A stretch of DNA of 64,000 nucleotides, taken from the NCBI GenBank assembly GCA_030549175.1, contig JAUKUA010000002.1:5518001-5582000 (forward strand), given 5' to 3'. The position numbers and the translations under genes were made by a program. The notes under the pieces are model-generated. The model had not been told where the DNA came from. It saw nothing but the letters and a program-made list of their open reading frames with translations, and searched no databases. Position 1 is the stretch's first letter; every line of letters starts with the position of its first letter. Source of the DNA: Lasiosphaeris hirsuta (Eukaryota; Ascomycota; Sordariomycetes; Sordariales; Lasiosphaeriaceae). This document shows, piece after piece, positions 1-64,000 of this stretch.

Positions 1-2
1 AA

Positions 3-209
3 GAGGCACAGGATATACTGGATCAGAAGGCTGTGGATGAGCAGTTAGGCCAGGAAACACGACAAAATAGTGGTAGTGCAAGGGGGTCTCGTACGAAGAT
101 TCAGTGCTGTGGCGTGTGCGGCAAGCCTGGCCATAATGCACGCACGTGCAAGAAGGCTGCAGAATCGTCTGATTCATCTGTTTCCGAGGCAGTTATTACT
201 ATTTCCTAG
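3..209 (+). CDS. pogo/Fot1-type DDE transposase, C-terminal tail (5' part outside window)
   Basis: An open frame enters from the left edge and ends at TAG 207-209, giving 68 residues. It carries a Cys/His cluster (CCGVCGKPGHNARTC) followed by a short Ser-rich tail. In fungal Fot1/Pot2-like transposases of the Tc1/mariner superfamily, a zinc knuckle of this form closes the protein after the DDE catalytic domain, so family membership is inferred from the tail only. The catalytic triad lies outside the window, and whether the copy is intact cannot be told. The AT-rich stretch that follows holds TIR-like sequence and a MITE, in keeping with the end of a transposon. Confidence 0.7.
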   Translation, partial: EAQDILDQKAVDEQLGQETRQNSGSARGSRTKIQCCGVCGKPGHNARTCKKAAESSDSSVSEAVITIS

Positions 210-256
210 TGTTGTGGTTGTGTAATTGAAGATAGTTGTGGCAGGGTGGGGAAAAG

Positions 257-290
257 TGTTGCACTCGCTTATCTGTTGCACTCGCTTATC
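257..290. repeat. 17 bp tandem duplication abutting a TIR-like end
   Basis: Two perfect head-to-tail copies (257-273, 274-290) of tgttgcactcgcttatc, followed by acatacgtta. The second copy plus the following bases resembles the sequence at 1081-1100 (ctcccttatcacgtacgtt), so it may be the terminal inverted repeat of the transposon whose transposase ends at 209. Confidence 0.6.
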
Positions 291-417
291 ACATACGTTA
301 AAAGGTTAATCTATCTTTAGTTTAATATTATCTATTAGCTTTTTTCTCTCATCTTCTTAATATTTATACCTTATTATGGGGCATTTATTATAACCTTTCC
401 GTAAAAGATAAAGAAAT

Positions 418-910
418 TGTTACGTGGTAGAATGTAGATAGCTTATTAGATAGGCTAGTCCGTTGTACACAGTCCCTGCGCTCAATTAAGCACAGGGGTT
501 GCGCTGCCATTATATGGCAGCGCACCCTCCAGACCGATTGCCAACGGGCCACCCTTTCCAATATACAACACCACTATTACAATAGATCATGTCTGCTACG
601 GTCAGAAAGGCTGCTTTCGTGAGCGTTATGTTGGTGGTCCTTCCTTGAACACTGACATGACATATTTGTTATGGTAGTGTGTTATATTAAAGAAGGATGG
701 CCCGTCGGCAATCAGTCTGAAGGGCGCACTGCCATATAGTGGCAGTGCACCCCCTGTGCTCAATCAAGCGTAGGGACTGCGCATAATGAACTAACCTATC
801 TAAGCTATTTACATTTTACCACGTAACAAGGTCAGTGTTCATGTGAAGGACCACTAAAATACCGCTTATCCAAGCGGTCGTTCTGACTGTAGCATTCTAC
901 TACGTAACAG
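418..910. mobile_element. Foldback MITE with nested inverted repeats (about 490 bp)
   Basis: The left end 418-434 (tgttacgtggtagaatg) is repeated in inverted orientation at 893-909 with one mismatch and again at 812-828. Longer arms also pair: about 418-560 with 680-828, including the block with cagtccct and cacagggg on each side, and about 597-655 with 832-909. No coding sequence is present. Such a non-coding palindrome with short terminal repeats fits a miniature inverted-repeat transposable element, here apparently two related units nested or partly duplicated. The target-site duplication is not clear. Confidence 0.75.
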
Positions 911-1080
911 TAACGACTAGATATAGCTAGGTTTTAACTACTTCGCTGCAATCAAAAAAATTCATATTAATATATGATTTCTAAACATACTAAGTCTTAA
1001 ATTACGAATTGCGTTACCAAGATTTGGTGGTTTTAGCAGAGGTGTATCTTCAGGGTTATATGTAGTAATTCGGGTGGCTA

Positions 1081-1100
1081 ACTCCCTTATCACGTACGTT
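1081..1100. repeat. Second TIR-like sequence
   Basis: actcccttatcacgtacgtt is a near copy, in the same orientation, of the end at 281-300 (ctcgcttatcacatacgtta). If the MITE at 418-910 is an insertion, this could be the true 3' terminus of the pogo-like element, or the end of a second related element. Confidence 0.4.
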
Positions 1101-1446
1101 GTATAGTGCTAAAGTTCTCATTATAACCTATAGGTATACTTACGGTTTTATTATTATTAAATGAGAATATCTTAATTCATGAAAAGTTTAATAATATCTA
1201 GCACAATCTCTGCCGCTGAGCTGTCAGTTGGTCTTGATCACAGAATGCACCGAGCTTGATGCCATCCCCCAGCGCCTGTAATGCTTGCTATGCCGATATA
1301 AAGATTTGGTCTAAATTCTGTCAGCCATTGAGGAGTATGAGAGCCATGCCCAGTAGCCCTTCTGTGGAATCACCCATGGAAAGGGCGCGACTGGCCGGCA
1401 TACGTCAAAAATGCTGCGTGAACAATACGCGTAACAGTAGTACGCC

Positions 1447-2501
1447 TCAAAACCCGGGTATCTCCGCATATAAGCCATCATACAACTTCCCAACCCACCC
1501 TAGAGTTTCCCCTCCCCTTGCCACAACTCCCAGCCCGCCAGCAGCCCACCCGACCGCCGCAGCAACGGCAACAGCATTGATCAACAACAGCCTCCTCCTC
1601 CTCCTCTTCCTCGCCTGACGATCGACCGTAGCATTTCCCGTCCACCGCTCCAACTTCCAGCCAGCGCCCTGGGCAAACCCAAACCACTTTGCCCACCCCC
1701 AGACCATATGCCCACAACCAAGGCCCAGTAATGCTCCGTACGCAACCCACGATGTGACGGGGTGCCTGACAAATCCGTGCGCAACATACGCCAACCCGAT
1801 ATTGGCACTATCCCGCTCAACGGCAAGCGGGAGCCCGCGGTTGACGAAGACGTGTGCGGCAAGGGAGACCGCGAAACCGTAGCCCGAGGCGGCGATGTAG
1901 CTGAAGGGAGGCCAGCCGTCGCGCAGAGTTGATATCGGGTGGCCGCCGCCGCCGCCGTAGTAGCGACGGATATTCCCTGAGCGGCGGAGCAGACGGAGGA
2001 CAATACCGGAGCCGACGTGGACGAGCACAGGGAGGCCGACGAGAAGGGGCTCGGAGAGGGGGGTCTGGTAGATCTCGCGGGCGAGGAGCAGGTAGGACTC
2101 TGAGGCGGGTACTGAGCGGGCGATGAGAGGTATTAGGGAGGTCGTCGCGAAGTGGAGGGAGGCGAAGACGGAGAAGGCGTAGGAGGAGTAGCGCTGGACT
2201 CGGGTCACTGGACGGAAAGTTGTTAGTTTTGTTGGATAGGGGGGTGGGAGGAGGAAAGGCTCTCACGGTAGTAGATTGCGCCATGGCCGCTGCCGCCGAG
2301 ACCGAGGTTGTTGGCTGTTGAGCGTGACTTGAGGGACGGTGTTGAGCTAGAGAGGGAGCTTTCTTGCTCTTCAGGCAGTGGCGGGAGGTCTTTTTCGGTG
2401 TCGGGACCCAGTTCTGGAGACTCAATTGGTGACGGGTCGAGTTGCACCAGCGAGATGAGCGTCTCCTGCGACGCTTTGGAGCGCAGCGATTGAGAATCCA
2501 T
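1447..2501 (-). CDS. MCP1: MCP1-like membrane protein (DUF1691), 331 aa, 2 exons
   Basis: Coding exons are 2501-2267 and 2207-1447, with a 59 bp intron (2208-2266, GTGAG...CAG); the join keeps frame (235+761 nt). Residues 1-75 are an acidic, Ser/Pro-rich cytosolic tail. From YYLTRVQRYSSY onward the protein is hydrophobic, with several predicted membrane spans and the SLIPLIARSVPASESYLL block that I associate with the fungal Mcp1/DUF1691 family. In yeast Mcp1 is a mitochondrial outer-membrane protein tied to Vps13 and lipid homeostasis; that role is transferred, not shown. An ATG at 2499-2501 was chosen because an upstream in-frame ATG (about 2678) adds a basic, non-conserved stretch. It is divergent from the C2H2 gene at 2939. 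Confidence 0.8.
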
Positions 2502-2938
2502 GGTGGATAAAGAGGTAATGAACCGGCGTGGCCGGTGTGCCAGTTGGGTCTTCACAGGTTCGCAAGTTTCGAAGTTTCGGCCTTTGTATTCCTTGTCCTT
2601 GTCGTGAATTGGTGTTTTAGCCGCGGTTTTGTTGAGTGGCCGAAGAGCCGAGACGGACCCAGCGTTGAGCCGCTGCAAGGCTTGTTTGTGCCCCTGGCGG
2701 TCTGGCGTTGGCTAGCGTAGGTGGGGTGGGGGTCGGGTCCGTCCCACAACCCCACATTTTTACTGGGCCTTGATTCAACTCGACAAGGAGCCCCATTCCT
2801 CCATCGGTTCCATGTGAGCGCCCATTCAACTGCTTCTGTAAACTTCCTCAAAGTCTTGTACAGACTCATCATCGCGCAGAACATTAACACCACCCTAATA
2901 CCCCGTACGAAAGCTAACCAACGGTAAACCAACGCAAA

Positions 2939-3511
2939 ATGCCTCCAGTAAGCTTCCACTTCAACCAGTAAATCGTCACCCAGCATGGACTAACCAAGGC
3001 CTTCCAGCGACACCAAACCCTGCCCCCGGCGCAAACGACGTCTGCGCGCGAGGCGCTACAGTCCTTCTACTGCCAGCTCTGCCAAAAAGGCTATACGCGC
3101 ATGAATGACTACGAGGCGCACCTGAGCAGCTACGACCACAGCCACAAGCAGCGCCTCAAGGACATGAAGGCCATGGTGCGGGACCCCAACGCCGCCGCGC
3201 GCGCGCGCCGCCAGGAGCAAAAGGCCGAGGGCGTTATCAACATCAAGCTTGGCGAAGCTGCGGGCGCGGCTGGCGGCGGCTTCAAAAAGGGCGGTTTTAA
3301 GAAGTCGGGGTTCAAGTCGGCTTTTGTGCCTGTGGCTGGCGATGCGCCTGTGGCGGCTCCTCCCCTCGGGAAGAAGGAGAAGGATGACGTTGTCATGAAA
3401 GATGCAGGGTCAGAGCAAAAGAGCGGGCTGGTTCCAAAGAGTGAGTTGGTTGAGAGTGACACCGAGGATGAGGGCTACGAGGTTTACGATCCGAGGAGGC
3501 CAACCGACTGA
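2939..3511 (+). CDS. Small C2H2 zinc-finger protein (GPATCH8/ZNF804-type finger), about 178 aa
   Basis: The solid exon is 2984-3511 and reads HGLTKAFQRH, then a C2H2 finger (FYCQLCQKGY ... HLSSYDHSHKQR) followed by a basic helix and a Gly/Lys-rich tail ending in an acidic segment. A finger with the SYDHSHKQRL ending is typical of RNA-processing-linked GPATCH8/ZNF804-like proteins. The N-terminus is awkward. ATGCCTCCA at 2939-2947 is followed by GTAAGC, but the only in-frame acceptor is CAG 2981-2983, an intron of just 36 nt. Read through, the same frame meets TAA at 2974-2976. Either a very short intron or a lesion exists. It is divergently transcribed from the MCP1-like gene and convergent with the transcription factor. 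Confidence 0.65.
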
Positions 3512-3738
3512 GAGGTCCACGGAACTTCTCCTCATGCCCACCTCACCATTTCTAGCTCAAGGACGGCTATAAGTATGTCAAGGCTCGCTGCTTCCCCCAA
3601 TATTGGGTGTAGCCGTTCTTTGGAATTGGGTGTGTTTCGACTTGGACGCGACATCTACTATACCTGACGCCATTTCCTCGACTATTCTCCATCCGGCCAA
3701 GACGCCAAACGCCAAGAGCACAAGGGCCAAGACACACC

Positions 3739-6489
3739 CTATGGGACGCCGTTGGGGGATAGCCAGAACTTTGGCTCAAAATCAGACAGATCTTCCTCGA
3801 CCAAACCAAATATGTGGCGATTTCCCGAGAACCAGTTACCCAACCGCGAGTTCTGACTGGCATCCATATCCATACCAGAAACGCCACTGTTGTCAAAGCC
3901 GTCGTTCCCATTCCCGGAGACTTGCCCATGCTGCGGCATGAACCCTAGCTGGCTTAGATACATATCAATGTCGTTTCCGACGAGGTTCATATCCTGGTCC
4001 TGCTCTTGCTGCGTCTTGGATTCTATGTAGATGCGGGCAACCTTGCAGAGGATTTGGCACACCCGCATAAACTTGTCGGTGGCTTTGGACATTTCGGATA
4101 CGGCCTGGAGCGAGTTGGTGAATGCCTCGAGGCGGGAAAGATCTTCGACATCTGAGGTCTCGATGATGTTGCAAAAGAGGACAATAACAGGGACAAATGG
4201 GACGTAGAGAACCGTCCTATATGGCACGAACCGTCAGCATCTTCCCCGGAGAGAATTGGAACACCCATAACCCTTACCAGTGCATATACCCTGCCATGGC
4301 ATCCAAGTTGTTGCCCGCGAGACGCATGCAGTCGTGGTGACTCTCGAACGCCTTGCGCGCGGCATCGATACACTCGGCGTTGAACGTCCCCCGTGACCCC
4401 GGCGGACTTGGGATGGCGCGATAGATCAAAGTCATGGCCGAGTGATAGACGACATGATCCGACATGGCACACATATCGATCGAGTACGGGTTGACGCCGT
4501 TCCCCGACATCTCGGGGAAGCTGCGTTCGGGGCCGCGTGCCACACGAATCTGATGACTCAGATCGTTGCGCTCGCCGGCTATCGTCTGCAGCATGCCGAT
4601 GAGCTGCCGGGCGCTCTCGATGCGCTGCTCGGGCTGCCGCGCTAACGCAGCTGGGCTGTACAAATTCTCGTACGCCTTTCCGATTAGCTCGGCATGCATG
4701 ATCCATTGGTTGAAGACGTTTGCCCACTCTCTGCTGGCCATGTGGTGACCCAGAGTTCTGGGGATGGTGATGTCATAGTCCTGGATGGCCGACGCGCGCC
4801 CAAAACGTAGAGACAATGCCTTGTCGATCAAGTAAGTGAACCAAAAGGCTGTCTGCTTGGCGTTATTTGCGTGTTGCTCTTCTACTGTGGGTGTTTTACT
4901 GGGTGGCGGGATTCGGTGGTAGCCGAGGGTTTGGCACATGATGGCTGCGGCCGAGTTGAGGCGCCAAGCGAGTGTGAACTTGGAGATTTCGACGGCATAC
5001 GTAGCCTGTGAAGAGTTAGGAGGGAGGTACTAGGGATGAGCAGGTCGAAGAAGTGGGACGGAAGCAGGGGGTATTTACACCCATCAACAGCACATCAACA
5101 CTCTCCCTGCGCTCGGGCATCAGCATCGGCAGGTTGGCGAGGGCCGTCTCCAAGTTGTCGCGGCACATGTCCTGGTATCCAAGCAGCTCGACTTTTCTCG
5201 CACCTTCGGCAGACCAGGCTTTCTCCTGGAAGAGAAAGTAGAGGCCGCTATTGACGATGGCGAATGAAGTGAGGCTGAAGTCTTCGGTCGCGAAATACAC
5301 CCTGCGGCAGCGCTCATTGTATTTGTCGCTCATCACTACTCCGCACATCAGTGTGAAGCTAATAGGGGGAGTCTCTACCCTGCCGTGTTAGCTGGCTGTC
5401 TCGTCCCCTCTTCAGGACACACCAGGGACTGCGGATTTTACCCTTCAATTCGCGCAATAGGGAGACGACCAGCTGCAGCGGAGGCATTGGGAGGTCCCGA
5501 AATCCCCCTTTTGGAAGCGGCTTCACATTCTCGAAGTGGAACTCGTGGCTGGTAGGACGGTTCTGCATCGCTACGATCTGGCGGAGCGACGACAAAGCGG
5601 ACTCCATGTCGGGGTTGTGTTCGCGGAGGGCGGTCCGCGTCACAGCACTCTGGAGGAAGTCACTGGCGAAAACAGTCTGAGCGGCCATGGACGAGTTGCC
5701 CTCAAAGGCCGAATCGAGATTTTCGTCATCGCTAAAGTTGTCATGGCGCTCCTCGATGTGACGGCTCACGCCATCCCTCGCTATGGACGACGGAGTGCTT
5801 GTAGCATTGCTTGTCCGCGGGGCCGCGCTCGACGGGCTGTTGTGGTCGGACAAGGCGGTTGCGGCTGTGGATGAGGGTGCGGATGGGCTGCGACCGGCGA
5901 GAGAGATGGTCAGATCTCGGAGCATGCCCTCGATGCCGGCGAGACGCGACTCAAACTGGTCGATCTTTCGCTCGCTGCATTGCAGTTAATACCACGGCGT
6001 TCAGGGTCAGCAACCGCGACATCCTTGGCAGTTAATGGGCCGGATGGTCACTCACTACTGGGTCGATATCAAGACCCTCTGGCGGGCCTCCTTGGGCCTT
6101 TGCCCGGCGCCGGTGGTGCTGCATGCGCGGTTCGCTGTCTTGCAGTTGGAGCATGGCACGTCTTTGTCGCACCGTATCTGTTACGAGTGAGCTAGTCAGT
6201 GTCATGGGGGCTGTTGGATCGACGCCCGGTCGGTTGAGGGACATAACGTGCCTTTCGGAGGCGGCACTGGTCGCACTACGGGTGCCGCGGGTTAGCGATT
6301 CACTCAGCCTTTTGGTACTACACCCTTCAGGCCTGGCTCTCTTGGTGGAAGGGGTTGGTTGGGATAGTGACCGGAGGCGAGCAGTGCGGGTCTCCTCTCG
6401 GTTGTCGAGGATTTAAGGGGGAGTGGACATACAGCTCGTCTTGCCGCATTCTCGGGGCTCTCGCTGTGGTCTCTCTCACCCATGTCCAT
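3739..6489 (-). CDS. Zn2Cys6 fungal transcription factor, 745 aa, 7 exons
   Basis: Exons: 6489-6433, 6275-6252, 6177-6056, 5974-5442, 5374-5079, 5005-4278, 4216-3739; they total 2238 nt, an exact multiple of three. Spliced, residues about 20-46 form a perfect binuclear cluster C-x2-C-x6-C-x5-C-x2-C-x6-C (CDQCRLRKIRC ... CSNC ... C), followed by a YERKIDQFESRL coiled-coil linker. From about residue 250 comes the fungal-specific regulatory domain (RRVYFATEDFSLTSFAIVN, MCRDNLETALANLP, LAWRLNSAAAIMCQTLGYHR). Exon 2 is only 24 nt and intron 2 has a GC donor; both cut through the zinc cluster. It shares a 930 bp promoter with the ABC exporter at 7420, so that gene is a natural candidate target. The inducing signal is unknown. 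Confidence 0.88.
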
Positions 6490-7419
6490 CTTCTCTGCTG
6501 TTTGTAGTTTGTATCTGACAGTTGATCCTGGGCTATTATTTTACATAAGAAATCTATCGACCATCCGCGGTCCAACAGTGACAAAGGGTCCCTTTTTTCT
6601 GCCTCGATTCCCGAACTGGGCGGTGAGGTGGGTGGCAGGTGGGTGTTAGCTGGTGTTGTATCCGTACCTAGCTTACGCGGACGATGGGCCGCTGGAGTGC
6701 GGATCAAAGCTGGTTCTGGAACAGACCCGACGGGGGACGGACGGGGGTTGTAAACGGGGGCGGGGGGGAAGGGGGGGGGGGCAAGCCGCAGCCCGTTCAT
6801 CTTGGAAAAAGTGCGGAGCCCGCGGACCCCGCGGGCAACCGAGCCCCTTCCTCCACCTGCCCTGCGCATCTGGGCAGAGCTGGGGGGCAATGCCGAAGGA
6901 ATGAGGGGCCGCCCAGGCAGGTACATGGAAATTTCCTTGTCGCCTTGTCTCCCCGCACCTAGAACCAAGAACACCCGATCTGAACCCGCGTCAGGTTGGT
7001 GCTTCGTCTCAGTGAAGGCGCCCCAATCTTGCAGCATCGCAACACCCTCCACGCAGTGCGCATGGCACCGTTGGCGCCAAGAGTACCACCGACGGCTGGC
7101 CCAAAAAAATAATCCATCCGCGGACCCGTCCACTACCAGATGACGAGGCCCAGAATTTCTCAAATGGGCAACAACCAAATAATTCCTCCGTTCTGACTTT
7201 TATCTGCTGCTCTGCTGACCGCCGGCTCTGTGCGACCATCGCATTCTCCGGAATACTCACTAGACGATTGCGTGTTCATTCTCCTGTTCAGCGCTTTTTC
7301 CTTTGGTCAAAAACGTCACGATTGCGCCCACTACGGAATTTCTTTGAGCAACATGTTGCACCTCGTTTTCCGTTGCGCTTAATTCCTAATTGACCCTAGA
7401 CCTTTCCCCAGGCGAAGTG
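6490..7419. promoter_or_regulatory. Shared divergent promoter of the Zn2Cys6 factor and the ABC exporter
   Basis: No coding sequence is supported here. The region contains four CCGCGG cores: within TCCGCGGT (6564-6571), CCCGCGGA (6819-6826), at 6829-6834, and within TCCGCGGA (7117-7124). It also has a poly-G tract near 6755-6780. Everted CGG triplets are classic binding sites of Zn2Cys6 factors. Confidence 0.6.
7117..7124. promoter_or_regulatory. PDRE-like site TCCGCGGA
   Basis: An exact match to the palindromic pleiotropic drug response element recognised by yeast Pdr1/Pdr3, about 300 bp upstream of the ABC exporter start codon. Seven- or eight-base matches can occur by chance, but three more CCGCGG cores lie in the same promoter. 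Confidence 0.5.
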
Positions 7420-10400
7420 ATGACCGCAGCGATGGTGGCTGCCAAATCGAGCACTTTATCAGATCCAGGCCATGTCGTCAACGTCGCCGGCGGCGATCAT
7501 GACAATGAACCAGCGACGCCGGCCCCGTCCAATCACAACCGCACAACGATAAAACCTACGCCCAAGGCATCATCCGCCTTTCGCAGTTATATTGTACGTC
7601 CCATCTTCGTGCTGTGTCTCGGTGATGCACGTCATGTCGCCCCGCAGCTTGGCTGCGGCTGTGGTTATCTTTAGGTGCTTACACAAGTGATGTGCATGGC
7701 TTGTATAAGCCCTTTTTTTTTTCTTCTTTTTTTTTTTTTTTAGTAAACAATTGACTGACGGACGGTGTGCAGCGAGTTTTTGGATATGCCGACCGGCTGG
7801 GCTGGACCATCAATGCCATCTCCCTGGTCACCGTGATTGGATCAGGGGTTGTGCTGCCGTTGATGAACTTCGTCTTTGGCCGCTTTGTCACCGTCTTCAA
7901 CAACTTCGTCGTCGGCGCCGTGACGCCAGACGAGTTCCGCTCCGGCATCGACCAGTACACGCTTTATTTCGTCTACCTCTTCTTGGGAAAGTTCGTTCTC
8001 TCGTACATTTGGACAACGCTGCTGTCTGCCAACGGCATCAGGATTGCGCGCTCGCTCCGCATCGACTTTCTCAACCACACGCTCCGGCAGGAGATCGCCT
8101 TCTTCGACTCGGCCGAGGGCGGTTCTGTATCAAACCATGTCACCACCAACATCAGCTTGGTCAACCAGGGCATCTCGGAGAAGTTGGGCATCGCCGTTCA
8201 AGCGACATCCACCTTCATCGCCGCATTCGTCGTTGCCTTTACCGTTCAGTGGAAGCTGACCCTCATCACCCTCTGCATCGTGCCCACCATTGTCATCGTG
8301 GTAGCTATATGCATGGCCATCAATACGTCCCAGGAGAAGAGGATCATGGGGGTCTACTCGAGGGCCAGCCAGCTTGCCGAGGAGATCTTTTCCACCATCA
8401 GGACAGCCCACGCCTTTTGGGCGTACCCGAAGCTTTCAAACAAGTATGGCGATATCCTACACGAAGCGATTCCCGTCTGGAAGACTGTCAGCCCTAATAT
8501 GGCTGTCATGTTCTCGGTCGAGTTCTTTTGCATCTACTCCGGCTACGGCTTGGCCTTTTGGCAGGGCATTCGCATGTACCACCGCGGTGAGATTGCCGAG
8601 TCGGGCAGCGTCGTCACGTAAGCTATTCTGACGACCTAGGACGGGAACGGGAACGGGGACGGGAACCTCGAGACTGACGTTGTCACAGTGTCATCTTTGC
8701 CGTGCTTCTAGCTGCGCAGTCCCTAACCCAGATCGCGCCCCAGACTGTTGTAGTCTCGAAAGCCGCGGCTGCCGCTCAGCATTTGTTCGAGATTATCGAC
8801 CGCGAGTCTAGGATCGACTCGCTCTCGGACGAGGGCGCCAAGCCCGACGAGTGCAGTGGGGAAATTGAGTTTCGAAATGTCGTCTTTGCGTACCCCTCGC
8901 GACCCGACGTCCAGGTGCTCAAGAGCCTCAACCTTGCCTTGCCGGCAAACAAGACGACGGCCATTGTCGGAGCGAGTGGTTCTGGCAAGAGCACCATTGT
9001 CGGTCTCGTCGAGCGCTGGTTCGGCCCCCTGAGTGGAGACATACTTGTTGATGGCCGCAAAATTGAAGAGTACAATATCCAATGGTTGCGGACTAACATT
9101 AGACTGGTTCAACAGGTGATCCCTACCTCACGTTTTTGTGCTGTTGGCCAAAAAGCTAAATCTTGTGATAGGAGCCCGTACTGTTCAACGGTACCGTCCT
9201 CCAAAACGTTGCCAACGGCCTGTCAGGGACACCAATGGCCGATCTTGATGACGAGCACAAACAGAAGTTGGTTGAGGATGCTTGCCGAGCAGCATTTGCA
9301 CACGAGTTTATTGAGGATATGCCACACGTATGTTAGCTCACATTTCCATGTTCGGATCAAGCTGACAGGAATAGGGGTACAATACGCAAATAGGAGAGCG
9401 AGGCGCCATGTTGTCGGGCGGCCAAAAGCAGCGTATTGCCATCGCGCGGAGCGTAATCTCAAATCCCCGGGTCCTTCTCCTCGACGAAGCTACCAGCGCC
9501 TTGGACCCCAACGCCGAACGGATCGTACAAAAGGCACTCAACAACGTTGCCGTCGGTCGAACTATGGTGGTTATTGCACACCGTCTTTCGACAATCCGAG
9601 ATGCCGACAACATCGTCGTCATGTCTTCAGGGACAATCATCGAGCAAGGGACACATAAAAACCTAATGGCCAGTGGAGGCGCCTACTCGAGGCTCGTTCT
9701 AGCCCAGGACCTCGGTCAAGATCGTGAAGATGACGACTCATCGGACAAAGAAGCTGGCATCACGGTAGACACTATCACCATGGCAAAGACAGTCTCGTAC
9801 GCGGCTGCGCAGGGACAGGCCAGCCCGGGCGCCCTTGAAGAGGGGAAGATGGGCCCTAACCACAGTCTGTTAAAGGTCCTTTGGATCATTGCGAGGGAGC
9901 AGATTACGCTGTGGCCGTCTTATATCATCATGCTTATTGCTTGCACATCAGCAGGTAAGGCCCCCCCCCCCCCCCCTATCAGCGGCACCACCGCGGTAGA
10001 TTCTGACGCCAGTCGTTAGGCTTGACATATCCCGCCATGGCAATACTCTTTTCACGGGTGATGGAAGCTTTCGCACTTACCGGCGACGCCATGCTTGAGA
10101 AGGGCGACTTTTACTCCTTGATGTTTTTCATCGTCGCACTCGGAAATCTTGTCGCGTATGCCCTCATTGGCTGGTTCTGCAATGTCATCGCAACGGTGTG
10201 TTATTGAGTCCCTGCTACCACCCAGGTTTTGCACAAATTGTTGACATGACCGTCGTCTCGTAGCAAACCATTACGTATTATCGCCACGAGATCTTCAACA
10301 GCATCATCCGACAGCCCATGACCTTCTTCGACGACCCGGCCAACACGACCGGCGCCCTGGTTACCCACCTCTCACAGGAACCGCAGAGCGTTCACGAGCT

Positions 10401-11916
10401 TCTCTCTTACAATGTCGGTGTCATCATCATTGTCATCGTCAATTTGCTCTCCAGCTGCATCCTCGCCGTCATCGTAGGATGGAAGCTGGGCCTGGTCCTC
10501 GTCCTTGGCGCCCTACCCCCGCTGGTCCTTGCCGGATATATACGGATCCGCCTTGAGTTCAAGCTCGACGACGACACATCGGCACGTTTTGCCAATAGCA
10601 CGGCCATCGCATCCGAAGCCGTCCTGGCGATCCGCACCGTAGCGTCCCTTGCTCTTGAAAAGCAAATAATTGATCGATACGAGGCGAGTCTGCGCAATGT
10701 CGCCAAGACGTCGCTCAAGAGTTTGGTGTGGACCATGTTTTGGTACTCGCTGAGCCAGTCGATGTCATTCTTGGCTATGGCACTGGGATTTTGGTAGGTT
10801 TATTGCCGTGCCATCGAATGCCTGTTCTAACTCGTTAGGTATGGCGGACGACTCTTGTCATTCGGAGAATACTCGGCGACGCAGTTCTACACCGTCTTTA
10901 TCGCTGTCATCTTTTCTGGAGAGGCTGCAGCGACCTTCTTCACTTACAGCACAAGTAGGACCTCCGCAACATCATGATGATGCATTTCACTGCTTCGAAC
11001 ACGCCGCTAACTTCTTGCAGGCATCACCAAAGCTCAGCGCGCCGCTAACTACATCTTCCGACTCCGGAACTCGGTACCTCCCGAGAACAAGGATGACAAC
11101 CCACCGATCACCGAAAAGCGCGGCGAAGGCGGCGTCCAAATCGACACCCGCGACCTAGAGTTCGCGTATCCAGGCCGTCCAACCGCCAAGGTTCTCAAGG
11201 GCGTGTCCCCGCAGGTCGAGCCGGGGCAGTTCGTCGCCTTTGTCGGCGCCTCAGGGTGTGGCAAGACGACCATGATCAACCTGCTCGAGCGCTTCTACGA
11301 CCCGACCTCGGGCACCATCCTCTTTGACGGCATCGACTCGGCTACTGTCCACGTCGGCACGCACCGCAGCGCCATCGCACTGGTGCAGCAGGAGCCGGTG
11401 CTCTACCAGGGCTCAATCCGCGAGAACATTGCGCTGGGCGTAGCCGAGAGCGATGATCCGGCAGCGGTGTCGGATGAGGACATCATTTCCGCGTGCCGCC
11501 AGGCAAACATCCACACCTTCGTTGAGTCGCTGCCCGAGGGGCTCGCGACGCCGTGCGGCTCCCAGGGCCTGCAGCTTTCCGGCGGGCAGAGGCAGCGCAT
11601 CGCGATCGCACGGGCGTTGATCCGGAAGCCGAGGCTGTTGTTGCTCGATGAGGCCACGTCGAGCTTGGATACCGAGTCGGAGCGGGTGGTGCAGGCGGCG
11701 CTGGATGCTGCGGCCAAGGGCGGGGAGGACGGGTTGGGCGTCAGGCGAACGACGGTGGCGGTGGCGCATCGGTTATCGACGATCAAGGGGGCGGACCGCA
11801 TCTTTGTTTTCTCGCATGGGCGCGTCGCGGAGAGTGGGAGCCATGAGGAGCTGTTGGAGGCCAGGGGCATATACTATCAGATGTGTCTGGGGCAGAGCTT
11901 GGATCGGGCGGCGTAG
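7420..11916 (+). CDS. Full-size ABCB (MDR/Pmd1-like) multidrug exporter, 1299 aa, 9 exons
   Basis: Exons: 7420-7593, 7773-8617, 8689-9115, 9172-9327, 9375-9954, 10020-10195, 10264-10793, 10839-10954, 11021-11916; total 3900 nt, in frame throughout. The order is TMD1-NBD1-TMD2-NBD2. NBD1 has Walker [10 protein letters not shown] (about residue 433), signature LSGGQKQR (about 548), Walker [13 protein letters not shown] and H-loop AHRLSTI. NBD2 has GASGCGKTT (about 1077), LSGGQRQR (about 1186), [12 protein letters not shown] and AHRLSTIK. All catalytic motifs are intact in both halves, so an active ATPase is expected. The family exports hydrophobic drugs, lipids, peptides or pheromone across the plasma membrane; the substrate cannot be told. 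Introns are 45-179 bp; intron 1 carries a long T tract and intron 2 GGGAAC repeats. Confidence 0.92.
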
Positions 11917-12157
11917 GCCGGGTCGATACCTTGCGATACCTTGCGATACCTTGGGCATTCACAATATTGGGGGGCTAGAGCAAAGGAATACCATCAGCCC
12001 GTGCCCCTTTCACCCCGTGAAACCGTGCCGCAGCGCCGCCCAACACGTTGTTCCTCACAATATCACTACTACTACTACTACTATCATTTTCCAATTCAAT
12101 TAATATTTAAGAATACCTAAGGCAGTCTCCAGCCATGTCGGCCTACCAAAAGACGCC

Positions 12158-13175
12158 TTAGTTGGCTGCGCGATCGTACCAATAACCATTTGAGGATATT
12201 GGGGGATAATTGCACTGGAACTCGCTGCTGTCCCACCCAAAGCTGCCCGTAGTCCCAGTCATGCAGTCATACCTTGTTGTCCCGTCCCAACTGAGGAAAA
12301 ACTGAGTACAAGTAGCGTAACTCGCGCATAATGCAGCGCAAAGCTGGAAGACAGTGTCAAAGTCGGCCGTTGGGGCTTGAAGGCCGAAATCAAGGGTGTT
12401 GTAGTTGAAGGGGACACAGTGGGTTGTGTACGCCGTCACAAATATGAACGACTCCCCTACTATGACCACGGGGGCCGCGGTAGCCGTCGAATCCTCGGTC
12501 ACGGTCGCCGTCTCGGTTGAGACGACGGGGGAGACGGTGACCTCGGCGACGTCGGTGCTCGTCGACGTCGAGATGCTCGTGTAGGCAGAGGTCGCCGTCA
12601 CGGTTGGGGTGCTCGCGGTGATGTAGCAGCTGCAGGCCGTGGAGATGGCCGTGGCCGCAAAGGTTTCGAGGGCTGTGCAGCGGGGGTCAGACGCGTCTCT
12701 TTCTGGTCCGAGAAGGGCAGAAACAAACCTCCAGGAATCTCGACGCCCTCTCGGGCATCAATGATGTGGCGCTTGACCGGGGTAACGTCGCGACCGTAGA
12801 CTGTCGAGGTCCTGAATCCCCAAAGTCAGAAGGGGCTTGCTTCAATCTCATGGATAGGTGGGTCAAGCTGCGGGCCACCTACAAGGTTTTTGTGCTCGTG
12901 TGGATTGTTGTGACACTAGTCGTTGCTGTTTGGGGTTCCGTGACGGTTTCGGTGACCGACGTGATGACAACGGTGCCGAGGACGGTGCTGGGGAAGACGG
13001 TGACCGTCTCCGTCTCGATGCCGAGGAAGCTGGAGCAGAACTCGGTGGCCGTGACATCTTTGAGGATGGAGAGAATCGGGTTTCTCTTGCACTCGCAGGG
13101 CACGCGGGCCGTCGCTAAGACGGGCGCGAGGCCCAGCAAGAGCAGGAGAGAGCCGACAGCGCCGTCAGCATACAT
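12158..13175 (-). CDS. Secreted Thr-rich protein with PAN/Apple-like C-terminus, 296 aa, 3 exons
   Basis: Exons 13175-12883, 12811-12729 and 12672-12158 join in frame (891 nt); both introns have TCTGAC-type branch points just before the acceptor. The N-terminus is a signal peptide (GAVGSLLLLLGLAPVLATA) followed by a short Cys-containing domain (PCECKRNP ... ATEFCSSFL) and Thr/Val-rich linkers with the segment TSTVYGRDVTPVKRHI. The last 100 residues hold spaced cysteines (THCVPFNY ... CAALCASYATCTQFF ... YDCMTG ... FQCNYPP), resembling the PAN/Apple-like modules of fungal surface proteins. It is probably extracellular or wall-bound. I do not recognise a named family, and the function is unknown. 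Confidence 0.65.
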
Positions 13176-15256
13176 CTTGGAGGTTTCTCACTTGGGGCGA
13201 GCTCCGGAGCCCACACACCGGGACCGTCGGTTCGGGTCGCACAAGCTTATAGGTCTTCTTCCTTGGAGTCCCGGGGACTGGGATCAGGCCGCTTAACCCA
13301 GTCGCCAACCCGTCCCCTATCCACCTCATCGTCCGCGAGTCTCATTTCAAATGACGTGCAAACGGTCTAGCTCTGTCCCCTTAGCTATGCGGCTGACACA
13401 CTAGTCAAGGCCTTGCCGTTTTAGTCTCTGCGATTTAACCCAAACCACTCATTTCCCGGTTTTTGTTTAAAATTGCTGTTGGGAGATTCTGGCTTTGCAC
13501 AAGAGGCGCGTTGCGAAGGTGTGCCTCGCAGGGTGAAGAACTTGAAGACCAATCGGTATCCGTCGGTAGTCTTGCTTATGAAGCCCCTGTTGATCTTTGC
13601 TGACAAGTAGATAGCCTGGTACATACATACCCGAGGGAACTTTTTGGAGGAACCGGTAGGTATGCAAGGCACCACCTAGCCCCATCCGTAGCGCTGTAGC
13701 CTGTGTGCCCCTAGGAAGGTTACTGTGTTTGCAGGGTCTGCTTCAGGCACGATTTGCGAGATTAGCAACCCAAGATCTTACCGCACCAGACCACACTACT
13801 CTTTCCCTCGCTACTTTTATCCCTTTCTCGGCGGATGGTATCGAATCGAACGGGACCTCTCCTGTTTCGAGAATAAAAGCGCGTGCCATACAGTAGAGAC
13901 GCATTCTGGCCTGTGGAATTTGACACATGGGGTTGTGAGCAAGAAGGTGGGCAGCAACTTTGCAAATTGAGGCTCTGCTTTCGTTACCGCGGCTTGGTCA
14001 GGTAGGCAAGCCCATTCCCTGAAGAATCCTGGATAACTGATGTCTGGCCACACAGAATAGGGTAGCGGAGTGGAACATGGTCGGTCGACGAGCGGCTGGC
14101 CGACCATATTACTAGGGCGTAACGTCCTCACGTGGCCCCCTAGTAGGGAGCGCGCCGTGGATAGAAAGTGGCAAAGACGCCGTCGGCCAGCCGCAGGCAC
14201 TGGGAGGAAGCGCCGTCGGCCATCGCTGGAGATGCCTAGGACGACGTTGCCCCTGTCGTGAGGTATGGTTGCAATTTTGGGGGGTGGGGGGGAGGGGCTC
14301 CTTGTTCTGGTGATAACGCTATATTTGCGCTTCCGTTCGTACCTTACTTTGTCATCCTTGCTCTAATGGGTATTTTAGACAAAAGATATAATTCCTTTAC
14401 CCTTCCATCCTTGCAACGCAGCAGCAGTCGGGACTTACACCACTTGGCCGGTTCTGGACAAGGAGAAATATGGACTGCAGCCCGTAGAGTCGTTGCATGG
14501 GCAGTCTCCCTTTCTAGGCCAATTGGTGCCTGCCACCAGCCGGTGGTGTCATTTTCGCGGTGAGGTACCGCAGAAGCAGAGCTGTCTGTTAGTAAGCCTT
14601 AAGACAGATAGGCAGTACCTACCCTACAGGTGCCCAGCGGGCTGCCAACAAACGAGACTGCCAGCATATCGGAAGTACACTGGCTTGGGGAACCAGAAAG
14701 ATAGGCTGTGGTATCCGTAGGAAACAACAAAACCTTCCCCGCACAGCCAAGCCTCGGGCCAGGCTTACTTACCTTGCCCAGCTCTTCCCGTGCTGACCTC
14801 ATCCTTTGGCCAAGCTATGGTCCCCCAAGTACCGACCTCTGCTTTGCTGTTAGAGGTGGTAGTAGAGAGGCCAGCTTTTGCACGTAAAAAAAAATTAAGG
14901 TTCATTAACAGTTCTGCCTCCGCAGTACCTGCAGCAATAGTCCCGCCTTCTTTTCCATCCTCGTCCGGCAACCGCTGTAACCACTTGCTCTCCTCTTTTT
15001 CCTCTTGGAGCTGCAAAGCATTCACAATTCCTTCCCGCTACTCGGATTCCGCGAGTCCGAAAATGGCCTCAAACCCGCGCATTGTCGCTCATATACGACC
15101 CAAGTTGTTGGTACGGGCAATAACTAAGCAAGCACCAATTCCATATTCTCATCGAGTGCCCGATCCGTGGCATTGTATAAGACCCGAGAGGGCAGTTCAT
15201 TGTTTTCTGCCAGGAAGGATGACCCGACTCACGAGAAAGCCGTCTTTTCGCCCGCA
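13176..15256. other. Intergenic, no supported gene
   Basis: About 2.1 kb without an open frame that shows domain signatures or coherent exons. Short frames here overlap on both strands and look random. The last 200 bp serve as the upstream region of the carboxylesterase. Confidence 0.5.
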
Positions 15257-16762
15257 ATGCGCCTCGAATCAGCAATTCTCACGGTGGCAGCCGTCTTAAG
15301 CTACACAGACGCGCGCCCTCACCAAGACCTCTCCGTCCGGACCAGTGGCGGCCTGGTGCACGGCATCGTTGACGGCGCTACACCCGCTGTGCGTCAATTC
15401 CTCGGTATCCCGTATGCGCAGCCGCCCACCCACAACCTGCGGTTCGCGCCGCCGAAGCCAGCGCTGCCATTTGGAGAGCTAGAGGCGAAACGACTGCCCC
15501 CCAGCTGTTTGCAGTACATGACCAACCACCCCCTCATCATCACTGAAGACGTTCTTGAGTTCAACATCAAAGGTTTGAACGGTACTGCTGGCCCTATCAG
15601 CGAGGACTGTTTGACCCTTAGCATATGGACGCCATGTGGCAAGACAAAGAATCTGCCTGTTGTGATGTTCTTTTATGGGGGAGCCTTTGCTAGTGGCGGG
15701 GTTGATGTGCCGTACCAGTTGCCAGCCCATTGGATACAGCGGACACAGAGCCACATTGTCGTGTCATTCAATCACCGGGATAACATCTTCGGCTTCCCCA
15801 ACGCCGCTGGAATCCCCCTGCAGGAACAGAACGTCGGTCTTCTGGACCAACGGCTGGCCATCGAGTGGGTACGTGACAACATCGCGGCGTTCGGAGGGGA
15901 CGCGAATCGGATTGGGATCTGGGGCGAGAGTTCCGGTGGGTCGGCCATTGCCTACTACAGCTACACGTACAAAGACGACCCCATTGTCAATAGCTTAATC
16001 ATGGACTCAGGCAACGAGTTTATAGACATTCTGACCGTGGACCCGGCCCATGGCAACTTCACCTACGTGGCCTCACAGCTCGGCTGTGGCAACCTCAGCC
16101 CCGTCAAAGAGCTTGCATGCATGCGTCAAGTCGACGCACATGCCATCGAGGACTTTATCTACACATACTCTGAAGCAGGAAGAGCGCCCCTCCTCACCTT
16201 CTCCCCCGTCGTGGACAACCGCACCGTCTTCACAAACTACACGGCCCTCGCCCAAGCCGGGGAGATAGCCCGACTTCCGGCGCTGATCGGCAGCAACGCA
16301 CAGGATGGGGTGCTCTTTGAGCCGTACAGCCCCGATGGCGTAGATACTGTCTCCGCGGACCTGACAACCGCAGTCTGGTTCTTCTGTCCGACCTACCAGT
16401 CAGCCAAAGTTCGCATCGCGGCGCGCACGGGCCCTGTATATCGCTACTTGTACGCGGGCAACTTTACAAACGTCAGCCCCCGGGCCTGGATGGGCGCCTG
16501 GCACGGCGCCGAGCTGCCGCTCGTGTTCGGTACGCACCCCCTGTATCGTGGCGACTCGACTGCGCTTGAGTACGCGACGAGCTACGCGATGCAGGACGCG
16601 TGGGTTACCTTTGTGGCGACGGCGGGGAGGAAGTCGTCGGTTGAGGGCTGGGATGCGTGGGACCATGTCGATGGTGGAGGGGTCGTCGAGTTTGGGAACG
16701 GGGCTCCGGCGAGGTTGATAGATACCGCTGAGATGGAGAAGAGTTGTGGTTCATTGCAGTAG
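15257..16762 (+). CDS. Secreted type B carboxylesterase/lipase, 501 aa, intronless
   Basis: A single exon. The ATG at 15257 was preferred over an upstream in-frame ATG at 15167 because it places a signal peptide (MRLESAILTVAAVLSYTDA) at the N-terminus. Family marks in order: EDCLTLSIWTP (about residue 115), the oxyanion block VVMFFYGGAFASGG, NVGLLDQRLAIEWVRDNIAAFGGD, and nucleophile elbow GESSGGS (Ser near residue 225; the common form is GESAGG). The catalytic His is probably in GAWHGAELPLVFG (about 415), and the acidic residue is likely in SNAQDGVLF (about 348), where family members more often have Glu. Fungal members hydrolyse esters of lipids, plant or xenobiotic compounds. Predicted to be extracellular; substrate unknown. 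Confidence 0.85.
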   Translation: MRLESAILTVAAVLSYTDARPHQDLSVRTSGGLVHGIVDGATPAVRQFLGIPYAQPPTHNLRFAPPKPALPFGELEAKRLPPSCLQYMTNHPLIITEDVLEFNIKGLNGTAGPISEDCLTLSIWTPCGKTKNLPVVMFFYGGAFASGGVDVPYQLPAHWIQRTQSHIVVSFNHRDNIFGFPNAAGIPLQEQNVGLLDQRLAIEWVRDNIAAFGGDANRIGIWGESSGGSAIAYYSYTYKDDPIVNSLIMDSGNEFIDILTVDPAHGNFTYVASQLGCGNLSPVKELACMRQVDAHAIEDFIYTYSEAGRAPLLTFSPVVDNRTVFTNYTALAQAGEIARLPALIGSNAQDGVLFEPYSPDGVDTVSADLTTAVWFFCPTYQSAKVRIAARTGPVYRYLYAGNFTNVSPRAWMGAWHGAELPLVFGTHPLYRGDSTALEYATSYAMQDAWVTFVATAGRKSSVEGWDAWDHVDGGGVVEFGNGAPARLIDTAEMEKSCGSLQ

Positions 16763-16871
16763 GGGTGTCGCCCCTCCGCTCGGGCTTGTTGGAGAAGGAG
16801 TGAGCTCCATTGTTAATTACTCAACTCAGTCCTAGTTCATCCAATCTTAGCTCAACCCAACACGCTGATGA

Positions 16872-17633
16872 GCGGGCTTGGGGGCCGATCCCGCGATCCT
16901 CGCCGGCGTGCCCCTCAAGCTGCCCAACGTCATCTGCTGCCACGAAGTCGACGACGGCATCCTGTGGAAGCACACCAACTTCCGCACCGGCAACGCCGTC
17001 GTGACGCGGTCGCGCCTCCTCGCCCTGCAGACCATCAATCACCGTCAGCAACTACGATTACATCTTCCTCTTCTACTTCGGCCAAGACGCCTCGATCCCA
17101 CTACGAGCTCCGCGCAACCGACATCCTGTCGACCGCCCCTATCGCCATCGGCGATACAGCCCCCTACGGCGCCGTCGTCGCGCCGGGCGTACCCGCACCC
17201 TTCCACCAACACCTCTTCTGCCTGCGCATCGACCCGGCCCTCGACGGACCCCGCAACTCGCTCGTCGTCGAGGAGTCCTGCACCGCGCCCTTCTCGTCCG
17301 AGCTGAACCCCTACGGCGTCGGGTACATCACCACCACCTCCGCCACGATCACGCACGAGGCGGGGCTCGACCTGGAACCACGCGGCTAGCCGCACCTTCA
17401 AGATCGTCAACGAGTCCCGGGTCAATCTGGCCACGGGCGGGGAGGGGATCGCTTCGTGGATTCAGGCACGGCGGGAGGGAAAGGACGGGGAGGAGGGAGA
17501 GAAAAGGGCTGGGGTGAGGGATGAGGATATCGTTTTGTGGCATACTTTTGGCAGTACCCATCATCCGAGGGCGGAGGACCGGCCGGTCATGCCGTGCGAG
17601 AAGATGGTGGTTCGAGTAAAGATGGCTGTGTAA
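16872..17633 (+). pseudogene. Copper amine oxidase, 3' fragment with frameshifts and a deletion
   Basis: The conceptual product matches the catalytic C-terminal part of copper amine oxidases: LPNVICCHEVDDGILWKHTN, FRTGNAVVTRSR, then SNYDYIFLFYFGQDASI, whose Tyr is the topaquinone precursor in the N-Y-D/E motif. After this come the FHQHLFCLRID copper-ligand motif, NPYGVGYITTT, and the tail DIVLWHTFGSTHHPRAED ... MPCEKMVVRVKMAV. Three single-base insertions break the frame (about 17036, 17098 and 17387, the last creating TAG). Some 60-80 codons are missing between NLATG and GEGIASW. Everything upstream of LPNV, well over half the enzyme, is absent. It cannot encode a working oxidase. It lies directly behind the carboxylesterase. 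Confidence 0.85.
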
Positions 17634-18233
17634 ATAATGGGAAAGATGGTAACAGCCTGTTGGAGTGGGATAGGATTTGGTCAACGCCATGGTCGCGCAC
17701 CAGTTACTCCCGGATTTAGAAACTTACCGCATCCATTACTGCGTACACAGTATACTACTGAGCGGGAGGAACAACCCGACCGTCAAATCTCGCAGCAACC
17801 CCAGCGAGAATAAAAAATGGGAACTGCCGCTAGTATGCAGGCGACTGTGTAGACCGTGTTTCCCCATCGGGGTAGGTTCAGGGGACCAGCTCTCATCCGC
17901 GGCCGCTAGGTCTTTGACTTGGGGGTTGCCTGTCGTCTTCTACATGCTGAAATGCGCTACAACTTGATAAGTGGGGAATACAGTGAGATTTTAAGGAAGG
18001 TGCTTCCCCCTAGCCTTTACGGCGTTTGCAGCCCTACGAGTGGTTTTTTAAGATGGGGTGTTCTAGTAGATGCCCGAAAAGCCGCAGCACCTCCCAGGGC
18101 TGGTGACGTGACGATGACCCAATCAATGTCGGTATACCTTTCACACACGTGTGTTCTTCTTCTGGGCGGCCAGTTGAACCCTGGCAACCTGGCATTATGA
18201 TGCAGCCGACGTCAAGAACCAAGGGCGCTAGAT
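17634..18233. other. Intergenic up to the LINE insertion
   Basis: No gene seen. It ends at the left copy of the 13 bp direct repeat that flanks the LINE. Confidence 0.5.
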
Positions 18234-18246
18234 AAAGCCCGGCTTC
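18234..18246. repeat. Left target-site duplication of the LINE
   Basis: aaagcccggcttc, identical to 24727-24739. The repeat brackets the two LINE ORFs exactly, as target-primed reverse transcription would leave it. Confidence 0.65.
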
Positions 18247-18409
18247 CACAGCTCTTCCTCCTCTTTTTATTTTTTCGAAAGAAACGGACCAATCACACAC
18301 CTGGGACTTTGCTACCCCAAACACCAAGCCTACATCACAACCTCGTTCGCCTCCGGGCACTCCTCTGCACCCGCTGACAACCTCGCGCACCACCCGCGCG
18401 GCTCCCAAA

Positions 18410-21093
18410 ATGGCGCCCGAGCAACGCCCTCCCAACGCCAACCTCACGAGCTTGTTCTTACAGCTCAAACGCGAACGCGAGGCCGAGCACAATGCGATGT
18501 GTACGGTCTTCGAAGCCATGACCAAGGCCCTCGACCAAGGCCTGAGCCAGATCCCCCCGGGGAAAGCGTACGAGAGGTACGCAAACCCGATCGCGCAAGG
18601 TCTCCAGGAGATCCTGCACAGTCTGGCGATGGGCCAGACCCCCAAAATCCCAGGCTGGGAAGCCCTCCCAAGCCTGACACAAAGCTCGGCCCCATTGGAG
18701 CCAGCACAACACCAACGGGCCACTGAAAGGAGGCCACGCTCGCCAACCCCCCGTCGTGCCACGGCCAACGACGACACACCCAGCGAAGGCACGCCCTCGC
18801 CACCTCCCCCCCGCGCCCGAGCCCTCGGCCCGAGCACCCCCATGTCCAACCAGAAGGCACAAGCCGAATGGGAGACAGTCGTGGCCAAGGGCCACAAGAA
18901 GGTCGGCTGGGCCAGCGTGGCTGCTGGCGCCGCCAATCAAACCAAGTTGGTGGACCTGACCCACACACCAACTCCCAAGGCCGCGGGCAAAACGGCCAAA
19001 ACCCCCCGAGGCCCCAGGAGCCCCAAGCCCCAGCCACAGAGGCTGGTGCTCAAGGCTCCCGAAGGCCACCCATGGAACAAGGCCTCCGCGGGAGAGGTCC
19101 TATAGGGCCTAGGCACCACCCTGGGCGCGATACCAGCAACCGTGCGGCCCACGGTGAAAGGAAACGGATGGACTGTCACCCTAAAGAAGGGTGAAGAAAC
19201 GAGTAAGGCTATCGAGAAGGCCGAGAAGGTAGGCCTCTCCCTGGCAAAGGGCGGAGACTGGGACTCCTACATCGTAGGAAAAGTCCCCGAGAAGGTACCG
19301 ACCCTACGGGGACCGGAGACAGCCGTGACGGAGCTGATGATCCGCCAAGAAGCCGCCGCTACTACGGGGGTCATGCCGGTCAAGGCCGTCAAGACCACCC
19401 ACGGCAGCTGGATCGTGTCATTCGACACAAAACCGAAGACCCCCTTCTTCAGGGTCTTCAACTCGACAATGGCCTGCCATCTGGAGCCAAGACGGAGGGT
19501 CCCCAACTGCATGGGATGCTTCGAATTCCACTGGCAACGGGACTACATGTCTAAGCCTTGCTGTGGGGAATGCGGTAAGCGGGAGGACAGGCACGTGGAC
19601 GGCCACATGTGACCCCCCCAGTGTCCCAACTGCCTAGGACCGTACAAACCGGAACTGTGGTACCTGTGCCCGGCGAGGCCGGTAGTCAAGGATGGCGGCC
19701 TCGTGTTCCTGACGACGGAGTAAAGAAAGGCGACCAAGGTAGCAGGCATGAAGGCCCGGGACCAGTTCAGGCGTATAGCCAGAACTAAGGAGATGCCTAA
19801 GGCAGAACTGCTACGACAGTCGAAGTCTATCACTCCAGTAGACTTAAAGGACACCGAGATCGGCAAAGCCTGGGAGGATGCAAAAGCCCGAGCGGACAAG
19901 GAGGCCATCAAATGGCAGGGCCTCGCTAAGGCGGCGAAAGAAGGTAAGATCGTCCCCCTAAACCTCAACGACCCGGTGAAGGGTATCCAGGTATAGGGAA
20001 CCTACATCACCGGAGGAGAGACCGTCCCTCATACATACTATATAGGCCCCGCCGCCTAGGACGGGAGAAGCCAAACCACCTCCCTCAAGATCTCTCCCCT
20101 ATGAGGCCTCGTAGGTACCCCCCTGGAGTACTTACTACCCAGAGAAGTCGTGGAATCGGTAGAATCCGATATCTACGGCGTAACCCCTCCCCCCCCCCCC
20201 CCGCCACAGGGCCCTACTAAAGCAGACAAGGCCCGAACACCGGAGGAAACTAGGGCGCTGATCCGCCAGTACCAGGTGGACATGGCCCTACTTAAGTACC
20301 TACTCGACAAGGCAACGGAAGTACATAAGCGCTTCGACTACCAGGACGTCCCAACGGCGGACTAGGCCGCGGACATGTTTAGAAAGAGAATTAAGGAGGC
20401 GGAAGCTGTGATCCTCATAACGTATAGAAAGATCTTAGCCGAAGTGGTAGTCCTAGATGTCTGGGGTACGGTAGACGAAATGCTAGGTAAGGAAGCTGGG
20501 GCGTGACTAACAATCCCCCCTATATATACCACAGCGCCCGGGGGTTACGAAGACTAAGTGTTACTCGACGAGACAATGGAAGATGCCGGCCTCGGAGACG
20601 GCTAGTATAAAACAATGTTAGGCCTGGCCCTAGAGGACGTCGCCAACTCAGAGACATAAGGTGACAGGGCCCAGCTCCAAAGAATAAAAGAAGAGCTGAA
20701 AAAGGCGAAGAAACAGTATCCCGAGGAGGCACGGCTAAGGGAAGAAGTCTACAAGGCGTAAGAAGATCTCTTCGTAACCCGGACCGCCATAGGTCCGGAC
20801 GACGGGAATAGCCGAGAATCCTCCTGGGACACGGACCCCTAGGTACAAGCCGAACTCTAACGACTGACGGAAAAGAGGACTATAATAGACCTCACAGGGA
20901 AGTCCGCCTCCCTCCCTCCCCCATCTCCGGCTAGCCTAACCAAACCCGGGCAGCTATACCCCCCTAAGGGAAGGTTGATAGCTAGACGGTCGAACTCCCT
21001 TCCCAGAACGACCTGCCCCGCCTCCCCCTTACTACTAGGCCCCCTGAGGCCGAGTAGGGTAAGGAAGCCCACGGAGAAAGTGTTAAATGCCTA
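18410..21093 (+). pseudogene. LINE ORF1 (gag-like) with RIP-type stops
   Basis: Starts at ATG 18410 (ccaaaATGGC). One frame runs to TAA 21091-21093. It begins with a Lys/Glu-rich helical segment, then Pro/Ser-rich linkers. A Cys/His-rich nucleic-acid-binding region follows at about 19507-19670 (CMGCFEFHW, CCGECGKRE, CPNCLGPY). Downstream are long charged helical stretches, a polyproline run at about 20185-20205 and a further acidic region. In-frame stops include TAG 19103, TGA 19610, TAA 19721 and TAG 19994, with many more beyond 20360. Since the phase never changes, substitutions rather than indels did the damage. ORF1 proteins of this group coat the RNA. Confidence 0.75.
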
Positions 21094-24000
21094 ATACAAC
21101 GCTTAGAATCCTACAAGCTAACATCGCGGGGGTCATGGCTTACCATGACTCCCTCTTGGCGTCGGTAATAGGGGAAAGAGTGGACCTCGTCCTGGTATAA
21201 GAACCATGGTAAGGCTTTGACAGCACCCAGCGTGCCCACGGATACAATATCCACTACCAGGGAGACTCTGCCAGCTCGATAATCTACTTAAGGGCAGGGG
21301 AGTGGGAGTAACTACCAGGGGTAGAAGACGGAGTAGTCGGCGTTACCAATGGCCACCTAAAGGTCTACAGAGTCTATAATAGGGCCGGAAAAGACGTAGT
21401 AGACGGGGTAACCGCCCTTAGGGGGCGAAGGCTTATAATAGTAGGTAACTTTAACCTTAACTACCTCCTGTGGGCTAAGATAGACAAAGGGGGAAGACGA
21501 GGGCCTAGGGCTAGGGCCGTCGTAAGATGGGCCGAAACCTAAGGAACGCTACCTCTTATCACCGAGCCTACCTATAACCTAGGGGGAGTACTAGACCTGG
21601 TGTTTAGTAACGTCGACAGGTTAAAGGCGGAGGTCGCCTCAGACCTCTGGACCGGGTCAGACCATTCTACGATACGTATATGGCGGGAGGGGGTCGCTAG
21701 TGTCCGGAGGTAGCCGAAGTGGATAGTGAAACTACTGGACCGTTGTGTATTCGGCAGAACCCTGGCGGAGCTCGCCCTATCGATACGCCCACTCTCCGTG
21801 AAGCCAGACGGCCCGGAACTAGAGGAGGTAGCCCGTGCCCTTACCAATATCACGGGTACGGCCACGAGGTGCCACGGAACGAAGGTATGGGACGGGCCAA
21901 AGAGAACTAAGTGGTAGAATGCCAGCTACGAGGCTAGTAAACGGTTCTGTATCACGGATGGTACCGAGCTCGGTGCTAGGGTATATAGGTGGACCCTAAG
22001 GAAGGTAAAGACAGAATATTACGAGAAGGTAGTAAGTAGAGCCTCGGAAGACTCTCTGTGGAAGGTCATAGTATGAGGAAAAGAGCCGTAAAGCTAGGCG
22101 ATCCTACCACTCTAACCTAGGGACAGGAGACCGGAGGCTGTCACAACGGAAGATAAGGCAAGGCTAGTCTTTAAAGAATTGGTAGCCTTCGACCCCGGAA
22201 TAGACACCGAGCTAATACCTAGACCCCAGGGGACGCCGCTACTCGACCTAGACCTACGGCCAGAGTTGGAGGAGGTAGACGAAGCGTTCATAGGCAGTAG
22301 GGTAAAAACCACGGTACCAGGACCGGATGAAACCACGACTATAATACTCAGAGCTGCCTAGTAGGACACGAAGGTTAAGAACGACGTCGAGGTGAAGTCC
22401 CGCTCGATGCTGGCAAAGCTGGTCTACGCCATATACGCCCACTCCGTAGCCCTAGGATACTACCCGGACGTGTAGAAGGAGTCGGAAGTAGTGCTACTAC
22501 CCAAACCCAACAAGCCACACGGTACAACGAAACAGCTCCGGCCGATCGCCCTCGTCCTGGCATACGGGAGAGGGTTAGAACGGCTAGTAGTAAGAAAGTT
22601 AAGCTAGGCGGCACTATGGCAGAAGGTCCTTAGTCCTAACTAAGCGGGAGGTATCTCCAAACGCTTGGCCACGGACCTTCTTACCGGGGTAGTCCACGAC
22701 CTCTAGGACGCCATGAGGAACAGGGAGGCGGTGGGAATCTTGACGGGTGACATCGATGGGGGTTTTAATAATGTCCAAAGGGAGTACCTGGCTAATAGAC
22801 TGGTAGTCTAGGGGTAGCCCCCGACCTTCGTGAGGTTTGTAAAGAGCTTCCTGTTAGGTAAGAAGGTAACCCTCAGGCTAGATGGGGTTATACGTCTGAC
22901 AAAGGTAGGCCTACCATAGAACTCGTCACTGTCACCGATCCTCTTCAGCTTGTACCTAGAGCCACTGGCTTAAGGAGAAGGCCGAAGCCTCTACGTAGAC
23001 GACCTCCTCGTAATAACTAAAGGAGACTCCGAAGTAGCGGTAAGGACCAACCTCACGAGGTAGCTGGCGGTAATTAACACCTGGGGAAGGGCAAACAACA
23101 TCTCGCTCGACCTAGCTAAGTACGAGTACACCCTCTTTAAACTATATAGGGCGGCACCGAAAACAGGTAAGGACCCTAACCCCGGTCCCAGCTCCGACTC
23201 AAGCTCAGAAGAGGAACGAACCCCCATCCCACGAAAGTACCCCGTCCTCAAGGTAGGCACGGTATAAGCCCCCTATAACCCACTCCTCAAGTGGCTAGGT
23301 GTGTAGCTCGACCTGGGGCTTCAGTTCAAGGAGCACGTCAGACACGCGGCGGCGAAAGGGGCCAAGGTAACAGCCCTCCTTCGAAGGATCGGCGGCCTAG
23401 GTAGGGGCCTCCCCCTACACCTGGTAGCACGGGGGCTCACGGCGGTGACACTCCCCAGAGTGACATACGCCTCCGAAGCGTAGTGGAATAGTAGGGAAGC
23501 CCCGGTCCGAGGCTTACAACGCGTGCTCAACTCTGGCCTCAAAGCCGTCCTGCCGGCCTACAAGACCACACCTAGGGCGGTCCTCCACGTGGAGGTAGGG
23601 TAAGCCCCGATCCACATGGTCCTTGAGAAGAAGGCCCACGACTACGCGACCAGGGTACTCAATCTCAGGGAGCAAGGGATCAGCCACCCCGTGGTCAGCC
23701 GCCTAGCCCACGTGCCGGGCAGGGGCCAGAGAGCCGGTAGGACCTAGGTGACCTTCCTCGAAATCATGGCAAAGAAGGAAGGCTGGACCCCGCCGGTACT
23801 GCTGGCCGCAGTCAGGAAGCAAGATGGCACCCGGGCCCCGGGCACGTCGTGCGACAATTGCTTCAGGCGACGAGAGAAGTACGATAGGGACTGGGGGAAG
23901 CCAGGACCATGCCGCAGGTGCGCGGCGCGCGGGGCGGAATGTGCCAGGGAGAGGGTGTCTACCAAGACGCCGCGAGGAACGAGGGACGCCCCACCGGGCC

Positions 24001-24467
24001 TGCCGGGGATATACAACCCCACCCAAGAACTCCAGGCCTGGTGGGAGTGCAACAAGCCAAAGTACCGCAATGTCAAGGTCCGGAAGAAACGCCCGCGGGA
24101 GCTCAGGCTCCCAAGGCGGTGGCTGGCGGCCCTCCTCGCCGAAAGAACGGGGCACGGGGACTTTAAGGCATACCATGAAAGGATGGGGCACGATCCGGAA
24201 ACATGGGAAGGCACCTGTAGGAGGTACGGGCTTACCAAGGCTCCGGGACACCTCCTGAAGTGTACACATAGCGCGGCCGCCCTGGCGAAGGCACTGCCGG
24301 CAGGGGTATGGGCACCGAAGCTCCTCACCTCGAGCCCCAAGAAGATGCTGACCGCCTTCGGGGCTTTCATGGCGGCAAAGGAGGAACTAGAAAAGGGTGA
24401 AGAAAATACCCCGGGCAACGAAGAAGAAACGGAGTGGGCGGCGGCCCACGGCCGCGAGGCAGTCTGA
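21087..24467 (+). pseudogene. LINE ORF2: endonuclease, reverse transcriptase and C-terminal Zn2Cys6-like cluster, RIP-stopped
   Basis: ATG 21087 to TGA 24465-24467 in a single frame of 1126 codons plus stop. The N-terminus is an APE-type endonuclease (LRILQANIAGVM; then VDLVLV-stop-EPW-stop-GFD, originally Gln and Gln/Trp). The reverse transcriptase has its active site YVDDLL at about 22992. The thumb region reads KWLGV...LDLGLQFKEHV. The C-terminus (23748-24467), free of stops, has two metal-binding patterns. The first, 23850-23942, has C-x2-C-x6-Y-x9-C-x2-C-x6-C with basic residues RRREK, a GAL4-type cluster whose third Cys codon reads TAC. The second (about 24216-24264) is C-x2-Y-x7-H-x3-C, like the usual LINE zinc knuckle, again with TAC for TGC. 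I found no RNase H motif. Confidence 0.78.
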
Positions 24468-24726
24468 TACGCAAGTGTGCTTTCTTTCCCTCTAGAGGGT
24501 GTTGTTTCCTAAAAGGTGGCTTTTCTCTACGGAGTTTTTATGTACCTTAGCTGGGGGAGAGTTGTGAGGGTGGGTGAGGCCCTCAAACGGCAAACAGGGG
24601 CATGTATTGGGCTAGGTTTTCGGCAGATGGATCTCCTTGCGTTAGTTAGCCGTTGTCGGGGCCCTCGGCCCCGGCACGTCCGAGTCGCCAAGAGCGAAAA
24701 CCCGGGACGTTAAACAAATTCAATTC

Positions 24727-24739
24727 AAAGCCCGGCTTC
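24727..24739. repeat. Right target-site duplication of the LINE
   Basis: aaagcccggcttc, the second copy of the 13 bp repeat at 18234-18246; it sits directly after the A/T-rich 3' end of the LINE. Confidence 0.65.
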
Positions 24740-24825
24740 GGTCGGCCTTGCATTTTCTCCAAACTTCATCTAATATTTCTTTCTTATTTCCAAATTCTCT
24801 CTTCCATCATGTCCCCCCCTCCCCC

Positions 24826-25670
24826 TCAAAACACCTTTGGAATCGGGCTCTTGAGATAGGCCTTCAGCGGCGTCGTCCCATTGAAATCCAAGCCGACGGC
24901 CTGCACAAAGGCCTGCGCCACGAGATCGCCGCCCTCGGGGCTCGTGTGCGTGTGGTCCTTGGGATACAGCGCATTCGTCTTCTCGTTGCCCAGCTTGAGG
25001 TACAGCGCAGCGACGGCCTGGAAGTGGTCGACGAAGCTGGCGCCCTTGCCGACATTCTTGGCCGAGCTCGCAGCGTACGCGACGAAGCGCGAGGCCCCCG
25101 CGCCGTACTTGCCGCCCTCCCACATGTTGTTGGGCGTCTGGCTGCTGACGACGACGCTGGCGCCCTTGGCGATGAAGCTTTTGGCTGCCTTCTCGACGTA
25201 GTAGCTGAACGTGTACACCGTCTCGCCCGTCTTGCCCGACTTGCACGTCTCGCTGCCGCTGCCCGGACAGTCGCTGCGCGCGTTGTCCGACGCCGAGTTG
25301 GGCGACCCCCCGTCGTTGTGGCCGAACTCGATCACGACAATGTCGCCCGACGTCACCAGCTTCTCGATCTCGGCGAAGCGCCCCTCGTTGGTGTAGCTGC
25401 GCGCCGACCGGCCCGAGATGGCCTTGTTCACCACCGGCACTGTGAGGTATTTGCCCAAGTACGGACCCCAGCCTGTGTCTCGTCTCAGATGTTGCCAAGT
25501 TTGCGGCGGCTAGACGTGGACTCACCATCGAGAGGCGCGCTTGTCTTGGCCATGGTGCTGTCTCCCGCGAGGTAGACCGTCGGTGTTGCCCGCTTGACGT
25601 CGGCGGGCCGCGGGCTACCGTGGACACCGGCTGCAAGCGCAGCGACGAGCAATGTGAGTTGGGTCAGCAT
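24826..25670 (-). CDS. Rhamnogalacturonan acetylesterase (CE12, SGNH hydrolase), 263 aa, 2 exons
   Basis: Exons 25670-25526 and 25472-24826 with a 53 bp intron join in frame (792 nt). The signal peptide is MLTQLTLLVAALAAGVHGS. SGNH blocks are all present: TVYLAGDSTMAK (catalytic Ser), the oxyanion block NKAISGRSARSY, EFGHNDGGS (Asn) and YPKDHTHTSPEGG (Asp and His, about residue 220). Four cysteines are available for disulfides. The enzyme removes acetyl groups from the rhamnogalacturonan I backbone of pectin outside the cell, implying plant biomass use. It is intact although it starts only about 100 bp from the dead LINE. The start codon was chosen because the next upstream ATG would precede the signal peptide with polar residues. 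Confidence 0.9.
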
Positions 25671-26983
25671 GGTGGGCAAGGCGATTGAACTGAGGCCCGT
25701 GGCTTGGGGTAAATGGCTTCTCAACCGGGTTGGCGGAGCTGCTCTTATATCATCGAGGCCACTCGAATAACGGAGAAGCTATCCTGGCCCCGTCGGAGCG
25801 ACTCGCTAGGAGGGAGACACCCGTAATTTCGCGGCCGAGGGCGCGACATTGGGCGGATGTCGCTCCGTTCCGTGGCTCACAAGGGAAGCTGGCGCCTTGG
25901 CTCCCATATTACGTTGCTTGCCGGCTAAAACCGTGGCAGAAGGCCTCGAGCTCAATGGTGGCCTTGAACGTCTTCGTGCCGGATGAATAAGTCGTCACGC
26001 GGAAAATTTATGGCGAAAACTCCGTCTCGGTTGGCGGGCTCGTGCCCGCCGAGTATAATAGCGGTTTGATATAGGGTGTTCATTTGCTTTCAACGTGCAC
26101 ACACATCCTGTTGCGCCCCCGGTTGTTTCTCTCGTCGGCTGACATTCAAAAGAGAGATGTTGAAGCCTCACGAGATAGGCTCGCTGGCATGTTTGGCATT
26201 TTGAAACGTCTTTTAATAATATTAAAAGACACAAACTTCTAAAAACAAGGATCAAGAAGCAACGGAAGAGCCTCCTGGAGGGAAGTGTGACATCCTCTCC
26301 TCTCATTCAGCGGCGGCTGTGAAGTCTCGTACTAACAGGAAAACAAAGATTGGATTGGACGGCTTGCCAAGACACCTACCTTCAGTGGGGGTGGGTGAAG
26401 TTGGTTTGAACCGAACTGACGGTGTTTGGTCCGTGCTGATTTTTATGTGCAACTCGGAAAGCCTGCGCTGGCAAGCAAACAAAAAAGCCTCAGGTAGCTT
26501 ATACTCCATAAAAGTACTGCGATGACACCATCACCAAGTTGAGCGGCGCCAGCTGTTCCAGCGTCGATGAAAGGTCGTCACTCTTAACCCGGACTGGGCC
26601 CTCCACCAACTCTCTAGCAGTTTTCGCAAATCGCTCTGTGTCACCGCCCTCCAGTTCCTCGAGTGGATCATCTGACCACCTGCACGTCGTATAAGGGTGG
26701 GAACTGCTGGGTACCGAAAAAGATATCGAGAAAATCAGTAAATTGCTGGTCGTGAAGGGCAGGAAAGTCAGTCCATCGACCAAAGGATTTGGGGTAGACC
26801 TTGTCGGGGACATTTGTGACGGCTCCGCTCAATTCTCATCCCTATCTCGCTCATTAGCGGTGCTAAAATGTTGCATACAGCGGTTGCATGAGGGTATATC
26901 CCGCCTTTCTGTAACCACGTCACCAGAGCGTCGTTGACGCGGTACTAGTACCGTATCTCCTCTTCCATTTCGGCCAATTTCCT
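25671..26983. other. Mostly non-coding; weak decayed coding traces
   Basis: No intact gene. On the minus strand, 26500-26900 has patches that read like protein (for example DFPALHDQQFTDFLDIFFG), but they change frame and cannot be assigned. A 23 bp perfect hairpin lies at 26208-26230. Confidence 0.4.
26208..26230. repeat. Perfect 10 bp hairpin
   Basis: gtcttttaat, loop aat, attaaaagac. Isolated AT-rich palindrome between genes; role unknown. Confidence 0.5.
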
Positions 26984-28305
26984 TCAGTCGCCCATTCGTG
27001 ACATCATTCTTGTCCTCTCCGCCTCGGTGATCCCATGAATGAACTTGCGTGGCAGGGCCAGAGCGTCCTTCCCGATCTTTTCCTCCTTCAAGATGGCATC
27101 TGACGCCTCGAGATAGGTTATGACGAAGGCTTCCCAGACATGTCGCTCTGCCGGTGTCTCCCTGAGGGGCTTGGGGAAATGCGGGTCGTTGATGCGCCAT
27201 GCTTCCACCGCCAACTTGACGCCTTCGTCGTCCATGGTGATTGTCCTGACTTGGTTGAAGTCAAGGATCCAGAGCTCGGTGACCCGAGAAAAGAAGACTT
27301 CGTCTCGAAATGACAGAGGCCCTGTATATGTTTCCGGCTCAATGGTTCGGGGATTAGTGTCGTGGACTGCTGCTGTCGTCTTTCTTGTCGAGCTACCGAG
27401 CACGAATTCGACATCTCGCGCGTCTGTCTTTGCAGCCCAGTGCAGAACGGCCATTGCAATGCCCATTCTACGGACGATTGCTTCGACGTCGAGCTTGATC
27501 TCCAGCATGTGGTTGAGATGGAGCTTGAAGTTACGGAGTGAGAAAAACTTCATATTGGTCTTGCCTTGCATCGAGCCAAGATACACCCGAACAAGACAAT
27601 CCGTATTTGCAATGTCTGCGCACGCCTTCTCCTTGATTCTTGGTGCGCAAAACTTTTCGACAAGGAGATTGCGCGTTGTAGAAGGAAGGGGGAGGATTCT
27701 CTCTGTGACAAGAGCGCTCGTTGGGAGGTTACAAACACCTTCTGCCGCCTTGATAAGTTGAAGGTGGGCGTCAAAGTATGATATGCTTGTCTTCGGGATA
27801 TAGAAGTAACACTCGGGTATATATTCACCTCGTCGATAATAAATCGTCGAAAATGCCGAGCAATTGTAGAGTGCATGCAATAATCGTTTCACAGCTCGCC
27901 CTCGGATTTGGCGAGTTTCCAGACGAGTGACTGTCCGTCCTGTCCAAATACCGCGCCACAGGCGCCTGCCCCAACTTTGCGAAAGATTTGCAAACTTTCA
28001 GCCTGTGCCTTTGTATGCTGCTCGGCGGAGGAGAAGGTCGTCGACACCTGACTGTGAAGCAAGAGCATGCGGCTTAGCTCCTAGTTTAGGCGCTTAGGAT
28101 CGCCGAGTGAGTCGCTTGCGGATGCGGGGGTATTTTCACTCGTGGATGCGGCAGGGTGTTCTTGGGCCGAGCGTGAACGGTCGAGAAGACTGAGGAGTCG
28201 CAGATTTATCTCCAGGTCCTTGTCAGATTCTGATGATGCGGGATGTGCAATAGACTCGGAAGAAGTAAAAAGACGACGCCGATTTTGCTTGTTTGACGAC
28301 ACCAT
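26984..28305 (-). pseudogene. DUF3669-domain protein, inactivated
   Basis: From ATG 28305 the frame reads a Ser-rich N-terminus, DPKRLN, stop TAG (28083-28081), then ELSRMLLLHSQVSTTFSSAEQ, FRKVGAGACGAVFGQDGQ, WKLAKSEGEL, stop TGA (27891-27889), NDYCMHSTIARHFRRF. At about 27816-27829 a TATATA run carries two extra bases and the frame shifts to IPECYFYIPKTSISYFDAHL. It continues to the DUF3669 core (ELWILDFNQVRTITMDDEGV ... RINDPHFPKPL) and ends at TGA near 26984. DUF3669 proteins are common in Sordariomycetes and their role is not known to me. Two stops plus a frameshift make this a pseudogene; a sequencing error could explain one of these but hardly all three. Confidence 0.75.
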
Positions 28306-28702
28306 TTTGCGGTTTGAGCATTCGGGTTGGGAACGTGCTGGGATGTTGAAAAGTTTTGGGATGTGATCTGAACAAATTTGGAGAGGTTGCAGGGTAGAGG
28401 AGTGAGTTTTATATGGAATAAGCAAACTTTTAGAGTCTCAAACTTCCAGGTTGGCTTTAGGTGGCTGGATGTGGAAGGTGTGGGGGGGATGCTTGGTATC
28501 TGTACCTTCTAGCTGGACAGGACTGACTGGGGCCATTTCGACAAGGTTCCCCAGGGGCACTCTTCCTTCATTTTATAATTCCGCAACCCCGTTTCTGTTG
28601 ATTAGAATTGAAAAACATCTCAGGCATCATTGCCGAGCCTTGCATGGACCTTTGGGCGTTTGTTCGACCTTGACCTCCGCTTTCCTCTCCTTTCACTATC
28701 CT

Positions 28703-29120
28703 GATCATCGAGAGGAAGCCGGAATCCACCATCTCGTCTCACAACCAGGCCAAGTACCAAGCCCGCCTTGACTACGTCCGAGAGTTACTCCGAGACCATT
28801 TCGATGTCTCTGGCCAGGTACATACCCCTCCCTCCCGGCTTGCCCCATGGTGGGTTTGCTCGCCCCACTAATTCGTCAAAATCATAATATTAAATCTCGA
28901 GCGATGCTAGGACGTCGAGCGGACCGAGATTGCCCCGATCCAGTACGACCCGAACTTCCCGTTCAAGTACAACAACTTTGTCTACCGCCTCGCGCTCCCC
29001 TCGGGTGTCGGTTCCTCCCACGCATTCAGATAACCGGGCCGTATCCCTATCCCGGCTGGCACAAAGCAGTTCGTCCCAGCATAGTTTCCTGGCTTTTTCG
29101 TCCAAGTAAGATCGAGCTAT
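28703..29120 (+). pseudogene. Aminoglycoside-phosphotransferase-like (APH/protein-kinase fold) 5' fragment
   Basis: Two joined stretches: YQARLDYVRELLRDHFDVSGQ up to 28817, then an intron (28818-28910, GTACAT...CTAG), then DVERTEIAPIQYDPNFPFKYNNFVYRLALP. The YDPNFPFKYNNFVYR block is characteristic of the N-terminus of fungal APH-family phosphotransferases. Translation stops at TAA about 29030 and nothing of the catalytic loop follows, so this is a remnant. No start codon is evident. Confidence 0.55.
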
Positions 29121-30479
29121 CGTGCACCCCGACTCTAGTGAGTCATCCTCCTCTCTCCCCTTGGTCGCTTGACGTAAATTCTCTCCTTTTTATCTAATTA
29201 TGAGATCAACCCTAGGTAATCTCCTCTATAATCCCACGACGGGCCGTATCATAATGATGTAGTCGTCAGTGGGTAAATTGATGAGAAATGTCGCAACAAG
29301 GTTTTCTTGATCCTATTAGTAACACGATATTAAAGGTCGTCTCATCTGACGTAAGCCTAGACATACTGCATAGAATGATGTGTCTCTCTGCTGAAGGGAA
29401 TGCTAGAGAGGGAACCAATATTAGGTACAGCGCGAGGAGGAGAGGCAGCATGACGTTGTATTCAAAATGTAGCCGTAAGATAGACTTGTATAAGGGTATG
29501 TCGGCGTGTGTGAATCAAGATGGTCAGAATGGACAAGTTAGCGACTGCAAACATGTCAGCTAGCCTCACCCTTTCTAGAAGAAACTCATCCATTAGAGAT
29601 GGGCGGCCTCCAAGGCGCTCGCTAAACAGGCGCTAGTTCGTCTCACCATGTCGATGAGTCGGTACAGAACTAATCACCGCAGAGTAACGGTCTCGACAAG
29701 ATCACTCTGGCTATCCGACGATAGTGAAAAAGTTATACGACACCCCCCAAACACCCTCGTCTCCGGCGTAGATTCTCCGTTCCGGGCCCGCTACCCCGAC
29801 ATATAATTATTATAAAGGTTATCTAGTTTCGCCGGAGAGCCACGAGACAAGCAATACAATCACATAGTTGGAACCCCATCGATTCCCTTGTATCCAGAGT
29901 GCCATGCTTCTAACAGTAGGCGCGAGATACTCTGGGCAGAAGCTAACTTGAGTCTCTAGCGGTCACACGAAAAATACAAGGGGTAAAGGTGAAACTGTTT
30001 ACGTTCAAAAATAGTAATTGGGGTGAGCAAGGGTGATTGTGCGGGAATGGAAATTCCGGGTGCCTAGATTCGTCTTATAAAACATTTTATCCTTGGCACT
30101 CGTGCGCCAAAGGGGTCAACGTCCAATCCAATTATGGGGAATCCCGTTTCTTTTTTAGCTTCAAGGCACATTCAACTTCTCATGTAGGATGGATGATTGT
30201 CTCTTTGAACCTGAGGAGAATCGATGGCCATCACGATGGCCATCGCTGAGGCGAGGAGGGTTAGGTTGCGGGTAACAGCTGCGGGGATGTTCAGGGTGAG
30301 TCCTGCGACTTTAATTTCTCCCCAGACTATACCACATGGTTTTCTCGCCCTCTTCCCCTCTCCAAGCCATCACAAGCGAGGTACCAAAACGCCGCAAGAG
30401 TAGGCGCCATAGCCGTGATGCTGTTGCGGACAGGCTGTGCGGGCGCGAATCTCTAAGCGTCTACCGACCAGGCTGCCAG
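29121..30479. other. Intergenic, no supported gene
   Basis: About 1.35 kb with numerous stops on all frames; no domain signature or clear repeat seen. Confidence 0.5.
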
Positions 30480-32082
30480 CTATAGATGTGCGGGATTTCC
30501 CACTGCCTTCCATGCTGCGTAGATGATGCCGTCGAGTTCTGCAAGTGCAGGGCCACTGAAGCTTCTACCATCCCAACACACCTCATGGGGCTCCACCAAG
30601 AGCGCATTACCGTCGCTGTCGAGGCGCATCCAGAACAATTTGTCCGTCCCCGAGGCCTTCCAGGCAAGGAAAAACTCGCCGTTGCGGCACGCCAGGCCTG
30701 GCGTAACATCGGTCTGAGCAAACTGGAGGGGCTTCGGCCAGCTCCAGCGTTCAGCATCGTACCAAGATAGGTAGACATTCACGTCGGAGCCGGCTCCCTT
30801 CCAGACTGCGCACACCCTTGCTGGGCCGTTCCATTCCCAGCACGCGAGTGCCGGCCCAGCACTGCTGACGGCTTGAGGGTGAACTGCACTAGGGTTTTCC
30901 CATTGCTGAGAACTGTTGTCAAGGGTAGAGAAATAGAGGGTATCGTGATTCACCCCCTTCCACACAGCCACGATTTTGTTGGCTAGAGTGGCCAAACCCG
31001 GCCTTTCTTGACTCCCCACGTTCCTGTGGATCGGATTGGGGGGCTCCGCTATCAAATCAATTCTATCATTCGACTTTCTCAGGGTCGTCCAGTACAGACG
31101 GTTGATGTTCAGGAGAGGCATGACCCAAAATGCCTCCCCCCTACCACGCCAAACCGCCACCAGGCTTCCCTGACACTCAACAAGGGCAGGGGCGGCCTCA
31201 CTAATACCGCTCTCCGGCAGCAGGCGCTGGGCTCCGATGTCCCATACCAGGCTCTTGTCTCGCCTGTGTTGACTCTGCAGAATGCGAGCTCTCTCTAGGA
31301 GGCGATCCAGAGCTGCTTTCCTTGACTCGCCGTAAAGAATAGGCAGTGAGACATCAAGGATTCCGAAGAGGCAGTACGCATAGTCCTCCGCCCGTGTGGT
31401 TTCGCGCCCATGCATCCAGTCAAGCCGCTCACGAATCCCGAAGTTGGAGAGAGATTCGCCTCGGAGCGCCGTCAGTGGGATATTCGTGACCGACTGAATC
31501 ACTTCCTCTAGATCTCTCCTGCTTCCGATTCGCACGCCTCGGCTTGTGAAGAACTCCACGGACCGCGGAGCGATAAGCTCTTGAAGTGTCCAACCCCGCG
31601 TAAACCATCTGCTGTTGCGGAAGGCTGCGTCATCATCGATTACGGAGACGTCGGAGCTGCACATCGAGAAGAATCGAGTCAGCGATCCGCTTCGACTATC
31701 AGACCAACGTTTGCAGGGACAAAAAAAAAAAAAAAGGCCGAAAGGAAGCTCACAGGTAGACAAGGCAGCGCTGGGACTCCCGATACCACGCAAACATTGA
31801 GGTGATTGCAGTCTGGAGCTCGACACTGTTGGTATCGTCGATGCAGCAAGTATCAACCCACGAATGATTCCATCCCGCTGCTTTCGCCTCCTCAGCGCAG
31901 AACCGGATTTTCTTGTAGCCCTCCTTGTCCCGCCCGGTACCGTTGCACAGGTCCTGGAAGGTAACTTCGTCGCTACGAGAGCCCCACGTGTGGGACAGTA
32001 TCGCGTACGGCGGAGCCCTGCCCGGAAGGAATGACTCCGTCAGGGTGATTTCGCCAATTGCGTCGTGCTGCAGGAGCCGCAT
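30480..32082 (-). CDS. HET-domain protein with C-terminal lectin-propeller-like repeats, 501 aa, 2 exons
   Basis: Exons 32082-31754 and 31656-30480 join in frame (1506 nt) around a 97 bp intron with a T15 tract. Residues 1-240 are a canonical HET (heterokaryon incompatibility) domain: YAILSHTWG, EVTFQDL, WVDTCCIDDTNSVEL, MFAWYRESQRCLVYLSDV, FTRGWTLQELIAP, and AEDYAYCLFGILDVSLPILYGES. From about residue 290 come four to five degenerate repeats of the form PALA-x-W-x-G-x-AVWKG-x-D-x-LYWS (AVWRGRG, AVWKGVNHD, AVWKGAGSD, LAWKASGTD, AAWKAVG), as in sugar-binding beta-propeller lectins. The last repeat is cut short by the stop codon. HET domains trigger cell death in nonself recognition; the repeats could be the sensor. 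The gene is intact as read. Confidence 0.8.
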
Positions 32083-35000
32083 CGTGGGATCAGCGCGCCT
32101 GGGCGAGTTGCTTCGGCAGCAGCAGTGCAGAAAGTCGGGGCAGGGGAAGTGCAAAGCGAAGCATCGCCGACAGGAGGCAGCTGTGGCTGGGTGATGTTCC
32201 ACCCCAAAGCCCAACCGCAAACTCTTTTCCATTCGCCATACCCCCCCCCCCCCCTCTCCCCCCCGCTCAACTGTCAACCTCGGCCTACTATTCTCATCCA
32301 GCTCTGAAAATTCACCGCAGCTGCAAGGGGCCTGTTCTTGAACTGCAAGTTGCCAAGCTCGCTCTCCGCGTTATTATTCTCCCTGCACAAGCTGGAGAGG
32401 GAGGCACCGTTCCATCTCATTAGCAAGGTATGTGACTTCTTGGGACAAAATAGGAACCTCGTTTCGTTTCAAACCTGCGGTTTAAGGATCTCGTCAAAAA
32501 CTGGCTGGCGGATTTGTTTTTAGTGCCTGGAGCAGGTTTGTGGTTGCAGAGCTCTATATTGCGTAATGAGACACCGTCAAGACTTAGAAGGCGGAAGAAA
32601 AGAGCTTATTCCTGCCGTCCGGTTAGTTCTCCTGTCTTTCCGATATTGCCTTACAGAAAGAGGCAAACGCAAGGATAGAAGGCGAATGGCGGTCGGTAGC
32701 TGCTCATAACGTCACATCCGTGACAGTTTGAGCGGCGACGCGAGCGCTGGTTTGGCTCCCTCCAGCGGCATAGCGACCGCGGCCCGCGCCGCCGCACCCA
32801 CGGCCTCCCCCCCTGCCTCGGGCATTCATGGCTTGAATAATGGTAGGGAACCGTGCACGGATTCCGCAGCTAGAATCCACCAATGATGAGTCGTACGGTA
32901 CACAGACAAGGTACCTTCCTTCGCGGCTGTGTCTTCGCCAGTGATGCTCTTCCCGCCCCAAAACGGACGTAAGCGAGGTGGATAGGTGGGCACCCTCGGC
33001 ATCTTGGTGTGGGAGGACACAAACGGCGGCCAGACTCTGTACCGTGTGGCCTTGCGGATCCTGCAGGGCACATCGAGGCCGGCGTGGGGATCCGCATAGC
33101 CAATGCAGACTGCTGCAAAGAAGTAGCATTCGCTCGACCCCAAAGCAAAAATAGGAAACACGTACTCTCATGTGGAGCGTCTGGCAGAGACGACTGGCGT
33201 TGTTTGCCTTGTTTACAATGGCCAGATTTGGCAGACGGCTTACGGATGGCTGCTGCGATCAAGAAGAAGCGGAGCCTCCTGCTCATGATCCAGCCCGCGC
33301 TCAGTGCTTTGGTCGGGCGTGGTACGTTCCGTGCTATCATTAGCCATGATTTCAGTGTCCTGGTTACGAACGCTGTGTGGTGTTGTGGTGGCCGTCACTT
33401 CAATAGCCACTCCTGAAAGCCCATGACCAGTTATGCCCCAGAAAACAACTTTATTATGACCTCATACGCCAGCATCTCATGCCTCTAAACTCCAGTCCAT
33501 ACCCCGTCCCCAAATTCCACCAAACCCTAGCCCATGTTGAAGATTGTGAGTAGGTGACTTGTCGGATCATGTCGAATAGGAGCTATTTGCTATTAGACCT
33601 AGTATCAATACCGCGCAAGCTTGAGGCTGACTTACATATGAATCGAAGCGAATTCTTGGAGTGCGAAAACCAGTACCATAGCAACAGCAATAGTGACCGT
33701 GAATGTGAGAACCGTGGCTGGTATGTTGCAAGCCATGCCAAAAGCCCGTTTGGTCTTGGTGGTGCTGTAGGCCTCGGCAGGGCGGTAGACCTCACCGAGC
33801 TCAACATCATCGATTTAACGATGGGACTCCATTTCGTATGCTGGAAGAGGAGAATTACTGTCTTTAAGCTCCATTTTAGCGACTGATAGAGTGAGAAATC
33901 CCAAGTCGATATCGAGGGTGGGTAGGTAGTATATCGTACGTTGACAGCCTTTTCTGACTTTTTCTGATGTTGGCTTCTTTAAAAAGTTGCGTCAGGTGAA
34001 CCTCGCTTAAAGTCGGGTAAAGCCTAGGTGAACCTCATTTAGATAGTTTTTTGTGGGATGGGACGCCATAATATTAGTGCGAGCGCCCGCCCACCCCCTA
34101 CCCGAGGCTGCAGCCGCCACGCCGCCCAGATTACCTGCAGGCCACTATCCTACCACATTTACCATGTGCTCTGCTTCGCCGCTCGCAACCCACTCATCGT
34201 CGACAAACCATCACAACGACTCGTTTGCTCCTCGATACCAAGTGCTGAAGCCTTAGCAGCACAGCGAAGCTTCAACGTCACATGGCGAGCCGCCTCAGGG
34301 CAAAAGATGACAGCAAAATAACGGCGCAGAAAGACGACAAGAAAGCGACACGATCGGTCATCAGTCCAACTCGTTTAATATCAAGAAAAGGGTCGAACAT
34401 TGTTAGAGTCAGCCGAGTCATAGCACACCAACCCGTTCCTGCCTCGATAAACCGAACAGTTTCAAATTCCCTGATTTCCATCGGGGAATAACACAAGATT
34501 AACTACAGAGGAAAGATCTATTTATTCAAGTCCTAGTGCTACTTCCCCGAAGCATAGGGAAGGAGTCCAGGACTCTTCTTCCAAAAGACATTGGGAAAAA
34601 AAAACAAGAGTGCTGAGAAGCTGGCCAAAAAATTGAAAAAGAATCACCCGCGGGCACGAATCAACCTCAGAGAGCGGTAGCCGGCACACAGCATGTACTC
34701 AACCTGACCTTTTGTTGACCAGCCAAGGATAACCCCTTTTCAAATAATGGTTCTGTCCGGGTTTTAGAGGGGCAGCATTGCTGCGGGACCGAGAAAGCGC
34801 ACGTGACAGAGAGTTTGGGAGGGGTTGACTGAAAGTTGACTGAAAGTTGACTGAAAGTTGACTGAGAGAGGGGAACTCACTTGTATATATGCATGTCGTC
34901 GTCATGCTCCAGGGTCGGAGGGTCATTGTCGAATGTGTTATTCGATGGTTGCGTCGACGACAGCGTGTTCGACAGCGTGTTCGGTGTGTGTTACATGCTT

Positions 35001-35599
35001 CTCGACTTGTGCGGGGGCGATGTGCCGTGAGACGGGCCACGCCTGCGTCGGCTTTGTGTTGCGTGGTCTTGTCGTGTGCTGGCGTTGTGTGCTGGGTTCT
35101 CGGCCCGATGCTAAGCCTGCGCGGCTCTGCCGTGGGAATGGGTTAGGTGTGTTGTGGGTATGGCTGTCGGGTGTCGGGTATCGGGGCCGGAGGGTTTTTT
35201 TTTTTTTTTTTGAGCGGCTGACCTCCCCCCCTGTTCCTACCTGCTCTCGCTTCTTCCTAAGTGTATGTATGCCGTCAATTGAGTGTGCGTTCGTGCGTGC
35301 GTTTGGCGCCTGCAAAGTCGGATATTAAACGTCAGCTGGGTAATCATGTTGGGAGTGGGTGAGAGGGGGTTTTGTGGAACTCCCGCACCCGCATGCCCCT
35401 GCGGGTCGGGCCGAACATCTGGTGGTCCCGATCGTGCATGAACGTGTGTGAATTACTGGTCCGCAGCGCTTGTTCGCACCCGCGCGCGCGTGCATCGCCG
35501 CGTCGAGGTCGGCGTCTGCGTTCTGGAGGAGTCTGCGCTGGCTACAATTTTGCCATCTGTTGGCCAACCATTTTGCCGCCGTCTATCTTTTGACCTAGA
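32083..35599. other. Intergenic, no supported gene
   Basis: 3.5 kb. A poly-C run at about 32240-32265 precedes the HET gene. A Gly/Arg-rich short frame on the minus strand near 32700-32830 lacks support. aggtgaacctc occurs twice (33994-34004, 34026-34036). A minisatellite lies at 34825-34868. Confidence 0.5.
34825..34868. repeat. Minisatellite, 4 x 11 bp
   Basis: ttgactgaaag repeated three times exactly and a fourth time with one change (ttgactgagag). Confidence 0.9.
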
Positions 35600-37880
35600 C
35601 CGCTTGAATGGAGCCAAAGGAGATAACAGACGCCATCCTGGTTAATCTCCCCGACTACCCTATCAACCATTCCCAGCGGTATTGGTCCGAAAGTCGCATC
35701 AGCAAAAGCACACAATTCCGCGAGCAACCCAGAAATCAACTTCTAGGGTCGCAGGTTCCGGGTTAGAACCCCGCCGAAGCACGGTGGAGAATGTTCATGA
35801 GCGTGTTTGAGAATGAATGGATGCGACGTCTAATCGAGCGCTGTGGATCTGGATCCTTGCTCAATGGTAGCCCTGATTGGCTGGAACTCGTCAACGACCA
35901 AGGCTATGTCAACTAGAGACGAGAGAGAGCATCAAAGACGTATGGTGGACAGCTAACTTTGCGCCTTGGACCCAAACTAACAGCGATTCTCCGAGGTGAA
36001 GTTGGACCACTCGAGTTGATGTTTAAGGATGATCTTTTAGATAATCTTTACCGTTACGATGCCGACGCCGAGGTTTTATACCGGAAGTTTGAGCCCTATA
36101 TCGACGACTCTAGCACATAAACATCCGAGTCTAGCTTGGTAAGTTCACGAGAAGAATCTTTAACTTTTTGATATCTGACATATTTCGTGGCAAGCGATTG
36201 AGCCAAATCGGCAATGGGGACCATTGATATATGAAGAAGAGTGGGGAAGACTCCTATACCGAACGGGCTTCACCGGAAACGACCTCGCCCTCCCGGATTG
36301 GAACGATAAGTTGAACCATTCGAGCAGCATCATCGCCACAACGGCGGCCGATGATGAGAAGTCCTTGAAACCCGTTCCACGGACTGTAATTGTTGCAAAG
36401 AGGGATTCGGCATTGCCAAGAAGCGCTTGCTCAGGAGCTCAAGGGCCGCCTCTTGACACTCGGGGCAACTGAGGAGTTAATCTCTTGTCTTGCTCTGGAG
36501 GAGGTCTCCGCTGTTTCCTTGAGAGGAGGTCTCCGTTGTTTCCTTGAGAGGAGGTCTCCGCTGTTTCCTTGAAAGACAGCCTCTGCATCTTTTTGCCGGA
36601 GTTGGAGCATGCATTCCTGGCCAATATCGACCCAGGGGGCTACGAATGTCTGCAGCATATCACCACGTCGGGGTGCATCCTGTGGCTCACTCGCTCTGGA
36701 CCTCATTCTAACCAGGACCCGGCTTTCGAACTTGTTACAGGGCTTTCCCGTACTATCGTCTCCGAGCTAGGAAGTCGCTACTTCGTAACACTCTCGGTTG
36801 AGGGCTTGGGCGATATCTCCAGAGCCGCCGATAATGTTGTCAAGGATATTCGGGCTACTACCCTTGCGCCTTCAAACGTCGGCCTTGATACAGAATTCGC
36901 CGAAAGGTACGGATTGCTCCATATTGGTTGTGTCATTGAAGCAAACTACGTCATCGACGACATCTCACCAGTTTCTCCAACCAGCGGTTCCGACCCCTTT
37001 GAGCACCGACCGGCCTGCCAGATTAATGGTTGGTTCGCCTGGTCTACTCGATACACTACAGTACGTCGACGATACCGATATTTCCCGGCCGCTTCTTAAT
37101 GGTTAAGTCGAGATCGGGGTTGAAGCCGTCGGCATAAACCTCAAGGATGTCATGGCTGCGCTAGCACAGCTGCCCGAAGAACTGCTGGGGTGCGAGTGTG
37201 CAGGCGCGGTCTTGCGTGTCGGGAAGGCCTCCCGCTTTAAGCTAGGGGATTACGTCTGGGCCGTAGGCACAACCGACGCCTTCCGGACAACCGCACGAAC
37301 GGTTGATGGGATGGCGCAGCTCATGCCGGATGGCGGATGCTTACGGCGGCCCCATCCGTGAGGCCGAGTTCCTCGGCATGCTAGAATACCACTGCGACCC
37401 GGCGCTGCCCGTGGCATTACGGCTGAAGACGTAGGTCGTCACGGGTATCGAGACGCCCGCGTCTCCCCGTGCAAGAGGTATCGATGAGCCCTTCTGGATG
37501 CACCGCGCGCTGTTCGAGAATATTTTCCTAATGGACGATGCCGTTGGCAAGGGCGAGGTGATTGAAGGGTTTGGAGATTTGGAAGAGCTGATCAAAGAAT
37601 GCGACATCGCTGGACGAGGCGGGCGCTGTTGTCGCGGAGGGGCTGGCGCGGAAGTTGACGAAGGCGTTGTCGGTGCCCAAGGAGGATATCGATCCGTGCA
37701 AACCCATGCACGCGTATGGAGTGGACTCGCTGGTTGCGGTTGAAATGAGGAATTAGATGGACAAACATGTCAAGGCGGATGTCAGCGTGTTTGAGGTCAT
37801 GGGGAATATTCCTCTATTAGTATTGCGAGTTTGGGCGTCGTGGTGGCGAGTAAGAGTCGGTATTTGCCTGCTTTTGGGGA
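35600..37880 (+). pseudogene. Highly reducing polyketide synthase, collapsed remnant
   Basis: Pieces of one multidomain enzyme appear in the right order. They are: the end of AT/start of DH (LVNLPDYPINHSQRYW, QFREQPRNQLLG); part of the methyltransferase region (WLELVNDQGYVN, LTAILRGEVGPLELMF); a linker (GPLIYEEEWGRLLYRTGFTG); CIFLPELEHAFLANIDPGG; an ER fragment (LPEELLGCECAGAVLRVGKA); the KR tail (GIDEPFWMHRALFENIFLMD); and the ACP with HAYGVDSLVAVE, retaining the phosphopantetheine Ser. KS, most of AT and DH, the ER nucleotide site and most of KR are gone through internal deletions. Frames change several times, one shift being caused by a triplicated 25-mer at 36500-36574. Stops include TAG replacing Trp just after the ACP serine helix. 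No other cluster genes are recognised next to it. Confidence 0.85.
36500..36574 (+). repeat. 25 bp tandem triplication inside the PKS remnant
   Basis: Units 36500-36524, 36525-36549 and 36550-36574 start ggaggtctccgctgtttcc and differ at one or two positions. Before the array the frame reads LALEEVSAVSL, and after it KDSLCIFLPELEH. One unit would be the ancestral state; two extra units add 50 bp and shift the frame. Confidence 0.85.
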
Positions 37881-38696
37881 GGAGGTGTGAGTGGTTAAAG
37901 TTTCTCTGTCTTGTTTATTATGGAATAATGGATTTTTTGTCGCAATTCTTATGGTGGCCAATCTAGGGTACCCGAACTCGCTGTGGCATGCGTCCTGTGT
38001 TTCTCGCTCATTAGGGAAGTGTGAGCTCAAAGCCTCGTGGCAAGCTGCAGGCAGCACTGCCCCTCCCGGGAATTGGCGTCCTCCGCAGACGCCCACTCAT
38101 ACGTGTGCCAATAGGCATGTGAGGCCAAAAAGGGGGGTGGGCAGTGGGGGGCCAATAATCGCCAGAATTGGTATTCAAACAATTGGCCCCAAAACCCCGC
38201 GCTCCCCGAGAGGTGTCCTCCATCACGCATAAAACCCTCGCCTCCGCTATCACCTTGGAGGTCTACTACCGAGTACATCCGTTTTCGGGCCTAGACCGTG
38301 CCCAATACGGTACTCTATACCTATGCCTACGAGGTGACTCGATAGCACTCACGAAGTTTCACCGTGATAGTTTGATAGTACTTGTCGTACTATTTGTTGA
38401 GAAACCCTAGGCCGAATCCCCTTCATGATCATTTCTGGACTTCGCTAAGCACCGGGCTATCTAATACCGCCCTCGACACGAAACTGGACTCGGACCCGCT
38501 CGATACACCACAGCCTACCTAGCATAACGCTGACACCGAAGCCGACTACGCCAACGCCAGCGACAACGACGACAGTTACCACCTCGTGACCTATCTACTT
38601 TATCTGTGAACTACCATTCCCCCCCACCCCCCTCCTTCTTCTTCTAGGACGCAGAGAGAATACACTTGTGTGAGGAGATCAGTCTTCTGACTTCCT
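37881..38696. other. Intergenic, no supported gene
   Basis: About 0.8 kb between the PKS remnant and the C2H2 pseudogene. A charged low-complexity frame near 38280-38590 could not be assigned. Confidence 0.4.
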
Positions 38697-40183
38697 GTGA
38701 AACCACACATGCAGCAGGACCTGCTGTATTCGCATCAACGCAACCTGGAGATGGAGTTAGGTCGAGCCCCAACGGAACCAATCTTGCAAGGAAACCATGA
38801 ACCTCCATGCCCACTCAAATGTGCATCCAATATCAACTTTGATGGTCTCCAGTTCTTCTCTCCGGAGAATGAACTGGCTTCAATCCCTGATCCTGGAAGC
38901 ATGTTTGAGTTTTGGAGTGACACGTGGTTTCCCTTGCAATTTGGTTCTGGTGGTGCTCTTCCTGCTTCGTCACCAGGCATGCTGTTGGACCCTTTGGGAC
39001 ACGACGGCGCCGGAGCACTCAGCTCCGGTGTCGATGTGTTTCCGAAGTATGCATGCGCTGATACACACCAGGCCTGGTATGTATCAACTCGTGTATTTTG
39101 AGCTTAGGATAGCATCGTCTAGTTCACCACTTACCAAATAGACTACTGCATTGGGCGATATTGATCCTCTGCGACCTGTGACTTTGTTGAGCACGGCACC
39201 TCCGCCAATTGAATCGTCAGGTCTCCTACAAACGCCGTCCCACTTACTCGATCTGCCGCAGAACTCGACGCCGACAGCCCTTGACGCCTCTCACCGACTT
39301 TTGGGGGGCTTCCCACCAGTGCCTGGCAACATCGCGCCTTTCGATACCATTGCGATATCGTGCGACCGCTCGATTATGTTGCGGGACAGGATAGTATGGC
39401 TCAATCCGAATCCCAGGTTTGTGATGTCGCGGTGCTCGAAAATGGCGCTTCAAGTCAGGAGGAACGTGTCGAAGCCACCTCACCAGTTCTGGTGCAACAC
39501 ATGCCAAATTCCGCGCACATGCCACCTAAACAAAGATGGGGTCTAGTATGTTGCGACGAGGTTGGAGGTTCGGCGGGGGCTAACCGCAAATAGGAGAACC
39601 CGGCGCTAAGAGGAGACCCGATGCCGAGATCGCCTCAATCCGGCACCACCAACCGCAAGCAGAAACGGCCCTGGGTCCGGTCACCTCTCAACGCCCTCAA
39701 GGCGACATATTGCGCGCATTGCAACGTGACTTTCCCTACCCCGGGTGCTCTGACGTGAGTCTCAAGACCTCCATTTCAATTCCGCGGCTAACCGGCCCCA
39801 ATGCGTCACATGGAGCAGATCTCACGTCCGTACACCTGCCCGCACGAGAATTGTCCCTTCCGAGGCGTTTCCCAGCGCGACTTGAAGCGCCACCTTGCGT
39901 CGGGAAAGCACCGAGACTCGAGTGGCGACGGAAACCTGGGGGACCTTCCCTGCCCCGAGGTCGGGTGCAAGTATATAGCCGGAAGGGCTTCTCTCGGACC
40001 GACCATCTTCGACGGCACGTGCGGCTGCGCCATCCACAACTCCAGATTTCGCCGGCGAGTAGTACTGCTGTAAGCCTAAGGGAATCAGTCGGACATACGA
40101 GCGGTGGCGAAATGGGTGAGACGGGCGCGAAGGCAAACGGAGCGGTGGTTGTTGATGAAGTTTACGCCGAGAATTTGAAGTGA
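38697..40183 (+). pseudogene. C2H2 zinc-finger transcription factor, probably inactivated
   Basis: An acidic/aromatic N-terminal frame (38697-39101, FEFWSDTWFPLQFGSGGALP) is followed by several putative exons. Clear parts: exon ending GL at about 39546, intron to TAG 39593, then RKQKRPWVRSP and a finger YCAHCNVTFPTPGALT. Next come RHMEQ and a second finger YTCPHENCPF ... RDLKRHLASGKH, then a third, LPCPEVGCKY / SRKGFSRTDHLRRHVRLRH. Problems: after the GTGAGT donor at about 39754 the expected acceptor before RHMEQ is not AG, and two bases are inserted in TATATA (39972-39977) inside finger three. The tail continues in the shifted frame to TGA 40181-40183. The 5' exons could not be joined cleanly. 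DNA-binding regulator by family; target unknown. Confidence 0.55.
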
Positions 40184-43100
40184 GGAGTCTGTTCATTGCC
40201 GGGGGAGGGGGGGGGGGGCATACTCTACCCCTGTTGGAGTCGAGCAAGTAAGCACCTAATTGGTAAATCAAGGTCCATTGTGACTGTGGATGCTGAACGG
40301 GACAAGGCGTTGGTTGGGGTTTGTTTGTGCAGTTTGTTTGAAGGTCTTCTTGAAAGTGTTGGAGTTGCTTGAGTTGCCAGTCAAGAAATCGGTTTACCGT
40401 GGAAAACTGCAGACAACACACGGTGTGCTTCAAGACGTGATTCGGTTCTAACCTGTTTGTGTTCGCAAAGCAGTCTTGCAGCCAGTTTTCTGTTTCAACA
40501 ACAAAGGTAAGCACCTAAATGTAATTTATTGTCACAACTGCGGGCAGCTGCTTTTATTGCGTACAAGCAATGCAGGCTGGCCGGCGACGTCAGCGACCGA
40601 CAGCTCGTGTTGATGCAGATGACTTCTGACTTGCAACGACTGGTCAGTCAGTGGTCAGAGATCCAAGGTTGGTGGTCTGAAACGGGCGGCAGAATCCATT
40701 TCTATCCAGCAGTGAAATGCCAAGATGGTCCGTGCGTGACCTGGATGCAAAAGGCGGTGGGGGTTGGTGGGGCAGGGAAATGCGGACCTGGGCATGCGGA
40801 CCCAGCCATGCGTTGTCGCGTTCTTCGCGCTCAACCATTATCCAATGGAGCCAAGTCTTTTGATAGAGACCAACCAACTCGCGCTTCGGGTACACTTTCC
40901 GCGTCTTGACAAGCCTGTTTCACATGTTCCTAGGGGAAGGGAGGCGTCTTTTATTTTTGTTTTTTATTTTTTTTTGCCTCGTCTTCCGGGGGTTGGGTTA
41001 TCTTGGCGATCGCCCGGCGGCAGACGAGTTGCCATGAATCTTGAACAGCCGGGAGGTCCGGCAAGCCATCCTGGAACCGGGGACCACACATCGATACGCT
41101 ACCCGAGCTCTGCGGACCGTTTCCCATAGGGCGGCAAATAAGATGACGAGGATGACGACGGATTGTCCGCAAACCAAGGTAAATTACCAATAGGCTGGGA
41201 TTTATTGTATCAAAATACTGACGGGAGCCTCTGCAGATCTCCCTGCTTGGACCGACCGCTTTCGACAGAAGGCCCTGCTCAAGAATGTCCCAAGTCAAGC
41301 GACACCTGAGGATCGACCAGGAACAGGCTCGCATATACAGTGCGACGATCTCATGTGGGGAGTAGAGTAACACCAAAGGCAACCATACTGCTTACGGTTG
41401 TTATGTCGATGATATGGCCGAGATACCGAACCATTTGTGACATCGCGGTTTAGGGGGGGGGGGGGGAGGAGGAGGGGGGAGAGGGTCAAAATTTGAAGTT
41501 ACCGGAAGTTGTTCGCGTAACACACTTGATCAACTCCAAGGCGACGCGGAGATGGACTCGAAGATTTCCTCGACCAGAAGCCTGGCAATATCTTGTCGAC
41601 GGTCGTTGCAGCAGCTAGTACCAGATCGCAGCGCTGCCGGTTGCGTGGGCGGTAATACGTAACGAGTGAGAGGCTTGGCCGATGCCCAGAGTAAAGTTGC
41701 GGGGGACGAGGCTACGGCATTGGGGACCTGATAGGGAGCGCGTGTAGATGTCAAAGGCTTCCCGCAGGGCCATGGCGTTCTGCACCGGAAGCTAGACGAC
41801 GTTAGAGAGGCATTATGGCTCTTTTCCTGGTCAAGTTGATCAAGCAAGAACCACTGACACAGACATGGCCCCGTGCATTGCCGCCACCTCAGTTGCCAGA
41901 TATCCTGCCGAGTTAAAGGCAGGCTTTCGGGCAGAGAGCGGCTCGGATGCACTGCAGAGGACATCATCCCCTGCCAATGTCTTGGAGGCTGCAAGGTAGA
42001 AGCAGGCACCGTTTGTTGGGACATGGCTCAACACAAGCCGCCGGTTGGGGCAGGAGGCACACAGTGCATGCAATGTAACCACATGTATGTAATAGACTGA
42101 CTGTTTGCCAACAATATAAACAGCGGGGTGAAGCCGAGGGCAATGCCGCCAGGGGCAGCCGCGGCCACTCTTCTTCGCTCAACGTTCTCGGAGAGCGGGC
42201 ATTATTAGCCTCTCCAGTGTGCATGCTACAGGAGGTATATGGGATGGAATTCCACAGGACTAGTACGCTTCAGCCCAAGCCCTATCGATGCGAGTGTCCC
42301 TGGTATGCTGGTGTGGGAATGTGCCTGTTAGCTGACGCATGCTGCATTCGAGCCGAATCAGGAATGGCCTGGTGAAGGGCTATGGCTGGGCCAATTAGGT
42401 AACGGGCATTGACTTGACGCTCCCGCTGATAAGAAGGCGCAGAGCGACATCCTATTGGCGGGTGGCATGTCTCTGGTTCGTAATGGGGTTTCGCAACCCC
42501 AACTCTGGTCGCTGGCTCGTTGGCTAATTCTGAGGCATAATTGAGAGGCGATGCGCTCTGGTCGCCTTTCCGTCGGATGTCGCGTGCGAGGTTGAGAGAA
42601 ATAAATAATAAAATGGTGTTTCCATTTCCCCCTGCGCTGCACGACAACAGGCGATGACAGGCGAGGAGGGCGCAGGGCCGTGGTAGCGGCCACCCGACAA
42701 ATGCCTCAGCTCGAGGATTGGCGCGTCTGGGGCGCCACGAACAACCATGAAAGACTAGAACTGTAATAAGCGGGACCGGCGCCTCATCATCCCACGTTCG
42801 AACCCTTGGCCCCTCGACCCCTCGTGTCTGGAGTGCTGCAAGATGGAAGTTATTCCCTCGAGACTAGCCTGCCGAGGGATGCCCGTCCACCAATTGATCG
42901 CCAATTGCTCAGCAGGCCATGCCGCGCTCTGCCTCGACTGAACGCAGAGTTTTTCGCTGCTTTTTGTCGCGTGGGAGGCAGTCAGAGGGGAAGAGGGGCC
43001 CACGACGCCCACGCCGTCTTCTTGACAGAGCTGAATCCAGGGCGGGCCGGTTTGGCCCGACAACGGAGGTTGACTCGTGAGCCCACCACAGTATGTACCA

Positions 43101-43252
43101 GTAAGGTAGGGCCTAGCACAACTGAACACTTTTGCCGGCAACTGCAGTACGTACCCCGCGTCCGGGGGGCTTGCACCCACAGCAATCGGAGCACCCACAT
43201 TCGCCACAACCCCACCCACTCACCACCCCACCACCTGCCCTGGAAGCCGCCG
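40184..43252. other. Intergenic, no supported gene
   Basis: 3 kb. On the minus strand, 41530-42080 has protein-like patches (for example NFTLGIGQASHSLRITAHA) that do not form a continuous gene. Poly-G tracts lie near 40205-40220 and 41452-41470. The final 200 bp are the glutamine synthetase upstream region. Confidence 0.5.
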
Positions 43253-43280
43253 TTATCTTTGGTAGCTTGCCCACAGATAA
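43253..43280. promoter_or_regulatory. Paired GATA motifs upstream of glutamine synthetase
   Basis: TTATC at 43253-43257 and GATAA at 43276-43280, opposite orientations, about 190-210 bp before the start codon. Paired GATA sites are typical targets of the AreA/NIT2 nitrogen regulators, which fits the gene's role. Not proven functional. Confidence 0.45.
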
Positions 43281-43463
43281 AAGCCCTGAAGCTGCCACCC
43301 CCCCCTGTGTTACTTTTCATCGCAACCGCTCTTCCTTACACATTTGCCGAGGCCTTTTCCCTACAGCATCGCACCAACAGTTGTTCTCCCTCGCACCTTC
43401 ATCGGCACTCCTTCTTTGCAGCACAAACAACACCAGACGTAACGCAACACCACAACCGCAATC

Positions 43464-45454
43464 ATGGTAATGACTCCTCCGCCACGGGCCAACATCGTTT
43501 GCCCGTCGCAGGCCCCGCCATCGGCCCCGCGCCGTGGCTCACAATTGATCGTTAGCTAACCAACTTTGCAATGAACAGGCGGTCATCCTCACATCTCAAA
43601 CCGACACTGTAAGTTTGTGCTGCCACAGACGTCACATGTACAGACAGCTAATCCTCTTTCTCTACCAGCTGGCGAAGTACATGTCGCTCGACCAGAAGGG
43701 CAATATTATGGCGGAGTACATCTGGATTGATGCCCATGGTGCCACTCGCTCCAAGTCCAGGGTAAGTTCACCCAACCATCAGAGCCTTCCCGAGACGGGT
43801 GTCAGGCATGTGCCAGCAACTGGCATCCCATGTGACGGCCCAGCGTCCTTTTCACGTCCAAATATCTAACAACATGATGTGCCTAGACCCTCAAGGACCA
43901 GAAATGGACGCCCGAGACCCTGCCCACATGGAACTTTGACGGTTCCTCCACAGGCCAGGCCCCAGGCGAGAACTCCGATGTCTACCTCAAGCCCGTTGCT
44001 GTCTTCGCCGTAAGCTCCCACACCTTATTTACCGTGAAAGGCGATACAAACGAATTGGGTTGGTGCTAACTGCCAGTGACTCAGGATCCCATCCGCCTCG
44101 CCCCGAATATCCTTGTCCTCGCGGAGTGCTGGGATCACGATGGTACCCCGAACAAGTTCAACTACCGCCACGAGTGCGCCAAGCTGATGGAGGCCCACGC
44201 CGTCCACGAGCCCTGGTTCGGCCTGGAGCAGTACGTATTTTTTTCTCACGGACTTATATACAACTCTTCGGTGGCAACATGCTGACATCATTTCTCTGCA
44301 GGGAGTTCACACTCCTCGACCTTAGCGATCGCCCTTACGGCTGGCCCGTCAATGTAAATCATCTCTTTCCATGCAGAAGCTGGGGGGCTGTCGGGATTCC
44401 GAACAACCCTCCTCCAGCATCGGGTTCGGTTCTAACAGTGCTGTAATAGGGTTTCCCTGCGCCTCAGGGCGAGTACTACTGTGGTGTTGGAACTGGAAAG
44501 TAAGTGCAATCATCGACCCATTAACTGGGACAACAACAACCCCTGCCACCCACCGCTTTACTGACACAGCTCTGAAGGGTCGTCCAGCGAGACATCATCG
44601 AGGCCCACTACAAGGCCTGCATGTATGCAGGCATCAACATCTCTGGCACCAACGCCGAGGTGATGCCGTGAGTAGCCTACGCCCCAATTTGTGACAAGAT
44701 GGACCAAAGACGCTAACCTGCGCCTTCAAAGTGCCCAATGGGAGTTCCAAGTCGGCCCCTGCGAAGGCATTGCAAGTGAGTAACAAATACCACAATACTT
44801 GATTCTGTGAAAGTAACCCAAGCTAACTCTTCAACAGTGGGTGACCATCTCTGGGGTACGTGAAAGAAACCCTCCCGATTCGAGCATCCTACCTCGCACT
44901 CGTTGATGAGACACGGAGCCTGGACTGTAGCTGCTCTCAGGCCTGGAATATGCTAACCTGTATTCTTTCAGTGGCCCGCTTCCTTCTCTACAGAATCTCT
45001 GAGGAGTTTGGCGCCAAGGTGTCACTGCACCCTAAGCCCATCCCCGGCGACTGGAACGGCGCTGGTCTCCACAGCAACTTCTCCACCAAGGAGATGCGTG
45101 TCGAGGGTGGCATGAAGCACATCGAGTCTGCCATCAAGAAGCTCGAGGGCCGCCACCAGGAGCACATTGCCGTCTACGGCGAGGACAACGAGAAGCGCCT
45201 CACAGGACGCCACGAGACTGGTGCCATCGACACATTCACCTGGGGTGTTGCCAACCGCGGCGCGTCCATTCGGATACCCCGTGAGGTCGGTGTCAAGGGA
45301 TATGGCTACTTCGAGGACAGGAGGCCAGCAAGCAATGCCGACCCATACCGTATCACTGGTATTATCATGGAGACGTATGTTTCAGACCACCAGCCGCAAT
45401 ACATGTATGCCAAGCTAACAACATCGCAGGGTCTTCGGGAGCGTCGAGGAGTAA
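43464..45454 (+). CDS. GLN1: Glutamine synthetase, 358 aa, 12 coding exons
   Basis: Exons: 43464-43466, 43579-43608, 43669-43761, 43887-44009, 44085-44230, 44302-44353, 44450-44499, 44578-44667, 44732-44775, 44838-44855, 44972-45374, 45430-45454; 1077 nt in frame. The first coding exon is the ATG alone. Signatures are [13 protein letters not shown] start (MAEYIWID), [20 protein letters not shown], beta-grasp, [14 protein letters not shown], and catalytic-domain motifs WFGLEQEFTLLD, GGMKHIE region, [11 protein letters not shown] and [15 protein letters not shown]. The protein catalyses ATP-dependent amidation of glutamate and is the central ammonium-assimilating enzyme; the eukaryotic form is a cytosolic oligomer. 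Length and all active-site blocks are normal. GATA motifs upstream suggest nitrogen control. Confidence 0.95.
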
Positions 45455-46557
45455 GCAGAGCATTGATGGTAGACTGGCCGCGTCGGATGACGCGGAGATC
45501 CTGAGGTCGGTATTCCCTTAAAAGGCGTGTGTGATTCAGGCGGAAGCGATGCAAGTTCATGGACTTTTGGTAGTGTGAGAGGGGATTCTGCTTCTTTGCC
45601 CCTTGCATAGTTTACCACAATTCGTCGATATTTGATGACCTTATGCGCATTCGGTGATAATGTCCTTTACCGATGAATGCGACCACGGCCCATGCAGATG
45701 TCCGTCTGCTGCCCGGATGACCAACCAACGCTGGTTGGAATCTGCCTTGGCTACTCTTTGGCTACTCTTTGTGTTTTTGCTGCAGCAACATTCCAATCGC
45801 AAAACACTCTTCTTCTGGGGTGTGCTCACTGCCAACACAGCTGATCCCGGAACGAATGCCTTGATGCATCCCTGCTTCTGGTTTCAGGTCAAGTCACGTG
45901 AATTTTCTTTGGAGTGGCAAGCCGACTCGCACGTGAGCTAGCGCATGATAGCAACGTCATGTGTGGCTGGTGTTTCTTGGCAGCGGACTCCCGGTGGACC
46001 TCGACTGTCAGGAAACCCCACCAGTGATGGTTCTTTGTGCCACATTATCTCGTCGTCACTCAAGGACCAGGACTCGGCTACCTGGTAACATAACACAAGG
46101 ATCCGATTGTGCGCGCCGGCAAGCCTGGTACCGATGATAGCAGCGGTGGATGACTAGGCCCCAAACGCGATTAAATAAGTTGCGACTGCCGGGACAAGTT
46201 TCCATGTACTCAACACAGGCGCGGCTCCATGGTGGAGCCGACTGAATCCTCCTCTTTTCTTCATGCCAGCAAAAGAAGCCTCGGTGCCCAATGCCAAACG
46301 GGCGAGCGCGCATAGCCGGCATGGCGCCTATTACAAAGCGGCAGTTGTGTCGCAGATGCTGCAAATGTGCGTTGGTGGTACCACTCCACTACCGGATGTT
46401 CTCACTTTTTGAACAGGGCGAAGACTTCACCAAATCATCAGAGGGAGGAGGTCCTTTTGATGCCCTGGTCAGCTTTAAGATCCCGTAGAGCTCGCTGGAT
46501 TTCACCTCGATAATTTGACCAACCTGTTCTTCTCCCACAGAAAAAAAAGGGCAAGGT
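45455..46557. other. Intergenic, no supported gene
   Basis: 1.1 kb between glutamine synthetase and the inverted-repeat unit. Nothing recognisable. Confidence 0.5.
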
Positions 46558-46697
46558 AGTCCCACGCTAACAAAGTATAGGATACATATTTCCCACAAGC
46601 AGGGAACTATCCATCTTTCCCACCACACTCAAATAACATTAGGTTAATTACCTGCTAGCCCAGCCACCAAAACACCCCCTGTATTCCTGCAAATTCC

Positions 46698-46780
46698 TTA
46701 GTCCGTTAGCATCAAGTCGGGTCTTATCCACTACCGCACTCGATCGTGCGCCCATCACCTGATACTACTACCCCTTCGGC
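46698..46780. repeat. Subterminal direct repeat, left copy
   Basis: Matches 48490-48568 in the same orientation; the shared end is ctgatactaccccttcgg (one copy has an extra act). It lies directly inside the left inverted repeat. Confidence 0.6.
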
Positions 46781-47024
46781 CCTCAGTTGACAGGATGGTG
46801 GCGTTTCCGCTGAGATTTGGTCCGAGTTGAGCAGGAGCATGTTGTCCCCGGCTTGGAGTCAGTTATTTCGGCGATTTCCGAGCATTGAACGCCTGAGCCG
46901 CGGCGAGTACTTCGGACTCGAGAGAAGCGGTAGCTGGACTCTTCGCGCTCACAGGGTACGTCGGTGACTTCTAAGCCCCCTTCGAAAAAAATAGTCTGGC
47001 CACGTCTGATAACGGTTTTGGTTG

Positions 47025-48161
47025 CTAGGAGTCCAACGTAGGGTGATTTTGCCTCCCTCCCCCCCGCTTATCGAGTTTGTCTGCCGAATCTACCAGCTTA
47101 CGGAGTACCGGGAGTTGGTAATACATCCCGAAGTTATCCTCCCACGTCTTAGTAGGATGTGCCAGAAAGGTGTGCACAGCCTCAAGCGCCGAGAATGGGT
47201 CCGAAAAGCCCTCAATTATGGAGCCGTAGGCGTCAAGCTTCTCAACAGTGGCTACCAACGCGGCAACTGACTCTGTGATGCCCAGAAGCTCGGTCTCAGA
47301 GTTCGAGATGCACTGCTTTAGGCTGAATCTTTTGACGATCCAGGCCTTTTCAGCTTCGCTCGGGCCATCCGATCCCAGTGTGATCGGGATCTTACATACA
47401 ACGCCATACCCACCTAGGGTTTCCAAATTTCCGGGGATTTTTTCGCTCCAGGCGGGGCCCAATCCATCTGTGTAGAAGACGTTTCTAAGCTTCCCATCAA
47501 CATATATCGGCTCATTAGAAGCCACTTCGGCTCTTCCAACCGTAGCCTTGCCACTATCGATGATGACCTTTATGTTTGGGCCTGTAGTCGCAGCAACTGG
47601 GGCCTCTGAAGTCTTGATAGAGGACTCAAGACTGGACGTTGAATCCTCTGAAGGTTTGATTGTGGCCTTAAGAGTTCAGATCAGGGCTATGGTAGCTTCG
47701 GTTGACGCGTCAGAGACGCTCAACACGCTGTTCGAGAGGGTCTTCGATGCTAGATTTGAATCCTTCAACAAGACCTTTGGAATCTCAAAAAAGAGAGTCG
47801 AAGGGCTAATCGAGGGCTCTGGGCCGACATTCAAATGCCCTAAAAACGAATCCAAAGGGCTTATCGAGCTGCGTGAATCCTTCGGCATGAGGCCAGAGAT
47901 GCCTAGTGAGGGACCCTCTAAGGTCTCCGGTTAGTTTATTGAGGCGCTGGAGGCTTTTTCTGACACGGCCGGGGCAAGGTCGGGAAGGGGGCTTGAAGGG
48001 ACCTCTGGGGGGGTTTTAGGCCGGGCGCTGGGCTCGCTAAGTTTCGCCCGTTTTGTCGCTTGAGGCGGCTCAGGCGGCTCAGGCGGCTCAGGCTCGGAGC
48101 GATTTCCGCGGAAAATACTCTAAATACGCTTCGAGCTGTTGGTCTAGCCGTGGACGTCCAT
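47025..48161 (-). pseudogene. Unrecognised gene inside the inverted-repeat unit, stopped four times
   Basis: One frame runs from ATG 48161 to TGA/TAG near 47025 (378 codons) without any phase change. It is broken at TAG 48146-48144, TAG 48122-48120, TAA 47933-47931 and TGA 47678-47676; each could come from CAG, CAG, CAA and CGA by C-to-T. The N-terminus has EPEPPEPPEPP repeats (a 9 bp DNA repeat at about 48066-48092) and a basic TKRAKLSEP stretch, then Ser/Thr-rich sequence. The C-terminal half is globular: VDGKLRNVFYTDGLGP, LGGYGVVCKIPI, ISNSETELLGITESVAAL. The spacing of YTDG and SETELLGI faintly recalls an RNase H fold, but this is only an impression. Function unknown. Confidence 0.55.
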
Positions 48162-48489
48162 TCTGATGCTAAAATCAGAGTTAGATATAGATTTCGTGTG
48201 ATGAGAATGAGTAGACCCTTATTGCCTTGCGGTTTGGCTGGGTTGGCTGGTTGACAGACGTGGTTGAAGACTGGGTGGGAGAGAGATGATGGCGGGGGTA
48301 GAGGTGAACTTCCTGGGCGCTACGATTGCCACGAGGAAAAGCGCGCCAAATTGGTGGGGTGAGAGGTGAGCTTACTGGATGCGATTGCAAAGAGGAAAGC
48401 GCACAAAACTGGCGGGGTGAATATTTCTTCGCATTAGAGAACCGAACGGTATTGAAGAGCCGACCGGCATTGCCAGCTACCAGCACTTG

Positions 48490-48568
48490 TCTAGTCCCCT
48501 GGTATCGAGTCAGGTTTTATCTGACTACCGCCGTCGATCGCGCATGCCGCCTGATACTACCCCTTCGG
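48490..48568. repeat. Subterminal direct repeat, right copy
   Basis: Second copy of 46698-46780, same orientation, although the neighbouring arms are inverted. Confidence 0.6.
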
Positions 48569-48788
48569 TCAAAGCGGGAGATGGAAATGTGTACATACAG
48601 GCCAGCAGCAGAAAGGACATTCGGACCGAGGAACTTGTAGGAATACGGGAGGGCGTTTGGGTGGCTGAGCTGGCAGGAAACTTGAACCCAATGTCATCAA
48701 GTTTGGTGGGAAAGATGGATAGTTCCCTGAATGTGAGAAATATGTATCCTGTACAATCTAATCCTGGTTTGTTTGTTAGCGCGGGACT

Positions 48789-50162
48789 CAGATTAAAAAA
48801 CGCCTCTTAAAGTACCAGCCATGCCTTTTGAAATTGTCGCATAACCGGCATATGGGTATAAGAGTAGTGTAGCAACACAGAGTAGAAGGATTTCCTTTTG
48901 CCAAAAAATATGTCATAGAAATTCTAGAAATTCCCGTTTTGATGCTACAAAGGCTTTGGATCAAAATCATACATGCCTTTCGACATGCCATTTTTTTATT
49001 TTTTTATTTTTTATTTCTTTTCATAATTTAAAGCCTTGTCGAGGCTTCAGTATTCCTCTTGGCGTGACCAATGGGACCTTTGACGTCGAGCATTGGTGGA
49101 GGTCGTCCTCATGAATGAATCTTGAATCTTCGTAGTCTGCAAAAAGAACATAATTTCAAGCCTCCAGAATAAAATTCGTATTTGAGCACGGTCTAGCCCA
49201 AGCCGGAGCTGAAGAAAGGGAGCAGCGGAATGGGGAAAGGGGCTGACACGGCACTCAGCACCACCCGTGCAGCCGGGCTTGCTTGTGTTACGTAAGCGAA
49301 TATCATTGGCCAGCCATTCCCAAGAAGGAAGGCGGGCTCGTTACCCCGCCCTCTACCCACAATCGCGGGCACAGGCCAGAGATTATTCCAACGTCAGTGC
49401 AACTCGAGCGAAAACAGAACACGAAAGATGTAGAGACGACAAGATAGGTAAAACCAAGGGATATAACAAGACTCCTAGCGAGCCGACACCGGCCATCGAC
49501 GTTGATCCCAGTATCGAACACGCGCTTCGCCCATTCAATTCTTAATCTTTTATACGCTTGGCTAATCATCGCTCCAGACTCTCTTTCCACGACTCGTCGC
49601 CATCTGTCCATCTACTGCATCTAGAGCTGTGACACCCAAAGATACCGCGCCACCCTCCCCGTCGCTCTTTTTTTCACGGTTAGATACGGTCTAGATTCAG
49701 CCCCGCTCGTGATGCCAATACGACGTTCAGCCCCAGGGAAACCACCACAGCCATTGTCATCATAGGTCGACACAATGATCGGCCACGGCGCTGGGAACTA
49801 CTGCACGCATCACTGCTCGGGCCAATTCCCAGGCTGGATTACCTATCAACGGCAGGAAAGCAACTGATCTATCAACAGGTTGACTGGCCCGGTCACTGCC
49901 GAATTGGTCAAAATTTCTATCCCGGGCGTCTCGGTCGTTGTATGTTGAGAAGTATGACTTATTTCTAAAGCCAAATACCCTATCGACCACACGGCTGCCT
50001 GAATGGCTTGACAGAGCCGGGAGGGATGGGTTGCCGCCATCGAGCATAGGGCTACGGGCAAGCGTGGATAGGGATCGCTTGCTACAGCCCGACGTGATGA
50101 AGCCGGGCGTAGTGGCCTTGGCTGTATTGATGCTCACGTCGTCATAGTTGTTGAAGTAGTAG
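48789..50162. other. Intergenic, no supported gene
   Basis: 1.4 kb. A long T/A tract lies at about 48990-49020. Short frames on both strands near 49270-49610 and 49760-50160 lack support. Confidence 0.5.
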
Positions 50163-51304
50163 TTATTGCTTGTTGGCAGAGGCGAGAATAGCGGCATAGG
50201 GGACGGCAATGTTGGGTTGGCGGCTGGCCCTGGGATGGCAAAGTTAGAATCTTGTAGGGTACATGTAGAAATGAATAAACCAAAGCGTACTCAACGCGCG
50301 GTCGAGTAAACTCGTCCGAGAGGCCCTCATGGTCCTTGATCAAGTCGGACAGCCACAGTTTAATCTCCCCACCAGGCGTAGAGAGCGGCTCCTGTTGCAC
50401 AACCGTCTTGATAGCCCCATCCACCATAGTGAAGACCGAAACAAATGAATTTTGGGCCAGTCGCTGCATCTATCGACCCGGGAGAGCAATCTGCACGGTT
50501 ACTACGGTTTGGACCTCGTTCGGGTGCTTGGCGATGAGTTGGGCGTATTTGCTCGCGCCTTCGTGATCGCCATTGAAGAAGACGACGAGGCAAGTGGGGG
50601 AGGTCGTGTTCTTGCCAGCCCTTCCAAATGCGATAGCACGGCGGGGTGCGATAACGTTGGGATAGTTGCTAGTCTGAATACCAAGGGCTAGCGGGCCGAC
50701 AGGCTTGTCGAGTTGACCAAGGGATTCCAGACCGCGTCTCATAAGGTAGTACAGTCGCAGTGGATCTCTACCACTGCCGCTTCATATAGAGTAGCATTTA
50801 TTGTCGTAAGCTTTCCGGCCGATGGGTCAAACTCCTATAGGAAACGTACTGTTAGATAAGTAGCCGGAGACGATCCAAATTGTACTGCCCGACGCGAAGA
50901 GAAGGGTTGCTCGATTATTTACAAAAGGGATTCCTGAGCTTTGGTGAGGAGAGTGTCTACTGATAAACATAGCAAGATTTTGCAGTTCAGGAAAACCGCC
51001 CTCGATACGACGGTGGTCGCCACGGTTAACGGTGAATTCGAAGTGTGATGCGTCGTCAGCTGAAGGCGGTGCAACCTGAAAACAGTAGAGGGCAGCAAGG
51101 ACTTTGTCGAGAGGCTCTGGCTTGTCCGGGTCGAGACCAAGCCAAAAGGGACGAGTAGAAGGTGTGGGGGGCGTAGAAGACGCAGAAGGCGCCGAGGGTA
51201 TCAAGGCGGCCTAAGTAGTATTTATATTAGTTCCCATCTTCCGCCATCGCGTTGACCTCGCAGCGATAGGAGACACTTACCATTGTGGGTTTCAAAGGCG
51301 CCAT
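50163..51304 (-). pseudogene. Orphan gene of unknown family, frame kept but three stops
   Basis: Four exons fit canonical splice sites: 51304-51281, 51210-50886, 50834-50291, 50229-50163 (960 nt, 319 aa plus stop). The start MAPLKPTM and the end EASRQPNIAVPYAAILASANKQ look like real termini. Internal blocks include PDKPEPLDKVLAALYCFQ, HFEFTVNRGDHRRIEGGFPE, RLYYLMRRGLESLGQLDK and LVVFFNGDHEGASKYAQL. Stops are TGA 50829-50827, TGA 50784-50782 and TAG 50472-50470, all compatible with C-to-T at CGA or CAG. No signal peptide or membrane span is seen. I do not recognise the family. Confidence 0.55.
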
Positions 51305-52218
51305 GTTGTCCTTTTATTGTTTGGCATGCAGGAGAGACAATGTGCGCGGAGGGCACAATTTGTAAAGAATAAGGAAGAAAGAAATAACGCGCCTTGGGCC
51401 AGCAGGGACAAATGCTCTGCCGCAGCACCCTTCACTCTTGGAAGCGGGGCGGGGCCCATGATCTTGTCCGAAGATGTTTATGGTGGTAGATTCGAGGCAC
51501 CTGTATCGCGCGTTAGAGAGTCCAACTGTGCGTCATGGAGCTCTAAACGCCCTAATGAGGAAAGATGGCGCGCTGAAAAATCGTGGGTGAGGGTACCTTC
51601 CACACTTATGTCATGTGATACCCCGTGGCATCACCCAGATGGCTCTAGCATGGCTGTCCGGCTACAGCTGCAGGAAGCCCCTGCCGTATATTCCATTTCT
51701 TTCCCTCCCCCATGCATTATGCCTATAGGGTATCAAGAAAATAATTTTTGAGTATGTGGAATAGTATCCCAGCATGGGGGTTTACGATGTGATGAAGAGA
51801 AGAGCCTGAGAATAATACAACAATCTTAGAGTGACATTTTGACCGCTGCCGCACCGTGTGGGTAAAGTGAGCCTATGCCAGTCCGCTTCAAATCACACTT
51901 GGCGTTCGTAGCTAAGGTAAACAGTGGAAGCACATTCGCAACTAAGCAGTGTACAAGGCACCCAGAGCAAACGATTCGCAACAAGACCACATACGCGGCC
52001 AATCAGCTACGCACAAGAAAAAGAACCTTACTCCCAAAAGATGGAGGCTTTTCTTCGTCCCATCACCATGATCTGGTACCATCAGTCACTCAGCATAGAG
52101 GAGCAGATTGTTCGAGGTCTTACAGAATGTACGTCACTTCCCTCTATCCCGGCCTCGGCGACAAGATAGGGGATGCTGCTGCTAATAATGAGATTTAGAT
52201 GCCCTTGGCTGCCTTTAC
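51305..52218. other. Intergenic between two orphan pseudogenes
   Basis: No supported gene. The minus-strand gene upstream seems to continue through an intron donor at 52218 (GTAAAG), but the next exon could not be found. Confidence 0.4.
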
Positions 52219-53072
52219 CTTGGTGGCGCTCCGGCCCCGTTAGTAACTCTACAAAACCCATGCATGATCCCTATTAGTCTCCTTGCGCCGCGCTTGATGA
52301 GGCTAACCTGGTCCTTGGGCTTAGCGTAATAATGGAGGTCCCAAGGAAGCAGCGGACCCGGAGAGGAAATGCAATGGTGGAGTAGGGCTGGAGGAGAGAT
52401 ACTGCCGACCGGAACGTACTCAGCTAGAACATGATCGGTACAAATCCTCGATGACAGCAATATAAACCCCGTTTCACACAACAGTGATATTATGCCACTT
52501 CCGCTTCTGGACGACCGCCTGGGGAATGCGGCCGTGTTCTCTCGTAATCGGGTCTCAAGCTACCCGAGTACAGACACACATGAAGCAAGAGCTGTGCCAA
52601 GGACTTGTATTGCCCTGTCTACGATTGGCCTGCCTCGACCAATGATTGTATTCTGCTCGCTGATCTCGGTAAGGTGAGCCCGATACTTGGCCTCCAGCTG
52701 CTTGCGTGTGAATCGGCGACTGTACCTCACCTCTCTGACTAGCGTAGAGAAGGGAAGAGGAATCCACACAAGTCCCGGAGCGCGAAATCGGGCTTGCTGG
52801 AGCGTGTTCAGAAGCATACACCGGCCAGCCAGCGCAGGACCAACACTGGCGAACTAGGGAGCTGTTACAAGCAAACGTCAGTTGAGATAGTGTCCCCTAC
52901 GCGGCACAAATAGGAGGGGGTCTGCCCAACTTGGGATGGCTGCGCGAGTGGCAGCAGCCAGTGGTCAACCTCGATATTCAGCGTGCTACCGACACCGTCG
53001 TAAACAATCGTCGTGTTTTCAAAGAGGTTGGTGAGGGCGACCCTCGCGTAGAACAACAGCACGGTGTATAGC
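52219..53072 (-). pseudogene. Second orphan gene fragment of unknown family, one in-frame stop
   Basis: Exon 53072-52901 (after a TATAG acceptor) and exon 52853-52219 join through a 47 bp intron. They read LYTVLLFYARVALTNLFENT, VDHWLLPLAQPSQVG, FASVGPALAGRCMLLNTLQQ, RFRAPGLVWIPLPFSTLV and RRFTRKQLEAKYRAHLTEIS. TAG 52562-52560 then interrupts the frame, which continues as LETRLRENTAAFP ... AEYVPVGSISPPALLHHC, LPWDLHYYAKPKDQVSLI. A further donor (AG/GTAAAG) ends the stretch. Start and end exons were not identified. Same strand and style of decay as the orphan at 50163-51304; the two may have been neighbours in one locus. Not recognised. Confidence 0.4.
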
Positions 53073-53754
53073 CTATAGAGAATGAAACGAGGTAGCAATT
53101 TACAAAATTTCACTTGCAAAAGTAGGAAGCTTGAACGAAACAGCAAATTGACTGTCACCTAGGGCCTAGTAGACAGTGGGGGCTGGATGACGGGGTTCGC
53201 ATCCTTCGTCCCTGCAAGCCAGGTCCCCCCTCCCCCAACTGCATACCAGAGCCTCCGTCTATTTTCGCAATGCACACGCCATTGGTCGACCGATACCCAA
53301 CATCGTCCCCTTGCCCAGAGCCCTGCAGTTCTTCATGTGCTCTCCTACCGAGAAACTCTTTGTGGAATTCCATGCGGCGCAGAAACAATGCCATTGGATG
53401 CACATCTCTGGCATGAGTTTTCAGCGCAGGGACCGGGCAAGGTAAGGCTCCTCGCCCGTCAGCCCCCCCCCCCGCCTTACTGTCTCAAGTGGCTCAGCTG
53501 GGGCATTTGGTCTGTTGGTTCTGGTTCTGCCATTTTTGCTGTAGAAATGCACTGTGTTTTGGAATTCTTTTCAGCCAACAAGCGTCGCGGACATGAAGAG
53601 CACTGACAAAGTCAGGATGTGCATTCATATATTTTCTCTACCAATGGCGCACAACTCCTAGGACTTCCCTGTTCGGCATCATATTCTCGATCCATTGTAT
53701 TCCTGAAAATTGTTGCCGCAACACGACAACAGCCGCAGCCTGCCTTCGCCCATC
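53073..53754. other. Intergenic, no supported gene
   Basis: The upstream region of the secreted-protein gene; possible first exon of the orphan gene on the minus strand, not resolved. Confidence 0.4.
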
Positions 53755-55362
53755 ATGCTCGCCAACGTCCTGGTCATTTCATTGCTGGTCACGCTTGGCA
53801 CCTGCGCGCGACTGCCTCCGCCCAATGCACTCCAGCTTCCCTCGCGCAGCCCAAATCTGTCGCACGCGGTACAAAGAAGAAGCGAAAGCAGCGAGGTCTT
53901 TGACATTGCCTTTCGGGCCCAGGATCAGTCACTCTTCTCGGGGAGCTGGACGGTGGAACCCCCTGTTGCAATTCCGGTGGCACCAGGTGTCGATGTGAAG
54001 CCCCAAGACACGGTATCCCTCTCGCTCAACTGCAAAGACTGCAGGACCTATGGTAACATCAGCGCCGACGTCAGCAGCGACGACGGTCTCGGTGTCACCC
54101 TGACTTTTGACGGCGTCGGCGCTTACATGGACTTTGGCGTCTCGGCCTCCAACACCTTGACCGTCACCTTCACGCTGGGCAAGTTCCTCAACCCGGAGTT
54201 GAACCTCATAGTGCGTTCCTTTCCTTGCTTTGGTTTTGCTTGTCAACAGCTAACCTCTCCTTTAGTCGGGTGGGTTCGAAGCCAACATCGGCCTTGGACT
54301 GAGCCTCGTACTGTCGCTGACGGCGGCCGTCGACCTCACTGGCGGTTTCCAACTGTGCATTCCGAACGGCGCGCAATTGGCCCTCAAGATCGACATCGAC
54401 GTCGGCCCAACAACTGGGCTTCTGGACGCATCGGCTGATATTAAGACCCTGTACGTATTTCTCCGTTAGGGCTGGCGTGAAATAGCCTGTAGTCACTAAC
54501 ACCAAGATGCTACAGCCCCGACATCACCTTCTCCGCTCTCCCCGCCGCCATCAGCAGCGCCGCCGCCAACGCGACGGCTGCCCTCGTGCTCAGGACAGAA
54601 GCCAGCATCTCTGCCAATATCGGGCTCGTCGAGGGCAAAGTCGGCGCCGGCGCCTCCCTGACTCTCGTCCAAGTCAACTTTGGCGAAGCGCGCAACACCG
54701 CGCCGGGGACGTGCCGCCGCGCGCTGTTCATCGACGTCGAGTCCAACGCAGGCGCCTTCGCCCAGGCCGGCCTAACCCTCCTCGACGAGGAGCTCCTCGA
54801 CGTCGGCCCGTCGGTCAGCACCGTCTTCGCCACGGCCGGCACGACCACCTGCCTCGGCACCAACATACCCACGCCCAAGCCCGCGCCCACCATCACCACC
54901 ACCGCCGCCGCCCCAGCGACTGGGTGTCTCACCACCGTCACCCGCACCGACACGCTCACTTCTTGCCTGGTCCCCGCGATCAACTGCCCGGCCTCGCTTA
55001 CGCAGCTCATCGTCGTCACTGACGTTGAAACCATCGCCGCCACCGGCTGCACCGCGACCGCGACCATCAAGGCAAGGAAGCCTTCCACGACCGCCTGCCC
55101 CTCGAGCTCGCCGTCGCTGGCCACCCCTTACTCAAGCTCTTGGTCGACAACCGCCCCTTCCTCAAAAGCCTCGTCATCGTCATCAGCCTCCTCGACCTCC
55201 CACGCCCCCGCGACCTGCCTCGCGGGCGGCATCCCCCTCACGCCGCTCGTGACACCGATCGTCGCCTCCCTCCCGCCAGCGTACCTGACGGTTTCGGGGG
55301 CCGCAAACGCGACCGTTACAGTGGTGAACAAAGTACTTATTTCGCCCCCGGAAGGACGTTAA
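53755..55362 (+). CDS. Large secreted protein of unknown family, 495 aa, 3 exons
   Basis: Exons 53755-54210, 54266-54450 and 54516-55362 join in frame (1488 nt). The signal peptide is MLANVLVISLLVTLGTCA. The body is rich in small and beta-prone residues with repeated amphipathic strands (TVSLSLNCKDCRTYGNIS, GVTLTFDGVGAYMDFGVS, FEANIGLGLSLVLSLTAAVD). A Thr/Ser/Pro-rich region with spaced Cys follows (TTTCLGTN, TGCLTTVTRTDTLTSC, TACPSSSPSL), and the tail is hydrophobic but not a convincing GPI signal. It is likely a cell-wall or surface glycoprotein. Similar proteins are common in ascomycetes, but I know no function. Confidence 0.75.
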
Positions 55363-58300
55363 TTTCCTTGTGCTCTTTACCGATTCGATGGAGAGAGTAT
55401 GAAATACATCGAGCACGAACCGAAGCACAATACTCTGCTCAACGCGGCAGCAGAGCCAATTGTTGAGAGCATCATCGACCTCTCATACGAACTTCAGGCA
55501 ATGGGGGTCAAAAATTGAGATCCACCATATACCTGGACATGGGTACAAGGTTACCCCGCATATCATGGCAGATGTAATGTCACAAACTGCACCAAGAATC
55601 AAGCGTTCAGATGGGGTTACACCTCTCTCATAGAGGGACTAGGAGGTCATGAGAACGACTCACGCTACCAGCTAATCAGCGCCCGGCTTAACCGGTTGGC
55701 GTATTCGGTAGGTACGGGCATAGGCACGGGTACATCCCTACTTCAATGCCAGTGACGAAGCAGAGGCACCGCGGCCCGGGTCGGTGGTGATTTCAGGGTG
55801 TTTAGACGAGCTTGGGAGTTCTTTTGTTTCCGGCAGTGGCATTTTTTGGCTTGGTGGAAAGGGTTTTGCAATGGTAATATGGGCTCGGGTTTTTCATGGG
55901 GGGGTTTCGTGGTTTTTGTATCTATCCTGTTTATTCCTGTAGATATTGTTCGTGCACGGGATGGTTACGACATTTCACATTTCTCTCACGCTCTTGGTAA
56001 GTTTCTTTTGTGCCATTTCTATGTCATGGTGTCTCTTCGTGCTGTGTCTGAGGAGGAGATAATTGCCCTCATGAGCTTGTCGCGCTCCATTTTCAAGCGT
56101 GGTAATAATCCCCCTGGTAAGAACCTCTGCATCAACCCTGCCCCGAGGCGGCGATGACTCGGCCGCAGAGAGATTTCCGACTCAAAGCGTAGGTATTGCG
56201 GCGATTGTTGCTGTGCCTTCACGTCTTGGATGATGACTATTGATAATATGACAATTGCTCACACACCACCCCTACGACGCCTACACACCCAGTCAATTAA
56301 AGCATTCTATGTGACAAAGAGTTCTGTCTGCCGCTTCAAGAAGCCTTTTCTGGAATGTTGATAGGGACAATAAACTGTGTGCGAAGGCCTCGTTTGAGCT
56401 CTCGGAGATGCAGAAGAGATGGCCGGTAGGCCTCTCATGAAACATTCGGACGTGTTGGGCCTGCTCTTTAATGCATAATAAACCTTGAGCCAAAAGGTCC
56501 CCGAGGCGTAAAACCATCATTTAATTTGCTCCGTTGCTTGTTATTGAAATAGCGCAAGAGTATCTTTACTGCCTGGATTGTATCCCATCCGGATTTCCAT
56601 TGGTAGCATTCTTTTTTTTTCTTTCATGAGTACTGGGAGTGTTCTTCACCTCCAGCTGAACTTGGACTCTGTCTCAGTTCGTTTCTCATATCTACAGGAT
56701 GGCCGCCTCAGCTTTGCTAGGTGGAAATACAAGAGACCTTTTATCATTATTGGTGCTTGTTAGATTCCTTGATAGCAAGGGTCAACATGATCACCGAAAC
56801 GTGGCCCAGGGCTCTAAGTTGAAACTTGGACCACGCGGGCTGTTGAAGATCGTCATGGAGATCACGGAGTGGCTGGATTCAAGTTCGGTCGCCGCAGCGT
56901 CAGAGACGGTACTGGGGCCAATGAGAAAGGTCCGCGTCAGTTGCTTGGAGAAGTCTCGCCACCGCCTAGAATGATGTGCGGTCTAATGCAAAGCTCGGGG
57001 ACACGGACTGAAGAGCGTGGATGATGGTTGTTTGGCAGTTTTGAAGGAAGCATGACTGCGGAGGGAACGATCGTCAGAAGGCAGAAAGCAGAGGGGAAGC
57101 GTGACTCGACGAACCCAAAATGAGCGAAGATTATTAAAAAAGGGTGGAAGACCTTTGCAGAGGGGCATTTCGGCAGTTTTGGACCGTCTTGCAGCATCAC
57201 GACGGACTGCCGGGGAGCTGAAGCAGCAGAATTGGTGACAAGGCGGTCTGAGCCAGCAAAGAGTAGGACACCGCAGTCTACATGGCATCCAGTGTCCTTG
57301 GTTGGCGTTGAGCTTTTGCAGATATCCCTACAGGCTAATACTTGGTCAGGGACGCAATGTAATGCTATCTTGGAAAATATCCGTATGAGGGATTAACTTT
57401 CGCGACGATAAGGCAATTGACTGATTGCTTCCAGGTAAGTATCAATGCCCATTACCCCACCGGCTTGCCGATTTTACTTCTAGTTAGACGATGGACTCCA
57501 CTGAAAGTTAAGCTCCGATCGCCGAGAATAGCATTTTGCGAGTCTCCTTAAATAGCCGCCTTAATCTCGCTGCTCTCTTCCTCAGCTTACACACATTTTA
57601 CGCCTCCCCCTCAAGCAAACAGCTATTGAGAATGCTCAAGTCGGCGCTGAGAGTTTGTCGCGCGCGATTGCAGGCATTTACGGTTCGATCAATGAGAAAA
57701 TGTAGCCAGCCTGCCAGACGATGTGTGCTGGCATAGAGCATGGAGTGACTGTCCCGACCGCCTCGTCCTGGATGGCTCGAGCGACTTGACTGGTTGCCTT
57801 GATGAGCTTGTCAGCGCCCTTGGTGAGTTGGAGACTTAAATCCGACCTGGACGCGAACGCCAGCCAAAGCTTCAATCACATTTATGTATTGGAAGTTATG
57901 GAGCCGGCGTTGCGCAGTGACCTTGAGATTTAATTAAGCTTGAGCACACAACGCGGACCACCGGGGTAGAAACCCAGAAGTCGGCATTCAAGCACGAAAA
58001 CAGTCCAACGCCATCTTGGAACGTACTACGACAAGAAATCGCAGAGGTTGGCGGTCGGATGGGTGGGAGTAGGTGGCTGCATAGGCTCTTTACGAGGGAG
58101 GTGCAGGTGCGGATGATGGGGCGGGAAACCTGGTAGGTCCTACTCAGGTGACCTTTTGCAGCCCTGAATTCCAACGAAGAGGGTGGTATGTTGGTGTAAT
58201 TGGTAGCAGTGTTGGCTTCCATTCGAATGTGGGTTATCAAACAGAATAGTATAATTCTTTGTCTTAGCCCCATAGACGATGCGCTTGCAAGCTTTCATGA

Positions 58301-59230
58301 CTGCCGAGCAAATAACACATGTTTCAGCAACGGACCTTTGTTGGCGCGAACCATGGAATAGTAGTACGACCTTCCTACAGGTTAAAGAAACACGGTTATG
58401 TATAGGCATGTGATAGGCAGGCACTTGTCAATTGATACACAGGCACTATACACACGCACTTGGTCGATTCTGCCGGTCACGTTTCCTATGCGCATCCCCA
58501 TAGCATTCCAGCCATCAAAATCGCCATACAAAAAGTGGCAAACCCGGTGTACCAACTGCAACTGCAAAACCGAAGATAGCAACACCATCAACATCACAAG
58601 GCCCTACATGCCACGTAATTGAATTGAAGGTCCCTCGGCCCTCAAAACGCCGAATCTGTAGTCTTTGAAGTGCCACACAATATAACTACATAAGCCCTGG
58701 CCCCTGAAAACGCCGAATCCGCAGTCTTTGACGATAAACAACACTATCCTAGGCCCAGGATCAATCTAGTCCTAATGCCCTTATGTATAATTGTCCCCTG
58801 AAGACCCACAGGTAGCCTCAGCGTCCCGGTTCCACTCCGGGGCAAACCATCCCCTCCATCTTTTTTTTTCTCGGTTCCCGGAATTGATACACGGGGGCGA
58901 CAGCACGGCAACAAGACGTCGTCAACTGTGGAGCCGAGGTGCGTCTATTTAGCGCGCCAGTGGCCAAATTAGCGCGCTGATTCAGCTGGCGAGAAGCTCT
59001 TGGAACCCCGCCATTGCGATAGCAATTGATCCATGCTTATCAAGCAAAAAAATTATTCATCCCCCACCTCGCCATGCTGCTGTGCCATGCTCCTCCCCTC
59101 CCAGTGTGTCTGATCGATTCTCTTAGAAAACCAGCGCCGTCTTGAAGCATTGCCAGCGAGTCTCCAGCACACTCACTCTCCCCGACCGAAGCAATCCCAC
59201 GACGCGCGCGCTGTGCATCAACCCGCCAAG
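55363..59230. other. Long intergenic region, no supported gene
   Basis: 3.9 kb. A frame at 55798-56157 and a minus-strand frame at 57678-57875 look partly protein-like but have no recognised motifs. A duplicated segment lies at 58644-58731. Just upstream of SQT1, two ttagcgcgc-type motifs (about 58951 and 58971) could be promoter elements. Confidence 0.5.
58644..58731. repeat. Short direct duplication
   Basis: 58644-58668 and 58707-58731 share aaaacgccgaatc-g-agtctttga with two differences; the unit with its neighbours is about 63 bp. Confidence 0.7.
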
Positions 59231-60811
59231 ATGTCGTCCAACCCCCACTACAACAACCCGCCCGCAGACAATGCCGAGGACTCGGACCCCGACATGCTCG
59301 ATGAGGACGATGCCGACGAGGTTCTCGACGCGGCCGGCGGCGACGGCGACGGTGACGTGGCCATGGGCTCCGACGACGAAGGCGACGACGGGAACGAGGA
59401 GATCCTCCTGCAGAACGACAGCATCGCCTACTTTGACGCCCACAAGGACTCGGTCTTCGCCATCGCCCAGCACCCCACCTACCCCAACCTGGTCGCCACC
59501 GGCGGCTCCGAGGGCGACGCCGACGACGCCCCCGGCAAGGGCTACGTGGTTGACACATCCGCCGCCGCCTCGCGCCCCGTGCTGCCCGCCAGCTACAACT
59601 CCGACCCGACCCCCGCCCAGTCGACCGACCTCCAACCCATCTTCTCCATCGACGGCCACACCGACAGCATCAACGCGCTGGCCTTCACCCTACCGCGCGG
59701 CGACTACCTCGCCAGCGGCGGGCTGGACGGGCGGCTGCGCGTGTACGGCATCGCCGTCAACAACGCGGGCGCCGCGCAGTTCAAGTTCGTGGGCGAATCG
59801 CAAGAGACGGAGGAGGTCAACTGGCTGGCGCCGTGCCCGTCGGCCGAGTACCCCAACACGCTCGCGCTCGGCGCGTCGGACGGGTCCGTGTGGGTCTTCA
59901 ACATCGACGCCGCCGACCTGGCGAACCCGATCCAGATCGTACAGACTTACTTCCTGCACACGGGGCCGTGTACCGCCGGCGCCTGGTCACCCGACGGCCT
60001 TCTGCTCGCTACCGTCAGCGAGGACAGCTCGCTGCACGTCTTCGACGTCTGGGGCTCCGCCGCCGCCAAGTCGCTCGTGACCGACAACGGCCAGACGGTT
60101 GTCTCGCTGACCGACGCCGACCAGCGCTTCGCCGTCCAGGGCGGCCTGTACTCGGTCGCCATCGCCCCCAGCAGCTCCTTCCTCGCCGTCGGCGGCGCCG
60201 GCGGCTCCGTCCGCATCATCGGCCTCCCGCGCCTATCCTCCCCCGCGGCCCAGACCCAACAACGAACAGCCGCGTCGCGGCGCGGCGGGCGCGCGGCAGC
60301 CTCAGCAGTCGAGCCGACCAACCAAGCGGGCGCCATCCTCGCGGCCCTCAACGTCCAACAAGACGGCATCGAGTCGCTGGCGTTCGCGCCAGTACCGCAA
60401 ACGCTGCTCGCAGCGGGCAGCGTGGACGGCAGCATCGCCGTGTTCGACACGGCGCGGTCGTTCGCGGTACGCAAGCACATCCAGGGCGCGCATGAGGGCG
60501 AGTCGGTGGTGAAGGTGGAGTTCGTCAAGTCGGCGACGAGCCAGCCGGCGGCGGCAGGGTGGCTGCTGACATCGTGCGGGCTGGACGGGACGGTGCGGCG
60601 GTGGGACCTGCGCGGGGCGACGGCGGGCGCGGCGGTGGCAGGAGGTGCGGCGGCGGCGGCGGCGGCGGCGGCGAGCCCGCTAGCCAAGGAGTGGAAGGGC
60701 CACCGAGGGGGCGGCGAGGGTGGCGGCGTGCTGGGCTTTGTGCAGGGCGAGACGGGCGAGCGCATCGTCACGGCCGGGGACGACTCGCTGGTCTTGCTTT
60801 TTGAGGCTTGA
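59231..60811 (+). CDS. SQT1: SQT1/AAMP-type WD40 ribosome assembly protein, 526 aa, intronless
   Basis: The ATG at 59231 has a good context (gccaagATGTC) and opens a very acidic N-terminus (EDSDPDMLDEDDADEV), the hallmark of Sqt1. WD40 repeats follow: DSVFAIAQHPTYPNLVATGG, GHTDSINALAFTLPRGDYLA, TGPCTAGAWSPDGLLLATVS, GLYSVAIAPSSSFLAVGG, GIESLAFAPVPQTLLAAGS and the last GTVRRWDL. Sqt1 is the dedicated chaperone that loads ribosomal protein uL16 (Rpl10) on the 60S subunit, using the acidic tail and propeller; assignment by family. Two low-complexity insertions interrupt blades: a Gln/Arg/Ala segment (about 60245-60310) and a polyalanine encoded by GCG repeats (about 60650-60673). Confidence 0.82.
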   Translation: MSSNPHYNNPPADNAEDSDPDMLDEDDADEVLDAAGGDGDGDVAMGSDDEGDDGNEEILLQNDSIAYFDAHKDSVFAIAQHPTYPNLVATGGSEGDADDAPGKGYVVDTSAAASRPVLPASYNSDPTPAQSTDLQPIFSIDGHTDSINALAFTLPRGDYLASGGLDGRLRVYGIAVNNAGAAQFKFVGESQETEEVNWLAPCPSAEYPNTLALGASDGSVWVFNIDAADLANPIQIVQTYFLHTGPCTAGAWSPDGLLLATVSEDSSLHVFDVWGSAAAKSLVTDNGQTVVSLTDADQRFAVQGGLYSVAIAPSSSFLAVGGAGGSVRIIGLPRLSSPAAQTQQRTAASRRGGRAAASAVEPTNQAGAILAALNVQQDGIESLAFAPVPQTLLAAGSVDGSIAVFDTARSFAVRKHIQGAHEGESVVKVEFVKSATSQPAAAGWLLTSCGLDGTVRRWDLRGATAGAAVAGGAAAAAAAAASPLAKEWKGHRGGGEGGGVLGFVQGETGERIVTAGDDSLVLLFEA

Positions 60812-61580
60812 GGGTCTTGATTCGGCGGGAGCGGGAGGGGTTCTCTGAATTGCATTGCGTCCGGATCTTGCTTTCATCTGTCTGTTCTTGGTGGTTTCTT
60901 TGACGATAGAATAAAATCGGAAGCGAGAGCTAAACAGGGTAGGTAGATTACCTGGGTGTTGGGAAGGGAAATTAAGTGTCGGCGGGCACAATACCATGCA
61001 TACCACCTTCAATCACATTGGCAATTTGGCCACGACTTCAAAATGAAAGCACACGAATACCATGCTTCAATCATCTATTGCGCTGTCAGTGTTTTGGTGG
61101 CTGACTGTGGCTGTTGTAACTCACAAACTCTTCTATGGCACTTCATAAGATCCTAGAAGCGCAAACAATATCCCGCCGGAGCGCAAACGCGACAGACATC
61201 ACAGCGACACTCCATTTGACCGACCGCCATGCTCAATTCCATGGTCCCTTTACCCTGTTGAAGTCTAATTGAACTCCTCAATGAATATTCTTGTTGAAAA
61301 TGTTACCCCTGCCTGCCCTTGCTCGGCTCTACCTTCTGCCCGCCTTTGTTGAAACAACTATCAACTAGTTTTCTTGTGTAGGGGTATTTCGGTTGAACTT
61401 GTTGGAGAAAAGCAGTCCTTCCGTCCATCTTAATCTCACAAATGGCACCTACATAACGCCTGATGCACCTCGGACATCGACATGATAAATATCAGTCCTC
61501 ACTCCACGCGCTGTGACGATCGCGACCACTCAAAGAACCCCAGTTGAGCCTAAAGGCTCGAGGCCCTGGGAACAAGCGAG
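60812..61580. other. Intergenic between convergent genes
   Basis: 3' regions of SQT1 (+) and GCV2 (-). No gene seen. Confidence 0.6.
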
Positions 61581-64000
61581 CTAGTCTTCCTGAACCGAAG
61601 AGAGGCTGCCACCTGTGGTGTCCTCCACCGGTGGGCATGTGCAGAAAAGGTTCAAATCACCATAAGCTAGGAGGTTATCAGTAGCCATCCAAAATGTAAC
61701 GAAAGATTGCTCAACTTACTGTCATCCACCCGAGCAACGCTGGGCCAAAACTTCTTCTCCTTCAACCACGGCAGCGGGTAGGCAGCCTTCTCACGGCTGT
61801 ACGGCCTGTCCCACTTGCCTCCACCCTCGCCGTCACCAGAGATAATATCCGACACGGGGTGTGGCGACATCTTGAGCACGTTGCGCTCGCGGGGTGCCTT
61901 ACCCTCCTCGATTTCGCGAATCTCTTGGCGGATGCTGACAAGGGCATCGACGAAACGGTCCAGTTCCTCCTTGGATTCAGACTCAGTCGGCTCGATCATC
62001 AGCGTGTTAGGAACCGGCCAGCTCATTGTGGGTGCGTGGAAGCCGTAGTCCTGCAGGCGTTTGGCAATGTCAATGGCCTCAATGTTGGCTGTGTCATGGA
62101 AGGGACGGGCATCGAGGATGAACTCGTGCGCACACCGGCCGTGCTCATTGGTATACAGGATCTTGTAGTGCGGCTTTAGCTTGCTCAGCAAGTAGTTGGC
62201 GCTGAGGAGGGTGATCTGCGTTGCACGCCTGAGTCCCTCGGCCCCTGTCACGAGAGAGATTAGCTTTTGCGTAATAGCGGGGGGTGGCTCTCGTCCTTAC
62301 CCATCAAAGTGTTGTATGCCCAGCTAATGGGCAAGATGCTAGCGCTTCCAAATGGCGCACTGCTGACCGGGGGGTTGGGTTCTTCCTGGCTCAGAACCTT
62401 TGTCGTTGGAAGATGCGGAATCAAGTGTTCCTTGACGCAGATGGGCCCAACCCCTGGACCACCACCTCCGTGCGGAATGCAGAAGGTCTTGTGGAGGTTC
62501 AGGTGGCAAACGTCCGCACCGATCTCGCCGGGAGAGCAGAGGCCAATTTGAGCATTCAAGTTCGCTCCATCCATGTACACTTGGCCGCCATGCGAATGCA
62601 CAATCTCGCAAACCTTCTTGATCTTGGGCTCAAACACGCCGAAAGTGCTGGGGTACGTGATCATCATGGCGGCAATTTGGCTCGAGTGTTGAGCGCACTT
62701 AGCCTCCAAGTCAGCGAGATCAAGGTTGCCAGTCTTTGTATCGCACTTGACAGGCACGACGCGCATGCCCGCCATGGCTGCGGAAGCAGGGTTGGTGCCA
62801 TGCGCGGAGACAGGGATGAGGCAGATATCGCGTAGGCCATCGCCTGTGTGCTGGTGATATTTGCGAATGGCGGCGAGGCCGGCGAACTCACCCTGCGCTC
62901 CCGAATTAGGCTGCAAGGAAACGCCATCCATACCCGTGATGTCCTTGAGCTGGCTCTCTAGCGCGCTAATAATCGACAGGTAGCCTTTGATGTCGGACTT
63001 TTCCGCGTGTGGGTGCATATTTGAGAAGCCAGACAGGGTAATCAGCGCCATTTCAGCGCTGCCGTTAAGCTTCATCGTGCATGAGCCAAGAGGAATCATG
63101 GAGTGAACCAGTGATAAATCCTTGGACTGAAGGTGATGTATGTACCGAAGAAGCTCTGTTTCGGAATGGTGAGTATTAAAAACGGGGTGAGTCAGGAACC
63201 GGGAGCTTCGTCGTAGCGATGCTGGAATGTGATCGAGGTTGTTGACAGCTCCCTGGTGCTTTTGAAGAGAGGATTTCAAAAAAGCCACGGGATCTTTTGA
63301 CGCGCCGGTGTAGGTGCCCGAGGCTACTGCGATTTCTTTGAACATTTCGATCAACAGGAGCAGGTCGCCTTCCTCGACGGTCTCATCAACGCTGATAGAG
63401 ACCATGTGGGGACCCATGAACCTAATGTCGATTCCTTGGTTCTTTGCATAGCGTTGGAACACTTTTCCGTGGTCGGGGCAGAGGATAACAACAGTGTCAA
63501 ACGGCACGACGCTAGACTCCGCATCGACAGTGTTGAACGTTTTCCATCCGTAATGTTGAGCCGCAGATTGGAGAACGCGTGCCGCGAGATTGACTTTCCT
63601 GGCGATGGCCTGAAGGCCCGAGGGACCGTGGTACACGGCATAAAACGCGCTCATATTGGCAAGTAATGCCTGGGCGGTACACACGTTGCTCGTCGCCTTT
63701 TCTCTCCTAATGTGTTGCTCACGGGTCTGCAAAGACAACCTGAGGGCTCGCCCACCCAGGCGGTCCTTGGACACGCCAATTAGGCGGCCAGGCATCTTCC
63801 GCTTATGCTTCTCTTGCACAGCAAAGAAGGCGGCGTGTGGGCCACCGAAGCCCATCGGAACACCAAGTCGCTGGGCGCTGCCGAAGGCAATGTCTGCGCC
63901 CCATTCGCCGGGGGGCTTCAGAATCGTCAAAGCTAGCAAGTCTGTGGCGGCACTGAGAAGTGCGCCCTGCTTATGTACAAGATGGGCAAGTGCTTGGAAG
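61581..64000 (-). CDS. GCV2: Glycine dehydrogenase (decarboxylating), P-protein, C-terminal 769 aa (5' end outside window)
   Basis: Exons in view: 63999-62301 (continuing beyond the edge), 62244-61720, 61666-61581; introns are 56 and 53 bp. The reading starts [12 protein letters not shown]. Motifs: [93 protein letters not shown], and PLP lysine in [17 protein letters not shown] (codon at 62488-62490). The C-terminus is [19 protein letters not shown], as usual. It decarboxylates glycine in the mitochondrial glycine cleavage system and passes the aminomethyl group to the H-protein. No lesions. The targeting peptide lies beyond the window. Confidence 0.95.

What the first reader, a model, noticed from the sequence alone, without database searches (positions are those of the whole stretch)
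23850..23942. LINE ORF2 ending in a fungal Zn2Cys6-type binuclear cluster
In frame with the reverse transcriptase, 23850-23942 spells C-x2-C-x6-Y-x9-C-x2-C-x6-C with basic residues between the second and third positions. That is exactly GAL4-type spacing if the Tyr codon TAC (23880-23882) was TGC before a RIP-type TpG-to-TpA change. No RNase H domain was recognised, and a LINE-style C/H knuckle follows. A host-type sequence-specific DNA-binding domain on a retrotransposon polymerase could direct integration to particular promoters. I do not know of a described case, but I cannot search.
Basis: partly seen in the sequence, partly recalled or inferred. Interest (0 to 1): 0.75.

Follow-up and report, generated by a model that had tools for sequence, protein, structure and literature searches.

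The report
Jumping gene carrying fungal-type zinc finger
A fungal LINE retrotransposon carries, where its relatives have an RNase H enzyme, a small zinc-binding module of the kind fungi use in gene switches; the module is real and seems to be swapped between elements, but nothing shows that it steers insertion to promoters.

Summary
The window holds a full-length, point-mutated LINE (about 18247-24726, 13-bp target duplication). In the same genome, 7 of 18 copies covering the motif keep all six cysteines; 35 of the 37 changed positions are tyrosine, as expected of TpG-to-TpA mutation. Some copies score above Pfam's Zn_clus cut-off, others below or not at all. A second LINE family has a textbook finger (39.6 bits). 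A low-confidence AlphaFold model matches Leu3, Gal4 and other Zn2Cys6 structures first, though not significantly. The finger lies between reverse transcriptase and CCHC knuckle, where outside relatives have RNase H; no RNase H match lies near a LINE RT in this genome. Finger spacing varies (x6, x7 or x8 between Cys2 and Cys3). Finger and backbone trees conflict, which suggests exchange between subfamilies. Of 39 3' ends of finger-bearing families, 11 abut one site (TCTGCC(G/A)TTTTCAG); of 15 ends of a finger-less family, none do. But elements with different fingers share that site, so the finger's variable part does not choose it. DNA docking is likely but unproven; promoter targeting is not supported. 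Text searches of open PMC papers found no published case.

The parts
18234..18246 (.). 5' target site duplication AAAGCCCGGCTTC
   Evidence: exact 13-bp repeat with 24727-24739
18247..24726 (+). full-length LINE (non-LTR retrotransposon), point-mutated; ends set by the duplication and by homology to other copies
18410..21094 (+). ORF1 (Cys/His-rich by eye), interrupted by stops; its stop codon overlaps the ORF2 start
   Evidence: translation; not profiled
21087..24467 (+). ORF2, 1126 codons with 26 in-frame stops (25 TAA/TAG, 1 TGA)
21114..21674 (+). apurinic-type endonuclease domain (PF14529 22.4 bits and PF03372 21.7 bits, both below cut-off)
22500..23168 (+). reverse transcriptase (PF00078, 61.5 bits)
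23850..23942 (+). Zn2Cys6-type cluster (third Cys is Tyr in this copy), ORF2 residues 922-952
24216..24263 (+). C-terminal CCHC-type knuckle (C-x2-Y-x7-H-x3-C in this copy; second position Cys in L002 and other relatives)
24468..24726 (+). 3' UTR ending GGGACGTTAAACA + ATTCA repeats
24727..24739 (.). 3' target site duplication

Best explanation
This is a degenerate but full-length member of a group of fungal LINEs of the RNase-H-bearing (Tad1/I-type) kind that lack RNase H and carry in its place a host-type Zn2Cys6 cluster. Shown: architecture endonuclease - RT - Zn2Cys6 - CCHC; conservation of the six cysteines; insertions with 12-16-bp duplications and 5' truncation as in target-primed reverse transcription; a preferred insertion site shared by the finger-bearing families. 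Inferred: in the intact protein the cluster binds zinc and holds ORF2 protein on DNA (target or new cDNA) during target-primed reverse transcription. The exact site is probably set mainly by the endonuclease and by pairing of the (AATC)n tail, with the finger as a docking aid that is exchanged between subfamilies.
For: Open frames without stops run from just behind the RT domain through finger and knuckle in L021 (460 aa), L028 and L029. Zn_clus is above cut-off in 3 of the 9 LINE pieces of this genome given to Pfam (L021, L027, L029 family 2) and reaches 39.6 bits in L040's place. PDB profile searches list Pho7, LAC9, LEU3 and GAL4 (E 0.01-0.68), among unrelated weak hits. The first 12 Foldseek rows, and 14 of 17, are Zn2Cys6 proteins (family membership partly recalled). 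Finger flanks are shared by families 1, 2 and the finger-less family 3. Outside relatives have RNase H just before the same tail: P0002, P0009, P0012 by Pfam, P0007 by the source's name, P0010 by eye. Purifying selection within subfamilies: omega 0.06-0.22 in the finger, five pairs. 11 of 39 3' ends at site A against 0 of 15 in family 3.
Against: No binding data. The AlphaFold models are poor (mean pLDDT 46.8 and 47.8), and no Foldseek row is significant (best E 0.57). Two finger groups depart from GAL4 spacing and lose most basic residues between Cys2 and Cys3. 17 of 39 3' ends are at neither site A nor a recognised LINE piece, the window copy among them. Families 1/2 and 3 differ in all of ORF2, so the site contrast cannot be put down to the finger. 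LINEs without RNase H and without a finger exist too (family 3; P0005 by its precomputed Pfam list). Tad1 membership was not tested by a tree.
Confidence: 0.6

Rival explanations
1. The cluster binds RNA or single-stranded cDNA, or only shapes the protein, and has no part in engaging target DNA.
For: It sits near the CCHC knuckle and where RNase H worked on the RNA-DNA hybrid; finger classes with different spacing insert at the same site.
Against: Resemblance is to double-stranded DNA-binding Zn2Cys6 domains, with basic residues between Cys2 and Cys3 kept in three finger types (FRRREK, YKAKTK, HRRKRK).
Confidence: 0.25
2. One reading: the finger directs integration to particular promoters or CGG sites. 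(Overlaps with the best explanation; the confidences are not exclusive.)
For: Insertion is site-preferring (11 of 39), the site has a CCG in 8 of 11 cases and a CGG in one, and the window duplication AAAGCCCGGCTTC has both CCG and CGG.
Against: The common site lies inside a repeated element with inverted ends, not a known promoter. L021 and L040 sites have CCA; the L023 and L036 duplications have no CGG. The x7-x7 finger (L026) and the x6 fingers share the site. The window copy's two nearest long open frames both end towards it; promoters were not mapped.
Confidence: 0.1
3. The endonuclease alone sets the site; the finger is a passenger left by a chance fusion.
For: Same site with different fingers; finger dN between subfamilies 0.58-0.76 against 0.07-0.21 elsewhere, apart from 1b-1c at 0.15-0.18.
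Against: Six cysteines kept in at least one copy of every finger class and in a second family; low omega within subfamilies.
Confidence: 0.12
4. Chance cysteine pattern, or a host transcription-factor exon beside a LINE fragment.
For: The window match alone is below Pfam's cut-off.
Against: Repeated in many copies and two families, in one frame with the tail and knuckle.
Confidence: 0.03

Closest known systems
Tad1/I-group LINEs with RNase H (here P0002, P0007, P0009)
   Same: in P0002 endonuclease and RT, in all three the C-terminal tail RLPR..LLAxRTGHGDF..H and CCHC knuckle; RNase H is reported for Tad1 and related clades (PMC4640811, passages read)
   Different: RNase H absent; a Zn2Cys6 cluster in its place
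Fungal Zn2Cys6 (GAL4/LEU3/Pho7) DNA-binding domain, PF00172
   Same: six Cys, CxxC pairs, basic residues between Cys2 and Cys3; LEU3-like x9 linker in classes I and III, short x5 linker in family 2 (spacing of LEU3 and GAL4 recalled)
   Different: inside a retrotransposon polymerase protein; class II has x7/x8 between Cys2 and Cys3; no dimerisation coil sought
Site-specific LINEs with DNA-binding fingers (Utopia: N-terminal zinc fingers, PMC4640811 passages; R2 zinc finger/Myb, recalled)
   Same: finger in the polymerase protein, site-preferring insertion
   Different: finger type, position after RT, APE-type endonuclease rather than restriction-like
Jockey-superfamily ORF1 domain shuffling including PHD domains (PMC4120745, abstract read)
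   Same: zinc module exchanged between LINEs
   Different: there in ORF1; that abstract calls ORF2 evolution tree-like, here the exchanged part is in ORF2

Membership tests
Zn2Cys6 binuclear cluster (PF00172) | profile score over gathering cut-off 21 | tested here: met
   met by L021 23.2, L027 23.1, L029 family 2 24.9 bits and the L040 place 39.6; not met by the window copy (18.5, 15.1), L024 (10.3), L025 first (20.0), L029 1d (17.8); L028 and L025 second had no match
Zn2Cys6 binuclear cluster (PF00172) | six Cys with x2-x6-x5..12-x2-x6..8 spacing (recalled) | tested here: met
   met by classes I, III and family 2; not met (x7 or x8) in L005-L007, L009, L015, L019
Zn2Cys6 binuclear cluster (PF00172) | fold | tested here: inconclusive
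   low-confidence model; 14 of 17 Foldseek rows within E 10 are Zn2Cys6 proteins, none significant
Zn2Cys6 binuclear cluster (PF00172) | zinc and CGG-triplet DNA binding | not testable with these tools
   needs bench work
Tad1/I-type LINE | APE-type endonuclease and RT in one ORF, no LTR, duplications, 5' truncation | tested here: met
   (endonuclease hits below cut-off in the mutated window copy)
Tad1/I-type LINE | RNase H after RT | tested here: not met
   none in ORF2; 4 PF00075 matches genome-wide, none within 5 kb of any of the 142 RT matches listed (compared by eye; 150 of 155 RT candidates scored); a strongly decayed RNase H could be missed
Tad1/I-type LINE | RT phylogeny | not tested
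   no reference set held; the clade name rests on tail similarity to P0002/P0009 and recall
Site-specific LINE | most insertions in one target | tested here: not met
   11 of 39 at site A, 11 at another LINE piece, 17 elsewhere: a preference, not strict specificity

The most novel reading that the evidence does not exclude
A LINE lineage traded its RNase H for a host transcription-factor-type DNA-binding cluster, which now acts as a replaceable docking cassette swapped between elements by recombination, with new finger types tuning where or how ORF2 protein engages DNA.
Probability: 0.3. Interest if true: 0.8.

Novelty: new variant of a known kind. Interest (0 to 1): 0.6.

Why it matters
At least in the Jockey superfamily, LINE ORF2 is described as constrained and tree-like (PMC4120745, abstract). 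A host-type DNA-binding cluster in the RNase H slot, exchanged between elements, would show how retrotransposons gain new ways to engage DNA, and would give an open system in which to test DNA docking in target-primed reverse transcription.

Tried and rejected
CGG rule: duplicated or abutting sites were listed, but triplets are not constant. Outside relatives with the finger: three protein searches (searches scored only the roughly 8000 candidates sharing most words) gave 17 proteins, and none shows a finger. P0006 (167 aa, family-2-like tail) starts too close to the tail to tell. P0002, P0009 and P0012 have RNase H before the tail by Pfam, P0007 by name, P0010 and P0018 by eye. P0003 and P0004 have RNase H in the precomputed list; P0005 has neither. 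The rest (P0008, P0011, P0013-P0017) are too short. Structure: both AlphaFold jobs were poor. One-strand RIP, which I noted early, is not supported: against L021 the window shows both C-to-T (110, 65 of them before A) and G-to-A (88, 37 of them after T) in 21087-23747. My first by-eye sorting of the 39 3' ends (11 site A, 10 LINE, 18 other) was replaced by a scripted one (11, 11, 17), which adds L024 (a weak match, about 90 bases on) and L048 to the LINE class and drops L022, whose 3'-end scrap is seen only by eye. Literature: no paper for non-LTR retrotransposon + Zn2Cys6, Zn clus + RVT, or six terms. The listings (20 of 109 shown; 20 of 32; 2 of 2; 8 of 8; 12 of 1461) held nothing relevant in titles and abstract starts; those papers were not opened, except PMC4640811 (passages), PMC4120745 (outline and abstract) and PMC10799480 (passages). 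PMC10799480 reports RVT_1 among host-TE fusions; PF00172 does not occur in its main text, and supplements could not be read.

Full report
What was checked. Window 23850-23942 is C-x2-C-x6-Y-x9-C-x2-C-x6-C, with TAC at 23880-23882. ORF2 runs 21087-24467 with 26 stops. Pfam finds RT (61.5 bits), endonuclease just below cut-off and Zn_clus at 15.1 bits in the whole frame, 18.5 in the 239-aa piece. The element is full length, with the 13-bp duplication AAAGCCCGGCTTC at 18234-18246 and 24727-24739. TpA excess and the base changes against copy L021 (110 C-to-T, 65 of them before A; 88 G-to-A, 37 of them after T, in 21087-23747) fit RIP.

Relatives. The window's own genome (44.4 Mb, 14 contigs, a fungus not named) gave 93 matches to the C-terminal 239 aa. 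Twenty loci were cut; 18 cover the finger (L017 and L020 do not). Cys positions: 71 Cys, 35 Tyr, 1 Gly, 1 Ser of 108; 7 of 18 copies have all six. Three finger classes appear: I, CDNCFRRREKCDRDWGEPGPCRRCAARGAEC (L002; L001, L003, L004 near it; L012-L014, L016 and L018 decayed); II, CDQCFRS... with x7-x7 (L005-L007) or x8-x7 (L009, L015, L019); III, CDGCYKAKTKC... (L008, L010, L011). A second LINE family has CDRCHRRKRKCKGELPCERCVEGGHDC in L040, with close copies in L029 and L041, at 39.6 bits against PF00172. A third family (L039, 601-aa open frame) has RT and tail, and neither finger nor RNase H. Outside proteins have RNase H before the same tail: P0002, P0009 and P0012 by Pfam, P0007 by its source's name, P0010 by eye. 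The finger thus sits in the RNase H slot. Whether it was gained by families 1 and 2 or lost by family 3 is open.

Is it a Zn2Cys6 domain? Of the nine LINE pieces from this genome given to Pfam, three pass the cut-off, four match below it and two do not match; both non-matching pieces and the weakest (10.3 bits) are class II. Profile searches of PDB sequences give Pho7, LAC9, LEU3 and GAL4 (E 0.01-0.68), mixed with unrelated weak hits (macro domain, cytochrome). The model of the L021 tail has low confidence (finger blocks 58-71 pLDDT), yet Foldseek's first 12 rows are all Zn2Cys6 DNA-binding domains, at E 0.57-1.8. I take identity as very likely for class I, class III and family 2, and likely by descent for class II.

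Exchange. Between subfamilies 1a and 1b, transversion-only identity is 95% outside the finger and 61% inside it (L002-L005). Purine/pyrimidine-coded trees disagree: the backbone groups 1a with 1b (support 99), the finger groups 1b with 1c (support 94). Finger dN between subfamilies is 0.58-0.76, except 1b-1c at 0.15-0.18, against 0.07-0.21 outside; finger dS between subfamilies is high or saturated. Within subfamilies omega in the finger is 0.06-0.22 (five pairs). The finger alignment is 93 sites and includes decayed copies, so exchange is supported, not proven.

Insertion sites. The pattern CNGGACGTTAAACA marks 39 3' ends of families 1 and 2 (control 2, so one or two may be chance). Sorted by script, 11 run into TCTGCC(G/A)TTTTCAG or a near variant (site A), 11 into another LINE piece, 17 elsewhere, the window copy among these. 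The family-2 copies of L029, L040 and L041 start right after this site at different truncation points; L040 shows it on both sides as a duplication, and in L029 the site stands before the family-2 copy and after the second LINE behind it. Site A occurs at 69 places with up to 2 mismatches (control 4) and lies in a repeated element with inverted ends. For family 3 I took 15 of the 20 places matching its 3' end (L039 plus 14 fetched); five 3-mismatch places were left out as probably chance, and the control gave 11. None of the 15 is at site A, 2 run into a LINE piece. Fisher tests: p 0.024 (11 of 39 against 0 of 15) and 0.008 (LINE-abutting ends dropped, 11 of 28 against 0 of 13); these are uncorrected and confounded with lineage. 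Subfamilies 1a, 1b, 1d and family 2, with three finger spacings (x6-x9, x7-x7, x6-x5), all use site A, so the variable part of the finger does not choose it. CCG is present in 8 of 11 site A sequences, CGG in one and CCA in two.

Mechanism. Shown: architecture, cysteine conservation, duplications of the target, site preference. Inferred: zinc binding, DNA docking, endonuclease-led site choice, and (AATC)n tails favouring insertion behind earlier copies. Promoter targeting is not supported.

Novelty. No paper listed or 75 was seen to describe this; most were seen as listings only, the library is open PMC papers, and repeat databases were not searched. I file it as a new variant of a known kind.

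Noticed in passing
L025, L027, L029, L035, L023, L044, L048, L068, L069: LINE copies stand head to tail: a second (often 5'-truncated, sometimes 5'-complete) element begins in or just behind the (AATC)n or ATTCA tail of another, even of another family.
   Followed up: partly
L029:3812-3855 and L029:494-651; L027 near 6689-6734 and from 8693 on: Repeated element with inverted ends (GAGAGCGTCACGGTGCACTACC...) that hosts site A; 69 site-A-like places genome-wide at up to 2 mismatches.
   Followed up: partly
L033, L050, L059, L060: Second shared downstream sequence (like CAACGAAGGTTCGTGATGCCAC) at four LINE 3' ends (by eye).
   Followed up: no
window 21080-21094: ORF1 stop and ORF2 start overlap (ATG at 21087, TAA at 21092-21094), suggesting coupled translation (by eye).
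   Followed up: no
window 24826-25509: A minus-strand open frame ending about 100 bases past the LINE 3' end looks like a secreted GDSL/acetylesterase-type enzyme (recalled from its sequence).
   Followed up: no
G000 C13 (957 kb) and C14 (844 kb): Small contigs hold many decayed LINE copies and may be accessory chromosomes.
   Followed up: no
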